From: Xiphophorus maculatus | Lineage: Eukaryota > Chordata > Actinopteri > Cyprinodontiformes > Poeciliidae | Direction: 5' to 3' | DNA: 64,000 bases | Assembly (NCBI RefSeq): GCF_002775205.1 | Contig: NC_036450.1 | Location: 8,306,479-8,370,478, forward strand | Shown: one piece after another, positions 1 through 64,000 of the stretch | How the letters are laid out: each line of letters starts with the position of its first letter | How positions within the stretch are numbered: the first letter of the stretch is position 1 | Notes under the pieces: generated by a model | Seen by the model: the letters and a program-made list of their open reading frames with translations, nothing else | The model's database searches: none | Told to the model about the DNA's origin: nothing | Translations under genes and position numbers: made by a program

Positions 1-68
1 ACATTGACAACAGAGAATATATATTTAGTTTTTTGTAGTTCAGTAGTTCAGAAGAGTATGAACCGTAC

Positions 69-3000
69 CTTAATTGAAAGCGCGTAAAGGTGATTGAGCA
101 TGACGTGGTTCGGCTCTGGAAGTAACGCAGGGTCACACTGAAGATAAGAAAATGGAAGAAAAGACAGTAAGTAACAAATGAAAGAAAAATACTGGAGCAG
201 ATGTATTTTGTACTCTAGATGCACTGCGTCTAAATAGGCCAAGAGGTTTAAAACTTATAGAAAGATAAAAAAAAAAAGCAATCACACATTTTTTGGTAAA
301 ATTTATTTAGGAAATAACAACCAGAGCAATCCTGAATTCAAATCTGATCCACTTACAGAAATTCCAGTGTCTTTGTTGAGGATGACTTGGAGGAGGTGCG
401 GAGGGAGAATAGGTGGGGACTTAAACTTTTCGTCCTGTTTGGGAACATAAGCGTCCTGGTGATACGGGCCGGGCGGAGAGCTGGACAGGTCTAACAAAAG
501 AAAAAAAAGAATGGTTGGACTAATACAAACCTTTTACCTTTCAAAAAATCAGAATATTATTAGGCAATCAAAAAAGTTTTGCAAAAGTATTCACATCTGT
601 TAAATTTTTAACATTTTATCATGGTGCAACAAAGGCAACAGCTTGGCCTGTAGAATCCTTAAATAGACCATGTCTGATATAATGAAGAAAACAAATATAA
701 AAAAGCAACGCATCCAATCTGAAAAAATCAAATGAGAAAGTTACAGAATTATATCTGTAGAGATTTAGAAAGTAATTTCAATCAATGGAGTTTATTTGTA
801 TAGTACATTTCAGCAACCAGGCAGTTCAAAGAGCTTCACGTCATAAAAACACAAACATACAAAGTCAAAGAACACAGTCAGCAACTGAAACAAGTGCCGT
901 CATTACACATCAAAATGTTGGTTAGTTTCTCATTTATTATGGTTCAAAAGCAACGCTAAACATGTTGGTTTTTAGTCCAGATTCAAAGGAATTAATTTCA
1001 TTTCTGAGTCTGTGTAGCTGCAGACAGACAGTGAGTGCTACTGTCTGAAAATGGAGAAAACATGGAACTGTGGTTCACAATGGCTTGTGACCTTAAGCTC
1101 CAGAGAACTTGTAATGTGCAGAAAAATAATCATTTGACGCACACCTTCAAGTCCACGTCTGAATGGCTCAAACATCTCAAGACAAAATGAACCCTTTTGA
1201 GTGGCCTAGTCAAAGTCCAGGCTTAAATGTATAGACCTTGTGCAGCATGACGTCAAAAAAGCCATTCATGCTTACAAACACATTAATTTAGCTGAATTAA
1301 AACACTTGTGTTCCAATCAGCACAGTACTCTGAAAAGATCATGCTAAAACCTGCTGGATTATGTGACCATATTTGTATTTTTCTACGCCATTAATGTGAC
1401 ATTATGCTACTGCAAAAAAGATATGCTTACGTCATTTATTAAAAAAATCTTTAGAAGGGCTTCCAAACTATCCGTTCCTGTATCTTTTACCTATATATAT
1501 ATTATTCTTATATACTTTGGCTATATTTTATATTGCCAAAGTTGAACTTGCTACAGTGTCTGATTAATCAATTTACACAGCAATAACACAAAAATAAAGA
1601 CTTCTCTGCATGGTATTAAATTTATGCTTTTAGAATCTGCTTCAGGGATTTTTTTGTGATCAGTTGTTAGCTCTCACCTGACACGTCAGAGGATTTTTGT
1701 GAGTCCACCATGAGAGCATCAAACACCTCAAAGTCAGTTTTCTTCACCTGGATGATATTATTAACGGTGCCCAGCTGGCTGGTCACAACAGGCTGTGAAA
1801 AGTCATGACATGGTCAAATAAACAAACTTCACAGACAACACAAAAAGAAACCCACTAGTTAAAGCAATACCGCATTCCTTGTAATCCGAAGCCCAAGTTA
1901 ATTATTTGATCCAATAATGACCTCCCATTGTACATCTAAAAGTGATTTTAATTATAGGAGCCACCAGAAATAACTAGAGAATTTGCACTTTGTGCAAAAG
2001 TAGAGTGAAAACTATAACCTGAGGGGATCAGCACTAATTAGCTAAGAAGTGTGTTAGGAGTGAAGCAGAAATCCTTACAAGGTGTAAAAAATGTGGAAGC
2101 AGCAGTGAGTTAAAAGCAAAGATTCATTATAAACGTCTTTGAAAACCTGATTTGACTTTTTCATTAGGATCAGTTGAGATGTGGGACACATTTTCTGAGA
2201 CACACTCTGGTATTTGCGAAAGTTATGGACCACAACCGCCCAGAATGCTAGAATCCCCAAATACCTGAGAACCTCTCTAAAATTTTGTTTCTAGAAAATC
2301 TAAAACTTAGTTCTTTTTCTGAACAATGATGTCAAAAGCTTTAGGAGAGAAAAAAAATGATCCAGTTTACATGAGATGTAAACTGAAATTTTACACACAA
2401 AAAATAGGGAAAATATTAAAACGCTAACATGTGATAATGACTGAATTTCTTATACTTTGAATGGTGCAGAATGAAAGCAATTAGCTTTGAAGGAGTACAA
2501 GCTATTTTAATGGATTAAAAGACTAAATATTTTTACCAGAAGAAATGACTAAATATTTCATAAAGTTAAGAAATTATAAACAGCAGAAATCATAAACATC
2601 ATGTCCCAAAAGAGCTAAACGCTCAAATTTAAATGTTTAAAATATGTAATAGAAAAAGTCTGAACAGATGTAACAGCTTACCTCAGTTGGGTCATGGGTC
2701 CACTGGCCATCTACATAAAACTTGTACTGATGCTCTCCCTCAGGTAGATCTACAATTGCCACAAATGTGTTCTGACTTGGAAGGAAGATGAAAAAAGAAG
2801 AAGACATTTAAAACAACTGTAAGTACAGTTATTAATAATTAAACATTACTAAATTATGGAGGATGTAACCGTTGAGTTTAGGACATTGCTCCCACCTTCT
2901 TATTAGGGGAATCTTATTGGCCCAGTTGTTGAAAGACCCAGAGAGGTAGACCTCTTTCCCATCCCCTGTCCAGCGAAAAACGGTTGGTCGGTCAACAGCC

Positions 3001-3342
3001 AGACCTTTATCGTCTGCTTCCAGGTCTTGCTGCCAGGCAAGAAACTCCTCCTTCTCTAAAGGGGCCTAAAACACACGTCAGAGAGATACGATAGATCCTC
3101 TTGGGGCTTTTTTACCTTTAATATGATAAGAGTTGGATTTCAAACTGTCAACATGCAAGGAAATGTGCCTCTGAGTAAACATCAATGGATACCTTTATGT
3201 CTTCTCCGTGAAAAATATCAGCATCCTCTGGGCTGTCCATGAGGATTTTGGGTCTCTCTCCCTCTTTGATGCCCCGACTGTCTCTCCGCTGAGCCTTCTC
3301 CCCATGGCCCATTGCAGCCCGCTCGCTGCTCGTGTTCCCCAT
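69..3342 (-). CDS. prkab1: prkab1, AMP-activated protein kinase subunit beta-1 (3'-partial: last exon off the left edge)
   Basis: Regulatory and scaffold subunit of AMPK, joining alpha and gamma and binding glycogen. Coding exons on the minus strand are 3342-3193, 3065-2896, 2775-2682, 1792-1678, 490-357 and 137-69. All have GT-AG borders and matching phases and total 732 nt (244 codons); mammalian beta-1 is about 270 residues, so roughly 25 C-terminal residues lie beyond base 1. The start MGNTSSERAA keeps the myristoylated Gly2. Exons 2-3 encode the carbohydrate-binding module (WTGDGKEVYLSGSFNNW, then VDLPEGEHQYKFYVDGQW). Ser107, in IRSQNTF, corresponds to mammalian Ser108. Exons 5-6 give the start of the ASC/AMPKBI domain (PPILPPHLLQVILNKDTGIS, then CDPALLPEPNHVMLNHLYAL). 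I chose beta-1 over beta-2 from the N terminus and the linker. The exon reading is direct; function is from the family. Confidence 0.96.
780..900. repeat. Teleost dispersed repeat in prkab1 intron
   Basis: The segment reads GTTTATTTGTATAGTACA, then CAGCAACCAGGCAGTTCAAAG and a run of short CA-rich words. This matches a widespread fish interspersed repeat I remember (TTTATTTGTATAGCACATTTC type). A related copy is at 62,125-62,225. I cannot assign its class. Confidence 0.5.
1140..1370 (+). mobile_element. Degenerate Tc1/mariner-type transposase remnant
   Basis: In the plus frame around 1193-1228 the translation reads PFEWPSQSPGLN, close to the WPSQSPDLNPIE signature of Tc1/mariner transposases. 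The frame then breaks, but the following DNA still resembles the family (GCAGCATGACGTCAAAAAAG, then GCTGAATTAAAACA). It is a short dead fragment inside the large prkab1 intron between coding exons 4 and 5. The match is from memory of the family. Confidence 0.55.
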
Positions 3343-3375
3343 GGTTTCGTCTTCTTATAGGCCGTCACAAGGTCC
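3193..3375 (-). other. prkab1: prkab1 first coding exon with 5' UTR
   Basis: The minus strand shows an acceptor (CTCCACTCGCAG) just before 3375, then 33 nt of leader, then ATG at 3342 in the context GAAACCATGGGG. The coding part runs to AAG at 3193, followed by GTATCC. Residues 1-50 include the myristoylation motif and the conserved segment RPKILMDSPEDADIFHGEDIK. The acceptor implies a separate upstream non-coding exon. Confidence 0.85.
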
Positions 3376-3889
3376 CTGCGAGTGGAGTTAAGAAGTTGTG
3401 TAAAGTCATCGGAAACTCTGATAAAGCTCTCTGTTAAACAATTTAATTAATCATTGACAGCTGCTGTGGGAATAAGGTCTACAGAAGCTATTTATTGTAG
3501 ATTCTAGGTGCAGTAGCTTAATTTTCATGTTACCGGTATGATGAAAATTACATCTTCACACAGATATATTTACTTTTAGACAATAAAATCCATGAAGGAT
3601 GAAGGAATTCAACAGGTGAAGCATTTTATGAGAGATGTTCATATTTGAGCAGTATAACCAACATGTTATTTTAGATTCAACATGATCCTCGCATAACATT
3701 TCTCCCAGCGTGAATTCTTATCTCTGTGAAGAGCCTCGGGGTTTGTGTGGAGGACCTGTTAGTTTCCTTGTAGCTAACCAACCTCTTGTAAGTATTCATT
3801 ATCACCTAAAATAAGTCTACAAATAAGATTCCCTGAGATCCATTGACCTCAGCATCATCTTCCATGCAGGTGTAAAAGTGCCATTGCAA

Positions 3890-4070
3890 TGTGTGTCAGT
3901 AAGAAGTGGTAGATTGAAGTCTAGGCTTTGACTAAACTATTCTTTTGTTTTTGTGTGTGTGTGTGTGTGTTCAGTCATTCCTGTTGTAAATTTGATGCTG
4001 TGTTTAGGATCACTGTCCTGCTGATGACCCAGCGTGGGCCATTCAGCTATCCCACAATCGACTCACTGAC
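3890..4070 (+). mobile_element. Fragment of a Tc1-type non-autonomous element, split by a (TG)n run
   Basis: AAGTCTAGGCTTTGACTAAAC and TCCTGTTGTAAATTTGATGC, followed by TAGGATCACTGTCCTGCTGA, are recurrent words of a common fish DNA-element family. Better preserved kin sit at 57.15-58.2 kb. A (TG)n microsatellite at 3950-3971 interrupts it. It lies in the intron between the prkab1 non-coding and first coding exons. Confidence 0.45.
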
Positions 4071-5069
4071 TGAACTGTGATTCTAAGGCTGGTTCTAAGG
4101 TTCTAAGGTTACAAAAGAAAATTTAAATCCTTAGGGCTCAATCTTGACAATTGATATTGGTGTTTGTACATATGAAATTTAAAGTGTTATGCACCACGTT
4201 TGAATCTTGTTCTCCAAATGTAATTACTTGTCAAAGAAAGTATTAATATTAGATTGTCTTTGTTTATAATTTAGTCACAACTGACAATAAAACAAACCAC
4301 AACAAAAGAAATCATTTATTCGTATGTATGTGGATACGTTTGTGCATATCGTTGCATGTTTTACAAGTTTAATGCCCCAACAAGCACCACGAGGTTATCA
4401 CTATAGAAGATTGGTTATGATGAGTCATGCTTTCCCTAAATATATATCAATTTGTTATCCTATTTTAATGCAATAAAAACGTCTCAAGTCTTATGAGACT
4501 GCAGTATTTATTGTTTTCATCTATAAATTCATTATCATTCCAATATTATGTTACGTTGTATAGCAATCCAAATTATAAGTGTTTTTGTTCAACTTCAAGG
4601 CAGGTTTAGTACTAGAATTTAGTGATTATATGTATTTTTTTTCTTAGGTTGACAACAAGAACTTAATAATCCGTTTTAATGGGCAAAAAGCAAAACGCAG
4701 GGCTGGATCAGTTCATATTTGAGTTAAGAGTGGTTTAGCAAAATAATCAAACGTAGTTGTTTTCTAAGAGAATAAGCAACATTGCGCAGCTTCTGTACAT
4801 ATTTTAGGAACGGCAGGGTTAAAGCTAAATATAAACCCCGACGTTAATAATCTCCATCACTGCTCCTTTCCAAGCGTGCTGTTTATTGACAGAGAGCAAA
4901 ACCCACAAAGGGTCAAAGCTAACATGTTGGACTGAAGCTAACAAGGCTCCATCAGCACGTCGGCGTTCGCTTGGCAAGAGGCTGTTTAAATACTACAGCT
5001 TATGAACACGCAGGTTGTCGTTACAGAAACAGCTATTACAGATGCAGATGAACGTGTAAAGCTTTTTAC

Positions 5070-5190
5070 CTCAGGAACGTTCACCGTCGAAGATGCCGGT
5101 GACTCATAAACTCCATTTCGATGGATTCTAATACAAAACACGACAGGGTCCAGCAAAACAAATCCGCCCCCCATCTGCGCAAGCGCACAC
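5070..5190 (-). promoter_or_regulatory. prkab1: Probable prkab1 promoter and non-coding exon 1 with NRF-1-like site
   Basis: TGCGCAAGCGCA at 5176-5187 is one base from the NRF-1 consensus (YGCGCAYGCGCR). Downstream on the minus strand the sequence reaches a splice donor, CCTGAG then GTAAAAAG, at 5070/5069. This fits a short non-coding first exon of about 110 nt spliced to the acceptor at 3376. The transcription start is inferred, not seen; there is no clear TATA box. NRF-1 sites are common in TATA-less promoters of metabolic genes. Confidence 0.55.
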
Positions 5191-7430
5191 GATCTAAATG
5201 AAATACATAGCAACTGAGAAAAACCGATACAGGTAAAATTTTTAGTCAACGCTTGTTAAAATTATGATATAAAAAGTATTCCGTAGTTCTGACCAAATGC
5301 GTTTATTTTGGGTTGTTTGAAGGAATTCGCGTCTTTGAGGTAATAGATGTAATCCTGTTTATCCAACACTAGATGGCAGTGTGGCTCAAGTGCAATACAT
5401 TACGTTAATATTCAAGCAAAACGTCTTTGCAACCGTGCTTTACAAGTTTTCACAACCATTAGACTGTATTTTATTATATTTCAACAACCTAGTTGCGTTT
5501 TATTTAGACTTTATTTGACAGTCCAACAAAAAGTTGTACAGTTTTGTGAAATAGAAAAAAAGACAAATGATTTTCTTGTTTAGCACTTAAATTCCTTAGA
5601 ATGCTGCTGTGCTTTGCATTGGTTAGCCTAAATCTATGCATCTGTAGGTTTACATTTTATCTTATTCTGCTCTGTAAAACGTCTGAAACTCATATTGCTC
5701 AGACATCAATTGTGAATACCAATTTTTAAATCTTGCCACTGATTTTCAGTTTGAAATGTTTTTTTATATAGAAAATGTTTTATACAAATATTGATTGTTG
5801 AAAATACAGAGTTTATCTTGGACGGTCCTAAGAGCCAAGAGCAAAACGTATTAGCTGAGGATCAGAGATCAGATAGAGACTTTTTTATTATTATTTTTTT
5901 GTTAATATTAGAGAATGGTAGACTGTAAAACCATAATAACTGAACACTCACATATTTGTTAAAGTTGATCAAAACACTTCTGAGTGACCTGAAAATTATT
6001 ATTGAAAATCCATTTCTCATAAAACTGCTCAAGCGCAGGTGGAGCACTTCTGTTAGAGCGTCTATTTTCCTCGTTGCAGGGTAAAAAAAGTAGCTAACCT
6101 TAACTACTTCCAACAGGCCGTAAGAGCAGGTTCTGCAAGGTAAGCTACACACCTATATTGACAACAATGTCAATACCTATCGGAGTAGACCAGGGGCTCT
6201 GCCAGGAATCTTAGGCCCCATGACAAAAAATTTAACTACCCACCCTCCTCCCACGCAGCTGCTGTTACAATTTTTTGAGTCTGTCTATCAAAAGCATCAC
6301 AATTTTAAAGGCTTGCAACTGCCTTGCTTTCTTTGGTCCAATACTGATAACTAGCACAATATTTACTGCTCATGAATGTTACATGCAACAGTCCATATAC
6401 AGTATGCAAGTAGGTTGCTTAAATTTTTTCTATTAGTTTTAGCTTACTGACATGTCTCTCCCCATGAGCAACAGTCATAGGCAACATGCAAAATATACAT
6501 GAAGCAATCCAGACTTTTAAAAAAAGGCTATGTAGTTGCATTTTATTCAAGCTTCAGTACATAACTTTAATAAAAAATATGTTTTCTCCATATTTGTTAA
6601 AGCTGTCACCATGTCGTGACAGTTTGTTATGAGACAGATAATCTGTGAAACAATCAATCAATCTCCTCCACCTCCTCCCTGAATTACTATTGCTGGTTAA
6701 AGTAATGCAATGTTCTGACCAAAACAATCAATCATAACTAGTAGGAAGGTCTTAACGCTGTCAATTAACCTCAAGAACTCACTGGTAAATGTGCTAATGG
6801 TGGAAAAACTATTTATCATTACAGAAAAATGTTTATCTGCTGTCTTTGGTAGCTATGCAAACTAGACTGAGCATTCACAACAGGCTGCGCTAGCTACAAC
6901 ATAGGGATGAGCAGCCACATGAGACTGTGATTGACAGCACTAAAACTCAAACTGTCTCTGATTAGTTGTTTCTAGATAGAAGGCAGATTAAATACATTTT
7001 TTCACAGATTATTTCTATACCATACTGTCACAACATGACATTTTTAGCAAATATGTAAAAAAATATATATGTATATAAAAGTTACATACCGCAGCTTTAA
7101 TTTCACTCAGAAGAGAACGGGTCAGGAGGGACATGGGTTAGAGCTGCTGCTGACTGACTCATCTGTTGTTAAGTGTGGTAAAAGGTACAGGGACAAGTTC
7201 AATATATGAATATGTTGGTAATTTATTTCCTTAATTCATTAAATGTTAGTGAAATGAAGGCAAACAGTAGTCTGTAACTAAACTAACTATGCTGGTTGAT
7301 AATCTCACACAGTCCAACCACCTCTCGGAGAAAAACTGGGTTACAAATTGACACTTTTGTCCTTTTCTCTCTCTGTCTCTCTATTTTTTTGAAAACTTAA
7401 GTTTATTATTTTTCTTAGCAGCATACTCTT
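5191..7430. other. Intergenic, no gene seen
   Basis: AT-rich sequence upstream of prkab1. The open frames here are short, lack family resemblance and have no splice context. I see no RNA gene or clear transposon ends. Confidence 0.5.
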
Positions 7431-7436
7431 GCACCT

Positions 7437-7676
7437 TTGCCAATGCCCCAAAATGCACCTATTAATGAAACATTAAAAGTGAAACCAGAAGGGGAAAGCC
7501 CAAGACGAATATCTTCCCAGGTTGATGTTCATAGTAGTGCATTAACAGCGATTATGATAAAGCAGAATGAAATCACTGAGATGCTTGTAAAACAACAAAC
7601 TACTTTAAGGCTTAAACTTTCCCTTGTTTTCAAAGGCATTTCTTATATTGTATGTAAGCAAACCTTAAAGTTTTAA
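7437..7676 (+). mobile_element. Possible gag-like fragment of an LTR retrotransposon
   Basis: A 79-codon frame contains IMIKQNEITEMLVKQQTT, which resembles the segment before the capsid-like region of fish BEL/Pao-type gag proteins as I remember them. It then drifts and stops. No LTRs, protease or reverse transcriptase are seen around it, so if real it is an isolated relic. Low confidence; a non-viral coiled segment is the alternative. Confidence 0.3.
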
Positions 7677-8269
7677 ACTTTATTCCTTTTCTTTCCTTCT
7701 TTCTGTGCAACCATGAAAGCTGTGATCCCACCCAGCCCAGCTCAGTTGTTACCTGGTACCAGGAGAAGTTGGTTCTGATGCACCATACATCTGAAATAAA
7801 GTTGCTTGTGGCAGCCTTTCGTTCCAAAAAAGCAAAAAATAAAAACTCCAATAAAGGCTGTGGGTGGCAACAGGTGGTTTGGGATTTGTACGCACTTTGA
7901 CTTGATTCATTTATTGTAAAAGTGGAAATAAAGGTCTTGTAACTTAGTTGAAATGAAAAATAATCTCAATTTAATGTTTGAAGGTGTAAACAAGTGTAAA
8001 TAAGTGTTCAAGTGGTCAAAAAAAATCCTTCTACCAAACCTCCCGTCCACACCAGACATCCACCAAACAATCCACCCAGCACCGTGTTCTTACTTAAATT
8101 GGTGGGAGGGTCTAACAATTAACAACGTAAATTAAACAATTCCAAATATAAAAAATTACAAATTTTGATTCTAAATTAACTTAAATATATTCTAACTACC
8201 CAAAGAACAAAACAAAATCGGTAGAAATTATAAACTACAAAACCTTAGCATAAATGGCCACGACAGTTG

Positions 8270-8830
8270 CTCCTAAAGTCATCAGTTGGACCCGTCTGGT
8301 TCTTCATCTGGTCTCTGTCATGTTGTTTTGAACTCTCCGAACCCGCATGCAAAGACTCTCTCAGGAGATCAGATTAAAGATTTATTTACAAAAGACAATT
8401 GGTGTGTAATGCAGGAGCGTCTGATCAGGAGCGGACCGGTGTGATCGAACAGCTGGTAGGTGGGCGTAACTCGTCAGGGAGCTCAGCGGATGGAACTGCA
8501 AATCCCGTACTTCGCATGGAGTGTCCAGACAACAGGAGCCTAGGAATCACAGAAAGGTACAGGACAGGTAAGCGTGCGAAACAGACTGGATATCTTTCTA
8601 GAGATCTCAGGACCAGATGTACCACAAAGGCGACAACACTCTGGCGACGAAGTGCCGGGAACCCGCTCCTAATATGCTCCCGCTGATGATCCACAGGTGC
8701 CGAAACACACCTGTGGAGAGGGTGTGTGAATACGCCAGCGAGCTCTCGAACGCCACCTAGAAGGAAACCCTTTAGAGTAGCCTGCATCTTTTCTGTGTCC
8801 GTGGTAAAAAGTGGATGTCGCTGCATCTCT
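8270..8830. other. GC-rich island without a recognisable gene
   Basis: The GC content stands out against AT-rich flanks. Two antisense frames (95 codons plus, 133 codons minus) overlap across it, but neither resembles a protein I know. The minus frame is explained by low stop density in GC-rich DNA. It includes GATTAAAGATTTATTTACAA and an inverted repeat around CACAGGTG and CACCTGTG (8693-8717), so an insertion or LTR-like remnant is possible. Confidence 0.4.
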
Positions 8831-8952
8831 TAATAAATCACAGAAATGTATAAGTGTGTAGTCGTTTAAGTGTGGTGTATTTTTATACTATGCAGCTTTC
8901 AGTTTATTAGGCACACCTTTGCAGTAATCCGTCAGCACCAACAAAATGACTA

Positions 8953-9008
8953 AAAAGATTGTTGTACTTCATCGTCCCCTTGGGGACATTTGTAGTACGC
9001 AATCTTTT
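8953..9008. repeat. Nested hairpin
   Basis: The outer arms AAAAGATTGTTGTAC (8953-8967) and GTACGCAATCTTTT (8995-9008) pair with one bulge. Inside lies GTCCCC-TT-GGGGAC (8974-8987). The word CGTCCCCTTGGGGAC recurs in fish non-LTR or hairpin-type repeats as I remember, so a repeat end is likely. Confidence 0.55.
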
Positions 9009-9534
9009 GAATTACTGAAGACTGACTGACTGCTTTTGCCATAAACAATCCAAAAATCTGAAGTGAAGCCAGTCCTGCTCATTCTTTATGCAGCTTCTAT
9101 TATCACTTCAGTGCAATTGATTTTTTTAAAACAAATTATCAACGTAATGCTGCTTTATGACAAAGATTTTATGCATTTGAACATTGTCACTTCAGCTTAA
9201 TTTGTCAGCCTTCCTGTCGATTTGAAAATGTAGATAACTTCCTGACCATCTTATGACCTCCCACATTGTCTGTCTTATTCTTTACAGTTCAGCTTCCACA
9301 AGATGGATCCCACTGATTTTGTTTGACGAATGGAATAAAAGTTCTTCTGATGTAGGAAATGTGTTCTATGGTTTTGTTGTTTTACAGCACATTATATTGT
9401 ATTGTGACATTGTTCTTTATGACATTGCGAATACGTAAATGGATTTTATTTCTACAAATCTGCTGAAAATAAATACCTGTTGTTATTCACAGTACTTGGA
9501 CTAAATTTTCTTTTATGAAATTTTTCGGCTTATG

Positions 9535-9790
9535 GTAAAATATTCTTATATTTTAAAAAATGTAAACTTTAATTTACAGTAAACCTGACATTATGTTGTG
9601 AAACAAGTTTACAGTAGACCAGCTTTACTATAAAATACAATTACAGTATTATACTATAAACTACATTTACAGTAAAGCAATTATAACTGTAAAGCACACT
9701 CACAGTAAAAATTAACTGTGAAATATCATAACAGTAACGGTACTGTAGAATGGTAATTACAGTAAAAGGTCTAACAGTGTGGCTTCACAT
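9535..9790. repeat. ACAGTAA-rich repeat terminus, copy 1
   Basis: The segment is dense in ACAGTAA and its reverse complement, and ends TTACAGTAAAAGGTCTAACAGTG. The same ending, in the same orientation (ACAGCAAAGGCTAACAGTG), occurs near 18,800. These are probably diverged copies of one DNA-transposon terminus. Confidence 0.5.
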
Positions 9791-10489
9791 TCACTTCAGA
9801 TACATTACAAGATGCTTACTTATGAAGCTTTGCACTAGGCATAGGCAATAAATCGATTTGATCAATTAATATTTTGCTTTGTTTTGTTTTAAAAGATTTA
9901 ATTTTAGGACAACTGAGATTTTTCCACTAATGTACTCCTCAGATTTCCGAGAATCTGGACCACACAGGACCTACCATCTTGTTTGACAAGCGTGTTTTGT
10001 AGCTTCTAATTATTTGCACTTTGAATTCAGGTCAACTCACAGAAGGAATGACTAAAATAAAAGCCAGTTTTTGAAAATATTTTTTGTCCTTTGTAATTTT
10101 TTATGCATTCATAAAAGCAGGGAAAAAAATTGATAAAATTTTGATCAAAATCTCACATTTGGAATGAAAAAATAAGCGATTTTAAATTTAAGTAACATCA
10201 CCAAGGTCTACTTTGAATGGACAAGAACTACATCTGAGAACCTGTAAGCCCATGTATTCATTGCAGGTCCCTGAGGTAAACAGGGTTTGCTGATTGTGCA
10301 AAGTGAAAAACTAAAAGGTAGCATATTCAGCAGTAGCACCAAGAATTTGGACATCGCTACTCTTGTTTGAATTGTCTCGACTGTGAATTTTTAAAAAAGC
10401 AACTAAAAGCATTTTTTGTAATTGGTTTTGCTAACTGTATGGATGTGTTGCTTAATGTTTTTAGAGGAAGGCAGAGCATCTAGAGAGAG

Positions 10490-11290
10490 TGCACATGAAC
10501 AGAGAGAACATGCAAACTCCATGCAGAAATACCCTATAGCTTGAATTTGAATCCAGGACTTTCTTGCCGTGAGGTGACGGGACTCCCAGGAGAACTTCAA
10601 TTGCTCCAGAAGTCGGGGTTTACTAACTTGTGTGGACCACATGGTTCAAATCTGATGTAATCCATTGGGCTTGATTGTAATGTAATCTAATTTGGATCGT
10701 ATTAGATCCGAATTAGATGTACTTCTCAATGTGACTGTATGGTTGGCTATATTTTGTTTTACCTGGATATGTATTTTATGAATTGCAACTGTCATGTAAA
10801 ATGCTTTAAGGTGACGTCTGTGTTCATTTCCCCTTTTCTATGCATAGACTTGCATTGTATTGAATAAAGACGTTTAGTAACCTAAGACTGTAGCCTTAAT
10901 GTAGCTGGGAATAGAACCATGGGCTGTGCAGCTGCCACTGTCTACCTCATCAAAGTTTTAATCCTATTATCAGGATATAGTTACCTTGTAGATTACAAAT
11001 CTCCTCCATCCCCATTCATGTTTCAAACTTGCTTTGTCTCCCTCAGGATTTTGTGGAGGATCATTGTATCCCATTGTTTATGAGGTCAGAGGCAGGCTAC
11101 ACCCGGTTAGCAGCCATTTCAGATCCACACAAGGTTACAATCATCTACATTGAAATCTAAGGTTGTTGTAAAATCTCCAGGTACTCTGACATGCATATTG
11201 GTAGACCGTAGGACGAAGCTGGAGAGGCTGTCGAAAGCCCAAAGGGGAGAACATGGAAACTTCACACAAAAAGGAAGCCCGAAAAACTTT
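10490..11290. repeat. Degenerate copies of a common fish interspersed repeat
   Basis: Near 10,500-10,590 the sequence has GAGAGAACATGCAAACTCC, then ATGCAGAAATACC and AATCCAGGACTTTCTTGC. Near 11,210-11,290 a second, poorer copy has GGAGAACATGGAAACTTCAC. These words belong to a widespread fish repeat. Class is not assigned, and between the two copies I see nothing else. Confidence 0.4.
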
Positions 11291-11749
11291 TATGCTGAAT
11301 CATTCCAGTGTATTTCTTTATATTTGGCTTTTAAGCACCAAATATTGCTGAAGTCTGTTAAAACAATCTCAGTCATTCCTTCTCAAGACTTTCCCTGCAT
11401 TTTTTTTTCTATTTTCAGTTCAGTATATTTACTTTATTCTTCTTTATTTATTTTAAAAGGCTCTGCAATTTAAGGGATAAAACAATGTAACTTCTACCAG
11501 TAACATCCAGCAAATTGCTCAAAATGCAGCGTGGGTCGCCTCTGAAAAGTTTTGAAAGGGGTGGTCAGAAAAATAAAAACAAAGCCATACTTTAATTAAT
11601 CATTACATATGCATAAATAAACAAATTAGTGTTGCAACTCATTGAAGTATAAAAGACTGTCTGTCTGGCCAGGGGGCGCCATTGTCCCAAAAAAATTGAA
11701 TTAACAAAGGGCGGTTTAAATAACTTATTTTAAAATGATTAGTCTATTC

Positions 11750-11945
11750 CTCTTTCACTCCTGTACCCCTTGAACTTTTTTCACATTTTTGTCATATTAA
11801 AATCACAAATACCAGTGTGTTTTATATGATCTTTATGCAACAAATCTACACTATAATTGTATATAATTGTGAAAGAGGGAGAAAGTGATTTATCATTCAA
11901 GCATTTTTAACAAAAATAAGTAAATAAAAATCTATGAAAACTGTG
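11750..11945 (+). mobile_element. Fragment of the same non-autonomous DNA element family as 57.15-58.2 kb
   Basis: CTGTACCCCTTGAACTTTTT, then TTTTGTCATATTAAAATCAC, match the family's subterminal consensus as I remember it. The 3' part is lost. It is intergenic. Confidence 0.45.
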
Positions 11946-13418
11946 TTTTGTGCTTTTACACTTAGCACACCTCTGGATTCAATGTTTTTTTTAGATTGTG
12001 CTGTAGTTACAACAGCAGGTGATTTGATGGATGTGTCTACCAGCTTTGCATCTCCACAAACTCAAATATTTTTTTCCAATCTTAAATAACTCGGTCAAAT
12101 ATCAGTTTTTAAGCCATGCGGTTGTAACTCTGACTCACTTCCTGTCCCGGCTGGGTGCACACTTAGAGAGCCGTTAGTTGCCCACTGGCTACTGCATTCA
12201 GCGAGATAAGTGACAAGGACATTTCTGGGTCAGTAGGATAACCGAGAAATTAAACGAGACATGTGAAAAGAAGAAAAGGGGTTAGCGAGCATAGAAACCC
12301 TCTCAGCCGTTTAACCTCGTCGTCATGCTTAGCATAGTCTGCACAATATCAGAGGGGTTAAAAAGTGAAACAATGGCAGTAGTAAAGATGCATTTGAAGA
12401 TGAGTGAAATGTTTCATGGTTTGGTGAAGAATTCCCTTTTATTTTGTACAATTGCTGGAACCGTGGGTCAAAATTGGTCACTTTAAAGCACTCATAAATC
12501 TCAAAATGTTGATTTACGCTTTAGCTGTAAAAATAATTGAATTGGTATTTTTAAGATTATTTTTACCTGCTCAACAATAATCTAAATATGCAATATTTTA
12601 ACTATATTGTCATTTTGGCCCAACATTGATTTTGAATCAATATTTCTTAATAAAAGAATCATGTAGACTTTTTTTTGGTACAACCTGAACTGTGTGGAAG
12701 TACATTTTTTTTCTTTTGGAAACAGAATAAAAATATTTATTTCTTTTGAAAAAAAAAAATATGTGTACTTTTTCACAATAACTACACATTTTTTGGGCAT
12801 TTGTAGTACACAATGAATGTAAATTGTAAATATGCAATACACATTTATTGCATATTGGTCACTTTAAAACCCACACGTATTTATAAAGAATGGTTTGTAT
12901 CATTTAGAATTTCAATATACACTGTACATTTCTAAAACTGGTATAAAAATATTGCATGCAACATGGTTTTATAAAATCATTATAGAAATCGTTTATAGCT
13001 ATTTACAAAATATCACAGATCAAAACAAGACACCAGAAAATGTGTAATTGTGCCACATAGATTGTACTGCTAGCACTTCCTTATCAATATTTGTAAAATT
13101 ATTTACTGAAGGCTCAGGGATCACAACAAGATACCACACAAATTATCTGTGCCACTCCAAAAACAGAGGGGCACATCCCAGGCCTGGCACTTCCAAGATA
13201 TAGCATAATAATAATTATGTCTCAGTAATATTACAGAAATATTACTTTGTTTTCAGTAGGCTGGGCACTGACTCAAAAGCAGGTAGATGAGGAGACCCAA
13301 ACCCTTAGCCTACTTATCTTCCACTTCTTCCCTAATAACTTATTTTATACTTCTGTTGTTGCTGGTGATGATTGTCTTATATGGAAGCCCGTTTCCGCCA
13401 CTCTGTAAAAAAACAACA
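11946..13418. other. Intergenic, no gene seen
   Basis: Low-complexity AT-rich DNA. The open frames at about 12.6-12.8 kb (minus) are poly-Lys/Phe artefacts of A/T runs. Confidence 0.5.
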
Positions 13419-13446
13419 AAAAAATCTCATTATAATGAGATTTTTT
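13419..13446. repeat. Perfect 28-bp palindrome
   Basis: Arms 13419-13432 (AAAAAATCTCATTA) and 13433-13446 are exact reverse complements with no spacer. It abuts the left direct repeat of the 13,445-14,824 segment. Confidence 0.9.
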
Positions 13447-14824
13447 AAAGTTTAAACCTTAAAATTTAAACCAAGGGTACCTAGGTTGAGGGAGAGACTC
13501 TCCTCTCAGGCAAAAAGTGTGAGAAGAAGACGCAGAATGTACAAGACAAGTTTATTTATTTATTATATGTGTACACAGTCAGCTGCATAAAAAATACACA
13601 AAGATTTTTTAAAAACTTTATTTGGTCGTTAAACATCCAGCAACCCATATTAAATTAGAAGAATTATGAAAATCAAACATGAACCAATCAGCACATTATC
13701 CCAGTGATTCTCTGAGGTTTGAATAAATCAGTAAAATCACAGTAAAGAGCCTGAAGTTCTCTAGAAAACTCAAAACATGAAATATGGAGTTAAAAAAGTA
13801 AAAACCAAAACAAACAGAGAAATTAAAGCTGAGAAGCAATGATGATGTAAAACTTCAAGATTTAGCTTTTACAATGAACATAAAATATATAAACTCTTTT
13901 TTTTTCCAGGTTCCACATGTTCCTGAAAACTGCTCTAAGATCAGAGTTTCTGTAGGACATCCAGTTCTAAACTGGTTAAACTGGTTTCTTTGATGGAAGC
14001 TGAAGTTTCTCTGCAGTTTCCAGTAAAGCATCTTTTTATCTGTGGAGCTTTGAGGAACATTTTCATGTCAACAGAAGGAAGAAGCAGCAGAGAAAAGAGG
14101 TTTGAAGTGTCTTTCATGGCTTCAAAGCTGAACTGAAAATGATTCCCATGTTTCCATTCTCAGACCATTTCTGGTTCCAGGATGAAAATGAATCAGAGAA
14201 AAAAGATCAACTTTCCAGTTGAATCCAGTTCAGATCAAAACTCCATGAAGCCTCTAAATGGAGCCCAGTTTGAATTGGAATTTTATTGATCCAAAGAGAC
14301 AAACAATATCAGACACTAAATGACAGACACGAGAAAATAAACAGGAGGAAAACTTTGGAGGTCAGAGGTCATCATCATGATCCAGTCAGAGTCTCTTTAG
14401 ACTCAAACTGCTGCAGCTTCAACCTCTGAGGATCAGCAGGACACTGAGACCATTCTCTACTTCACAGAGATCAGAACCTGCAGAGAGAAGAAGGAAGGAG
14501 AGAGCAGATCAGTGAGTGTTTCCAGCCTCTCTCCAGCAGCAGTCAGTAGATGGTTTCCAGGCTGCAGTCAGACTGATCTCAGAGCTGTGACCAAGATGAA
14601 CCCGATCAGTTGTTTCCTGTTGAACTGAGATCAGATCTGCTGCTGCCACAGTTTGATGGATGAGGACCACTGTCTCTAGACATGTTGGACAGCTGGACGT
14701 CCTGGAGACATGGACACAGCAACAACACTCATCTTCACACCAACACAGCAAGCTGCTGCTCCTCTGATTGCTGTCTCTGGGTCCAATCAGTAAACCTTAA
14801 AGTTTACCCCTTAAAGTTTAAACC
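13445..14824 (-). mobile_element. 1.4-kb segment bounded by perfect 14-bp direct repeats, looking like an mRNA tail
   Basis: TTAAAGTTTAAACC occurs at 13445-13458 and again at 14811-14824. Read on the minus strand, the interior looks like a 3' gene end: an acceptor-like tract (TTCTTCTCTCTGCAG, near 14,478), a short frame ending in a stop, then a long UTR-like stretch with CAATAAAATTCC near 14,275-14,286. I suspect the tail of a multicopy fish immune-receptor-type gene, but no diagnostic domain is visible. The direct repeats may be a target-site duplication. Confidence 0.4.
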
Positions 14825-15350
14825 TCCAAACCAACATCTGGATTGATCCTCACAAAGAATCTTTTAACAGAAATAAAATATATTAATTGTATTTTTTTAA
14901 ATGAAGACGTACAATACAGCAATCAGCTATGGTTCTTCATCATCAGTCAAACTGTCATTAAATTTAATTCATAAATGGCTTGGTGTAGAGTACTTACCGT
15001 TGTATCATCTCCAGTGTGGTGGATGCTGACTCCTGATACTCCAGATTGAAGACAGAATATGACCCAAAAAAGACAGCAAGGACGCTGGCAAAGTCATGTA
15101 GTTGCTCAGGCTCGAAAAATACCTTCTCCTCCATACTGACCATCCACCGGGTTGCAGACATCAAGCTATTTCCTAAAATAGACAAACCCTTGTCAGGCTA
15201 GTGAGTAAAAGTACAGACTACCATAACAATTACATACATTGCTACAAAAAAATTATAGTGATAGAAAATATTCCTCTTACCAAGCATGATTACCCTTGGT
15301 GTAGTGGGTAAGGTCATTTCCATTTCAACAGAGATCTTGGTGAAAGACAC
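14818..15350 (-). pseudogene. Antisense three-exon fragment of an unnamed multicopy fish gene family
   Basis: Three minus-strand exons join in phase with consensus splice sites: 15350-15281, 15172-14998 and 14860-14818. The first ends LPTTPRVIMLG. The second includes MSATRWMVSMEEKVFFEPEQ and FASVLAVFFGSYSVFNLEYQ. The third reads FFVRINPDVGLEV before a stop. The series resembles an uncharacterised protein type common in fish genomes (VLGNS, then VFNLEY, then IQR-FFxxINPxxG), whose function I do not know. The 5' side is cut near an hAT element starting at 15,487 and the 3' side meets the direct repeat at 14,811-14,824, so the copy is broken at both ends. Confidence 0.6.
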
Positions 15351-15486
15351 CTTTAAAACATAAAAGGAAAACTCTCTTAAATATGAATTACTGGTAGTAA
15401 TTTATATTTAAAGGGCCAGTTCACCCAGATTACAACAGGTTTTTGAGAACCTCATCCCGGAGACTAGACTAGACTTTACCCCTACA

Positions 15487-16771
15487 TAGGCCTGTCACGA
15501 TAGCAAGTTTTGCTGAACGATTAATTGTCTCAAAAATTATTGCGATAAACGATAATATTGTTTGAAGACCTTTTTACACTGATTTAATGGAAATGACGTA
15601 ATAATGCATGCGATTTCCTGCCAAAGATGGATACAATTTATTTTCAAAAGAACACTTAACACTGGAACTGATAAACAAAATAAACAAAACAACCAAAAAC
15701 AAAAATAAAATGGATTCTCAGTCTCCATTAACAAAAAATGTACTGGAAAAAAAACTAAACATAAAGTCAAAGTGTAGATAAATACTGCATTCAACCAAAG
15801 GAGGGCAGATTATGAAGTCTGTATACTATGTTGCCCTTCAGTAATAATTAGATTTAAATAGAGAAAATGGGCACATCGACTACCTGATGCAATAGTTCAC
15901 ACTACATGATTTTTTGCTGCTATTTTTCCCCTTATGACAATCTTAGCACGTTGGTCTTTGTAAGATTATGTGGTGTGTTACGGTAGATCGTCGTTGCCAC
16001 TCTGATCTAAATCAGGGTTTTTTCTCAGACTAGGAGTTTAACGTAGCCTGTTGAATGTGACAGGCAGCCAATCAGAAAGCGAGGATTCTCCTCTATGCTT
16101 TCTGAGGGGAAATTACGGAGGGGAATCCCAAACAGCTGACACGGCGCAACCCGAAGTCCAGCGGACATTGGAGATGATATGTGGAAACAACATTAATGTT
16201 TATTCAACATTTTGTGCAAAGAATATAGAAATGACAAGGGGAGGAGTTGGAGCGAAATTGCTACGCAGTTGATAAACCTGGTAACTTTTCAGCTGTTCTT
16301 CGTTAAGGTGACGTAAGTAGGTTATAATGATTTTCATTCAGTCAGGACTTTACGCTGACACTAGCCACATGCAATGCAGGTAGATTGTAGTAAAGCATTG
16401 ATTAATGCCTGGTTTTAAAATTAGTTCACTGAACTTGTAGCCATTATTTTGTGCCCATTGTTGGACACCACACGATGGAACCGTTATACCTTGGATTTCT
16501 GTCGGCTAATGTGTGGCCTGTCAGGTTTTGAAAATGGGCCGACAATCGGCTGACAGCTCTAAGATCGTGTCATGTGCGCTGGGCTTTACACTAAGGAAAT
16601 GAGGAAGGGAGGGTCAGTGGAGAGCACCGGAGTTGAGCCTTTTTTCATTCAGTGTCATCAACAGAAAGAGAAAAAGGTCGGAAGAGATGATAATGCCGAT
16701 AATTAAAATGACGTCGATAGTTTCAATTTATAGTACGATTAATTGATTTATCGTTTATCGCAACAGGCCTA
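15487..16771. mobile_element. Non-autonomous hAT-type DNA transposon
   Basis: The ends are TAGGCCTGTCACGATAG (15487) and TTTATCGCAACAGGCCTA (ending 16771), with terminal inverted repeat TAGGCCTGT/ACAGGCCTA and further CGATAA-rich subterminal pairs. The flanking 8-mers CCCCTACA and CCTGTACA match at 6 of 8 positions, as expected for an aged hAT 8-bp target duplication. There is no transposase frame. The 73-codon frame at 16,051-16,272 is not recognisable. Confidence 0.75.
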
Positions 16772-17329
16772 CCTGTACATAGTTGCACCTGTTAGTACTG
16801 ATGTAACAGTGTTTAGGTTTAAGTTGTAGAATCCCACTTGCTTTATATGGATCAGTGCAATGGGGAAATAGCGCCCCCCTCTTAGTGTGGCTGGTTAAAT
16901 GTTGCTGGCTCCTGTACTCGGTGCCAGTCTGTGAAAGCTGCAGGAGAGGTGAGTTGCGTTTTTCAGCACACAGTAGAAACGTGTTAGCAACATAATTTTT
17001 ATTAACTTAGACAAATAGTGTGAAATTTACTAATTACTAGCTGTGTGCCTAGCACCAATTTTTGTACTTTTAGTTTAGTTAATATTATCAAACACCTCAT
17101 GTGCTAAGTTAAAGGCTAACTTAACGCTCTGTTGTAGTGTGCTGAATGAAGCGGAGCCGTTGCACCGATTTGAACTCCCCATATGTTCTCATTCAGGAAA
17201 TAAACTGCTTGATAAACCAGAAACTTCTCATCTTCATTAAAAATCTACACAACGCAGAGTCGAGGGGTTACTGGGGCCGGCCTGGTACAGTGGAGTGAAG
17301 CAGAACCCGGTTACACTGACTTAACTTTA

Positions 17330-18480
17330 AATTTGCAGGGGCATGGTTTAAACATGTGGACAGTCCTTATATGTAACCAGGGTTGGAAATTAACTTTTTT
17401 GTCCACCTGCCACTGGGCTGAACCAACTCAAAAAATAACAGAAACCACTTTAATGTTTTTCACCTTAGTCCTCATTTACAGACTCTTATACACTATGTTG
17501 GAGATGTAATGGTACTTTAGCAGGCTAACCTGCTGTAGCAAGCTCAAAGTTATAGATTAGGTTAGCTGCTCCTCTACATTTCCAGACTATTTTGTGGCTT
17601 CAAATATATTTGAAGAGCTGTCTTTTTACCTGTTGTCTTGTCTTTTGAAGAGATGAAGCTATGTTAGCAGTCAGCAGGACAGAACTGCACAGCCACTTGG
17701 AGGGAAAAAGCTTAGGAGTTTAAAAAAAAAGTCATCTGAAGAAAAGAAAAAACGTTAGAAATCATCCTTGCTGACCTAGCTAATCTGCAATTTTAACATT
17801 TGCAAAGTCATGGTTTAAACAAATGAACAGTCATTAGATGTAAAAAAAAAAAAAAAGAGAAGGGGCGGGAGATCAATTATCAGTTAAGGTTATATTGTTC
17901 AACAAAGGATGTAGCAACAATGCTAACAGACACTCAGCACTGAGCTCATCTCAACCCAAAGCCGCCCGAGGAAGATTAAGCGGCAAAAGTCAAGCTAAAA
18001 CCTTTAACGGTAAAATTAGCACCTTAGCTAACGTTAATTCCGAACCAGCTCAAAAAATAACACCATCATATTTTCCTTTCTTTCACCTCATTTACAGACA
18101 CGTAACTTATAACGTTGCAATATGCCAGTTATATAATACACCAGAGTTAGTAACGTAAAGGTAACGTTATTTTACCAGGCTAACCAGCACAAACCAGCTC
18201 ATGCTATAATGCTAAGTTATAGCATTATAGCATGATGCTATAAGTTACGTTAACTCCATCTAAAATGTACATTTCCAGACTAGGTTTTGGCTTCAATCAG
18301 TTTTCTAAGAAGTGTTTTTTTACTCGTCTTGAAGAGCTGAAGCAGTGTGAGCCCACAGCACGGAGACAGAGCTGCACTTGGAGGGAAAAAGTTTCGGAGT
18401 TTAAAACAAACGTCATCAGATAAAAGTTGGAAGCGAAGCCACGCTTGATGACGTAGCTAGATAAACTGCATATTAATGTT
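17330..18480. repeat. Diverged local tandem duplication (two units)
   Basis: Unit 1 (about 17,330-17,797) and unit 2 (about 17,797-18,480) share the same words in the same order: CATGGTTTAAACA, CTCAAAAAATAACA, CATTTACAGAC, CAGGCTAACC, CATTTCCAGACTA, GCACTTGGAGGGAAAAAG (CCACTTGGAGGGAAAAAG in unit 1) and GAGTTTAAAA. Unit 2 is longer and holds an extra hairpin at 18,199-18,235. The 87-codon frame at 17,895 is not recognisable. Confidence 0.7.
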
Positions 18481-18604
18481 AGCTAGGATGTGAAAAAAAC
18501 AAAAGTATATTCTCTCTTTCTGCCTTAAAAATATGTTAACCACTAAAGGAGTAAAAATACAGAAACAGGGAACCACGATGAAGCAGCTATGATGACCGTT
18601 GGAA

Positions 18605-18815
18605 ATCAAATACGATTCTTATAAGTACAGTACCACTACTGCAATGTGTAAACAGTAAATTACTGCAACTTCAAAACATACAGTAAGTTACTGTGATACT
18701 ATGTACTATACCCATAATGCAATGCGAATTACAGTAACTACTTGTAAAGATGTCTTATGGTAGTTTTACTGGGCATTTTGTGGTATTTAACTGTAGAAAA
18801 TACAGCAAAGGCTAA
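18605..18815. repeat. ACAGTAA-rich repeat terminus, copy 2
   Basis: The segment has dense ACAGTAA/TTACTGT motifs and ends ACAGCAAAGGCTAACAGTG. It corresponds to copy 1 at 9.5-9.8 kb in the same orientation. Confidence 0.5.
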
Positions 18816-19329
18816 CAGTGCAGGCTCGCTGAACTACGAGTGGCGTGATGTGAGAAAACTTTGGTGAAAAACTGAGAAATATCCCTTTGATTCAGGAAAT
18901 TTTCAGTATTTAGTAACCCAGAAGCTTGTGGCGCCCCCTGTTATCCTGCGGCCCTGGACAGTGAGCCATATGGACCCATATGAGAATGCCAGTGAATTCA
19001 GATCTAAATAAAGCATGCCTTTTCTTCCGCCTTTCTACTTCCCTCTACAGCTCTGCACAAACAGCCCGCAAATTTGATGTGTTAAACTTCCTCCTTGAAG
19101 GCTCGCGCACACACTTGTCAAAGCGCATCCTCCCAACCCCCTCCCTCTGCTGCTTGCTGCTCTGCCTCTCGGTCTGTTCCTTTAAAAACCAGCAAGCCCA
19201 CGCCTCGAAAAGCGGCTTGTTCCGGCTTGCCCCTGTACATATCTTTTATCCTTGCTCGCCACATGAAAATAGTGCCCCCCTCGATAGCTGCGCACCACCA
19301 TCTATCTGTGCTAGGCCCACGAACGACAT

Positions 19330-19752
19330 TCTCATCCATTAGCTCGGAGTATGAATGATGCGTAGCCGCGCAGCAGCAGCAGCAGCAGCGGCGGCTCCGT
19401 GCCAGTGCAGCCCGATGCTGCTGGTGGTGGAGAGTCTGAAGCGCAGCTCTGGCACCATCACCGCAGGCGGAGCGATACCATCATCTCCTCTCAGCGTTGG
19501 TTTGTGAAGCATAGGGTGTGTGGCTCAGAGTACCTGAGCTTCCGTCAAGCGCGGTGGGAAATACGTGCAGAGGAGCGCAACTGGACCAGATAGCGCGCCT
19601 ACTTGTAGCAAATGCGCTGATATGCGTTACCAGGTCATTCTAGCGCCAGGAAGCATCCATCTGCTGCTGCTATTTTGAAACTGATGAAGATTTTTTTGTT
19701 GTTGTTGTGGGTGACCAGGAAATGTTTACTCTGATGTTTTGGTGTGCTTGAG
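19330..19752 (+). promoter_or_regulatory. Candidate promoter and non-coding first exon (possibly rc3h2)
   Basis: A local CpG-rich, GC-rich stretch includes a (CAG)n/(CGG) run at 19,370-19,396 and ends in a strong plus-strand donor, GCTTGAG then GTAAGT, at 19,752/19,753. No credible protein is encoded. It could splice to the rc3h2 acceptor at 27,641. A promoter for an unseen non-coding transcript is the alternative. Linking it to rc3h2 is inference. Confidence 0.4.
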
Positions 19753-21170
19753 GTAAGTGACTTGCGGAGCGCTACTTTCTCTTGTTGCTCAGATAGAGAT
19801 GATGCTTTTGTACTTCGGTTGTTTTTCAAACAGATCTGAGGCATAACACCTGCACTGTTTTTCCTTAATTGGTGCTGGTAGTTTTTTTTATATATATGGA
19901 GAATGAAGGAATTTAAAATGTGAAAGCAACGTAAAACTAAAGAAGAGCTTGTGAAATGGAGGTGGAGATAAGGGTGCATAGCTCCGGAGTGTTCAACAAA
20001 CTGTGAAATCCTCTGAATAACAACACTGTTGCTCTGAGCAGTTTTAAAATGCAAACCTGCAAGGGCAAGTGTGAGATGTAGCAATCTCATCATAAAGTTA
20101 AATTTTGCTGCAGCATGCCCCGTTGCAGGTTACTGTATAACCAGCTGATTTTCAGATGCATGGAAGCAACTTCACATTTTGGTATTCTTACACAGGGCTA
20201 TCATCAGTCCTTTCTGCTATTTCTTGTGTAAGAATTATGTCATGCAACACAAAGCATTTTTAAGTGAGCATTTTGTGATTTGTATGATTGTCCCCACACT
20301 CATAGCCACAAATTGGGGCTACAGGCTCAACAACTATGTAATCACACAGTTATCACAGTACACCTTCAATTGTACTGTACTCCAAACAACAAGCAAGCAC
20401 ACGGAGAAAATGTGCTCTTTATTCACACCAGTAAATTTGTCAAAGTGGTTGATTATCTGTGCCTCATGAGAGTCTTTCATACATTTAGTATTAAAGTTTA
20501 GCTTTTCGCATTATTGTGTACCTCCTGTTGCTTCCTGAATTACTTAGAAGATCAACTTTGATGGCAGCATGGGGGAAACTTGTTTCAGAGCTAACTGATT
20601 TTTTTATAGCTCTGTGGTTGTAGGTGTGGAGTGGGTGTGAGGTTTCAGTCTTGTGTTATGGTGGTGCTTTTTTGCCATGATTCTGATTGTAGCTCATGGT
20701 GTTGAGTGGGATGATGGAAGAAATTGTAAAGCCTTTTCGAAATATTGATTTTTGAAAATGATAAAAGTCTTGACTGATGACAAATATTTAGATTTTTTAC
20801 CAAACAGACGCTTACCAAAGAAATAGTTTCAAAATTGAAACTTTCAAATTGAAAGTGATTTTCATCTGAAAATGTAGAGACACCACTTCCCAAAACTCCA
20901 GTTCTCAGGGGCTGGCTTTCTGCAAATTTTAGGTGTGTCGCTTCTCTAAGACCCCTGAATGTAATGGCCACATTGTCTCCTCACCATGCACTTTAGTTCT
21001 ACAGAGTCCTTCTAGTGATTTGTTTGTTGTAGGACATCAACCCTTGAGAACTGGAATTTGCTGAACCTTAGATTCAGTAGGACCAGCTGAACTTTCATCA
21101 TGTCTATGGAACAATGTATCAGAGTTGCTAAGGGGCTCTAGAGAGGTTAGCCTATCAGTCTGCTTTTGTT
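19753..21170. other. No gene seen
   Basis: The longest frame is a 152-codon minus-strand one at 19,635-20,093, without family resemblance. I find no transposon ends. Confidence 0.45.
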
Positions 21171-21179
21171 TTGTGGATA

Positions 21180-21640
21180 ACTAATAACATGTTCCTCGAC
21201 ATATGTTATTAGGGAGTTCTACAGAGGTTGGTTTTAACGGCTACCTGATCAGGAGCGTTGTCTGTATCCCAGACACAAAGTCAAGTTTAATTTTAGTAAA
21301 GGCTAAATTCTGGTCACCAGTCCTGTTTGTAGTGTTCATAAACAGAATATTAAGGTTTTGTCGTGGACAGGAGGGCATTTGGTTGGAGAACCTCAGGGTC
21401 TCATCTTTGCTTTTTGCAGATGATATGGTTCTTTTGTCTTCTTTAAGGTGCACTGGAGCAGATTGCATCTGAGCTTGTAGTGCAGAGGATGGAATCAGTT
21501 CCTCTTAGTCTAAGGCCATGGTTCTCAACCAGTGACATTCTGGGTTGCGGGTCTTTCTCTTCCTTGCATGAAGTGGAGTTTAGGTGTTTTGGAGCATGGT
21601 TAGATGCTCCAAAAGAACATCTAACCATGCTCTTTTGGAA
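21180..21640 (+). mobile_element. LINE reverse-transcriptase remnant
   Basis: The plus frame at 21,300-21,450 reads SPVLFVVFINRILRFCRGQE, then LRVSSLLFADDMVLLSS. This contains the FADD form of the catalytic Y/FADD box of non-LTR retrotransposon reverse transcriptases. Downstream DNA (CTAAGGCCATGGTTCTCAACC) still follows the fish LINE pattern (KSEAMVLS) but is frameshifted. The finger domain, endonuclease and 3' end are absent, so it is dead. Confidence 0.7.
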
Positions 21641-22609
21641 AGAGCATGGTTCGATGAATGCTGGCATCATCTGCGGGTTGGAACGAGAACCTTCTTGCAA
21701 TGAGGAAACAGTGCCAAAGTACAGCAAAATTATTTCTCCTATTGTTTTTCCTGAGACATTTCCCAAAACTGGGCTCCCAAATGTTGAAAAGTGTCTCATA
21801 AGAATCTGTTTTTGTGGTAAACAGCGTTAGTCTAGTTTTGCAATTACATATAGACTACACAGGCATGACAACAGTCCTCTCTTTCAGGAACATGTAACAT
21901 TTGGTGGCATAGTTTTATTTCTCTTTCTCTGTGTACTTGTATTTGTTTTATAACAACAACTGCTTTTGACTGGTGTTGATGCTGAAAACACTTTATGATA
22001 CTTTATTGTATTTTGAGACCAACACTTTCTGCTACTGCAGATGGAAACTTTAAGAATTGTGCTTGTCAGTCTTGATGGGTTCGTCTTTTACTAAATTTTA
22101 AGCCACAAATGAAATAACAGTAAGAGCTCGTTCCTTGATTTAAATAAAGTGTATGTTGTTTAGCATAAAACAATTTGAATGTTCTTTTTCCAACAAAGAT
22201 TTACTCAGTATTCTTTCCCTCATGCAATTCCTCTGCTGTTGCAGGGTTGCTGCAGAGGTAACTGTGTCATCTCACTTCACTGAGTTCACAGAAATGCCAA
22301 AATGGAGTCAAAGTTAAAATTTTATGACACAGACAACTGTCTGCCTGTAACCCAGAGTCAGTAGACAAGCGGGCAGTTCAGTCACCACAAAATTCTGTTG
22401 TCTGTCTATTTTTCAGCCAAGCAAATATATGAGTAATACCAACAGCTTCTTATCCAAAGGAATATGAGTGAATGTTTCTGATTAGAAGTGACCATTTTAG
22501 CTTGAGTTTAACATATTTGAGAAGATGAGTGAAAATGTGAAATTTTTCTTTTAGTTCTAAGATTTTAAAAAAATTACACCTCAACTACAGAATAAGTCAT
22601 CAGTATTTC

Positions 22610-22611
<2 letters not shown>

Positions 22612-22667
<56 letters not shown>

Positions 22668-22668
22668 T
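22612..22668. repeat. (TTA)n microsatellite
   Basis: About nineteen uninterrupted TTA units. Confidence 0.95.
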
Positions 22669-23149
22669 AAAAAAACAACTCTAAATTAATGTAAAATACA
22701 TATAAAACAAATGTTTTGAAGTGCAAATTACAGATATGTTCAGACTATCAACCAGTTAAATAAACCTCAGCTATCCTGACTTTCTGGTGGTGGGAAAACA
22801 TTCCTGTCTGGGATTCCAGTTTAGGACTGAGTAGATTCAGTGTTAAGGCTTCCACTGTGCAGCTCCCTGTTCAGACCAATTAAACAAAAAACATTCTTTT
22901 GATTTGACAGGCTTTTTAGGACACATAGGCATTACGTTCCTGTATTAGCAAATGTTTTTCCATCTACTCATGTACTACACCCACTTAATTTTGTTTATGG
23001 TATTGGAGGAAGGGGCTGAATTATAGTTATAACTGTAAAGAGGCAAGGTAAATCATGGACTAGTTTCCATCACAGGACTTTTAAACTCACCCTTTGGGGC
23101 AAGAAGATTTTATTCTAGGAATAATCTATATTTAACTCCATACACCTTC

Positions 23150-23260
23150 CCTGTAACTCTAACCAGCTACCCTGTTCCTGTTAAAGTAAAGCTTCCCCAC
23201 AGCATGATACTACCAGCACCATGTGTCAAAGTACTCAGACTGGTGTAGAGTATTTGTTTA
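23150..23260. mobile_element. Fragment of Tc1-type non-autonomous element
   Basis: CCCCACAGCATGATACTACC, then AGCACCATGTGTCAAAG, match the interior of a common fish DNA-element family (CCCCACAGCATGATGCTGCC type). Compare 57,900-57,950. Confidence 0.45.
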
Positions 23261-24299
23261 TTGCTTTCTGAATCAACTCTCTTTACTAATTATGTTATTT
23301 CTAAAGAAATTGGTACCAGTGGATTTTACTTTAGCAGTGTCAAAGTAATTGGGCTAAAACCTTGTATAATTTCCACTTCCCCTCTCAATTTTGCCATTTG
23401 TGTGTTAATTACAGTAAACTGCATTAAAATTTGCGGCGGTTATGTGACCAAATTTAAAAAAAAAAAAAAAAAATTTCAACATGTTGAATATTTTTGTATT
23501 TCTTCAGTTCAAGTGACAAAAAGTGATCTATTAAACCTCACTTCTGTCGCCATCTGAGATTTGCCAGAGGAAACCCCAGATGCCTCTCGGGAAGATTGGA
23601 GGGGGATGAAGTGAAGACTCAGCTATCCTGAGCCAAATGATCGCCAGCCAACTCTTGGCTGTAAAGACACAATATAGCTGGAGCCCACTCAGCAGAGTGG
23701 GTGCATTAGAATGCACCTGCAAATGCTTTCCTTTGAACAATTTCAGTAACATAATCAGCCAGTTTGCCGTATTGCAATGCAAATGTCACGTCCTCAGGAG
23801 TTTTTAAACCAACTGGCCTGAACTGCAACACTCAGGTCGATTTCCTGGTTTTTAAATAATCTCTGTGGATCTTGATAAGGAAGTTGTGGTTTGCTGCTGG
23901 TATAATGCACACACCCACTTTTCGTGTCACAAGACTGAAAGTTTTTACGAGGCTTATTCTGACATTTCCTACTTTATAAGACATTGATGAAATAATGGAA
24001 CGCTTCAGAAAAATATGCGATTCTGTGCTTCATTTAAAGTGAATATGTGAGTGAGAGATACAGAGAAATAGACAGTGGTCCAGATTTGTGTGTGGTGCCC
24101 TGAAGAGGCAGCACAATGGAGGAAAAATAGGTGGGTGCCAATGTGAACACCCCCTCCTCCTCCGCTTCCAGGGTGCACCACTCCCTAAATCTGCCAGAAC
24201 GCGCGCAGAAACTTTAACAGTAAAACTCCCCACCCACAGCAGTTCTCCCCAAAAGCCCCCCTCTTTATTTTCCCGAGCTAGTTCTGTCACATGAGGGTG

Positions 24300-24448
24300 A
24301 GCTCACGAGGGGTTCAGCACCTTGTGGGCTTCGGTGTTATATTTGGGCTCCTCGCGGAAGGGAAATATGACGCGCGAGGATAGAGCGGAGCTGTCCACGC
24401 GGGCCACCGAGCCAGCGCTGGCGTGCCGAGGTGCCAAGTGTTCTGGAG
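24300..24448 (+). promoter_or_regulatory. CpG-rich segment, second candidate rc3h2 promoter or leader exon
   Basis: The segment has many CpG dinucleotides (ATGACGCGCGAGG, CCACGCGGGCCACCGAG) in otherwise CpG-poor DNA. A possible donor, TTCTGGAG then GTGCGT, lies at 24,448/24,449, followed by a poly(A) tract. It is 3.3 kb upstream of the rc3h2 start-codon exon. Assignment is inference. Confidence 0.35.
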
Positions 24449-25340
24449 GTGCGTATATAGTGCCACCGTAAAAAAAAAAAAAAAAAAAAAAAATCTTTGC
24501 AAAATATTATGTAGCTATTAGCATAAACACGAAGAAAATCTATACACGTTTCGTTACGTTTTGGACACGGGTTTCGTGAAGTGGGACAGTGCACAAGCTT
24601 AACTTCGCAATTTCCTCGATTTTCATTTCTAGTCTTTTAACTAAATATTTGGAAAGCTTTTTATTATCGACGAATCAACACTGACATGCATTACAAAAGA
24701 AAATCCCACCTAAGTCCTGGAACGATAAAAACCGGTTTCGTCAGTCGTTCAGGTGCGCGCCTCCTCCTCTTTCAACTTTCATTCTCTCTACGTTCACGCG
24801 CGCTTCTTATTTTACTGGGCCAACGTCGCTGTAAACAGTTTGAGGTTGTTTTTGGCTTACTTTGTCATCTGCTCCACGAGGAGCACCAGCTGCGTGGGTT
24901 TGGTGAGCAGTTTGAGCAGATGTTATGGACTATGAAAGCAACAGGTGCGGTTCACAATCTGCGCCCGTGGTCCAGAAAGAGCAACTGTTCATGATGGCGC
25001 TTAAAAGCTGCTGAGCTGTTTTTATGAATGTTTTTATTTTTTGGATGAAGTCGTTTGCAGGAGGTCAGTATCCACTTACATTAAGTGTTGTTATGAAAGA
25101 AGAGATTAAAATGACTAAATGGTTAATATTTATATATATATATATTTTTTTTATTTGTGAATGAAAGCAAGCCTTTTAAAAGTGCACAGTCATGAGCCCA
25201 GGGGTGCTCATGTTAGACACTTAAAGCTCCTTGGACGTTAATTTTTCATTATTAGATTATTATTTCTACATGCTAGACAACTGTGATGACGCAAATGGCT
25301 TTAAAGATGCTCATGTTGAGTATTTTGCAGTGATTTTATA

Positions 25341-25421
25341 TACACTGCTAAAAAAAATAAAGGGAACACTTAAACAGGTGTTTAACACTTAAAGTGTTCC
25401 CTTTATTTTTTTGAGCAGTAT
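25341..25421. mobile_element. Palindromic mini-transposon (fold-back MITE)
   Basis: The left arm (ACTGCTAAAAAAAATAAAGG and on) and the right arm (AAGTGTTCCCTTTATTTTTT and on) pair over about 30 bp around a short centre and are flanked by TA-rich DNA. The arm (CTGCTCAAAAAAATAAAGGG) is a familiar Tc1/mariner-type fish terminal repeat. Confidence 0.7.
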
Positions 25422-25439
25422 ATATATATATATATATAC

Positions 25440-26687
25440 TGTATATATACTGTTTATATCCCATAGTAAGAGAATCTTTTATCCCATTGACTCCAATCTT
25501 AGCTGTTTCTTTTAATATGCACAATAATAAAGTGAACTCTATTTCCACTGACCCTTTTACAGTATGCTGCAATAAAGAACATATTGCCATATCAGCCTAT
25601 TAGACTTTTTTTTTTTACAATAATCAATATTTTATTGGGATATTACTGTGTAAACACATAGTCTTTATAGAAAATACATTTCAAGAGATATTTAATTCAG
25701 TTTGTATAATTTTTGTATAGTTTTGACAAGTACATTTCATATTAAGTATGCAAAGATTTGACAAGCAGTCCTGCCAATACTGATTTGCCAGATTATAAAA
25801 AATCTATTTTAACCAAAGAAGTCAATACCAACAGCATCAATCAGATAAAGTACAGTACATCTTGCTCCATAAAAGTCATTTTGTGAAGACAAAGCAAATG
25901 CACAAAAGAGAAACAAATGAGTTTGTGCAAGAACATAGAAAATCACTAAACAGAATGTGCCATAAAGGAAATGGAACAAATCATTTTTTTAACAGACTGT
26001 CACTATATTCTGCACAGTGAAATAAAGATTTTATTTGGAAAATGCAGCAAATTCATAGCTTAAATCCTCACTTGCTCATTAGAAAAAGTTATCATGTTGC
26101 ACTTTCCAATGCTAAATGATCCAGAGGTTTCAATTAATGTGTTCTCATTTCTTTAAATAAATAAATAAATAGCGCAATAAAATACAATTGCATTTTATAT
26201 TTTCATTTTTGTCCGGACGGCATAGATAGAGTAGTGTCTTCTGTCAAATGTCATTATATCATAAAGCTGTCTCAGCTCTTGATGCAACACAAGCAGGAAG
26301 AGGCGCCTAAGAAATCAGTTCGAGTATTTCGCCTGTCCTTGAACCTGCATCCAAAATTATCCATGGTAACCAATTGTTGTTATGGGTGACAGGAGGAAGT
26401 TATTTTCATTCACAGGGTTCAACTCAAATATGCTTCAGGAAATGTTTTGCAGCATTTTGTTGTCTGGGCACTTCATTGCTATGGAAACAATCAAAAACAA
26501 AACACAGCAAACTTACTTTCTGGTATTAAAAACTTGTTTTAGAGACATTAGCAGGCTGTAGGCATTGTTGTAGAGCATGTAAGCTGAGAGCCGTGTCACT
26601 TTCAAGTACTCGCCACTCTGTGCTTCCTCATCTGGCTGCTCTCTGATTTTCCATAAATCAAAAAAGTTATAATTCTTTCCATTAACA

Positions 26688-26727
<40 letters not shown>

Positions 26728-26960
26728 CCAAATATCTTCTTAGTGTTAAAATGACGTAAAGATAAAAATCTCCAGGTTGCACTTCTTTAAGTTCTCGTTT
26801 TGGAAAAATCTGATTTAATTTTACCTGCAAGAGTCTTTTTTTTCATGTTCTTACTCACTGTGATGGTTTTGTTTTTATGATGTATCTAACATTGAACTTG
26901 TTTAGTCTTACTTCGCTTAGGAGGACCAAGGACAATGTGATCCTGAGAACTGTCACTTGT

Positions 26961-27008
<48 letters not shown>

Positions 27009-27600
27009 CCCACACGCACAATGGCTTTGAATGGAACATAGGAAGTGTTTGGAAACCACTGACATAAACAGATGGCACAGCATGTAAAATTTCCCTCAAA
27101 CAGGACTCTGATAATCGTTTAGTCCTGCATTTTTCTGTCATCTGTTTGCTGCTGTATTCTGATTCAGTTTGCATCCAGCACTCACAAGACAGGAGAAGAT
27201 AGTGTATTTATAAAATGCAAAGTGGATGATCGTGCCTCACCAATCCCACACTTCTAATCACTCTGGACTCAATCTCAGGCATTTATTTTTGGGTTTTCTT
27301 GCAGGTAATTGCTTCCTCTGGATTCAAGATGAAAATGTTAATGCATTTTAAACTCTGTTAAGAAAGAAAGCAGCTGTGTCCTTTATGCTTGTTGTGTTTC
27401 AATAACGTGCTGTTTTAAGCAGAATTTACATGTGAATGGTGCATGTTCAGAATGTCCTTTAGTGCATTATTTGTTGGAAACTTGGTAACTTGCTCTGTGA
27501 GCATGCGAAAAATTTTTTAAAATAACTCAACATTAATGCTTCACAATTGTTGCACTTAAAATCGATATCCTGACATAATCTGGAAAAGTGACCTAATGAA
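25440..27600. other. No gene seen; simple repeats only
   Basis: Contains a (TA)n run at about 26,691-26,722 and a (CA)n run at about 26,964-27,005. The short peptides translated from these (Ile-Tyr and Cys-Val strings) are artefacts. Confidence 0.6.
26964..27005. repeat. (CA)n microsatellite
   Basis: About 21 uninterrupted CA units. Confidence 0.95.
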
Positions 27601-27641
27601 ACTTAGAATCTTAACTTAAACTTATTTGCTGCATTCCCCAG

Positions 27642-27971
27642 CGTTTTCGTTGGCACTGGCAAAAGCGTGCTGTGGCCAGGGCTCGTGACATGCATTCCCC
27701 CTGAGCTTGGTGACGCCTCCTTCAGCAGCACGGTGGCAGGATGCCGGTGCAGGCAGCCCAGTGGACAGAGTTTCTGTCCTGTCCCATCTGCTACAATGAG
27801 TTTGACAGCAGCGGCCACCAGCCCATCAGCTTGGGCTGCTCCCACACGGTGTGCAAAACGTGCCTGCACAAACTGCACCGCAAGGCCTGCCCCTTCGATC
27901 AGACGCCCATCAGCACGGACATCGACCTGCTGCCGGTCAACTGCGCCCTGCTGCAGCTGGTTGGAGCACAG
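27642..27971 (+). other. rc3h2: rc3h2 start-codon exon with RING finger
   Basis: Acceptor TTCCCCAG ends at 27,641. About 99 nt of leader precede ATG 27,741 (context GGCAGGATGCC). Residues 1-77 carry zinc ligands C14, C17, C33, H35, C38, C41, C50 and D53; the final Asp in place of Cys is typical of roquins. The leader implies an upstream non-coding exon. Confidence 0.9.
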
Positions 27972-30900
27972 GTGAGGTTGTCCAAAAGAGCTTTGGTCTA
28001 CTTGAGTGATTTTCAGATGCTTAGCCTTTCAAGTTAAGCATCTTATGCACTTCTTGTATCTTAAAGGTCCCAGATGTTCCTCCTGTGAGTCTGAGCAGTG
28101 CAGCAGATGTTGAGCACTATGACCTCTGCCGACTGTGTGTAGAAGAGCTGGCTCTCTACCTGAAACCTATCAGTGGTGCCAAAGGTACTGAATGTTTTCA
28201 TGCATATCTAACATCATCAGTAGAATCTTCTTGAAAAGAAACAGCTGCATTTGTACCAAAATTAGATCACAATGTATGTTGTTCCACTGGATTTTACTTA
28301 GAAGTATTAGAGTAAAGGGTGCTGAATATATATACATGCCACAAGTTTCAGATTCCTATTTGTAAAGAACTTTGAAATTGACAAGACAGACTTCAGTTGA
28401 GGTCTCAATTTTGTTAAAAAGCTGATAAGGATGGTAAAATGGGTTAACAAGCCCAGCTGTCCACATTTTTGCTTATGGGAATTTATGGGGAACGATGTAT
28501 TTTTGGGCTAAAAAGGAACAATAATTGGACTATCTGAAATAGCCATAAAATATATCCATGGAAGTTCAGTGTTGGAGGGAAATGATAGCACACTTGAACA
28601 TTTGCCATAGAGAATTAATCTTTTCATATTCAGCCTGCGGAGGCTGCTTGTAAAAGTTGGCATTCATACTTTCACACATCTCATGATGCTAGAAGCTTCT
28701 GTACTGTTTTGGTGCTTTGGGAACATTCAGCTTTATTTGAAAACACATCATCAAAAGTGAGACACACCAGTGGCTTCATGTTATTATTTGGATACTTGAG
28801 ACTTGATGATGTTATAGCTCTTAAGAGCCTGAGAAACAAAGTGCATATTAATTTAGATTAGCTCAGTGAAATTAAAAACCGTTTTGACTGAGACAACCTG
28901 TAGCAGATGTGCACTCAACAGTTTTTCACATGCAATCTGCAGGTGTGGCGAACTTGAGTCCGAGCGTGCTCAGTAGGCCCATGCAGAGAAAGCTGGTTAC
29001 TCTGGTGAACTGTCAGCTGGTAGAAGAGGAGGGTCGTGTGCGGGCGGTCCGGGCAGCCCGCTCACTGGGGGAACGGACTGTAACCGAACTCATCCTGCAG
29101 CACCAGAACCCCCAGCAGCTCTCTGCTAACCTCTGGGCAGCGGTGAGGGCGCGGGGCTGCCAGTTTTTGGGTCCTGGTGAGTGTGTGTGTGTCATGGTAC
29201 ATTTTATTGACATGAGAAAATCAATTTGAATTGGGTTTTCTCAAAACAACATATTGTTAGCTGGTTAAGTCCCATCATGTGTTGCTACACATGGATTTTG
29301 GAAGGGAAGTTAAAATACTAATGTCTACTCTGTCATTCACTTGGCTCTGACACAGGGGAATATTTGTTGCTACTGCAGCTAATTATCAGATAAGCTCCAG
29401 GTAAGAATATTTGGGGAAAGCAGTCATTGATATAAGTTTATAATATAATCTGAGGATTCTACTATCAGAGGACAAAGTAATAAAAGCATTAGAGCATCAC
29501 ATTATCTTACTTCATGCTTTCAAATACAATTATACTTCAAATGGAGAAACCTTTCTCAGATAGAAGTTAAAAGCGCTCACACAATTTTCTTTTGTGCTGC
29601 CAGTAAACTGTGAGACAGCCATTTTGCATATTTCCTTTAGAAAGGACTTTCTTCAAGAAAACAGTCAGTTTCTTTCTCTTTAAACAATAAGCAGTTGAAA
29701 GCTGTGTCTCTGTACTGCCAGATCTAAATTAAGATAGTTTCCCTTGTCCATTCTTAGTTTTTAATCTCTATTTTTTGTGTTTGAATATTGATAAGTATTC
29801 TCATATGAAAGTATGTGTTTTGTTGATAAGTTTCCTTTGAAATTGTCTAAATTACTTGTTGCGCATCACCTCATTCAACTGTCAGCTGGTATTGGTACCT
29901 GGTGTCCTGTGATGATCACTCATAGGGCAGATTCTGACTGGGAACAAGTTTCTCATCTTGATAACATAATGAGTTGAAAAGTCTGAGGACACCTGCTTGG
30001 TTTTGTTTTGAATGTTCTTTTGTCTCTCTTTACTCATGTAGAAATATCAAGTATTTATTGTTGTCACACATTTATGTAATCTTTTCAACTTCAGCTGTGA
30101 GTCAGTGCATCTGTCCTGAACATCTCTCTCTAATTCTCTTCTCACCAGCAATGCAAGAAGATGCACTGAAGCTGGTTTTACTAGCTTTGGAGGATGGTTC
30201 TGCTCTGTCTAGGAAGGTGCTGGTTTTGTTTGTGGTCCAGAAGCTTGAGGCCCGGTTCCCCCAGGCATCCAAAACCAGCATAGGCCACGTGGTGCAGCTG
30301 CTGTACAGGGCCTCCTGCTTTAAGGTACGGAAAAATAAAAAAATAGAAACTACAGTGAAAGATACAGAAAAAATATTAAATATGTGAGCACAAACAATAA
30401 GCTGCACTCTTGAGATGTCTATTTCAATAAAAAAAACAAGGACACCACAGTTTTTTTGAATGGAAGACGCTCTTTTGTAATTCTTCCCCTTAGGATTCAG
30501 CTTTTCGGAGCTGTTTCCAATTTCAACACAATGTTTTGCCATACGAGGATACAGAAAAACCATTGACTAAAATAGTCTTTCAAAATTTAGGTGAATACCC
30601 CAGTTTTTTAAATCAAATTTCTTCATACTAAATCACATGAAATTCTACTATTAGGAAGCATTCATTTGCAATCAGGATATGAGTTTCTGTAGATAAACCT
30701 TTGGTGTGTGTATTTCTAGAACTGTTATCTGATGACCGACGTGTTTGGCAGGGCAGAAATGCCAGCTACCCGTTCATGACATAACCTCAGACTATATTTG
30801 CGCCTCGCTGCCTCGTCTGGCAGGGCGGAGACAGATGGTAATGAGATACAGAGGCAGAGAGATGCACGCACCTAATTGCTGGGAAAAAATGGACAGGGGT

Positions 30901-33900
30901 GCAACTGGATCGCAGAAGCAATCCGATTGTGTTTTGGTTTTTGTTAAATGATGCCTGGCGGGGGAGTGTTCTGGTGTCTTATGATGATTACTCATAGGGC
31001 AGATTCTGAGAAGGGGAGAGTCCCTTCGTGTGATCAGAATTTGAGTTTGTGAGTCTGAGGACACCATAAACAAACACACATGTGATTTCTCTGACATTTA
31101 CTTAAATGCCTTGGATTGCTTCTGAATTTTCAATTTGTTATATATAACCACTTCAGTTCCCCTTTTTCCAGCTGTGTGTGCAAAGCCTGACAAAAAATAA
31201 TAACTGTGGTTTTCTTTTTCCTCTCACAACATTCTGTGTTCTTACCATCAGGTGACTAAGCGGGATGAGGATTCCTCCCTAATGCAGCTGAAGGAGGAGT
31301 TTCGAACGTATGAGGCGCTAAGGAGAGAACATGACGCTCAGATTGTCCACATTGCCATGGAGGCAGGCCTTCGAATTTCTCCTGAGCAGTGGTCCTCTCT
31401 CTTATATGGAGACCTAGTCCACAAATCACACATGCAGTCCATAATTGACAAGGTAATATTATTGTTGATATCTCTAACAAGACTGAAGATGATGTATGTA
31501 TTTATCTGCACATTGGCACAGATGTGTAAAACATTTTCAATAAATAAATAAATAAATAAGCCTTAGACTATTAAAAATGAATGAAAATGCAACATTTAAT
31601 GTGTGTATCATATCAGTTATACCTTTGCTTTGTTATAGGACAGCACTGAGTCTTCTAACATGATGTTTTATAGAGAGAGGGAGATTTTGAAATCTTTCTC
31701 GTCTTCCAAGCTTCAGAGTCCTCTCTTGTGTTTTCCTCTCTTCAGCTCACCCAACAGGTTTCCCTTACCTTAGGATTTAGGTCTGGGTGTGTTAATTATC
31801 TCATGCACACTAACATGGATCCACAGACTGTTAGAAAAGAAACATCCCCACATCATCATCAGGATGTGTGATGAGAAATCATCACACATCTTTCACCTTG
31901 CCTAATGAGATGCTTTTCCAGATATTCTTTCATTCATTCATTCATTCATTCATTCATTCATTCATTCATTCATTCATTCATTCATTCATTCCAGGCCCAC
32001 ATGAAATGTCTGTGACTTTATCGTCAAAGCATGTGGTTCCAGTTTAAGTCACCACAGCTTTTAAACTCCACATCTTTATTTTTGTGATGGGAGGACCGAA
32101 AAGATATTTTCTAGGCTACCATCTAAATAAACGTTTCACAGGCAGCTATTCTAATGGTTGTTATCTAGACATAGTTGAAGCCTACTGCAGTTCTGTAGCG
32201 TTTTTTTTTCCTCATACAGTCCATATTATTGTATGTGGCGGTAATATAAATTTGGATCCTTATTAAAAAATTGCATTGCAGTTCCAGTAACTTTAACCTT
32301 ATTAATTATTGATCTGGGGCAAGTTTCTGTTTTCCTATAGCCTTTGCCCATGAAGAATGAATCATTTTCACTTAAACTTTATGTGAGATTATGCCACTGA
32401 AATAAAATATTTCTTGTAAGACTTTCCATTCATTTTGATGATGGCAGTGTGGTCATACTTGCTGTAGACTGTCCGCAACACACACATTTGACCCCTCTTT
32501 TAAAGACATCCTTTCTTTGTTTTATCCTTTGTGCTGCAGTTGCAGTCTCCAGAATCATTTGCAAAGAGCGTTCAGGAACTGACTATTGTTCTGCAGAGGA
32601 CGGGAGACCCAGCCAACCTCACAAGCCTTAGACCACACCTAGAGCTACTGGCCAACATAGACCACAACCCAGGTACTTTCCCCTTTTCAGATGTTTACAA
32701 CTTATTTTTTCTTCAAAAAATGAAACGCTTGAAATTTCTTTCTCTGATCCTCTACAATTTAGTTAATATCTAATAAAAAAAACAAATGACAAAAAATACA
32801 GTTTGTCTTTTTAAGCTTTAGATATATTTAGTCAGCATTTATTTTTGAATACTGTATCACTAAGGTAGCTTCAGAAATTTGATCATTACTTTAATCATGA
32901 ATGCAGATTCCTGGCCTGGTTAATAATAAAGGGCAAGATTTGTAATCTGCAGTTTACATCTTAACCACACATTCAACAAAGGCTGACCTTTGACACTTTC
33001 AATAAAAAGAAAATATCTTGCTGACATTTGGAGCCGACGTGCATTTCCTCAACTCTAGACTTCTAGCTTTAACCTCAAACAAAGTAGATTTTCCAGTTTT
33101 TCAGGGTTTTATCATTTTATCTTGTATTGTGCCTTCTCAATATGTAGTTTAATATTTATCGTAATTCTTTTTGTATTTTACAAACATTCTCTTATAGCCC
33201 TTATTTTCTAAACCAATCAAACATTAATCTGTCTTCAGATGCCCCTCCGCCGTCCTGGGCAGAGCTGGAAAGCGTGATGCTGGCTGTAAAGCTGGTGGTT
33301 CATGGACTGGTGGAGTTCATACAGAACTTCAGCAAAAAGAGCCATGAAACTCCACAGGTACGCTGATACACCAGATTGATGCCATTGTGCTTTTAATGTC
33401 TCCTCGCTGCTGACTGGAGCACACTTTGTTCCTCCTAGTTGAAGGAAATGAAACAATTTCTGGTAACAAACAGCACAGGTGTTGGTTATTATTGTGCAAA
33501 AACAACACAGTAATTATAAACAGGAAATGGCACAGTTGTGACTCAGATGTTACTGTATTCTTTATAAATATATGCACTGTGCCTTGACTGTAAGGATGCT
33601 GGTCAGGTACAGTCTTTTAAAGTATGGAAATATGTGGAATTTGCTTTTGTGACTCTTCCAGGTTTGAATAAGTAATGAAAATAACAAAATCTCTAAATAG
33701 TACAATTCTGCTAACATTAACATTTGTTTGACATTCTTTATGTCTAAATTTCCAAATTTAAACTGGATTTATTTTATGAAACAGTTTTATTGGTTTTGTT
33801 TTTCAGATTACAGCAGAAACAGTTTTTCTCCCTGACATTTTAGCTTTTCTTCACATTTGTCTTTAAGCTAATGGTTTGGATGTAACCACATTTTTTCAAA

Positions 33901-36900
33901 AAGGGCAGAAAGGAGCTTAGATGTGAAAAAAGAATAATAATTTTACAAGGCTGCTGTTTTTGAGTTACTGAAAGAGAGAACCCATTAATAAACATCCAGT
34001 AATTAATTTTTTAAGGGGTGATTGGCTGTTTTTGTTGGCAGAAGTAGCTGCTGAGATCAGATCTTTAGGCAGAAATATGTGTGATTTTAAAACTGGGTCT
34101 AGTTTTGATGTCAGTGAGACTTCTTTTTTTACAAACAAAATAAAAGTTTCAAAATTGTCCAATCTGCTTTAAGGAATCTGTTGAGGATACTTTGTGTTAC
34201 AAGTTTATAAATGAAGTTGATTTAGCTTGTACAAAATGGATTTGTACTCAAATGTTTAGAAAATCTTAGAAAAATAAATCTTCAAAAGTGTGGAATTCCA
34301 AAATGGCAAATGTGCAGAAACCATATATGTTTATCAGTATTAATTTGTTGTAAGATGTAGTTTTTGTTTTGTCGTTTTGCATGCTGCAGCCCCAGGCCAA
34401 CAGCAAATATAAGACCAGCATGTGCAGAGATCTTCGTCAGCAGGGAGGCTGTCCCAGAGGAACCAGCTGTACATTTGCGCACACACAAGATGAGCTGGAG
34501 AAGTGAGATCTCACAAAGGCAGCAATTTCACTTTCATTGCATGCACTGTATATTTTTATGTACAAAAAAAACAATAACATTGTTCTCCTTCTCTGCACAG
34601 ATTCAGACTGAGGAACAAGAAGAGCGGCAGCGTGGTCCGGCCATTCTCTTTAGCCAGCAAAGGCCTCAAAGATGCAGAAGAAAACATGGAGGAAGCTTCC
34701 AGCATGACACACCCGCTGCTGATCTCTAGAGGGTCAGGCAGTGTGGAAGAACTGAAAAGAGCTTTGACGAATGGAACCAGTGGGGCTAACGGGCCTAACA
34801 GAACCAAATCAGGGTCCACAGAGCTGTACGAATATTACTCTACCAGTTTCTTAATGAATGAACATGCAAATCGATGTGGAGATAATCTCATATTCATTTT
34901 TTATTTCTTGTGTTCTTTTTGATCATTAGGAAGCCCATGTCCCCTCCCAGGACTCCAGTCAGCCACTCTTCAGCTTCCTCTCCTTTGAGTTCTGCAGGTG
35001 GTGCTGATGTCAGCGCTCCTCTTGCTCGACATGGTCAGTTCATCATCTCCTCTCCTCACCCTTCTCAGGCATCAGAGCTATACTACCAGGAACCTCACCC
35101 TGGTTATGACACAGGGCACTTTCAGCCAAACTGTGAGTCATTCTTCAAATAAATAAATAAATGAATTAATATGTATTCCTACTACTGCTTTTAAAGAGAT
35201 TAACCATTTCATGCCTTCTTTCCAGCAGGTTCTTACTATCCATCTGCTCTTCACCCTCCTCACAAATCCTGCATGGCTCGGTTCCTTCGGTCCTCCAATG
35301 TCCAGGAATCCTCGCTGCCGCCTTCGTCTGGCATTTCCTCTTACCACAATGACCACCAGGCTCCTCACCCAGCCTCATCCCCTTCATCAGGGTTTCCCCC
35401 TAGAGACCAGATGGGAGCCCCCACCTTCCATCCCCATCCAGGACAGGGTCAATACAGACATTTGGCTCCTGTGCATGGTGTTTATGCTCCTCTTTATGAC
35501 AGCAGGAGAGTATGGAGGCCTCAGGTGAGACTTAATTTGTTATCACACCAACATTAGAATCCTGTACACGTATTTTCAAATATTGTTCAAATATTTTATT
35601 CATAATCTGCCTCCAAGAAGGCAGGCCATTTTTTTATATTTTATATTGAGTGGTCTTGAACAGTAGTTCTTAGGGGTTTATGACCCCTAATATTTATTTC
35701 TTGGATTTTGCTGCTTTTCACCCATTTTGCCATGAACCAGTGGTGAATAAAAGAAGTGTCAGGAGTAGATCCTTTGTCTTTGAGAAATGGATGAAATGCT
35801 TCAGTCCTACGTTAATAATTTACCGGATTCCTACTGGCTTCTTAGCCGTCATGTTATAATATTACCACTTCAGGGGCCACATTTGTACTTAGATGTTTCC
35901 TTGTATTTTTAAGAATATGGGATTTTTCTGCACTTCTACCATCATTATTAATTTTAGTTTTAGAGGAAGCGACAGTATTCCATAATACTTTTGTATTATG
36001 GAATACATTCTCTTATGAATCCTGCATAAGAGGATTCATATTTAGAGTTTTCTACTGCAAATAGAAAACTCTCAATCATAAAAGCAATGATGTGCAAAAT
36101 GCAGTACCTATTTTGCACATCATTCTAAATGAGTGCTGTGTGCTCTGCTCTGCGTGTGAGTCCTTGTCTGACTACTAAAAAATTACATTATAAACTCTGT
36201 GAACTTCTTGAGGTTTTCTTCTTGTCGTCCCTAAATAAAATGCAACAGCTTCTTTTTGACAGTGTGACAAATACAGTACATTTACCATTTTAGCTATAGC
36301 TTAAAGAACTCAAAACTCCCCTCAGTCCATCAGCAACAATTATGCACAATTTGGAGGTATGTGCAACTCTGATCAGCTGGAAAGCCTTTTCAACTGGTAT
36401 CAGAGTGCATGCCAATCCTGAAATGTAAAACATTCTTGAGGGTCTGGGGGTGGATTGTTTTTTGCAGATCCTTCTGAGTTTGATTTGAAATATTAAGATT
36501 CATTTATTTGCGTCAATATGTAGATGGGTACTGTGCATGCAAGATATGAAAGCATCAGTAAAGCTCCTGTAAAAAAAAAAAAAAATCAGTTTTGGAAATG
36601 AATACTTGATGCGTCCGTTTTTCACATCCTTAGATATTGAAATGAATACTTACTAAATTATAAACAACAAGTAAGAAATACATCTTTGGAAGGTAATTTT
36701 ATTCTTTCTGTTCATGATGTAGGAAACACGTTCATTAATTTTGGACCAAGCTTCAGTGTTTTTATTTACTGCCAGATTTTGCTAAGCTGAAATACATTGG
36801 TAGACAAACAATGACATGATTGTTATTTCATTAAAGTATTTGAGTTACTCAACTGTGCAGTATAATTTCTTCACTTTGTCTCAGTACACGAATCAAAACA

Positions 36901-39900
36901 AGTCACACTTTATTTAGTCTAAAAATCTGTGCATCGTGATAGAAGAGTGTCCTGTTTGTTTTTCCCATCTATGTATCTAAAATGAATCAGATAGTGACAT
37001 GGGTATCCTATTGATCAAAGTCCAAAGATGCATAACTTTGATGCATACCGTAGTAATTAGTCTCTGTTAGGTTGTAACCTTTGGAAGGAGGTCAGTCAAG
37101 CTTTAAACCATCTTGGGAGCAGTGCACTGAGGAGTGTTCAGGCAGTACATTATGAATGAGCTGCCACTGCTACTACCGAGTATGTCATGCAGCACCTCGA
37201 CATGAAGGCAGGAAAAGATAATGAACAACCATGTTTTCACCGTTCGCTCTAATGCCCCATTATGTGCAAGTAGCACCAGTCTGTTCTTTTAATGCAGTTC
37301 TAGTCTGGTTGGAAGGGGGTGTTAAAAAGCATCAAAAGAATTTCTGTTAATATTCTCTTTGCTTTGCAAAGTTTTCTGCTGTATGTCCATAAAACGTTTC
37401 TTCTCTTGACTGTAAGAGCTTTAGATTAGAAGTGAAAGGATCAAACAGAACATAAAACATTCTTCTGAAAAAGAACTGGTCCAAAGAAAAAATTTGAAAG
37501 AACTTCAGGAAACATTGAGAAAAATTGATATTGACAACTTTAAGTGAGGACATAGAGTCCTGCTCCTTGGAAACTTTTGTGTAGTAATGTTCAACTTGAT
37601 TATTGTGTAACTTGTCTAATGATTGCCATTGTAGCTGTACCACAGAGAGGACGCCAGGAGTAACTCACTGCCTCCAGAAGTTCTTCACTCCTCTGTCTAC
37701 CAGCCTCCACTCAGGGAGCGATTCAACTCTCTAGACAGTAACTACTGCTCTGGAGCGGAGCACCGTGCTGGGCTGCACAGGGTATGTTAAATAATTCACA
37801 TGATGGCCGGTATAAATCGTCACTTCAGTCTGGTCTCAGAAATGTGTGCTCACTTATCAGAGTCCACTGTTACTTCTGCTCCACATGAATCCATTGTTGA
37901 TTCACGGGTGATGCTGTAACCCCAAGGCTTAATTATCTTATTCTTCATTAGTCTCTTTCAGTTAATCAGTAACTCTATAACTCTATTAAAATTCTTTCAA
38001 TGAGAAATTATAAAGTCAGACCCACACATTGCTGCAGTTGGTGGTCGACAAGACGGTGTTGTAGGGTTCACTGGTGAAGCTACATTTCTGTGTCAGGAGG
38101 AAGAGAAGTGAGTGGGTGAAGCAGAGACGTATCTGGGTGAGAAGTGGGAGGACCACAGAGTGGGCTGGAGCCACATGCTGCAGAAATGTGACTGAAAGGG
38201 AAAGGTAGAGATGAGTTGGTAAACGGATGTAAGAAAACTGAAAACACAAACAGAAAAAGAGAAATTTGCAGTAAATCTGTTCACTGTCAGATTGCAATTA
38301 ATTTATAAAATGCTTTTAGGGAACTTATTGCATATTATATATATGCAATAATAGTGAGACACAACAATCCTTGAAACTGGTTCAGACAAATTTATATAAA
38401 CAAGAGAATAAAAGTGATGCATTAAAAACATAATCACCTAAAATGTGACTTTAATCTAAACTGAAACTGCATTAAATATACATCTAAAAATACAACGAGC
38501 TAAATTATGCTTGCTTTGCATCACTTTGCTGTCAACATGTTGAAATATGAGTTTCATTACAATTATGCAAATATATATTCTCGGTTCTCGCTCATCTCTT
38601 CACTATGTTTCCTGTCTGATCTGCTGCTGCTTCAGGACTATGGACGGGTTCCCCTGGGATATGAGGATCTATTTAGACAGAAGCAGGAACACTGGACTCA
38701 CATCCACCACCATCACAATCCCAACAGGCCCTCCCAGTCTTCCCCCATATTCACCACTGATTTTGGAGCAGAGGTAGGAATCAGATGCTTGTGATATAAA
38801 AAGACATTTAACATGAGTATTAGTATGACCATTTCAATGCACAATGTATGAACAAGATGACCAGTCTTTTGATCAAATATTTATACATTTTACTATTTCA
38901 AATGTGATTGTATTTAACTACTGAAACCTCGTGAAACGTGCACTTGCTGCTCCCCCCAATGCTACTTAAGAGGGAGGTGGTTGCCTAGCAACTGTGCAGG
39001 CAGATATCATAGCAATGCACGGTCCTGGTGTATGTGTGGGTGTATGTGCATCTGTGAGAGAGCAGAGACTTCTCCGAGCAGTGACTCAGGCATTCAGATG
39101 AATAAAGCTTTGTTTAACAGCTTAGGGGATGGATTTTTTTGTGAACACACACTGTAAAATGGGACAGTTACTAAACCAGTGGCAGATTTTCAAATGTCAA
39201 TTCAAATTAGACAAATTGAGTTACCTCTGGTTGTCTTACAAAGAAAAAGTTAATTGAATTTTTGTACATAGTCACCTTAATGCAACAGACAACTGTGCTT
39301 TTCAGTTGTTCTCACTTGTTAAGTTTAATATTAAAGTTCCAAACATTATTTAAAATTAGGCTTCCGATATTTTACAGCAAAGCATTGTCATAGTTCAGCA
39401 GCTCAGCACTTTCAGCAAGGTGTACAAGTTTTAGAATTTGTAAAGCAGGACTGTCTGTGTTTGTGCAATTACTCCCCCCCTCTGGAAGCAGGAGTAATTG
39501 CACACATTTTAAAAAATAAAAACAGAAATTTCCACAATTCCAGGCACATGCTCATAGTTTAGAAGTATTCATACCTCTTTATTAATCACCACAGACTACA
39601 ATAAATTTCATGGTTAGTTATAGCTATTTATAGCTAGCAGGCTAATTCAAAGTAGGGCATAAATGTGAAACAGGAATGTGACAGTTCAGGATTTACATTT
39701 TTTTATTACAGATTAAAAAAAAATCTGAAAATTGTTGCTTGTTATTTGCATTGTACGTGATTTTGTTTCTCAATTTTTCTCTTATAGCATGTAGAAAGCA
39801 GTGGAGGTCAGTGTATGGGATGTAGGTTCAGGGGCGAGGACAGTTTGGCCCGTTACTCTCCGTGGTCCTGCGGTTCTGCCGGGCCCAGCCTTAGCCCCTT

Positions 39901-42343
39901 TGAGCCTGAACCTCTCAAACACACCCCAGCTCACTCCCATTCCCACTCGGAGCATCTGGTGAGATTTACTTCACAATGCAGAAAGCTGGTCCTGATTTAA
40001 TGCATCTAGATAAAATCTACACTTGAATTCTAAAATTTTAAATTGTGCTCCTGTGTTTGTTGTTCAGGAAGTAGACTGTATTGAAGGAGGCCAAGGTGTT
40101 GTTAGCGGCACAGGAAAACGATGGCCGCCCTCATTGGATCACTACCGACGTTTGAAAGAGGAAGATCCAATTATTCCCTTCAGTGAGGCGCCCATCATCT
40201 CAAAGTGGGGTGCCATTTCTAGGGCATCACGCACAGGTTATCATACCACTGACCCCGTCCAAGCTACGGCCTGCCAAGGTAGCGCCAGCACCACAGCAAT
40301 AAACTTCAAAGGTGACGAGAAACATGAGAGTTGTCGAAAGGAAACAAAGAAATTTCTAATTTGGTCACTTTAAGTGACTTGGTTTTGATATAATCTTGCT
40401 GATCGGAACCAGCCAGTTGTTCTTTAGGACATTTCATGTACTGTTAACTATAGATATTACACATACAATATTTATCATGATATTTATCATGGTATTATTT
40501 TTCTCATAATTTTCTGACAGATTACAACCACCACTTTGATCACAGCGACTATAGGTGGAGCTCCAGAGGATCAGACTCCTCTAGCCACTCCAGTTTCCTC
40601 GAGAGGTATGGCATTTCAACACTTTGTCAGCTGCTCTTGCAAAGAAAACAAAATGTTAGATTTGTTTTATGCAAATGTCAGGGATGCATACATCTCCAAA
40701 TCAAGACATCTGGCCAAATCAGATCAGTGTTTCTATGCTCAAAATATCAACCTTTTTTAAAGGTCACCTGTAATAAAAAGAATGGTGAGAAAATGATCAC
40801 AAGAAACTAAAGAAGCCCTGTGAGGTTGTTTTGAGTCACATGAAGAGGAAGGGATTCTATGACTGAATGTGTGTGTCTTTGCCTGCCTTTCCTGTCCCAT
40901 ACTATTAAGGTCTTAATTTTGCCTTTTAACAATTGGCTTAAATTTCACAATCTTTCAACTGATGCTAAACATGTTTTAAAAAACCCTACAAAAGGAAGAC
41001 ATACTTTTTGGGGAAAGAAAATTGATGGTGTTTGCATTTGTTTGCATTAGTGAGCATCTTTGTGCAACGGAGCTGAATGGCCATCGAACTTCAATAAGCA
41101 GTGGAGAGAAAATTGTGTTGGACCACCTGCAAGCCCACCAGACAACCTTCCAACGGGATCAAAACCGAACAGAAAGCGAATCTGACCCGGATCGAGACAT
41201 TGAGCTTGAACTGCGAGCGCTTGACATGGAGGATTCAGAGCACCATGGGATCAAGTCTCAGGTTAGCCTGGGTGCTTAGTCTGCTGAACATTAGCCTATT
41301 AGCTAAACTGGGTACTTATAAGAAGCCATGTTAACTCTAAAGGAGCTGCAAAGATCCATGGCTCAGGTGGGAGAATTATTATGGTCATGCATTCCACAAA
41401 TTCGACCTTTATGAAAGAGTGGCAATAAGAAAGCCTCTGAAGAAAGCCGAATACTGACAAATCTGGCAAGATAACTTTCTAAAAGCTGCAAAAGACTTAA
41501 GCCTGGGATGTATTTTAACCTTGCAGATGGAAAATAACTCTAAACATACAGCCAGTGATACAATGAAAATGGTACAATTAAAGTGCACCTTTGTCAGTAC
41601 AAATACATGGCACTCCTTTAAAATTTTCTTTCCAAAAAAGGTTAAACATGTAGCCATTTTCTTCCATTTTAGCATTATCTTTTACTTTGTGTTTATCACA
41701 TAAAATACAAACAATTTGTTATCCGATTTGTGTTATCACATTCTTGATCCGAGGATGAAGAATGTGGATATGTTGTCAAGGCATTGTCTATTAAGCTTCA
41801 CGTTGCCTTGATGAATGTATGTTATTGTTTTTAAATGAAGAAATGAAAATTAAAATCTAAACCTGAGTAGGTTCATTTGTGTTTTGATCTTTCCCTCTTA
41901 GGAGTGTTTAGATCTGTCCAACCCCGAGTCTCAGGATGCTTCCCACCTCCTCCCACCTCCCTGCTCATCTCCTCTGTGCTCCTCCCCTGTAGAGGAGCAC
42001 ACCCAGTCAGAAAGTCTACTGACAGAGAAAATGGATCCACTCCAGCTAAAAAAGATGGCCTTTAGGTAAAATCGCAACAGAAGTACCCTTAAGGCACATG
42101 CTATAAGACTAAGCAAAAATCTACAGCTGTTTTAAACCTGTCATCTTCCCTTGCCTCCTTCTTTTCTTCAATTCTGCTTTTTTGAATTTGGGATTCTCTA
42201 GGAAATCTCTGTCCCCTATAGTGCTGGGATCAGGAAGTCTGGGCATCAGTAAGCTGGTGCTACGAACCGGACCTCCACAACTACGCGACTCCTCCACCAG
42301 GACTCATCCTGAGACGCCTGGGAAGGAGATGCTGCTCAATTGA
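27741..42343 (+). CDS. rc3h2: rc3h2, roquin-2 (RING and CCCH-type zinc finger domains 2), complete
   Basis: RNA-binding E3-ligase-type protein that recognises stem-loops in mRNA 3' UTRs and recruits decay machinery. Coding exons: 27741-27971, 28067-28184, 28943-29176, 30149-30324, 31252-31452, 32540-32672, 33239-33357, 34390-34502, 34601-34825, 34930-35132, 35226-35524, 37635-37781, 38636-38773, 39788-39958, 40068-40311, 40521-40605, 41051-41261, 41902-42065, 42202-42343. They sum to 3,354 nt in one frame, 1,117 residues (human about 1,190). Order: RING (residues 14-53), ROQ RNA-binding core (about 90-400), CCCH finger (416-435), then a Pro-rich, disordered tail. Paralogue-specific tail words ([47 protein letters not shown]) say roquin-2, not roquin-1. 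The least certain junctions are the donor at 34,825 and the acceptor at 35,226. Confidence 0.97.
29901..29993 (+). ncRNA. snord90: C/D-box snoRNA, SNORD90-like, copy A (rc3h2 intron)
   Basis: Terminal stem GGTGTCC (29901-29907) pairs perfectly with GGACACC (29987-29993). C box GTGATGA 29909-29915, D' box CTGA 29934-29937, a degenerate C' TTGATAA near 29,958, and D box CTGA 29983-29986. The guide before D', ACTCATAGGGCAGATT, has ATAGGGCAGA complementary to TCTGCCCTAT in 18S rRNA. The D'+5 rule points to the second U of UCUGCCC, which I take to be human 18S U354, the SNORD90 target. Human SNORD90 also sits in an RC3H2 intron. Confidence 0.9.
30973..31065 (+). ncRNA. snord90: C/D-box snoRNA, SNORD90-like, copy B (next rc3h2 intron)
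   Basis: Terminal stem GGTGTCT (30973-30979) pairs with GGACACC (31059-31065) with one G-U. C box ATGATGA 30981-30987, D' CTGA 31006-31009, C'-like GTGATCA near 31,030, D box CTGA 31055-31058. It is 93 nt, the same as copy A. It shares the 16-nt guide ACTCATAGGGCAGATT exactly, while the D'-to-D region has diverged, so only the first guide appears constrained. Confidence 0.9.
31690..31905. mobile_element. DNA-element fragment with perfect 12-bp hairpin
   Basis: TTCAGCTCACCCAACAGG, then TTAGGATTTAGGTCTGG, recall the interior of fish Tc1-type non-autonomous elements. At 31,863-31,890 GATGTGTGATGA, a GAAA loop and TCATCACACATC form a perfect hairpin. Lies in an rc3h2 intron. Confidence 0.45.
31927..31992. 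repeat. (ATTC)n microsatellite
   Basis: About sixteen uninterrupted ATTC units in an rc3h2 intron. Confidence 0.95.
34390..34502 (+). other. rc3h2: rc3h2 CCCH zinc-finger exon
   Basis: Residues 405-442. [20 protein letters not shown] fits C-X8-C-X5-C-X3-H (C416, C425, C431, H435). The exon ends in phase 2 at GAA before GTGAGA, and the Lys codon is completed by the next exon (A-TTC-AGA). Confidence 0.95.
35975..36124. repeat. Four consecutive perfect hairpins in rc3h2 intron
   Basis: Arms and loops: 35975-35988 with 35993-36006 (14 bp, loop TTTT); 36014-36023 with 36031-36040 (10 bp, loop 7); 36044-36054 with 36062-36072 (11 bp, loop 7); 36086-36100 with 36110-36124 (15 bp, loop 9). No coding or known repeat signal explains them. 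The intron (35,525-37,634) is otherwise plain. Confidence 0.92.
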
Positions 42344-44102
42344 AGCTAAAGGAACACACAATCTGTCCTGCACTGATCAAGAGCTGAGTCACTTCTTCTC
42401 AAACAAGAATCTTTTACAACAGGGAATTATTATTTTTTTTTTTTCCCAATTTGAATAGGTGAAGGTGTTTTTTGACATCTAACCAATCACCTAACAGAAC
42501 CTTTGACATGCAGTGATTTAAGTGACTGAAGCCAATGATCTTCCAGAGCTTCACTCGTGGACTTGGGGGACTAAATTTGTTATGCTCCAGTAAATTCTAC
42601 ATCCAATAACAGGTCATGTTTTCACCACATTTTTCAATGTGTGGTTGCTTTTTAGCGTGTGCCTTTGAAGAGTTACTTCCCGTAAAAGCAGGCATCAATG
42701 AGAATTTAGGATCTGTACAGCTTCTTGTAGGATAATTTATTCTCTTTTAAATCTTGAAACGTTGGTCAGTTATTTTCTGCCTTTTTTCAGAATTTCCTTA
42801 TATTTTGTGTTTGCTCTCTCTCTCTCTGGACAGCTTCATGTGGTCACAGCTTTGGGCCATTTGGCAAAGTGGCCTTTTTACGTTTTTCGGTGTCTCTTTG
42901 TTCCATAGTATGCCTTATTTCAAAGGAAGGGATAGAAAACATAACAAGACGTGCTGTGAAACAGACTGTTTCAGGAGATACTAACTATCCACAGTTATAA
43001 CCCTCTAAGGACTTTTTCAACAAAACTATTAATAAACTGTTATTGAGCACATAGAAAACACTTTATCTCAACATACAAACCCTGCAGAAAGGGTTTTCCT
43101 TGCAAAGATTTATATTTATTTGAAGGATTCTTTTTGTCTTTGCGCCTGTAGTTTTTATCCTCAGCTAGTTGATCCCACCAGATCATAGCCTAACTAGTGC
43201 ATTATGCATTTATAATTTCTAACAAGTGAAACAGAAATTCTAAATTGCACTCTGTTATTTTTAATATTAAAAAATAATTCACAAAAAACAATTGGGCTGA
43301 ACAGATCAGATTTCAGATTGAGGGTATTTCTGAACATTTGAGAAAGTACACATAGCTAATTCAGCCAATATTTAAAGAACAGAGAGAAAATCTAAAATCC
43401 ACTGATAACATGACTTTTCATGAGTCATAAGATATCTATACAGACCTCTGACTGTCACAGGACACAGTGCCTGTCAAAAACCCCGTTTGCATATATTCTT
43501 TGATGGTTGTAGGTTACATAGTTTAATTTAAGTCATGTTTATCTTTCTTTTTGTAGAAGTTCTTTACAATGACTTTTTTTTTCCAATGTTAGCATTCATG
43601 CACTTATAAACAAGGACATTGGTTTGCTTTTGAAGCAGAAATGATCATTTAAGTAAACATAAAGCAGTCAAATGCACAAAGAAACTGTGCAGAGAAACAA
43701 TAGCTCAAACTGTCCTTGATTTTTTAAAAATCAACCTCCTTATAGAGTTGTTGATTTTGCTCTTGAAATTATTTATAAAAAATGCTCATTTTGTAACCCA
43801 GTCCATTTTATCTGCTGTCTGTACAATAATCACAATTTGTGCTGGATGTTTTTAAAGGTGAAGTCAACAAAAGGAGAGGAACTCCACCAGTTGTTTATCA
43901 CTGTTTGCAATCACTGTTTAACTTCTCCAAAACATTTGGATTATTGTTGTTTTAGTGATGCTAACTTCTGTGAAGTTGTACGTTAAGGTATTTTTGTATC
44001 TGGATCTTTGTTTTTCATGTTTCCTCTTTTGTCGATTGCTGGCTTTAAGGTCGGTTCGCTATGACCTACTTTACTGGAGTTAACAGTTGACTTCCATACA
44101 CT

Positions 44103-44345
44103 GAGACCCCCCTCAAGATAAGATAAGATAAGATTTATTTGTCATTGTCATCAACAGATTACAACGAGATTGAGATTTGCTCGACTCGAGTTAAGATGCA
44201 GGTTATGTGTATATACGTAATGTACAAAGATAAAGAAATAAATAGTACAAAATGAGAAATAAATAGACATCAGAAGATGGTTGCAGCGCCTGGAGGTGTC
44301 GCAACAGAATTTACATTTATAACAAAGTGGTGTCAAGAGCAGAAG
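44103..44345 (-). mobile_element. 5'-truncated LINE 3' end (antisense)
   Basis: Read on the minus strand, the segment ends GACAATGACAAATAAATC and then runs into repeated ATCTT units (plus-strand GATAA repeats, 44,113-44,135). Upstream are CAAATCTCAATCTCGTTG and pyrimidine-rich DNA. This is a familiar fish non-LTR retrotransposon tail. No coding part remains. Confidence 0.55.
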
Positions 44346-47066
44346 TTCTTATGCCTTTGAATTTAGTGCCATGATTGCCATCGGGTAAAAACTGTTTTTT
44401 AGGCGATTTGTCTGTTTAAATTATTTCTGAAGGGAATTAAGTGAAATTATATTAGAAATGTTTCAGGCTTTGGTAGTAATTTCCTCTAAGGTTCTCACTT
44501 TTACAGTGTGGGCCAGAAGTTTAAGTCATCAATCACTGATTTATTTTGGACTTTTATTGATGCATTTCAAGAGTTTCTACTGTGGATTTTGAACTAATAA
44601 TTTCAACTAATTATAAAAACACATATTTGGTGCAGGACCTTTAGTTTAAGCCTTATAAGTTCAAAATTAGATCTACAAGATGTGAGAGATCTCACATCTT
44701 TAAATTTATCTGGTAGGATAAATTTTGCATGTCTCACATATGTAACTGTTAGGCAGTTTCAGCTTAACTTATCTAAATGTTTAGCCACTCTTCTTATCAG
44801 AAACTGTATTCAGAATTCAGAAACTGTAATTTTATTTTAAACCACAGTTCAAAATTTTCCTGGTTGAGATCAGACCAGAAGCTTAATGTTAGCTTGTTTT
44901 ATCCATTCTACAAACAATTTTACTCCATGTTTCAAAGCAGTTAACTGTGACCCAAAATGTTAAGGCAGATGAAAAAAACATTATTTTTGAAGTAGTTTTG
45001 GAATGGATAGGTCAGAGTAATATTTAGTTTCTTTACAAGGGCTTAACCTAAACTTGATTGACAGTTAGTAGATTTTACTTTAGAGCCTAATCAGTGGCAG
45101 AAAACATCTAAGTTGAATAATTTCTGATAAGAGCAGTGGTTGAATAACCAGCTTCTACTTGTTCAACTTACTCTAGTAAGTTGAACATTAGTGGGTTTAA
45201 GTTTAACCCTGATTGCTCTTGAGGAAATCCTAAATAAATGCAAACTTCTGCTCCCACATTTGCTTTTATAATTCAATGAAGTTGAAGAAATGCTTTATTA
45301 AAAGACCAAAATGAATTAGATTTATGCCGATGATTACATAATGTTCTGACCAACAATGTAGGTGTAGCTGCACTGTGTTTAAATATAAAATGAAGGCCTG
45401 GAGACTCTTTGGTTGTTTCCACCTGTTCTACTCTACCTAACAATTTAACTTTTGAGCCTTGCCTTGTACGGTTAATTCCTGGAAGTAAAAGATGAGGGCT
45501 GGTGCAGACGGACATTTTAAACAAGCTTGGCTAGCTACGGTCTCTCTGCTTCTGTTTACAACTTCTCCTTTGAAGTCCTGTAAAGTTAAGTGCCATGTCG
45601 TTTATAGTACAATCAGTCCCTGCAGTCCTCTTGACGGCTTATTAAAACTCCTTACACAGAAGCTGTGATATTCTCAGAGGTTACTGACTTCTGAGAGATG
45701 CTCCTCTTGAAGTTGTGTTGTGATCCGTTCGAGGAGGTTCGGTCCTTCATTTATCAATCACTCAGGGAGTCCTTCAGTTGGCTTTTTCTACACACGTCTC
45801 CGAGTGATCCTTTCACCCAAAGCTGATTGTGGTGATGAAGAGTCAATGATATTATTACCAACATTTACTTTACTGGTGTTTTCTTTTCCTCCTCTCAGTA
45901 TCAATATTAGCTCTGCTTTGAGTATCAATGAAAAAAGGGCTGGGCACATATGGGACTGTTTGTAAAGGAGTAATCGTGAGTATTGAGTCAAAGTGTTTGT
46001 TTATGAAGTTTCCATGGAGCCCTGCTGGCTAATTGCACTGGACAAATCTGCAGCCCACCCCCCAGCCAGCCCACCCTGCATCCCGTGACATGCATGCGAC
46101 ACGGCCCCTCTTGTGATTGCAGAGGAGTACCAATGATTCTGTAGTTGTGATACAACACACCCGGCGCTGTAAGAGTTCTGCACATGCCCACTGTGTGGCC
46201 ACGTCAAGTGCTGAAGTTTGTTTGCAGCGTCTTATTTGCTTGCTCTGAAATTTTAATATCGTTTATCAGCGACTTTATTAATGTTGTTGATATTAAAACC
46301 ACATTTGGTTGTTGTGTTATTTTTTCCTTCTCGATATTTTTGAAGTTTGCTCATTTTGGTTAAATTTATGAGTTTTCTGTAACTTTTTTAAAAATCAGAC
46401 AACAAAGTGTCTGAATATTTTAAATTATATGGGGAAAAAAAATCTTGTTCGTTGATTGTGAAACATAATGAACTGATGTTTGAAGTATTCATGTCTGTAT
46501 TAGACATTTTATTTGCAAATCTATTGTGCGATTGAAATGTAAATTAATTTTTTAAGAGATGGTACACATCTGTCATTATATACAGTCTGGCACCATCATT
46601 AGATGGACTTGTAGTATTAACGCTCATTTCTACAGCCTGTGATAATCAGATTTATTTAAATGTTCCAAATCCTTGGGGCAGTTGTGCAATGTCTCAGAGT
46701 AGAGAAGGTCTGATGCTTCTGAGACAAAACCTCTTAAAACGTCCCAAAAATTAATAATACTGTTAGGTATTCCATTTATTTCCTCGGAAATATCGCATTG
46801 TGAAAGGTTTCCCTTTTACTTATTGTATTTGTAATGCAGATCTGGAGTAAAGTTTAACCCTATGGTGGTGATGATGATGATTTATGTGCTATTAATAATT
46901 GATGAAGCAGTCTGTGTATTGTTTTACTGACTGATTATTTTCTCTGTTTTTCTGGCTTGTTCAGGAGTATTGCACTGACCTAGAGACTGGCTGAGCAGGA
47001 AACCACTCCTGTGTTGCACTGAGTGTTATAATAAGGAACATTAAAGTATATGAAACTGCATGCTTT

Positions 47067-47072
47067 AATAAA
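47067..47072 (+). terminator. Poly(A) signal, probable rc3h2 mRNA end
   Basis: AATAAA in TGCTTTAATAAACTGAGAGC, followed by a GT-rich downstream element. It lies about 1.9 kb before the rabgap1 promoter. Confidence 0.5.
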
Positions 47073-48589
47073 CTGAGAGCTGTGAAACGTTTCTGTGTGT
47101 TTGTAATACAGTGTGTTCTTTTCATCCTTAAACAGTTTTGCACATTAGCAGTTATCAATGAGTTTTCTTAAGTGTATGTTTGCATGATTTTTTCTTGGTA
47201 GGAATTAAAAAGATAACTTATAGGTTTTTAAAACTCATTGTTATGCAAGATAAGCTTAATACAAAATAAATAAATAAAATCATAAACCTCTGGTTTCATA
47301 CAGAAGAGGAAAAAAGACAGATATACTGACAGAGCAGAAAAAAAAATACTCAGAAGAACACAAGAGCTTCTGAAGGAAGAGTGTGTGGACCAGAGTTGTG
47401 CATGTAAGTCACCTGACACGGATCTGGCAAAACACACGCAACAGGAAAAGTGAAGTAACACAATGATTCCAGTTCAAGGCCAATTCAACAAAGGTCTACA
47501 AAGAAGTACAAAAGATTTTTTTGAAAGAAAAGAGTAAACACTTTTTATCACCTGAGTGAAGTTGTGTTTTACCCTCATTCTTCCCAGTCTGTATAGAAAA
47601 ATGAAGTGCATTTAATCAAGACTTTTCATTTTAATTGTAAGGTTTTTAACTGTGACTCAAACCTAGATGTCTTAGTCATTAGCAACAAGCGTTTGGATTC
47701 GACATTTCAGTTGATGGGCACCTGAATGAAAGTATTTTATTTTTGATATCTTGCCACTTAGTAACAAACCAGCTCATAGAGGAAATTCTAAAAGTGTTGA
47801 AAAATAGATTCTTTAAAACTGCATGCTGAAAGTAGTTTTCTCTTCTTTACTTGAGTTTGATTTTTTTTTTTTATGTTAAAATGTTCAAGAATGTTGTACT
47901 GCATTAAACTTCATCCATGTGTCACTAAACAACAATTTCCTTACCGCCTGGACAGGAATGGCCAGCAAGACCACAACTCAAGGTGAACAGTGGGTGTGTC
48001 CACACTAGACTGCGCTGTGATTTGGTGACAGGGCAAAAACAGAGTCTTTCACTTTGACAGCAGAACTATATTGTAAATAAATTGTTTTCTTCACAATCAA
48101 ATGTGATTTTTTTCACGCTACTCATTTCATTTTTAGCAATTCTTTGATAATACCGCAGGTTCAACGAGGTAATTTACTTGTGAGGACAAACTACAATTCA
48201 CCAAAAATGATTCACTTTTGGTGAATTGTTTTTTTCTGAAAATGTAACTGAAAAAAATAAATAAATACATTTCCTGAAATAAAAAAAATAAATGTAATAT
48301 AAAATATAAAATGACTTTGGTGTAAGTCACTTATTAAATTGATGTATTTTAAAAAGATAAGACTGGGATTCTATGAGCTTTTCAATATTTTACCTACCTG
48401 TAGACAGCTGTAAGAGAGATCATAGTTTAAACAGCTACATGGAGAGGTGCAATGCAGCTAACAAAATTAAAATTTATTGAGTTCCAAGTGATGTCCCCCT
48501 GGATAATGCTTGATTTTTCTGTTGTTTTTTTTTTTACTACAGCACATGCACATAGGTTGTCAAAGTTGTCAAGATCTACTGGAACTACC

Positions 48590-48740
48590 TTTGAAGGTGA
48601 CAGCTCAAAGAAGGATTCTTCATTAAAGAGAAATTACAACCCTGAGCATCCTCTTAATCAGAAACTGAAGAAAATTCTACAACATGAGTTACAACAACAT
48701 TTAGTTTAATTTGGGATTAATAAAGTTTTTGGAATTTGAA
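48590..48740 (+). mobile_element. Possible retroelement 3' end
   Basis: A short frame ends at 48,707-48,709 and is followed by TTTGGGATTAATAAAGTTTTTGG and AATTTGAATT, a motif typical of fish LINE tails. The peptide (NPEHPLNQKLKKILQHELQQ) is not recognised. A genuine unknown gene tail is the alternative. Confidence 0.3.
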
Positions 48741-48975
48741 TTCGGTGTTTATCTTTATATCACCAGTTTCATATCTTGAAATTAATTTTTCTAGTAAACA
48801 AATTTTTCCTGCTAAAGAGTTGAACTGCAACATACCCCGACTTGACAAAAGGCTTGAGCTGAAGGTGACATTCTTTCTTTTGACCAAGGAGCATCTATCC
48901 CCAGGTCATCGAGGCCAACGCCTCACCTCACTTGGCTCAGCAGCACTCTGGGTACAGGATCGAGGAGCGCCAGTA

Positions 48976-48987
48976 TGCGCATGCGCA
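48976..48987. promoter_or_regulatory. NRF-1 site, rabgap1 promoter
   Basis: TGCGCATGCGCA is an exact match to the NRF-1 palindrome, just upstream of the inferred rabgap1 first exon and its GC-rich surroundings. Confidence 0.7.
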
Positions 48988-48989
48988 GT

Positions 48990-49116
48990 GTAGGTGTCAG
49001 CGGGTTGGTTGGGCTTGTGTTTACAGCTCTCCTGGATGCTGCTCGCTGCCGATGTTCCCGAGAAAGTGCAATGCCGTGTCAAACGCTATTGGAATAAAAA
49101 ACCCGTGGACTTAAAG
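48990..49116 (+). other. rabgap1: rabgap1 non-coding exon 1 (start approximate)
   Basis: A donor, GACTTAAAG then GTAAGCGGG, lies at 49,116/49,117. There is no in-frame coding link to exon 2, which begins with its own leader and ATG at 56,904. The 5' end is guessed from the NRF-1 site. Confidence 0.55.
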
Positions 49117-52100
49117 GTAAGCGGGTTTGCGTTTGCACATGCTTAATATTTTCAAAGCCGGAAGTGACTGTCACATTCGTTTTGAGGATAAGCGCCTGTT
49201 TGTTGGTGCGAACTGCCTGGGTAGCATTGCTAACAGGCGTTAGCTCAGCAGCCATAATACAGCAATGGCCTGTGAGGCTGTGGCCAACGCCAGCAAGTCA
49301 GCTGGGTTAATTCAGGAAATACTTGCAAACACTTGAACGTAGCAGTTTACATTACTTACGTAGCGGTGACGAGATAGCGTGCCCAAATGGTAAATGTGTA
49401 ATGAAACGTTTGAGTTACTTGAAGTCGATTTTTGCTATCTTGGCTAACGTTAAGCAGATTGGTGATGGCTAACAAACTGAAGCGATAAGTTAACATCATA
49501 GGAGGCGAGGCTCACCCAACATTATCCAACAGAAACTGTTTGGTTTTTGTTCAGATGACTGTTTAGAAGGGTTTCAGGTTAAAGACTCTATGATGTTTTC
49601 TTGCTTGTATTAATTACCTCTCAATATATCTGCTGGATATTGCACAGAGAATATCAAAAAATAAATAAAATTAAAATAAAAAATAAATCAGTTATTTTAT
49701 GGTCTTTACTTAGATTCTTATTGCATTTTTACAGTTACTTAAGATAGTTATATGTTTTATATGTGACTGCTAACAATGCCTTGAATGAAACTTCTCTGAT
49801 TTCAATATAGACTTAAGCAGAAGAGTGAATAGTTTTTATTCTATTCTACAACATACTCTAATAAAACACACCAAAATTTTGTGTTGCCAGAAAGTTTGAA
49901 TTTACGATTAAAAAAAACATATATAGAAATGTTATGTTACACAATCATGGGGAAGAATTGATCACTGCAAAGGTAGATTTAAAAGTGCCTTATCCAGTCT
50001 TATTATTGGAAAGTTGAGTGGAAGGAAAATCCACTTTAAATAAAGATTTTCTTATTTATAATTGTTAAAGGCATTGCTTTATTGCGATAAAAAAGGAGTG
50101 TTAATCAACCCTTCTGATGGGAGGTAAGTAGTTATTTGTTATCAAGAGCAGAGATGATATCATTGCATCATCAGGAGAGCAGTTGGTGTTGGACAGCTCT
50201 GGAGTTGAATAGGAATTTGTTTCTATTTCAATGAATTGGCTAATTATTACTAAATAATTAGAAATCCTATTTTGACCTGTATCTCACCATTTGTACAGCT
50301 CACATTAATGCCAGCAGCTCTCTTGTGTGTTCCCTTAAAGTTAACTAATTATGTTCACTGTTAGATTCCTAAGGTTTTCCAATATGTATTGATACTAGTT
50401 TTACTGATAGATCATTTTGGACTCTTCAAAATGCTACAACAGAACATGTTTGCTGCAATATCTTCAGCTTGCTCTCTGCTGAAGTCTAACTCACTTATAT
50501 TTGTAGCCTGAATGAACTGCTGAATTGCCTCTGTAGAGAAACAGAAACATCTGACAATTTTTATGTTTCCTCTGATGTTATATTGAACACCTCGCAGATG
50601 TTGACAATAGCTGAGTTTTTTTTGTTGCCGCAGTTACAATTTTCACACCTATGTGTGTTGTCATCATTGTGACCTGGTGTTGCTCAGGTATGCTGCATTC
50701 ACTGATCAGAAAGACTCAATATTAGTTGAACAGTTGTGTGATTGCACAACAGAGTCATAAGAAAAAAAATAATATTAGTCAGCTTTTTGTGGTCTAAATC
50801 CTTCAAGTCAGATGTTATATACTTTTGTAGCTGATGATGCGTTCACAAAACCACTGAAATAACAAATCACCAATTTGTTTCCTTGTAAATATTACTGCCA
50901 TCAACAGTCAGTGTTTCACAGAGACCTAGAACACACTCTCTAACTTAATACATAATTACTGCTCCTCTCTGTTGCAAGAGTTTTAATTGCAAAGTACTTT
51001 GTCACAATTGAATAACAAAGCTGTGTACTTAGCTGTCTCTGCACCAGCCTAACATCCGTTGGACACGCTCCAGCTCCAGCATCTTGGAAGGCAGCCATGA
51101 TGACAGTCCTTGTTCTTGTCTGCAGCCTCAGTGCGCTTGGCGTCACCTGGTTCCAGTTCTGAATGCAAAGGCCATTAAGCTTGTAGCAGATTTCCCCGCA
51201 GAGAATAATAGTCGCTGCTGTTGCAGGCTGCAGTAAAGACGTTCAAGTTGCCCTGAGGGATGTAATTCCAGAATGTGATGCTTCTAAGCCTCAGCTACAA
51301 AAGTGTGGGAAGCAAAGTTTATGGCTGTATCACACTTTATACGGAGTAAAACATAAAAAAAAAAGACACGTTGCAACATTCTTTCCCAACTGTTGCAACA
51401 CCTTGGTGATCTACCGTAGTAAAATCTCATTTAAAAACAGATTGTGTAACTTCTTCAAGTAATTCCATGAAATGGCAGAGAATTAAGAAATGCTTACATA
51501 TTAGATAAACTGTTGACCATTTGTATTGCTTATTTATATTTTTAAAAGAGACAGTGTCATTTACAGTAGGTTAGTGGGTTAGATGAAAACAAGTGTGGTG
51601 GATAGAAACAAATACGTTGTTGCATGAAAAAGACTGAATACAGGCAGATGGGAAAATAACTATAGTTGGGATCACAGGATAAGTTCTGGCAGTCTTGTAA
51701 CCTGCAAGTTAAACAGAAAATTAACTTTGCTTAGTTAGATTTTAAACGTTGTGCCTGAATTGTTTTTGTGAAATTACACATCAGACTCCTGATCTCATAA
51801 AATGTTTGCAGAACTCTGTGTAGAGTTTAACAATTGTATTTATACCAGGAAACTTGCTAAGCCTGGTGGTGGGGGCGCTAGGTCCAATTTTTAAATATCA
51901 CTTGATGATTATGTGTTTTTAGAAGATTAATGCTTGAATGCCGACTATAAAGTCTTAAAAAATGAAATAAATAAGCTATGTTTAGCCTGGTGGGGGCCCA
52001 GGTAAAGGCTGGTGGCCTGCCAGACTCATAACACACTGGGGGAAACCCTGTATACATTTATTTTATTCTTATATTAATTTGAGTTGTAGCAATAACTTTG

Positions 52101-55100
52101 ATGTATTTACTACTATATTAGTACAAGGTTGTATGATTTCTATCTTTTTCATAGCTCATCTATAAAGTTTCTAAATTAGAAAATGGTAATAAAACCCCTA
52201 CTAAAAATAAATGCAACATTTTTTGTTTAGCACTTTGAATAATTTAAGCCCTGCGTATGATAACTGTTTACATTTTCGTCTTCATTCCATTATTTTATCT
52301 TTGGAGCGTCTTGGATGGCTTCCTCCTATCTCTTGGTTTTAACACTTGACACTTGTGTCCTTCACAAAGGTCTTTATTGATTTTCTTTTCCAGGAATGCT
52401 TTAGCCTTTCTTACGCTGCTCTGAAAATTGCAGCTCTTTTGAGTATTTTAGGGATTATTTGGATTTCTTCTGTTTGGTAAAATCAGATATTCATCAATTA
52501 GGCTTTTTCTAAAGGACACTGATTCCAATTTTTACTTCTTCTGTAAAACCTGTGAGTAATAGATTCTACAAAAGTTCTCCAGGTTCTTCAATAGTGGTAA
52601 TAATTTAAATCCAACAGAAAATACATAAAATATAAGATTACCCTGATAAATTTATGATGGCATATGTCTGATCTCGAAATACACCTATATGCATGTGGTT
52701 TGTTAATGCATATATTAACCAAAAATGATATACAGTGGTTATTTTTGATGGACTTAAGGAATAGGAAAAATGAGATTTTTCAGTATTGGACAAGCTAATT
52801 AGTGGTCAAAAATGATTAAAGGAAAATTCCTATTCAATTCTTTGGTTAGTTGATCTGAACATCTCTAATTATAATTAAAACATACCCTGCCATACAAGTG
52901 CCTAGAATAAAACAAATGCTGTATCATGTTATGAATTTACCATTGCTATCATCTGTTTTCACGAATCTGTCCAAAGGTACATCAAAGAGATCTATTTAGA
53001 ATTTCAATTCAAAAAAGATTTCTTAGTATTTTCAACAAGGTTTGCTTATTATTAGTTATTACCATTATGATGAATATAACTGCTTGAACATTTACAGCAA
53101 AGTGTCAAGTTTCCAGAGCTCTGCTCTTTCTAAAGAAGTTGTAACACATCACTGCTAATGAAGCGTTTGTAAAAAAAACAACAAAAAAAACAACATGTCT
53201 GATGCTTGGTCTTTCACAGTGAAGGGGTTTGTTGAAGTCAGGGAGTCTGTTCAGCAGTACAGGAGGAGCATTTTTCCCTTTTGGCTCTGAAGTGGGATAG
53301 CTATTGGATCCTCAGGATGTCTGAAATCTAAACTCAAATTTATTAGTGGTTCAGATTCACCTTACATTCCTTTGCTTCCTATTGAATCTCTAGTAGAGAG
53401 TTGAGGACAGTTTGAAAGGGACAGCTCTAAATGCTCTCTGTTGCTCTGTGTGGTGCTCCCTCTCCTGAGGTGCACATAGGACCCATCTGGCAGCCCAGAA
53501 CAGACTGTTCAGCTGGGGAGGGCGAGTGAGCAAAGCAAAACAAAATGCAAACAGGCACAGTTGATTTCCAGTTTCCAGTCCACATCTTTACACTTGCTTT
53601 GACATCAATCATACAATTTACGGAGATATGTTGTTTCTGTTTGACTACCATTATCTATAGAAAGGCCCTTTTTGTTAGTCTTTATTGGTAAAAATAATAT
53701 TTTCACATCAAGCCATTGCAGATCACTTGCAGGCTGCAGAATCATTTGTATGCTAATAAAATTGGATGAAACTGATTCTAATTGAATAATTTAGGGTTGT
53801 AGTCCTAAAAAAATGCAGACCTGACTGCTCTAAAGCACTATTATTATACATCTATGAACATATATAGACACTCACTGATAACAAAAAAGGAGTCAGTCTA
53901 GAAGAGGTTTTTCTTTTTGTTGCAGATTTTTTATTATTATTCAAACACAATAATTTAGTTTAGACATATAACCTCAGCTGCTTGATTAAAAAGTAAAAAG
54001 AAAAAAATAACTAGTGTCTTAGTGCATTATAAAATGTTATAATTTTGATTTCAGATGTTTTTGAGATAAAAAATATACTAAGTTTCATCACCATTCAGCT
54101 TTTTTAATTGACATGAAAAAATAATAGAGATGTGCTGGATGATACAGCTTGCAACTACTGTAAATTGTAGGCCTTTTTTATGATGTTCAGTTATAAAAAT
54201 GCCAGCGTCTCTTATGAGGAATAATTGTTTTGTCCCTGAAGTTGCAACAAGGCACTGCTAAAGAACAGCATGGCTTGGCAGGAGCAGGCAGAGATCTGTT
54301 GCTGAGGCCAAGGAGGAAGACAGGGTGACAAGGCGGCCATTGTAAGTGTCAGAGCTGGCAGTTAAATAGACAGTGTTAGATTGTGTGTGCATCCATACAG
54401 ATGTGTTCCTGTGTGTGTGAGCACTCGTTAATGGTCATGACACAGCTGTTTTTGTTTTCCTTTCCCATCATGTGGTTTCTAGTCTTTTCTTGCTTTTTGA
54501 TACGTAAATGAACTCGAGGTGAGCAATATGGACTTTTAAGTTTAGTCAGTATTTTGTGGTACTATTGTGAGAATGATCAAAACTACAATAATAACTATTC
54601 TTACTGTTTTTTTAGGTAACTTTAGGTATGGTTGTGACTGCATGACAGCAATCACAGCTCCACAACACTGCTCTTGAAAAAAATTTGGAATATGCTTCTT
54701 TAGGACACTAGGCACATAAAGATATGATTCGTATCACTAGGCTGCACAGAGTAACTGCATTTAAATCATATTTTTAAATGTATTTATATTTATTTATGTT
54801 CTCATTGAACAAACAGTGGAGAAAATGGTAAAACAATCCCCACAATACAGACAGTTTTGGAGAGTTATAAGCATTGTTAATTGGAATTTATTGTGACAAC
54901 AATCAATCAAAACTCTTATCATAAGAAATCATGATATATGATAATGAATACGATACAATAAATGCCCACCTGTTAAAATTAACCTATTGTTGTCTTCTAC
55001 ATGTATCTTCGGAAGCATCAAAATTTGCATGATTTTAAATAAAAATAATTTAAATAATAAGCTTATATCCCAGTTACCATCTATTGTAGCAGAACAGCAA

Positions 55101-56820
55101 ACCAGGAGAGTAGAGGAGATTTCAGTTAAATACAATCAGACTAAATCCTCCTTTCTCTGACTTAAAACCCTCACATTGAAAACAGAACATTTGGAAACAG
55201 TGTTACAGTGGTGGTGGAGTATGGAAGTGATTTGCTGTCAGCATCCTCTGACAATCTTCATGATCTTCCTAATAAATGTCTATAATGTTTTGTGTTAACA
55301 CTTCGTACAGCTGCACAGCTAGCTCACCTTTCCAATCAGTCATACACAGCGGATTGTGTTTATATAAGCTGTCAGGAATATAATGTTGGCTAATTAAACA
55401 AACAAAAAAAAAAAAAATCAATGCTTTCTATAAAAAATAAAGAAATACATTTATACAAGGTTAATTTTAGAAAACATCTCTGTGTTTCCTGTTAAGTAAT
55501 TTTACATTGATGTATTGCATTCTTCTTTTGAGTAGAAATAATACTTATTTTGGAAGTTCTGACTTGAGTCTGACACAAACTCTGTGAAGGGATTTAAAGT
55601 TTAGGGTAATGGCATCAAGGCCTTCTAGCCTCAAGCACTTGGATCTCATCATCAAAGGTAAATTGTTAAAATATCAGTGGAAACATGCAAAAAGAACTGA
55701 TAGGCACTTATCAGTAGGGCTTGAATGCTGCAAAACAGATACAGATAACCAGCCTATGGTGGGTGATTAGCAGTAGCACACGAGAGAATTGGGATGTGTA
55801 GGAATAATGGTCATTATAAACAGAGAAGGGATCAAGCACAAGTGTGTTTGTGTGAGGTTCACATGTGAGAGAGACTGTAGGACCAGTAACAAGTTTCTCA
55901 GTTGGGTCATATCGGGTATTGTATTATGAATCGTTGTGTTTCTGCAATAGAAGGGGAGTAAAAGTTATCACCCAGGAGCCTCTGAACAGCACTTGTTGCT
56001 ATTTGTTCAGATGTAAAGTTATAGCTGTAAGTTTGCCGTGTTTAGTTGATGTTGATAACATTTTTGGCAGCACATCACTGTAAAAGCAAATACAAAAAGA
56101 AATTAACAAAGTTTTAGAGTTTTTTTTTTTCAGTAATATGTGACAATCATATCTGGAGTGATAGAAAATGTTAACTGGTGTGAAATTTTCTCCTTTTTTG
56201 TTTTGCTGTTAGAAGTGGTTTTAGTAGAAAGGGAGGTTCATACATAAAGTAAGGGAAATCCAGAGAAAATAGAAAAGCAAAGGGAGAACCAGGAAGTAGT
56301 CACTTCCAGAACTTTCTTTTAAACCATTCTTCCTGGTGCACGCACTGGCACCTTCTTCTTGGCTTCATATTCTTGTATTTAACAACTGTGACTGCCAGTG
56401 AACATAACCTTTATTTTAAGGGGAAATACTGACAGTGATTAGGTGTTCATAGCAGAGTGGCTTTTTATTTAATTCCTTACTTACATTTGGGTCAGCCCGA
56501 CTTTTACTTTGCAGCAAGCAATTAAGCATTCATCTTATTTGTTCTACTAAAATACACATTACTAAGGAGAAGAAAAAAACGTTCTGCTTGGTACGTTTTT
56601 ATTTTCAATTGTTTATCACTAACAGTTAAACTGAACTTCACTTTTAATTTATGTTTTACTGGTTTTGTTTTCCTTCAGCTGCTCAAAACAACATTTAAAA
56701 ATAAATCAGATTCTTCCTCATTTTTAGAGTTTGGGTCAAGTTTCTGCTTGACCAAAAAAGGCTTTCATCTCCTTCATGACTGCTATCATCATGAATTTTA
56801 TCATTTTTTTGCTTTTCTAG
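49117..56820 (+). other. rabgap1 first intron, no other gene seen
   Basis: 7.7 kb of AT-rich DNA between the candidate exon 1 donor and the acceptor TTTGCTTTTCTAG ending at 56,820. A GC-richer patch at 54,235-54,350 ends in a possible donor (CCATT then GTAAGT) but has no supporting acceptor that I trust. I recognise no transposon ends or RNA genes. Confidence 0.5.
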
Positions 56821-56903
56821 GTGATTTTGCTCATCATCTCCCTACACCTCCTCCTCCTGTCTTCCATTCATGAGCAGCAGGGTCGAAATTAAAAGTGGCA
56901 GCC

Positions 56904-59900
56904 ATGGATGACAAGGGCTCTGTGGGGAAGATTAGCGTATCTTCAGACTCAGTCTCCACTCTCAACAGTGAGGACTTTGTCCTCGTGTCCCGACTGGGGG
57001 ACGAGACACCTTCATCCACGAATAATGGTAGTGATGACGAAAAGACAGGACTGAAGGTAAGGATGGGTGGTGTGGAAGGACCAAGGGCCAGTACCATATC
57101 TTTTTCGAGGGGGTGGCAGAAGGTTGGGACTTCCAGAAAGTTGGAAACATAGCGTGCTTTGTAAAAGTATTCATACCTCAAATACTCTTTTCAGATTTTC
57201 TTGAATTACAGCCACAAACCTCAATGTATTTTGCAGTGATTTTATGTGACGGACCAGAAATAAGTAGTGCATAATTGTAAATTTCACATTTCTAAAATAA
57301 TAACAATAATAATAAACTTTATTTGTAAAGTTTAAAATGTACAGTTTAAACATAAATGTCACCATTAGATGGGCTGTACCAGATAGTAGTATAAGCTAAT
57401 TTGCATCTGCAGTCCCTTGACACATTATAAAATTGAATATACAAAACAATAATAAAATAAAACAGAAAATCTAATGCTACAAATTGCTTTCTAATCACAC
57501 AAACACACTCACGTACACGCATAATCACTGGCACACACACACACAGTCATACAGTTACTTTTAAGTAATTTTAATGTGTTGCCTTGTGTTGTCTTGCTGC
57601 AATTACAGCTGCAAGTATCTTCAGTTTAAATCTACCTGTTTTATACATGCAGAGACGGACATTTTTACCCTTTCTTTTTGCAAAATGAATTAAGCCCAAT
57701 CAAATTGAAAAATATAATTCCTAGTCGGATTTAGGTCTCTACTTTGACAGGGCCATTCTCACACCTTAATATGCTTTGTTCGAAACCATATAACTGTTGC
57801 TCTGTCTGTATTTTTAGTATTTTGTCCTGCTGAAAAGTGAACCACTGTCTGGCCTCTTGCAGGTTTTCTTGTATTTAAGTTGATCTAACTTCCTATCACT
57901 GGCTGTCCTGTTTTTGCTGAAGAAAAGCTCATGATACTGCCATGAACATGTTTCCAACTTTGATTGAACATGTTTTTATTAAACTGTACACAGCTGGTCT
58001 CTACTTATTAATGACATGATAGTTGTGGCCACTATATTATTTTTAAATGTATATGGGGGTTGAATTCAAAATGCATGTCACATTTTCAGATTTTATACTA
58101 TTACTTTGGTCCAAATTTACAGCATTGCACTAGTTTGTGTTGAAGGTTTTGGTTGTAACATGACAAAACAGTCAAGGAGTATGAATACTATTGAAAGGCA
58201 CTTTGCAATAACATCAAAATTTGTCCTACTGGCTTAATAGCAACATGTCAGCGTTCTCTAATGTGAGAGCAAAGCTGATTTATATTAAGTTTTATTAATT
58301 TATTTGCAGATTGAGGGGTCACCATTTGTAAGGATTAATTGATACATCACTTGCCTGTAAATCTTTTCATCTTTTCTCATGTATAGTTTAGATTGCATTC
58401 ATATGACTAACCATTTCTTGTGTTGCTTTTTTATTCTCATTCTACACTTTTCTCATAAATTTAGATCTGAGTAATTTACTTTCACATTTTCTTATTAACA
58501 CACTCCTAAACCTTGTTATCTCTGGTTAATTATATACATTAGAAGCTTACAGCTTGTTAGACAATGAAAGACTAATCTTTCCCCAGATTATTCTTTGCAA
58601 AATGACCGGCACCTTCTGTCAGTCAGCTGGCTCTAATAAAATTATGCTTTAATGAACTGTGTTGTGGTAAACAAACCTTTGCCTTGTTACAATTTAGTTA
58701 TTTGCTATTCATCATTTATTCTAGACGATCATGGATTTTGAGACTGGTTATTGGTTCAGTTTTGCATTTTCACTTTGATTTTGGACTACGTGGTTTGCTT
58801 GTGTCTTTATACTCTTTCCTAGGTTTTATTCACTCCTACTTCCTTTGTTTTACCAGTAGATGGTGCCAGATTAGTATGGAGTTGCACATCTATTTGCAGA
58901 TCATTGGTATTTCTGCTGCTTCATAATGCTTGTGGATATAACGCTTTCCCTTTTAGCTGATTTGATCAGCAGTCAGTGAAGCTTTCCTGAGACTTTCTTG
59001 GCATCCTCAGCTTGCTGTCAGATATATGAAAAGCAGCGCCCGACCGGCACCCGTTCACTTTCCTCACCTTGTAGAAAGAAATCACTCCATCCATTGAGCC
59101 CCACTCATTCTGATATCATGTTTTGTTTTTCTTCTTTTTTTGGCGACATATTTTCTTGCACATTTGCCCCCCAGCCAGCCCATCTAGTCAGGAGAAGAGC
59201 CAGTGTGTCTAAACTTGTTGTTTGTTATGCAGGTGATTTCAGAGGAAGGGGTCAGCTTTAAGGTCAGTCCTCTTCTCCTGCTTATTTTCTTTTCCTCTGA
59301 GAGCAATTTCTTTTGCTTTCTTTTGCTTTATCTCTGTGATGTGATTTAGTGGTGATCCTGTCTGTGATTATTCTAGCTTCCTGTATTTGTTTCACTTATT
59401 ATTGTGCGGCAACTTTGTAATATTTGGCTGTTAATGATGGTATACACTGATAGTATTAAGCTACCTGCCCGAGCTCGCAGCTATACCTGCAAATAAGTGA
59501 TGTAATAAACTATTTGTGTAGCATCCATTCAGCTGGAAATAGACATTTGAGTGAAACAGTATTAGAAAATGGCTTAGATATTATCTTAATTGAGTTTGCC
59601 TTCCAATAACAGTGCAATAAGTCACTGATCTCGGTCAGTACAAAAAGCCTCCGGTGCAGTTTGTCTTATTTCACTCTGCCCTCCATATGGAGATGTTATA
59701 CACCCTATACTGACCTTCTACTAATCACTAATATTAAATGAAAACTGATGAAAATATAACTTTAAAACCATCACTAAGCAAAACATGATTTTTTTATAAA
59801 GAAGATTACAATCACTCAAACTGAATTGTGAAATTGGTGTAAGCTGTTGGGAAGCGGTTGGGATGCGCTTGCTGTTGGCTTCCATCTCTCAGGGCGATTG

Positions 59901-62077
59901 CTGCGCAGGTCTTTTTGTTTTTTTTCTGGATATTAACTTGCAATATTTTTCGCCCCTATATTTCTGTCTTATTTTGATGTGCGTGCATCAGATTGTGGGG
60001 AATGGGAGTGAGCAGCAGCTCCAGAAGGAATTGGAGGACGTCCTCATGGACCCGTCAGTGGCAGGCGCTGGGCTCGGATCGGAAGTGATGAGTAGCCTTG
60101 GCCCGAGTGACCATGGGGTTCTTCCTAATGTGACGTCCCCCGTACCGGCAGGCACTGACCCATTAAGTTCACCTCCACCCAAGCTGGAGATGGTGCTCCC
60201 TGTTCAGACGGCCCAGGAGAGCGAGCTGAATGAGAGGTCTTACAGAGGTGAGGAAGGATGGCATTGTTTCAGTCTTAAACAAGGAAAGTAGGGCTGCAAT
60301 GAAAGATTATTTTAGTAATTGATTAATCGATTCATTGGATAAAAATGAAGACATTACCCATGTAAGCTTATTTAAGCAAAATTAGAGATACATTAAAAAC
60401 AGAAATAAGCAAATAATTCAATTCCTTTTCTGAATAAGAAAATAAACATTTTTATTCTTTAAAATGCAATAACATAGCATTTCTTTAGCTAAATCTATGC
60501 CACTTGAAGAGTTCTGGATAGAACTTATTTGCTTCCAAAGTAGGATTTTTTTTTTAATTAAATACAGAATTTTGTACAGTTTGGGCTTAATTACTTCTCT
60601 CAATTTATTGTTCTTTCAGCAGTTAGCCTTTTTAGAGTTAACTGGAGTCTGTATACTCTAGTTCTCAAGTGTTCTATAACTTCATGGCTTCATACACTTG
60701 AAAAAGGACTTGATGAGACATCAGGATTTCACTCACTCAATTTTATTTACACCAGTGAACAATGAAGAGGTGAAAAACCTACAAAACACACAAAAATTTC
60801 AAACATACATTTTAGAGATTTTTAGTTTAAATGTAACAATTTATATTAGTTATCATTCCATCATTAACTTTAGACATGAATTTATTTCACAATTTTAACC
60901 AAATGGATTTATTTATTTTTATTTTTTTATTCAAGGACTCAAGGATTGAATCCTTGAATCCTTTGTTTGATTAAACCAAACAAATACATGAAGTCAAACA
61001 TTTTTCTAAATTAGATTTAAACTCGTTTGTCTTTCAGAACATAGTTTTTACATTAATTGAATTTTAGATATACATTCAATGAAGCCAAACTTTAAAACCC
61101 AGCAATGCAAATTGTTCCTTCAATAAATTCTACATTTCTCTTACTCAAATACAAAAGCAAAGCCAGACTACATTTTCAGCTGAGACCAGTGAAAGGCTTA
61201 CCGGTAGTCCTAATTAAGTCCTTTTCCCCTGAATTTGATCAGTTTGCCTTTGAAATGCTGCTTTCTCAGCTCTGTTGCAAAAACCAGCCAAATGGTTGGT
61301 GGATTCCTTATATTACCTGAGTTCAGGGTGCTGCTGGTTGTACCAGATTTCTTTCTCCTTCTGAGAAGTGCTGGAGAGTGGCACACATGTTTATTCACCC
61401 ACATATGCATCCACCAGCAGATCTACGCAACTCTAGTTAACGATTAAATGATTACTCAATAAGTTGACTATTATTTCAATAACTGCTTCAGCACGATTAA
61501 TCCGACTAACTGTTTCAGCCTTAAAGTAAATGTAGTCTCTCCTTTCCTTGCTTTTTTACTCCCGTGCTCTGCAGCAGATGAATCGTCATCAGAGGGAAGC
61601 CCTTGCAGTCCAATTCCAGACGAGGACAGCGTTGTGTTCAGCCAGCTAACATATCTGGGGTGTGCCTCCGTCAACGCCCCCCGAAGTGAAGTGGAGGCCC
61701 TTCGGATGATGAGCATTCTCCGAGGGCAGTGCCAACTCCCACTGGATGTCACACTTTCAGTGCCAGGCGTGTCTGAAGGCACTGTCAGGTTGGTACAACA
61801 AAAAGGTTGAGCAAGCACTTATTTAAACACAATATCTTGTACATATGGGACATAAGAAACTGAACAGAACACTTAAAAAAATCATATTTCTTGTTTTAAC
61901 AGGTTGTTGGACCCCCACAACAACACAGAAATTGCCAATTACCCCATTTATAAGATCCTGTTCTGTGTCCGAGGCCATGATGGCACGCCAGAGAGCGACT
62001 GCTTCGCCTTCACTGAGAGCCACCACAACGCAGAGATCTTCAGGATTCACGTGTTCCGCTGCCAAATCCGAGAGGCG
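56904..62077 (+). CDS. rabgap1: rabgap1, Rab GTPase-activating protein 1 (5' part; continues past the right edge)
   Basis: TBC-domain GTPase-activating protein (GAPCenA) with an N-terminal PTB domain, acting on Rab proteins at endosomes and centrosomes. Coding exons here: 56904-57056, 59992-60247, 61575-61788 and 61903-62077, totalling 798 nt, 266 codons in frame (human about 1,070). The start MDDKGSVGKISVSSDSVSTL and FVLVSRLGDETPS match the family almost exactly. Exon 3 opens IVGNGSEQQLQKELEDVLMD and then becomes variable. Exons 4-5 begin the PTB domain (DEDSVVFSQLTYLGCASVNA, then NYPIYKILFCVRGHDGTPES). The kinesin-like, TBC and coiled-coil parts lie outside. ATG 56,904 has a good context (GCAGCCATGG). 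No exon is seen between 62,078 and 64,000. Confidence 0.96.
57153..58204. mobile_element. Non-autonomous Tc1-type DNA element, about 1.05 kb
   Basis: The ends form a diverged terminal inverted repeat: GTGCTTTGTAAAAGTATTC at the left, and at the right the reverse complement GTGCCTTTCAATAGTATTC. Second-tier words ACAGCCACAAACCT and ACAACCAAAACCTT also pair. The interior has GGATTTAGGTCTCTACTTTG and CCTGCTGAAAAGTGAACCAC, as in related fish copies. A (TAA)/(CA)-rich stretch at 57,297-57,545 may be a later insertion. No transposase frame is seen. Lies in the intron after rabgap1 exon 2. Confidence 0.6.
59233..59262 (+). other. Possible 30-nt in-frame rabgap1 microexon
   Basis: Between the phase-0 exons ending 57,056 and starting 59,992 lies a good acceptor (TTGTTTGTTATGCAG) followed by ten sense codons (VISEEGVSFK) and a donor GTCAGT. 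Inclusion would keep frame. I know of no such exon in other RABGAP1 genes; chance is a real alternative. Confidence 0.3.
60289..61523. mobile_element. Non-autonomous hAT-type element filling a rabgap1 intron
   Basis: Left end TAGGGCTGCAATGAAAG, then ATTGATTAATCGATTC. Right end GATTAATCCGACTAACTG, then TTTCAGCCTTA. The ends form the hAT-type GGGCTGCAA inverted terminus with ATTAATCG subterminal motifs. Flanking 8-mers AAGGAAAG and AAGTAAAT match at 6 of 8. There is no transposase. Confidence 0.65.
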
Positions 62078-62124
62078 GTAAGAATTCTGTTTATACTTTA
62101 TTAAACATACAAACTGGATCTCAG

Positions 62125-62225
62125 ACATTGCTGCCAAGGTAAGGTAAGTTTATTTGATTTTATGTAGCACCGATTCACAACAAATGTCATCTGAGAGCAC
62201 TTTAAAAAATAAAATGTTCCAGCTG
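62125..62225. repeat. Teleost dispersed repeat
   Basis: AAGGTAAGTTTATTTGATTTT, then GTAGCACCGATTCACAAC and GAGAGCACTTTAAAA. Same family style as 780-900. Confidence 0.5.
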
Positions 62226-62501
62226 CTGTCCAGTGTAAAAAATTCAATTGGGAGGACAGGAATGAGACAGAAAAAAATAACTTAAGCTAGATTCTCATTT
62301 GGAAAAGACAGAGTAGGTCCTGTTAATAGCTTCATCATGGAAATAAACATTATTTAAAAAGGTAGGTCTAACTTGCTCCAGGAAAGAATTGTGGCTTCAC
62401 ACAAATGTGGCTTCTTTGGAATGAACAACAAATAGTTCCCCCCATATGGGCACTTTCTTCCAAACACAGTAACACAGTTAATGCATAAAAATCTTCATGA
62501 A

Positions 62502-62716
62502 TGGGGCGTGCCGTGGTGGCGTAGTGGATAGCGCGACCCATATTTGGAGGCATTGAGTCCTCGATGCGGCCGTTGCGGGTTCGACTCCCGGACCCGACAA
62601 TATTTGCCGCATGTCTTCCCCCCTATCCTTCCCCGTTTCCTGTCAGCCTACTATCATATAAGGGACACTAGAACCAACAAAAGACCCCCTGGAGGGGTAA
62701 AAAAATAAAATAAAAT
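62502..62716 (+). mobile_element. tRNA-derived SINE with perfect target-site duplication
   Basis: Flanked by AAAAATCTTCATGAA at 62487-62501 and 62717-62731. Inside are polymerase III boxes: A-type TGGCGTAGTGG (62517-62527) and B-type GGTTCGACTCC (62578-62588), about 50 nt apart, as in a tRNA with a long variable arm. A tRNA-unrelated body and an (AAAAT)n tail follow. Insertion is in sense orientation in a rabgap1 intron. Confidence 0.88.
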
Positions 62717-62731
62717 AAAAATCTTCATGAA

Positions 62732-64000
62732 CACTTAGCCAAACATAGAATCACAGAACCAGGAACAACTTTCAAAAAATAATGCATAGATTGTAAGTAA
62801 CAGGAGAAAATTGCACATGACCGAAAAGTGCATGCCGTACATGCAACAGAATTGAAATCTAATAGATCAGTGAAATATTTATGCCATCATGCCATTGAGA
62901 TAAACACAAAAATTGTGTTTGCAAATGCGATTTTGCAAAAACGCGTTTTCAAAATTAAAGGAATTGACATTACAGGTATGTAAAAGGCTCCACAGATTTG
63001 ATAAGAGGGAACTGATTTACTGAAAAATTGGGTTAAAGTACAGCTGCTGTGTTCAGTGACCTGATTCCTCCCACATGAAAGCACTCAGTGTAACTAAGAG
63101 CCTTCAGACAGACACTGCTTTAATAGTCCCACTTCATCCCATTGTCCAGAGCCTCAGACACCAACCAAGAATAGATATGCTCACACCATAGCACTTAAAG
63201 AGTACTAGCACAGTCAAATTCACACTCACACATTCAAACAAGGATATTTCTCTGTAACAATTTATTTATTTTTTTGAAGTAACTTGAATTCTCTGTGGCC
63301 CAGTTCTCCCATTTTCTTCACGTTTTCAGTTTTAATTTTGCCCCACCTTTATTTTTCATTCCTCTCACCCAAGTCCTGAGCTACACACTCTTCTCTTCTG
63401 TTTAAAACATTTTCTGAGCTCAGAAAAAAAATTGTATTTTCTCACTGTGCATGCATGAAGCATTCTACTCCCCTGTTCTTACACCACCTCCTTTGTGAAC
63501 TCAGGCCCTTTAACTTGTTTCCAATAATTGCTGGTTTCCTGATGGAGAGCCCCACTGTGTCTCACACCCAGCAATTTCTCTTACTCAGCTCGCTGTTGCT
63601 GGTTGTCAGCATAGATGTGTTTATTAGGCTTTGCAGAACACATCTGTTCAGTTTCACGAGTTTGTTTTAGAAAAATAGTTTAAACTTATTCTAGTATTTA
63701 AATATCTCTAAGTATACTTATTGAGATTGCTTCCTCCAATTAATGGAACGCTAAAACGTTTACAGTTCAATGGTAATTTGTCTGATATTTCCTGTATGGA
63801 CTGTAGACTTTAAAATGTTTAAAATTTCTTAAACTTAGCAAGTTTTTTAGTATGGAAAAAAAAAAGAATCTTTCCATTTTTTTAACAGCTCTTCACCAGG
63901 TCAAACTGCAAAGTTTTGCAAAGAGCAAGATTTCTGCACAGTCTTAAATTTTAACATACCTTCTAGGTCTGGAAAGTAGATAAAATTGAGTGTGGAGAAA
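62732..64000 (+). other. rabgap1 intron, no exon or RNA gene seen
   Basis: AT-rich DNA up to the window edge. The next PTB-domain exon of rabgap1 is not in it. Confidence 0.5.

What the first reader, a model, noticed from the sequence alone, without database searches (positions are those of the whole stretch)
29901..31065. Two SNORD90-type snoRNAs in adjacent rc3h2 introns with an identical 18S guide
Both 93-nt units have C, D' and D boxes, GGTGTC/GACACC terminal stems and the same 16-nt guide, while the second half has diverged. The guide pairs with 18S UCUGCCCUAU, and the +5 rule gives the site known in human as Um354. Human has a single SNORD90 in RC3H2 as far as I know, so this looks like a local duplication with selection on only the first guide.
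Basis: partly seen in the sequence, partly recalled or inferred. Interest (0 to 1): 0.75.

Follow-up and report, generated by a model that had tools for sequence, protein, structure and literature searches.

The report
Twin SNORD90 snoRNAs in fish rc3h2
A fish gene carries two copies of a small RNA that in humans directs one chemical mark on the ribosome; duplication of this kind is common, but the preserved guide is notable because published maps of zebrafish and frog did not find that mark.

Summary
Two 93-nt box C/D snoRNA genes lie in adjacent introns of rc3h2 (roquin-2) in a 704-Mb genome, probably a fish, with the same 16-nt guide. The guide pairs with 18S UCUGCCCUAU; the fifth-nucleotide rule points to U354, the human SNORD90 site. 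A blind C/D scan of 64 kb found only these two; guide plus D' box occurs exactly twice in the assembly. Rfam scores both below its SNORD90 cut-off (34.0, 24.8 against 41), so membership rests on the 18-nt guide/D' block, host gene and predicted target.

'Selection on only the first guide' is too simple. In a three-row comparison the D'-C' stem keeps its pairing while its letters change (5 of 6 pairs changed on both sides). Copy 2 is predicted to bury its guide; copy 1 much less, though that contrast shrinks under some constraints.

Intragenic duplication of C/D snoRNAs is common; this genome also has paired SNORD36 and SNORD24. The interest is a mismatch: two intact guides here, yet U354 is reported unmethylated in zebrafish and Xenopus maps, while in human it is absent in stem cells and present in neurons. 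Expression and methylation in this animal are untested.

The parts
29901..29993 (+). Copy 1, 93-nt box C/D snoRNA, SNORD90-like, intron 4 if there is one 5'UTR exon
   Evidence: sequence; Rfam SNORD90 24.8 bits, snoZ118 36.0 bits; blind C/D scan
30973..31065 (+). Copy 2, 93-nt box C/D snoRNA, SNORD90-like, intron 5 by the same count
   Evidence: sequence; Rfam SNORD90 34.0 bits, snoZ118 38.4 bits; the one SNORD90 match listed at E<=10 in the whole genome, where only 48 first-look candidates were scored and copy 1 was not listed
29901..29906 (+). Copy 1 terminal stem, 5' arm GGTGTC
29988..29993 (+). Copy 1 terminal stem, 3' arm GACACC
29909..29915 (+). Copy 1 C box GTGATGA
29918..29933 (+). Copy 1 shared 16-nt stretch ACTCATAGGGCAGATT; ATAGGGCAGA pairs with 18S 352-361
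29934..29937 (+). Copy 1 D' box CTGA
29938..29964 (+). Copy 1 D'-C' stem-loop ending in C' TGATAA
29965..29982 (+). Copy 1 stretch before D, diverged; no target found in what was scanned
29983..29986 (+). Copy 1 D box CTGA
30973..30978 (+). Copy 2 terminal stem, 5' arm GGTGTC
31060..31065 (+). Copy 2 terminal stem, 3' arm GACACC
30981..30987 (+). Copy 2 C box ATGATGA
30990..31005 (+). Copy 2 shared 16-nt stretch ACTCATAGGGCAGATT, same 18S pairing
31006..31009 (+). Copy 2 D' box CTGA
31010..31036 (+). Copy 2 D'-C' stem-loop ending in C' TGATCA
31037..31054 (+). Copy 2 stretch before D, predicted to pair with its own guide
31055..31058 (+). Copy 2 D box CTGA
29177..30148 (+). rc3h2 intron holding copy 1; D box end to 3' splice site 162 nt
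   Evidence: exon ends read
30325..31251 (+). rc3h2 intron holding copy 2; D box end to 3' splice site 193 nt
   Evidence: exon ends read
30149..30324 (+). rc3h2 coding exon between the two introns (roquin ROQ region)

Best explanation
These are two intron-encoded box C/D guide RNAs of the SNORD90 kind, made by duplication within rc3h2. Each is released from its spliced intron, binds the standard C/D proteins, and uses the stretch upstream of D' to place a 2'-O-methyl on 18S U354. Shown here: boxes, stems, shared guide, base-pairing register, host gene, two exact guide+D' copies in the assembly. Inferred: expression, processing, methylation. Copy 2 is the likelier positional counterpart of the single chicken gene (both intron 5, if the intron counts match) and resembles mammalian SNORD90 more (higher model score, similarly high predicted guide-opening cost). 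Copy 1 would then be the extra copy, with a more open guide.
For: Boxes, stems and 16-nt shared guide. 10 Watson-Crick pairs plus one G-U to recalled human 18S, register on U354; the same site gives 10 in a contaminant 18S; any other place has at most 7 Watson-Crick pairs in a row (9 with G-U) among the best rows printed for the sequences scanned. 18 nt TCATAGGGCAGATTCTGA are shared with the Rfam SNORD90 consensus. Host roquin-2: 564 bits to Roquin-2 4z30 against 531 to Roquin-1 4qik over nearly the same stretch; the larger Roquin-1 construct 4txa scores 718.6 because it covers more of the query. Human SNORD90 is assigned to U354 and hosted in RC3H2 (PMC8210301 Table 1). The chicken counterpart of HBII-295 is in RC3H2 intron 5, one copy, and all 20 orphan snoRNAs of that study, this one among them, were amplified by RT-PCR from embryos (PMC2653536, passages). 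Exactly two guide+D' matches in the 704-Mb assembly; none of the eight one-mismatch places has TGATGA within 30 nt upstream or a CTGA at D-box distance.
Against: No expression data. Rfam SNORD90 scores are below cut-off and the family snoZ118 (a plant family by recall) scores higher on both copies; in the 64-kb scan at E<=10 copy 1 is not listed under SNORD90 at all. U354 is reported unmethylated in zebrafish and not conserved in X. laevis. Both D boxes lie 162-193 nt from the 3' splice site, farther than I recall as typical. The 10-pair guide match is not beyond all chance: among 60 shuffled guides the longest run was 11 (copy 1) or 10 (copy 2), mean about 7. HBII-295 = SNORD90 is recalled; one search did not confirm it.
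Confidence: 0.8

Rival explanations
1. The copies are expressed but their conserved guide is not mainly for 18S methylation: it acts on other RNAs or in pre-rRNA folding, and U354 methylation is a mammalian addition.
For: U354 not methylated in zebrafish or X. laevis. SNORD90 in human neural progenitor cells is reported to act on NRG3 pre-mRNA with RBM15B and m6A, and that paper calls it an orphan without rRNA target (PMC10335830, passages).
Against: The +5 register on U354 is exact. [quoted passage not shown]
Confidence: 0.2
2. One copy is functional and the other is decaying: copy 2 buries its guide and D' box, or copy 1 drifts away from the family fold.
For: Copy 2 inner fold -28.4 kcal/mol, z about -5, 0 of 500 shuffles as stable; guide-opening cost 11.2 against 4.4 kcal/mol in copy 1. 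Copy 1 scores only 24.8 bits on SNORD90.
Against: Both keep C, D', D boxes, terminal stem and guide intact; D'-C' stem pairs are kept by double changes. The Rfam consensus has a similar opening cost, 9.5 kcal/mol, above mononucleotide but not dinucleotide shuffles, so burial alone is not decay.
Confidence: 0.15
3. The units belong to the snoZ118 family rather than SNORD90.
For: snoZ118 scores 38.4 and 36.0 bits, above SNORD90 on both copies.
Against: Below the snoZ118 cut-off of 48; the snoZ118 consensus guide differs from the one here, which is identical to SNORD90 over 18 nt with D'; the host gene is the SNORD90 host.
Confidence: 0.02

Closest known systems
SNORD90 (Rfam RF00579; HBII-295 by recall), human and mammals
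   Same: Host gene RC3H2, guide+D' block of 18 nt, U354 register, terminal stem, D'-C' stem-loop
   Different: Two copies, not one; the stretch before D and the stem letters diverged; Rfam score under cut-off
Chicken GGoCD3 / HBII-295 in RC3H2 intron 5 (PMC2653536)
   Same: Host gene; intron number of copy 2 if one 5'UTR exon is assumed
   Different: One copy; listed as orphan; its sequence was not seen here
Paired SNORD36 and SNORD24 copies in this same genome (L031)
   Same: C/D snoRNAs in two copies each within one 9.9-kb stretch
   Different: Well over Rfam cut-offs; weak inner folds

Membership tests
Box C/D snoRNA | C and D boxes near the ends with a terminal stem | tested here: met
   both copies
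Box C/D snoRNA | Internal C' and D' boxes | tested here: met
   D' CTGA exact; C' degenerate TGATAA and TGATCA
Box C/D snoRNA | Guide of about 10 or more pairs ending near D or D', fifth nucleotide on the target | tested here: met
Box C/D snoRNA | Stable small RNA bound by fibrillarin | not testable with these tools
   no reads or pull-downs available
SNORD90 (RF00579) | Covariance score at or above 41 bits | tested here: not met
   34.0 and 24.8 bits; 34 bits genome-wide best; no window match at gathering level
SNORD90 (RF00579) | Guide and D' identical to the family consensus | tested here: met
   18 invariant columns; several of these consensus letters are lower case in the model, that is weakly conserved
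SNORD90 (RF00579) | Host gene RC3H2 | tested here: met
SNORD90 (RF00579) | Directs Um354 | not tested
   register predicted only
snoZ118 (RF00142) | Score at or above 48 bits and its guide | tested here: not met
   38.4 and 36.0 bits; guide differs

The most novel reading that the evidence does not exclude
The pair is a division of labour in one gene: copy 2 keeps the ancestral, self-masked guide that has to be opened, and copy 1 is an open version, so the fish can set U354 methylation by stage or cell type. If so, U354 is methylated in fish neurons although maps of embryos and adult tail missed it.
Probability: 0.12. Interest if true: 0.65.

Novelty: new member of a known kind. Interest (0 to 1): 0.38.

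Why it matters
U354 is an rRNA methylation that is off in human stem cells and on in neurons (PMC12724518, passages). A guide kept intact in two copies in a fish, a lineage whose published zebrafish map lacks the mark, makes a direct test possible: either the mark is older than mammals and hidden in specific tissues, or the guide had another job first. Two natural copies, one predicted open and one predicted buried, would also let one measure whether guide masking controls methylation.

Tried and rejected
snoZ118 as the family: higher raw score, other guide, under cut-off. A third copy in the window: none. Other copies in the genome: two exact matches; eight one-mismatch places, none of the eight with TGATGA within 30 nt upstream or CTGA at D-box distance (one search had printed only seven of them). 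One of the eight (L017) has a looser TGA[TG]G[AT] upstream but no D box. These searches return lower bounds, and the family search did not list copy 1 itself, so a weak further copy is not excluded. Retroposition: by eye no clear A-tail or target-site repeat; copy 2 is followed by an A-rich stretch; not tested formally. A target for the stretch before D: no match beyond shuffles in recalled human 18S, contaminant 18S, 5.8S, two pieces of 28S and recalled U1, U2, U4, U5, U6; most of 28S was not scanned.

rRNA of this genome: one exact 28S pattern, no match; the LSU family search and an 18S 3' pattern did not complete, so absence is not shown. The 18S pattern that contains the target hit six places, so they cannot test target conservation. 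L010, L011 and L016 match recalled human 18S over nt 3-473 at about 79% plus a repeated 423-473 piece, L026 and L028 likewise over 3-473; no full 18S was obtained. 18S and guide patterns in viral contigs: no match. Papers not held: so the zebrafish RiboMeth-seq paper and the Xenopus snoRNA annotation paper were not read; the zebrafish result is taken from Table 1 of PMC8210301. Duplicated SNORD90 in fish was not found in print by the searches (listings only for most papers).

The folding results are mixed and told in full. Whole unit: copy 1 z -2.45 (3 of 200 shuffles as stable), copy 2 z -4.97 (0 of 200); the 32-nt D'-C' stem-loop alone is not beyond shuffles, 60 and 24 of 200. Inner C-to-D fold: copy 1 z -0.10 (218 of 500), copy 2 -4.97 (0 of 500), Rfam consensus -2.55 (6 of 500); guide-to-D-stretch duplex, dinucleotide / mononucleotide shuffles of 1000: copy 1 208/86, copy 2 4/0, consensus 197/25. 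Opening cost with nt 38-82 shuffled: copy 1 119 of 300, copy 2 5 of 300 at or above observed. Opening cost with the D stretch shuffled, dinucleotide / mononucleotide, of 300: no constraint, copy 1 43/39, copy 2 9/1, consensus 96/8; C and D open, copy 1 15/32, copy 2 1/0, consensus 78/3; all four boxes open, copy 1 1/4, copy 2 25/23, consensus 43/2. The contrast between copies shrinks when all four boxes are held open. The masking helix itself gets little covariation support: 2 of 10 pairs changed on both sides, the consensus row gapped at 5 and unpaired at 3. Four other C/D snoRNAs of this genome had inner z from -1.21 to +1.50 (SNORD24_b was mis-parsed in 104 and redone in 106).
Full report
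What is there. The window holds a roquin-2 gene on the + strand. Pieces of its coding exons were read from frame translations and placed with splice signals: about 27741-27971 (coding part), 28067-28183, 28942-29176, 30149-30324, 31252-31452 and on. The joined protein pieces hit the ROQ, RING and CCCH domains and Roquin-2 4z30 better than Roquin-1 4qik over nearly the same residues (564 against 531 bits). An exon at about 59.9-60.1 kb looks like the start of RABGAP1 by recall only, which would fit the human neighbourhood.

The two units. Copy 1 is 29901-29993, copy 2 is 30973-31065, in adjacent introns 29177-30148 and 30325-31251. A mechanical C/D scan of both strands of the window returned these two and no other; shuffled windows averaged 0.33. 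The guide with D' box lies at exactly two places in the 704-Mb assembly. A genome-wide SNORD90 model search at E<=10 listed only copy 2; it scored 48 of 181,682 first-look candidates and did not list copy 1, so it is no proof of absence. None of eight one-mismatch guide places is a C/D candidate.

Target. The fifth nucleotide upstream of D' falls on U354. The predicted duplex energy is -18.6 kcal/mol for both copies and the consensus. PMC8210301 (passages, and section 14) assigns human U354 to SNORD90 with host RC3H2.

Family. Rfam gives SNORD90 34.0 and 24.8 bits (cut-off 41) and snoZ118 38.4 and 36.0 (cut-off 48). Neither cut-off is met. The 18-nt block TCATAGGGCAGATTCTGA is invariant among both copies and the SNORD90 consensus, and host and predicted target agree. 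I call it SNORD90-like and very probably orthologous; the score cut-off as a defining feature is not met. By contrast SNORD36 and SNORD24 of this genome are well above their cut-offs (61-76 bits), so SNORD90 seems to change faster (inference from these few).

What selection keeps. Identity is 34 of 37 in nt 1-37, 22 of 45 in nt 38-82, 11 of 11 in nt 83-93 (segment counts). The low-identity part is not free, though. On the three-row alignment of copy 1, copy 2 and Rfam consensus, the D'-C' stem has 5 of 6 pairs with changes on both sides and 89% of cells paired; the whole 31-pair structure has 10 such pairs against 4.1 in shuffles (0 of 500 as high) and at most 2 when slid. The structure was derived from these same rows, there are only three, and the stem-loop energy alone is not beyond shuffles, so this is support and not proof.

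Guide masking. Copy 2 folds with its guide and D' box paired to its second half. Opening the 11-nt guide costs 11.2 kcal/mol in copy 2, 4.4 in copy 1 and 9.5 in the consensus. The contrast is strong without constraint and shrinks when all four boxes are held open (8.3, 6.2, 9.6). Four other C/D snoRNAs of this genome show no such fold. All counts against shuffles, favourable and not, are in Tried and rejected.

Why ordinary. Duplication of C/D snoRNAs within a host gene is well described: almost all chicken paralogs in one study arose by intragenic duplication (PMC2653536, passages), 59.5% of human C/D families with two or more expressed members keep all of them in one host (PMC8178906, passages), and placental mammals tend to low copy numbers, SNORD87 having four genes in zebrafish and Xenopus and one in human (PMC3349704, section 9). 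This genome's own SNORD36 and SNORD24 pairs make the same point.

Why not fully ordinary. U354 is marked absent in zebrafish (PMC8210301 Table 1) and listed as not conserved in X. laevis (PMC8797249, passages). [quoted passage not shown] The guide is nevertheless intact in two copies here. Either the mark is tissue-restricted in fish or the guide has another role.

Limits. No other fish genome, no reads, no full 18S or 28S of this species, three rows for covariation, species not determined, intron numbering assumes one 5'UTR exon, chicken sequence not seen, and the equation HBII-295 = SNORD90 is recalled.

Noticed in passing
G000:C58 (L012-L016, L026), also C4 (L010, L028) and C22 (L011, L027): Places spaced about 10.19 kb on C58 carry an 18S-like 5' piece; in the units aligned (L010, L011, L016, L026, L028) it matches recalled human 18S over nt 3-473 at about 79% and then stops; they look like truncated rDNA units.
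   Followed up: partly
L031:4597-6036 (G000:C8 about 19.493-19.495 Mb): Two SNORD36 and two SNORD24 copies within 1.5 kb, all above Rfam cut-offs.
   Followed up: partly
59800-60291: Exon reading IVGNGSEQQLQKELEDVLMDP resembles the start of RABGAP1 (recalled, not searched), which would extend synteny with human.
   Followed up: no
25338-25427: Sub-threshold mir-568 matches on both strands (33.4 and 27.4 bits, cut-off 75), perhaps an inverted repeat.
   Followed up: no
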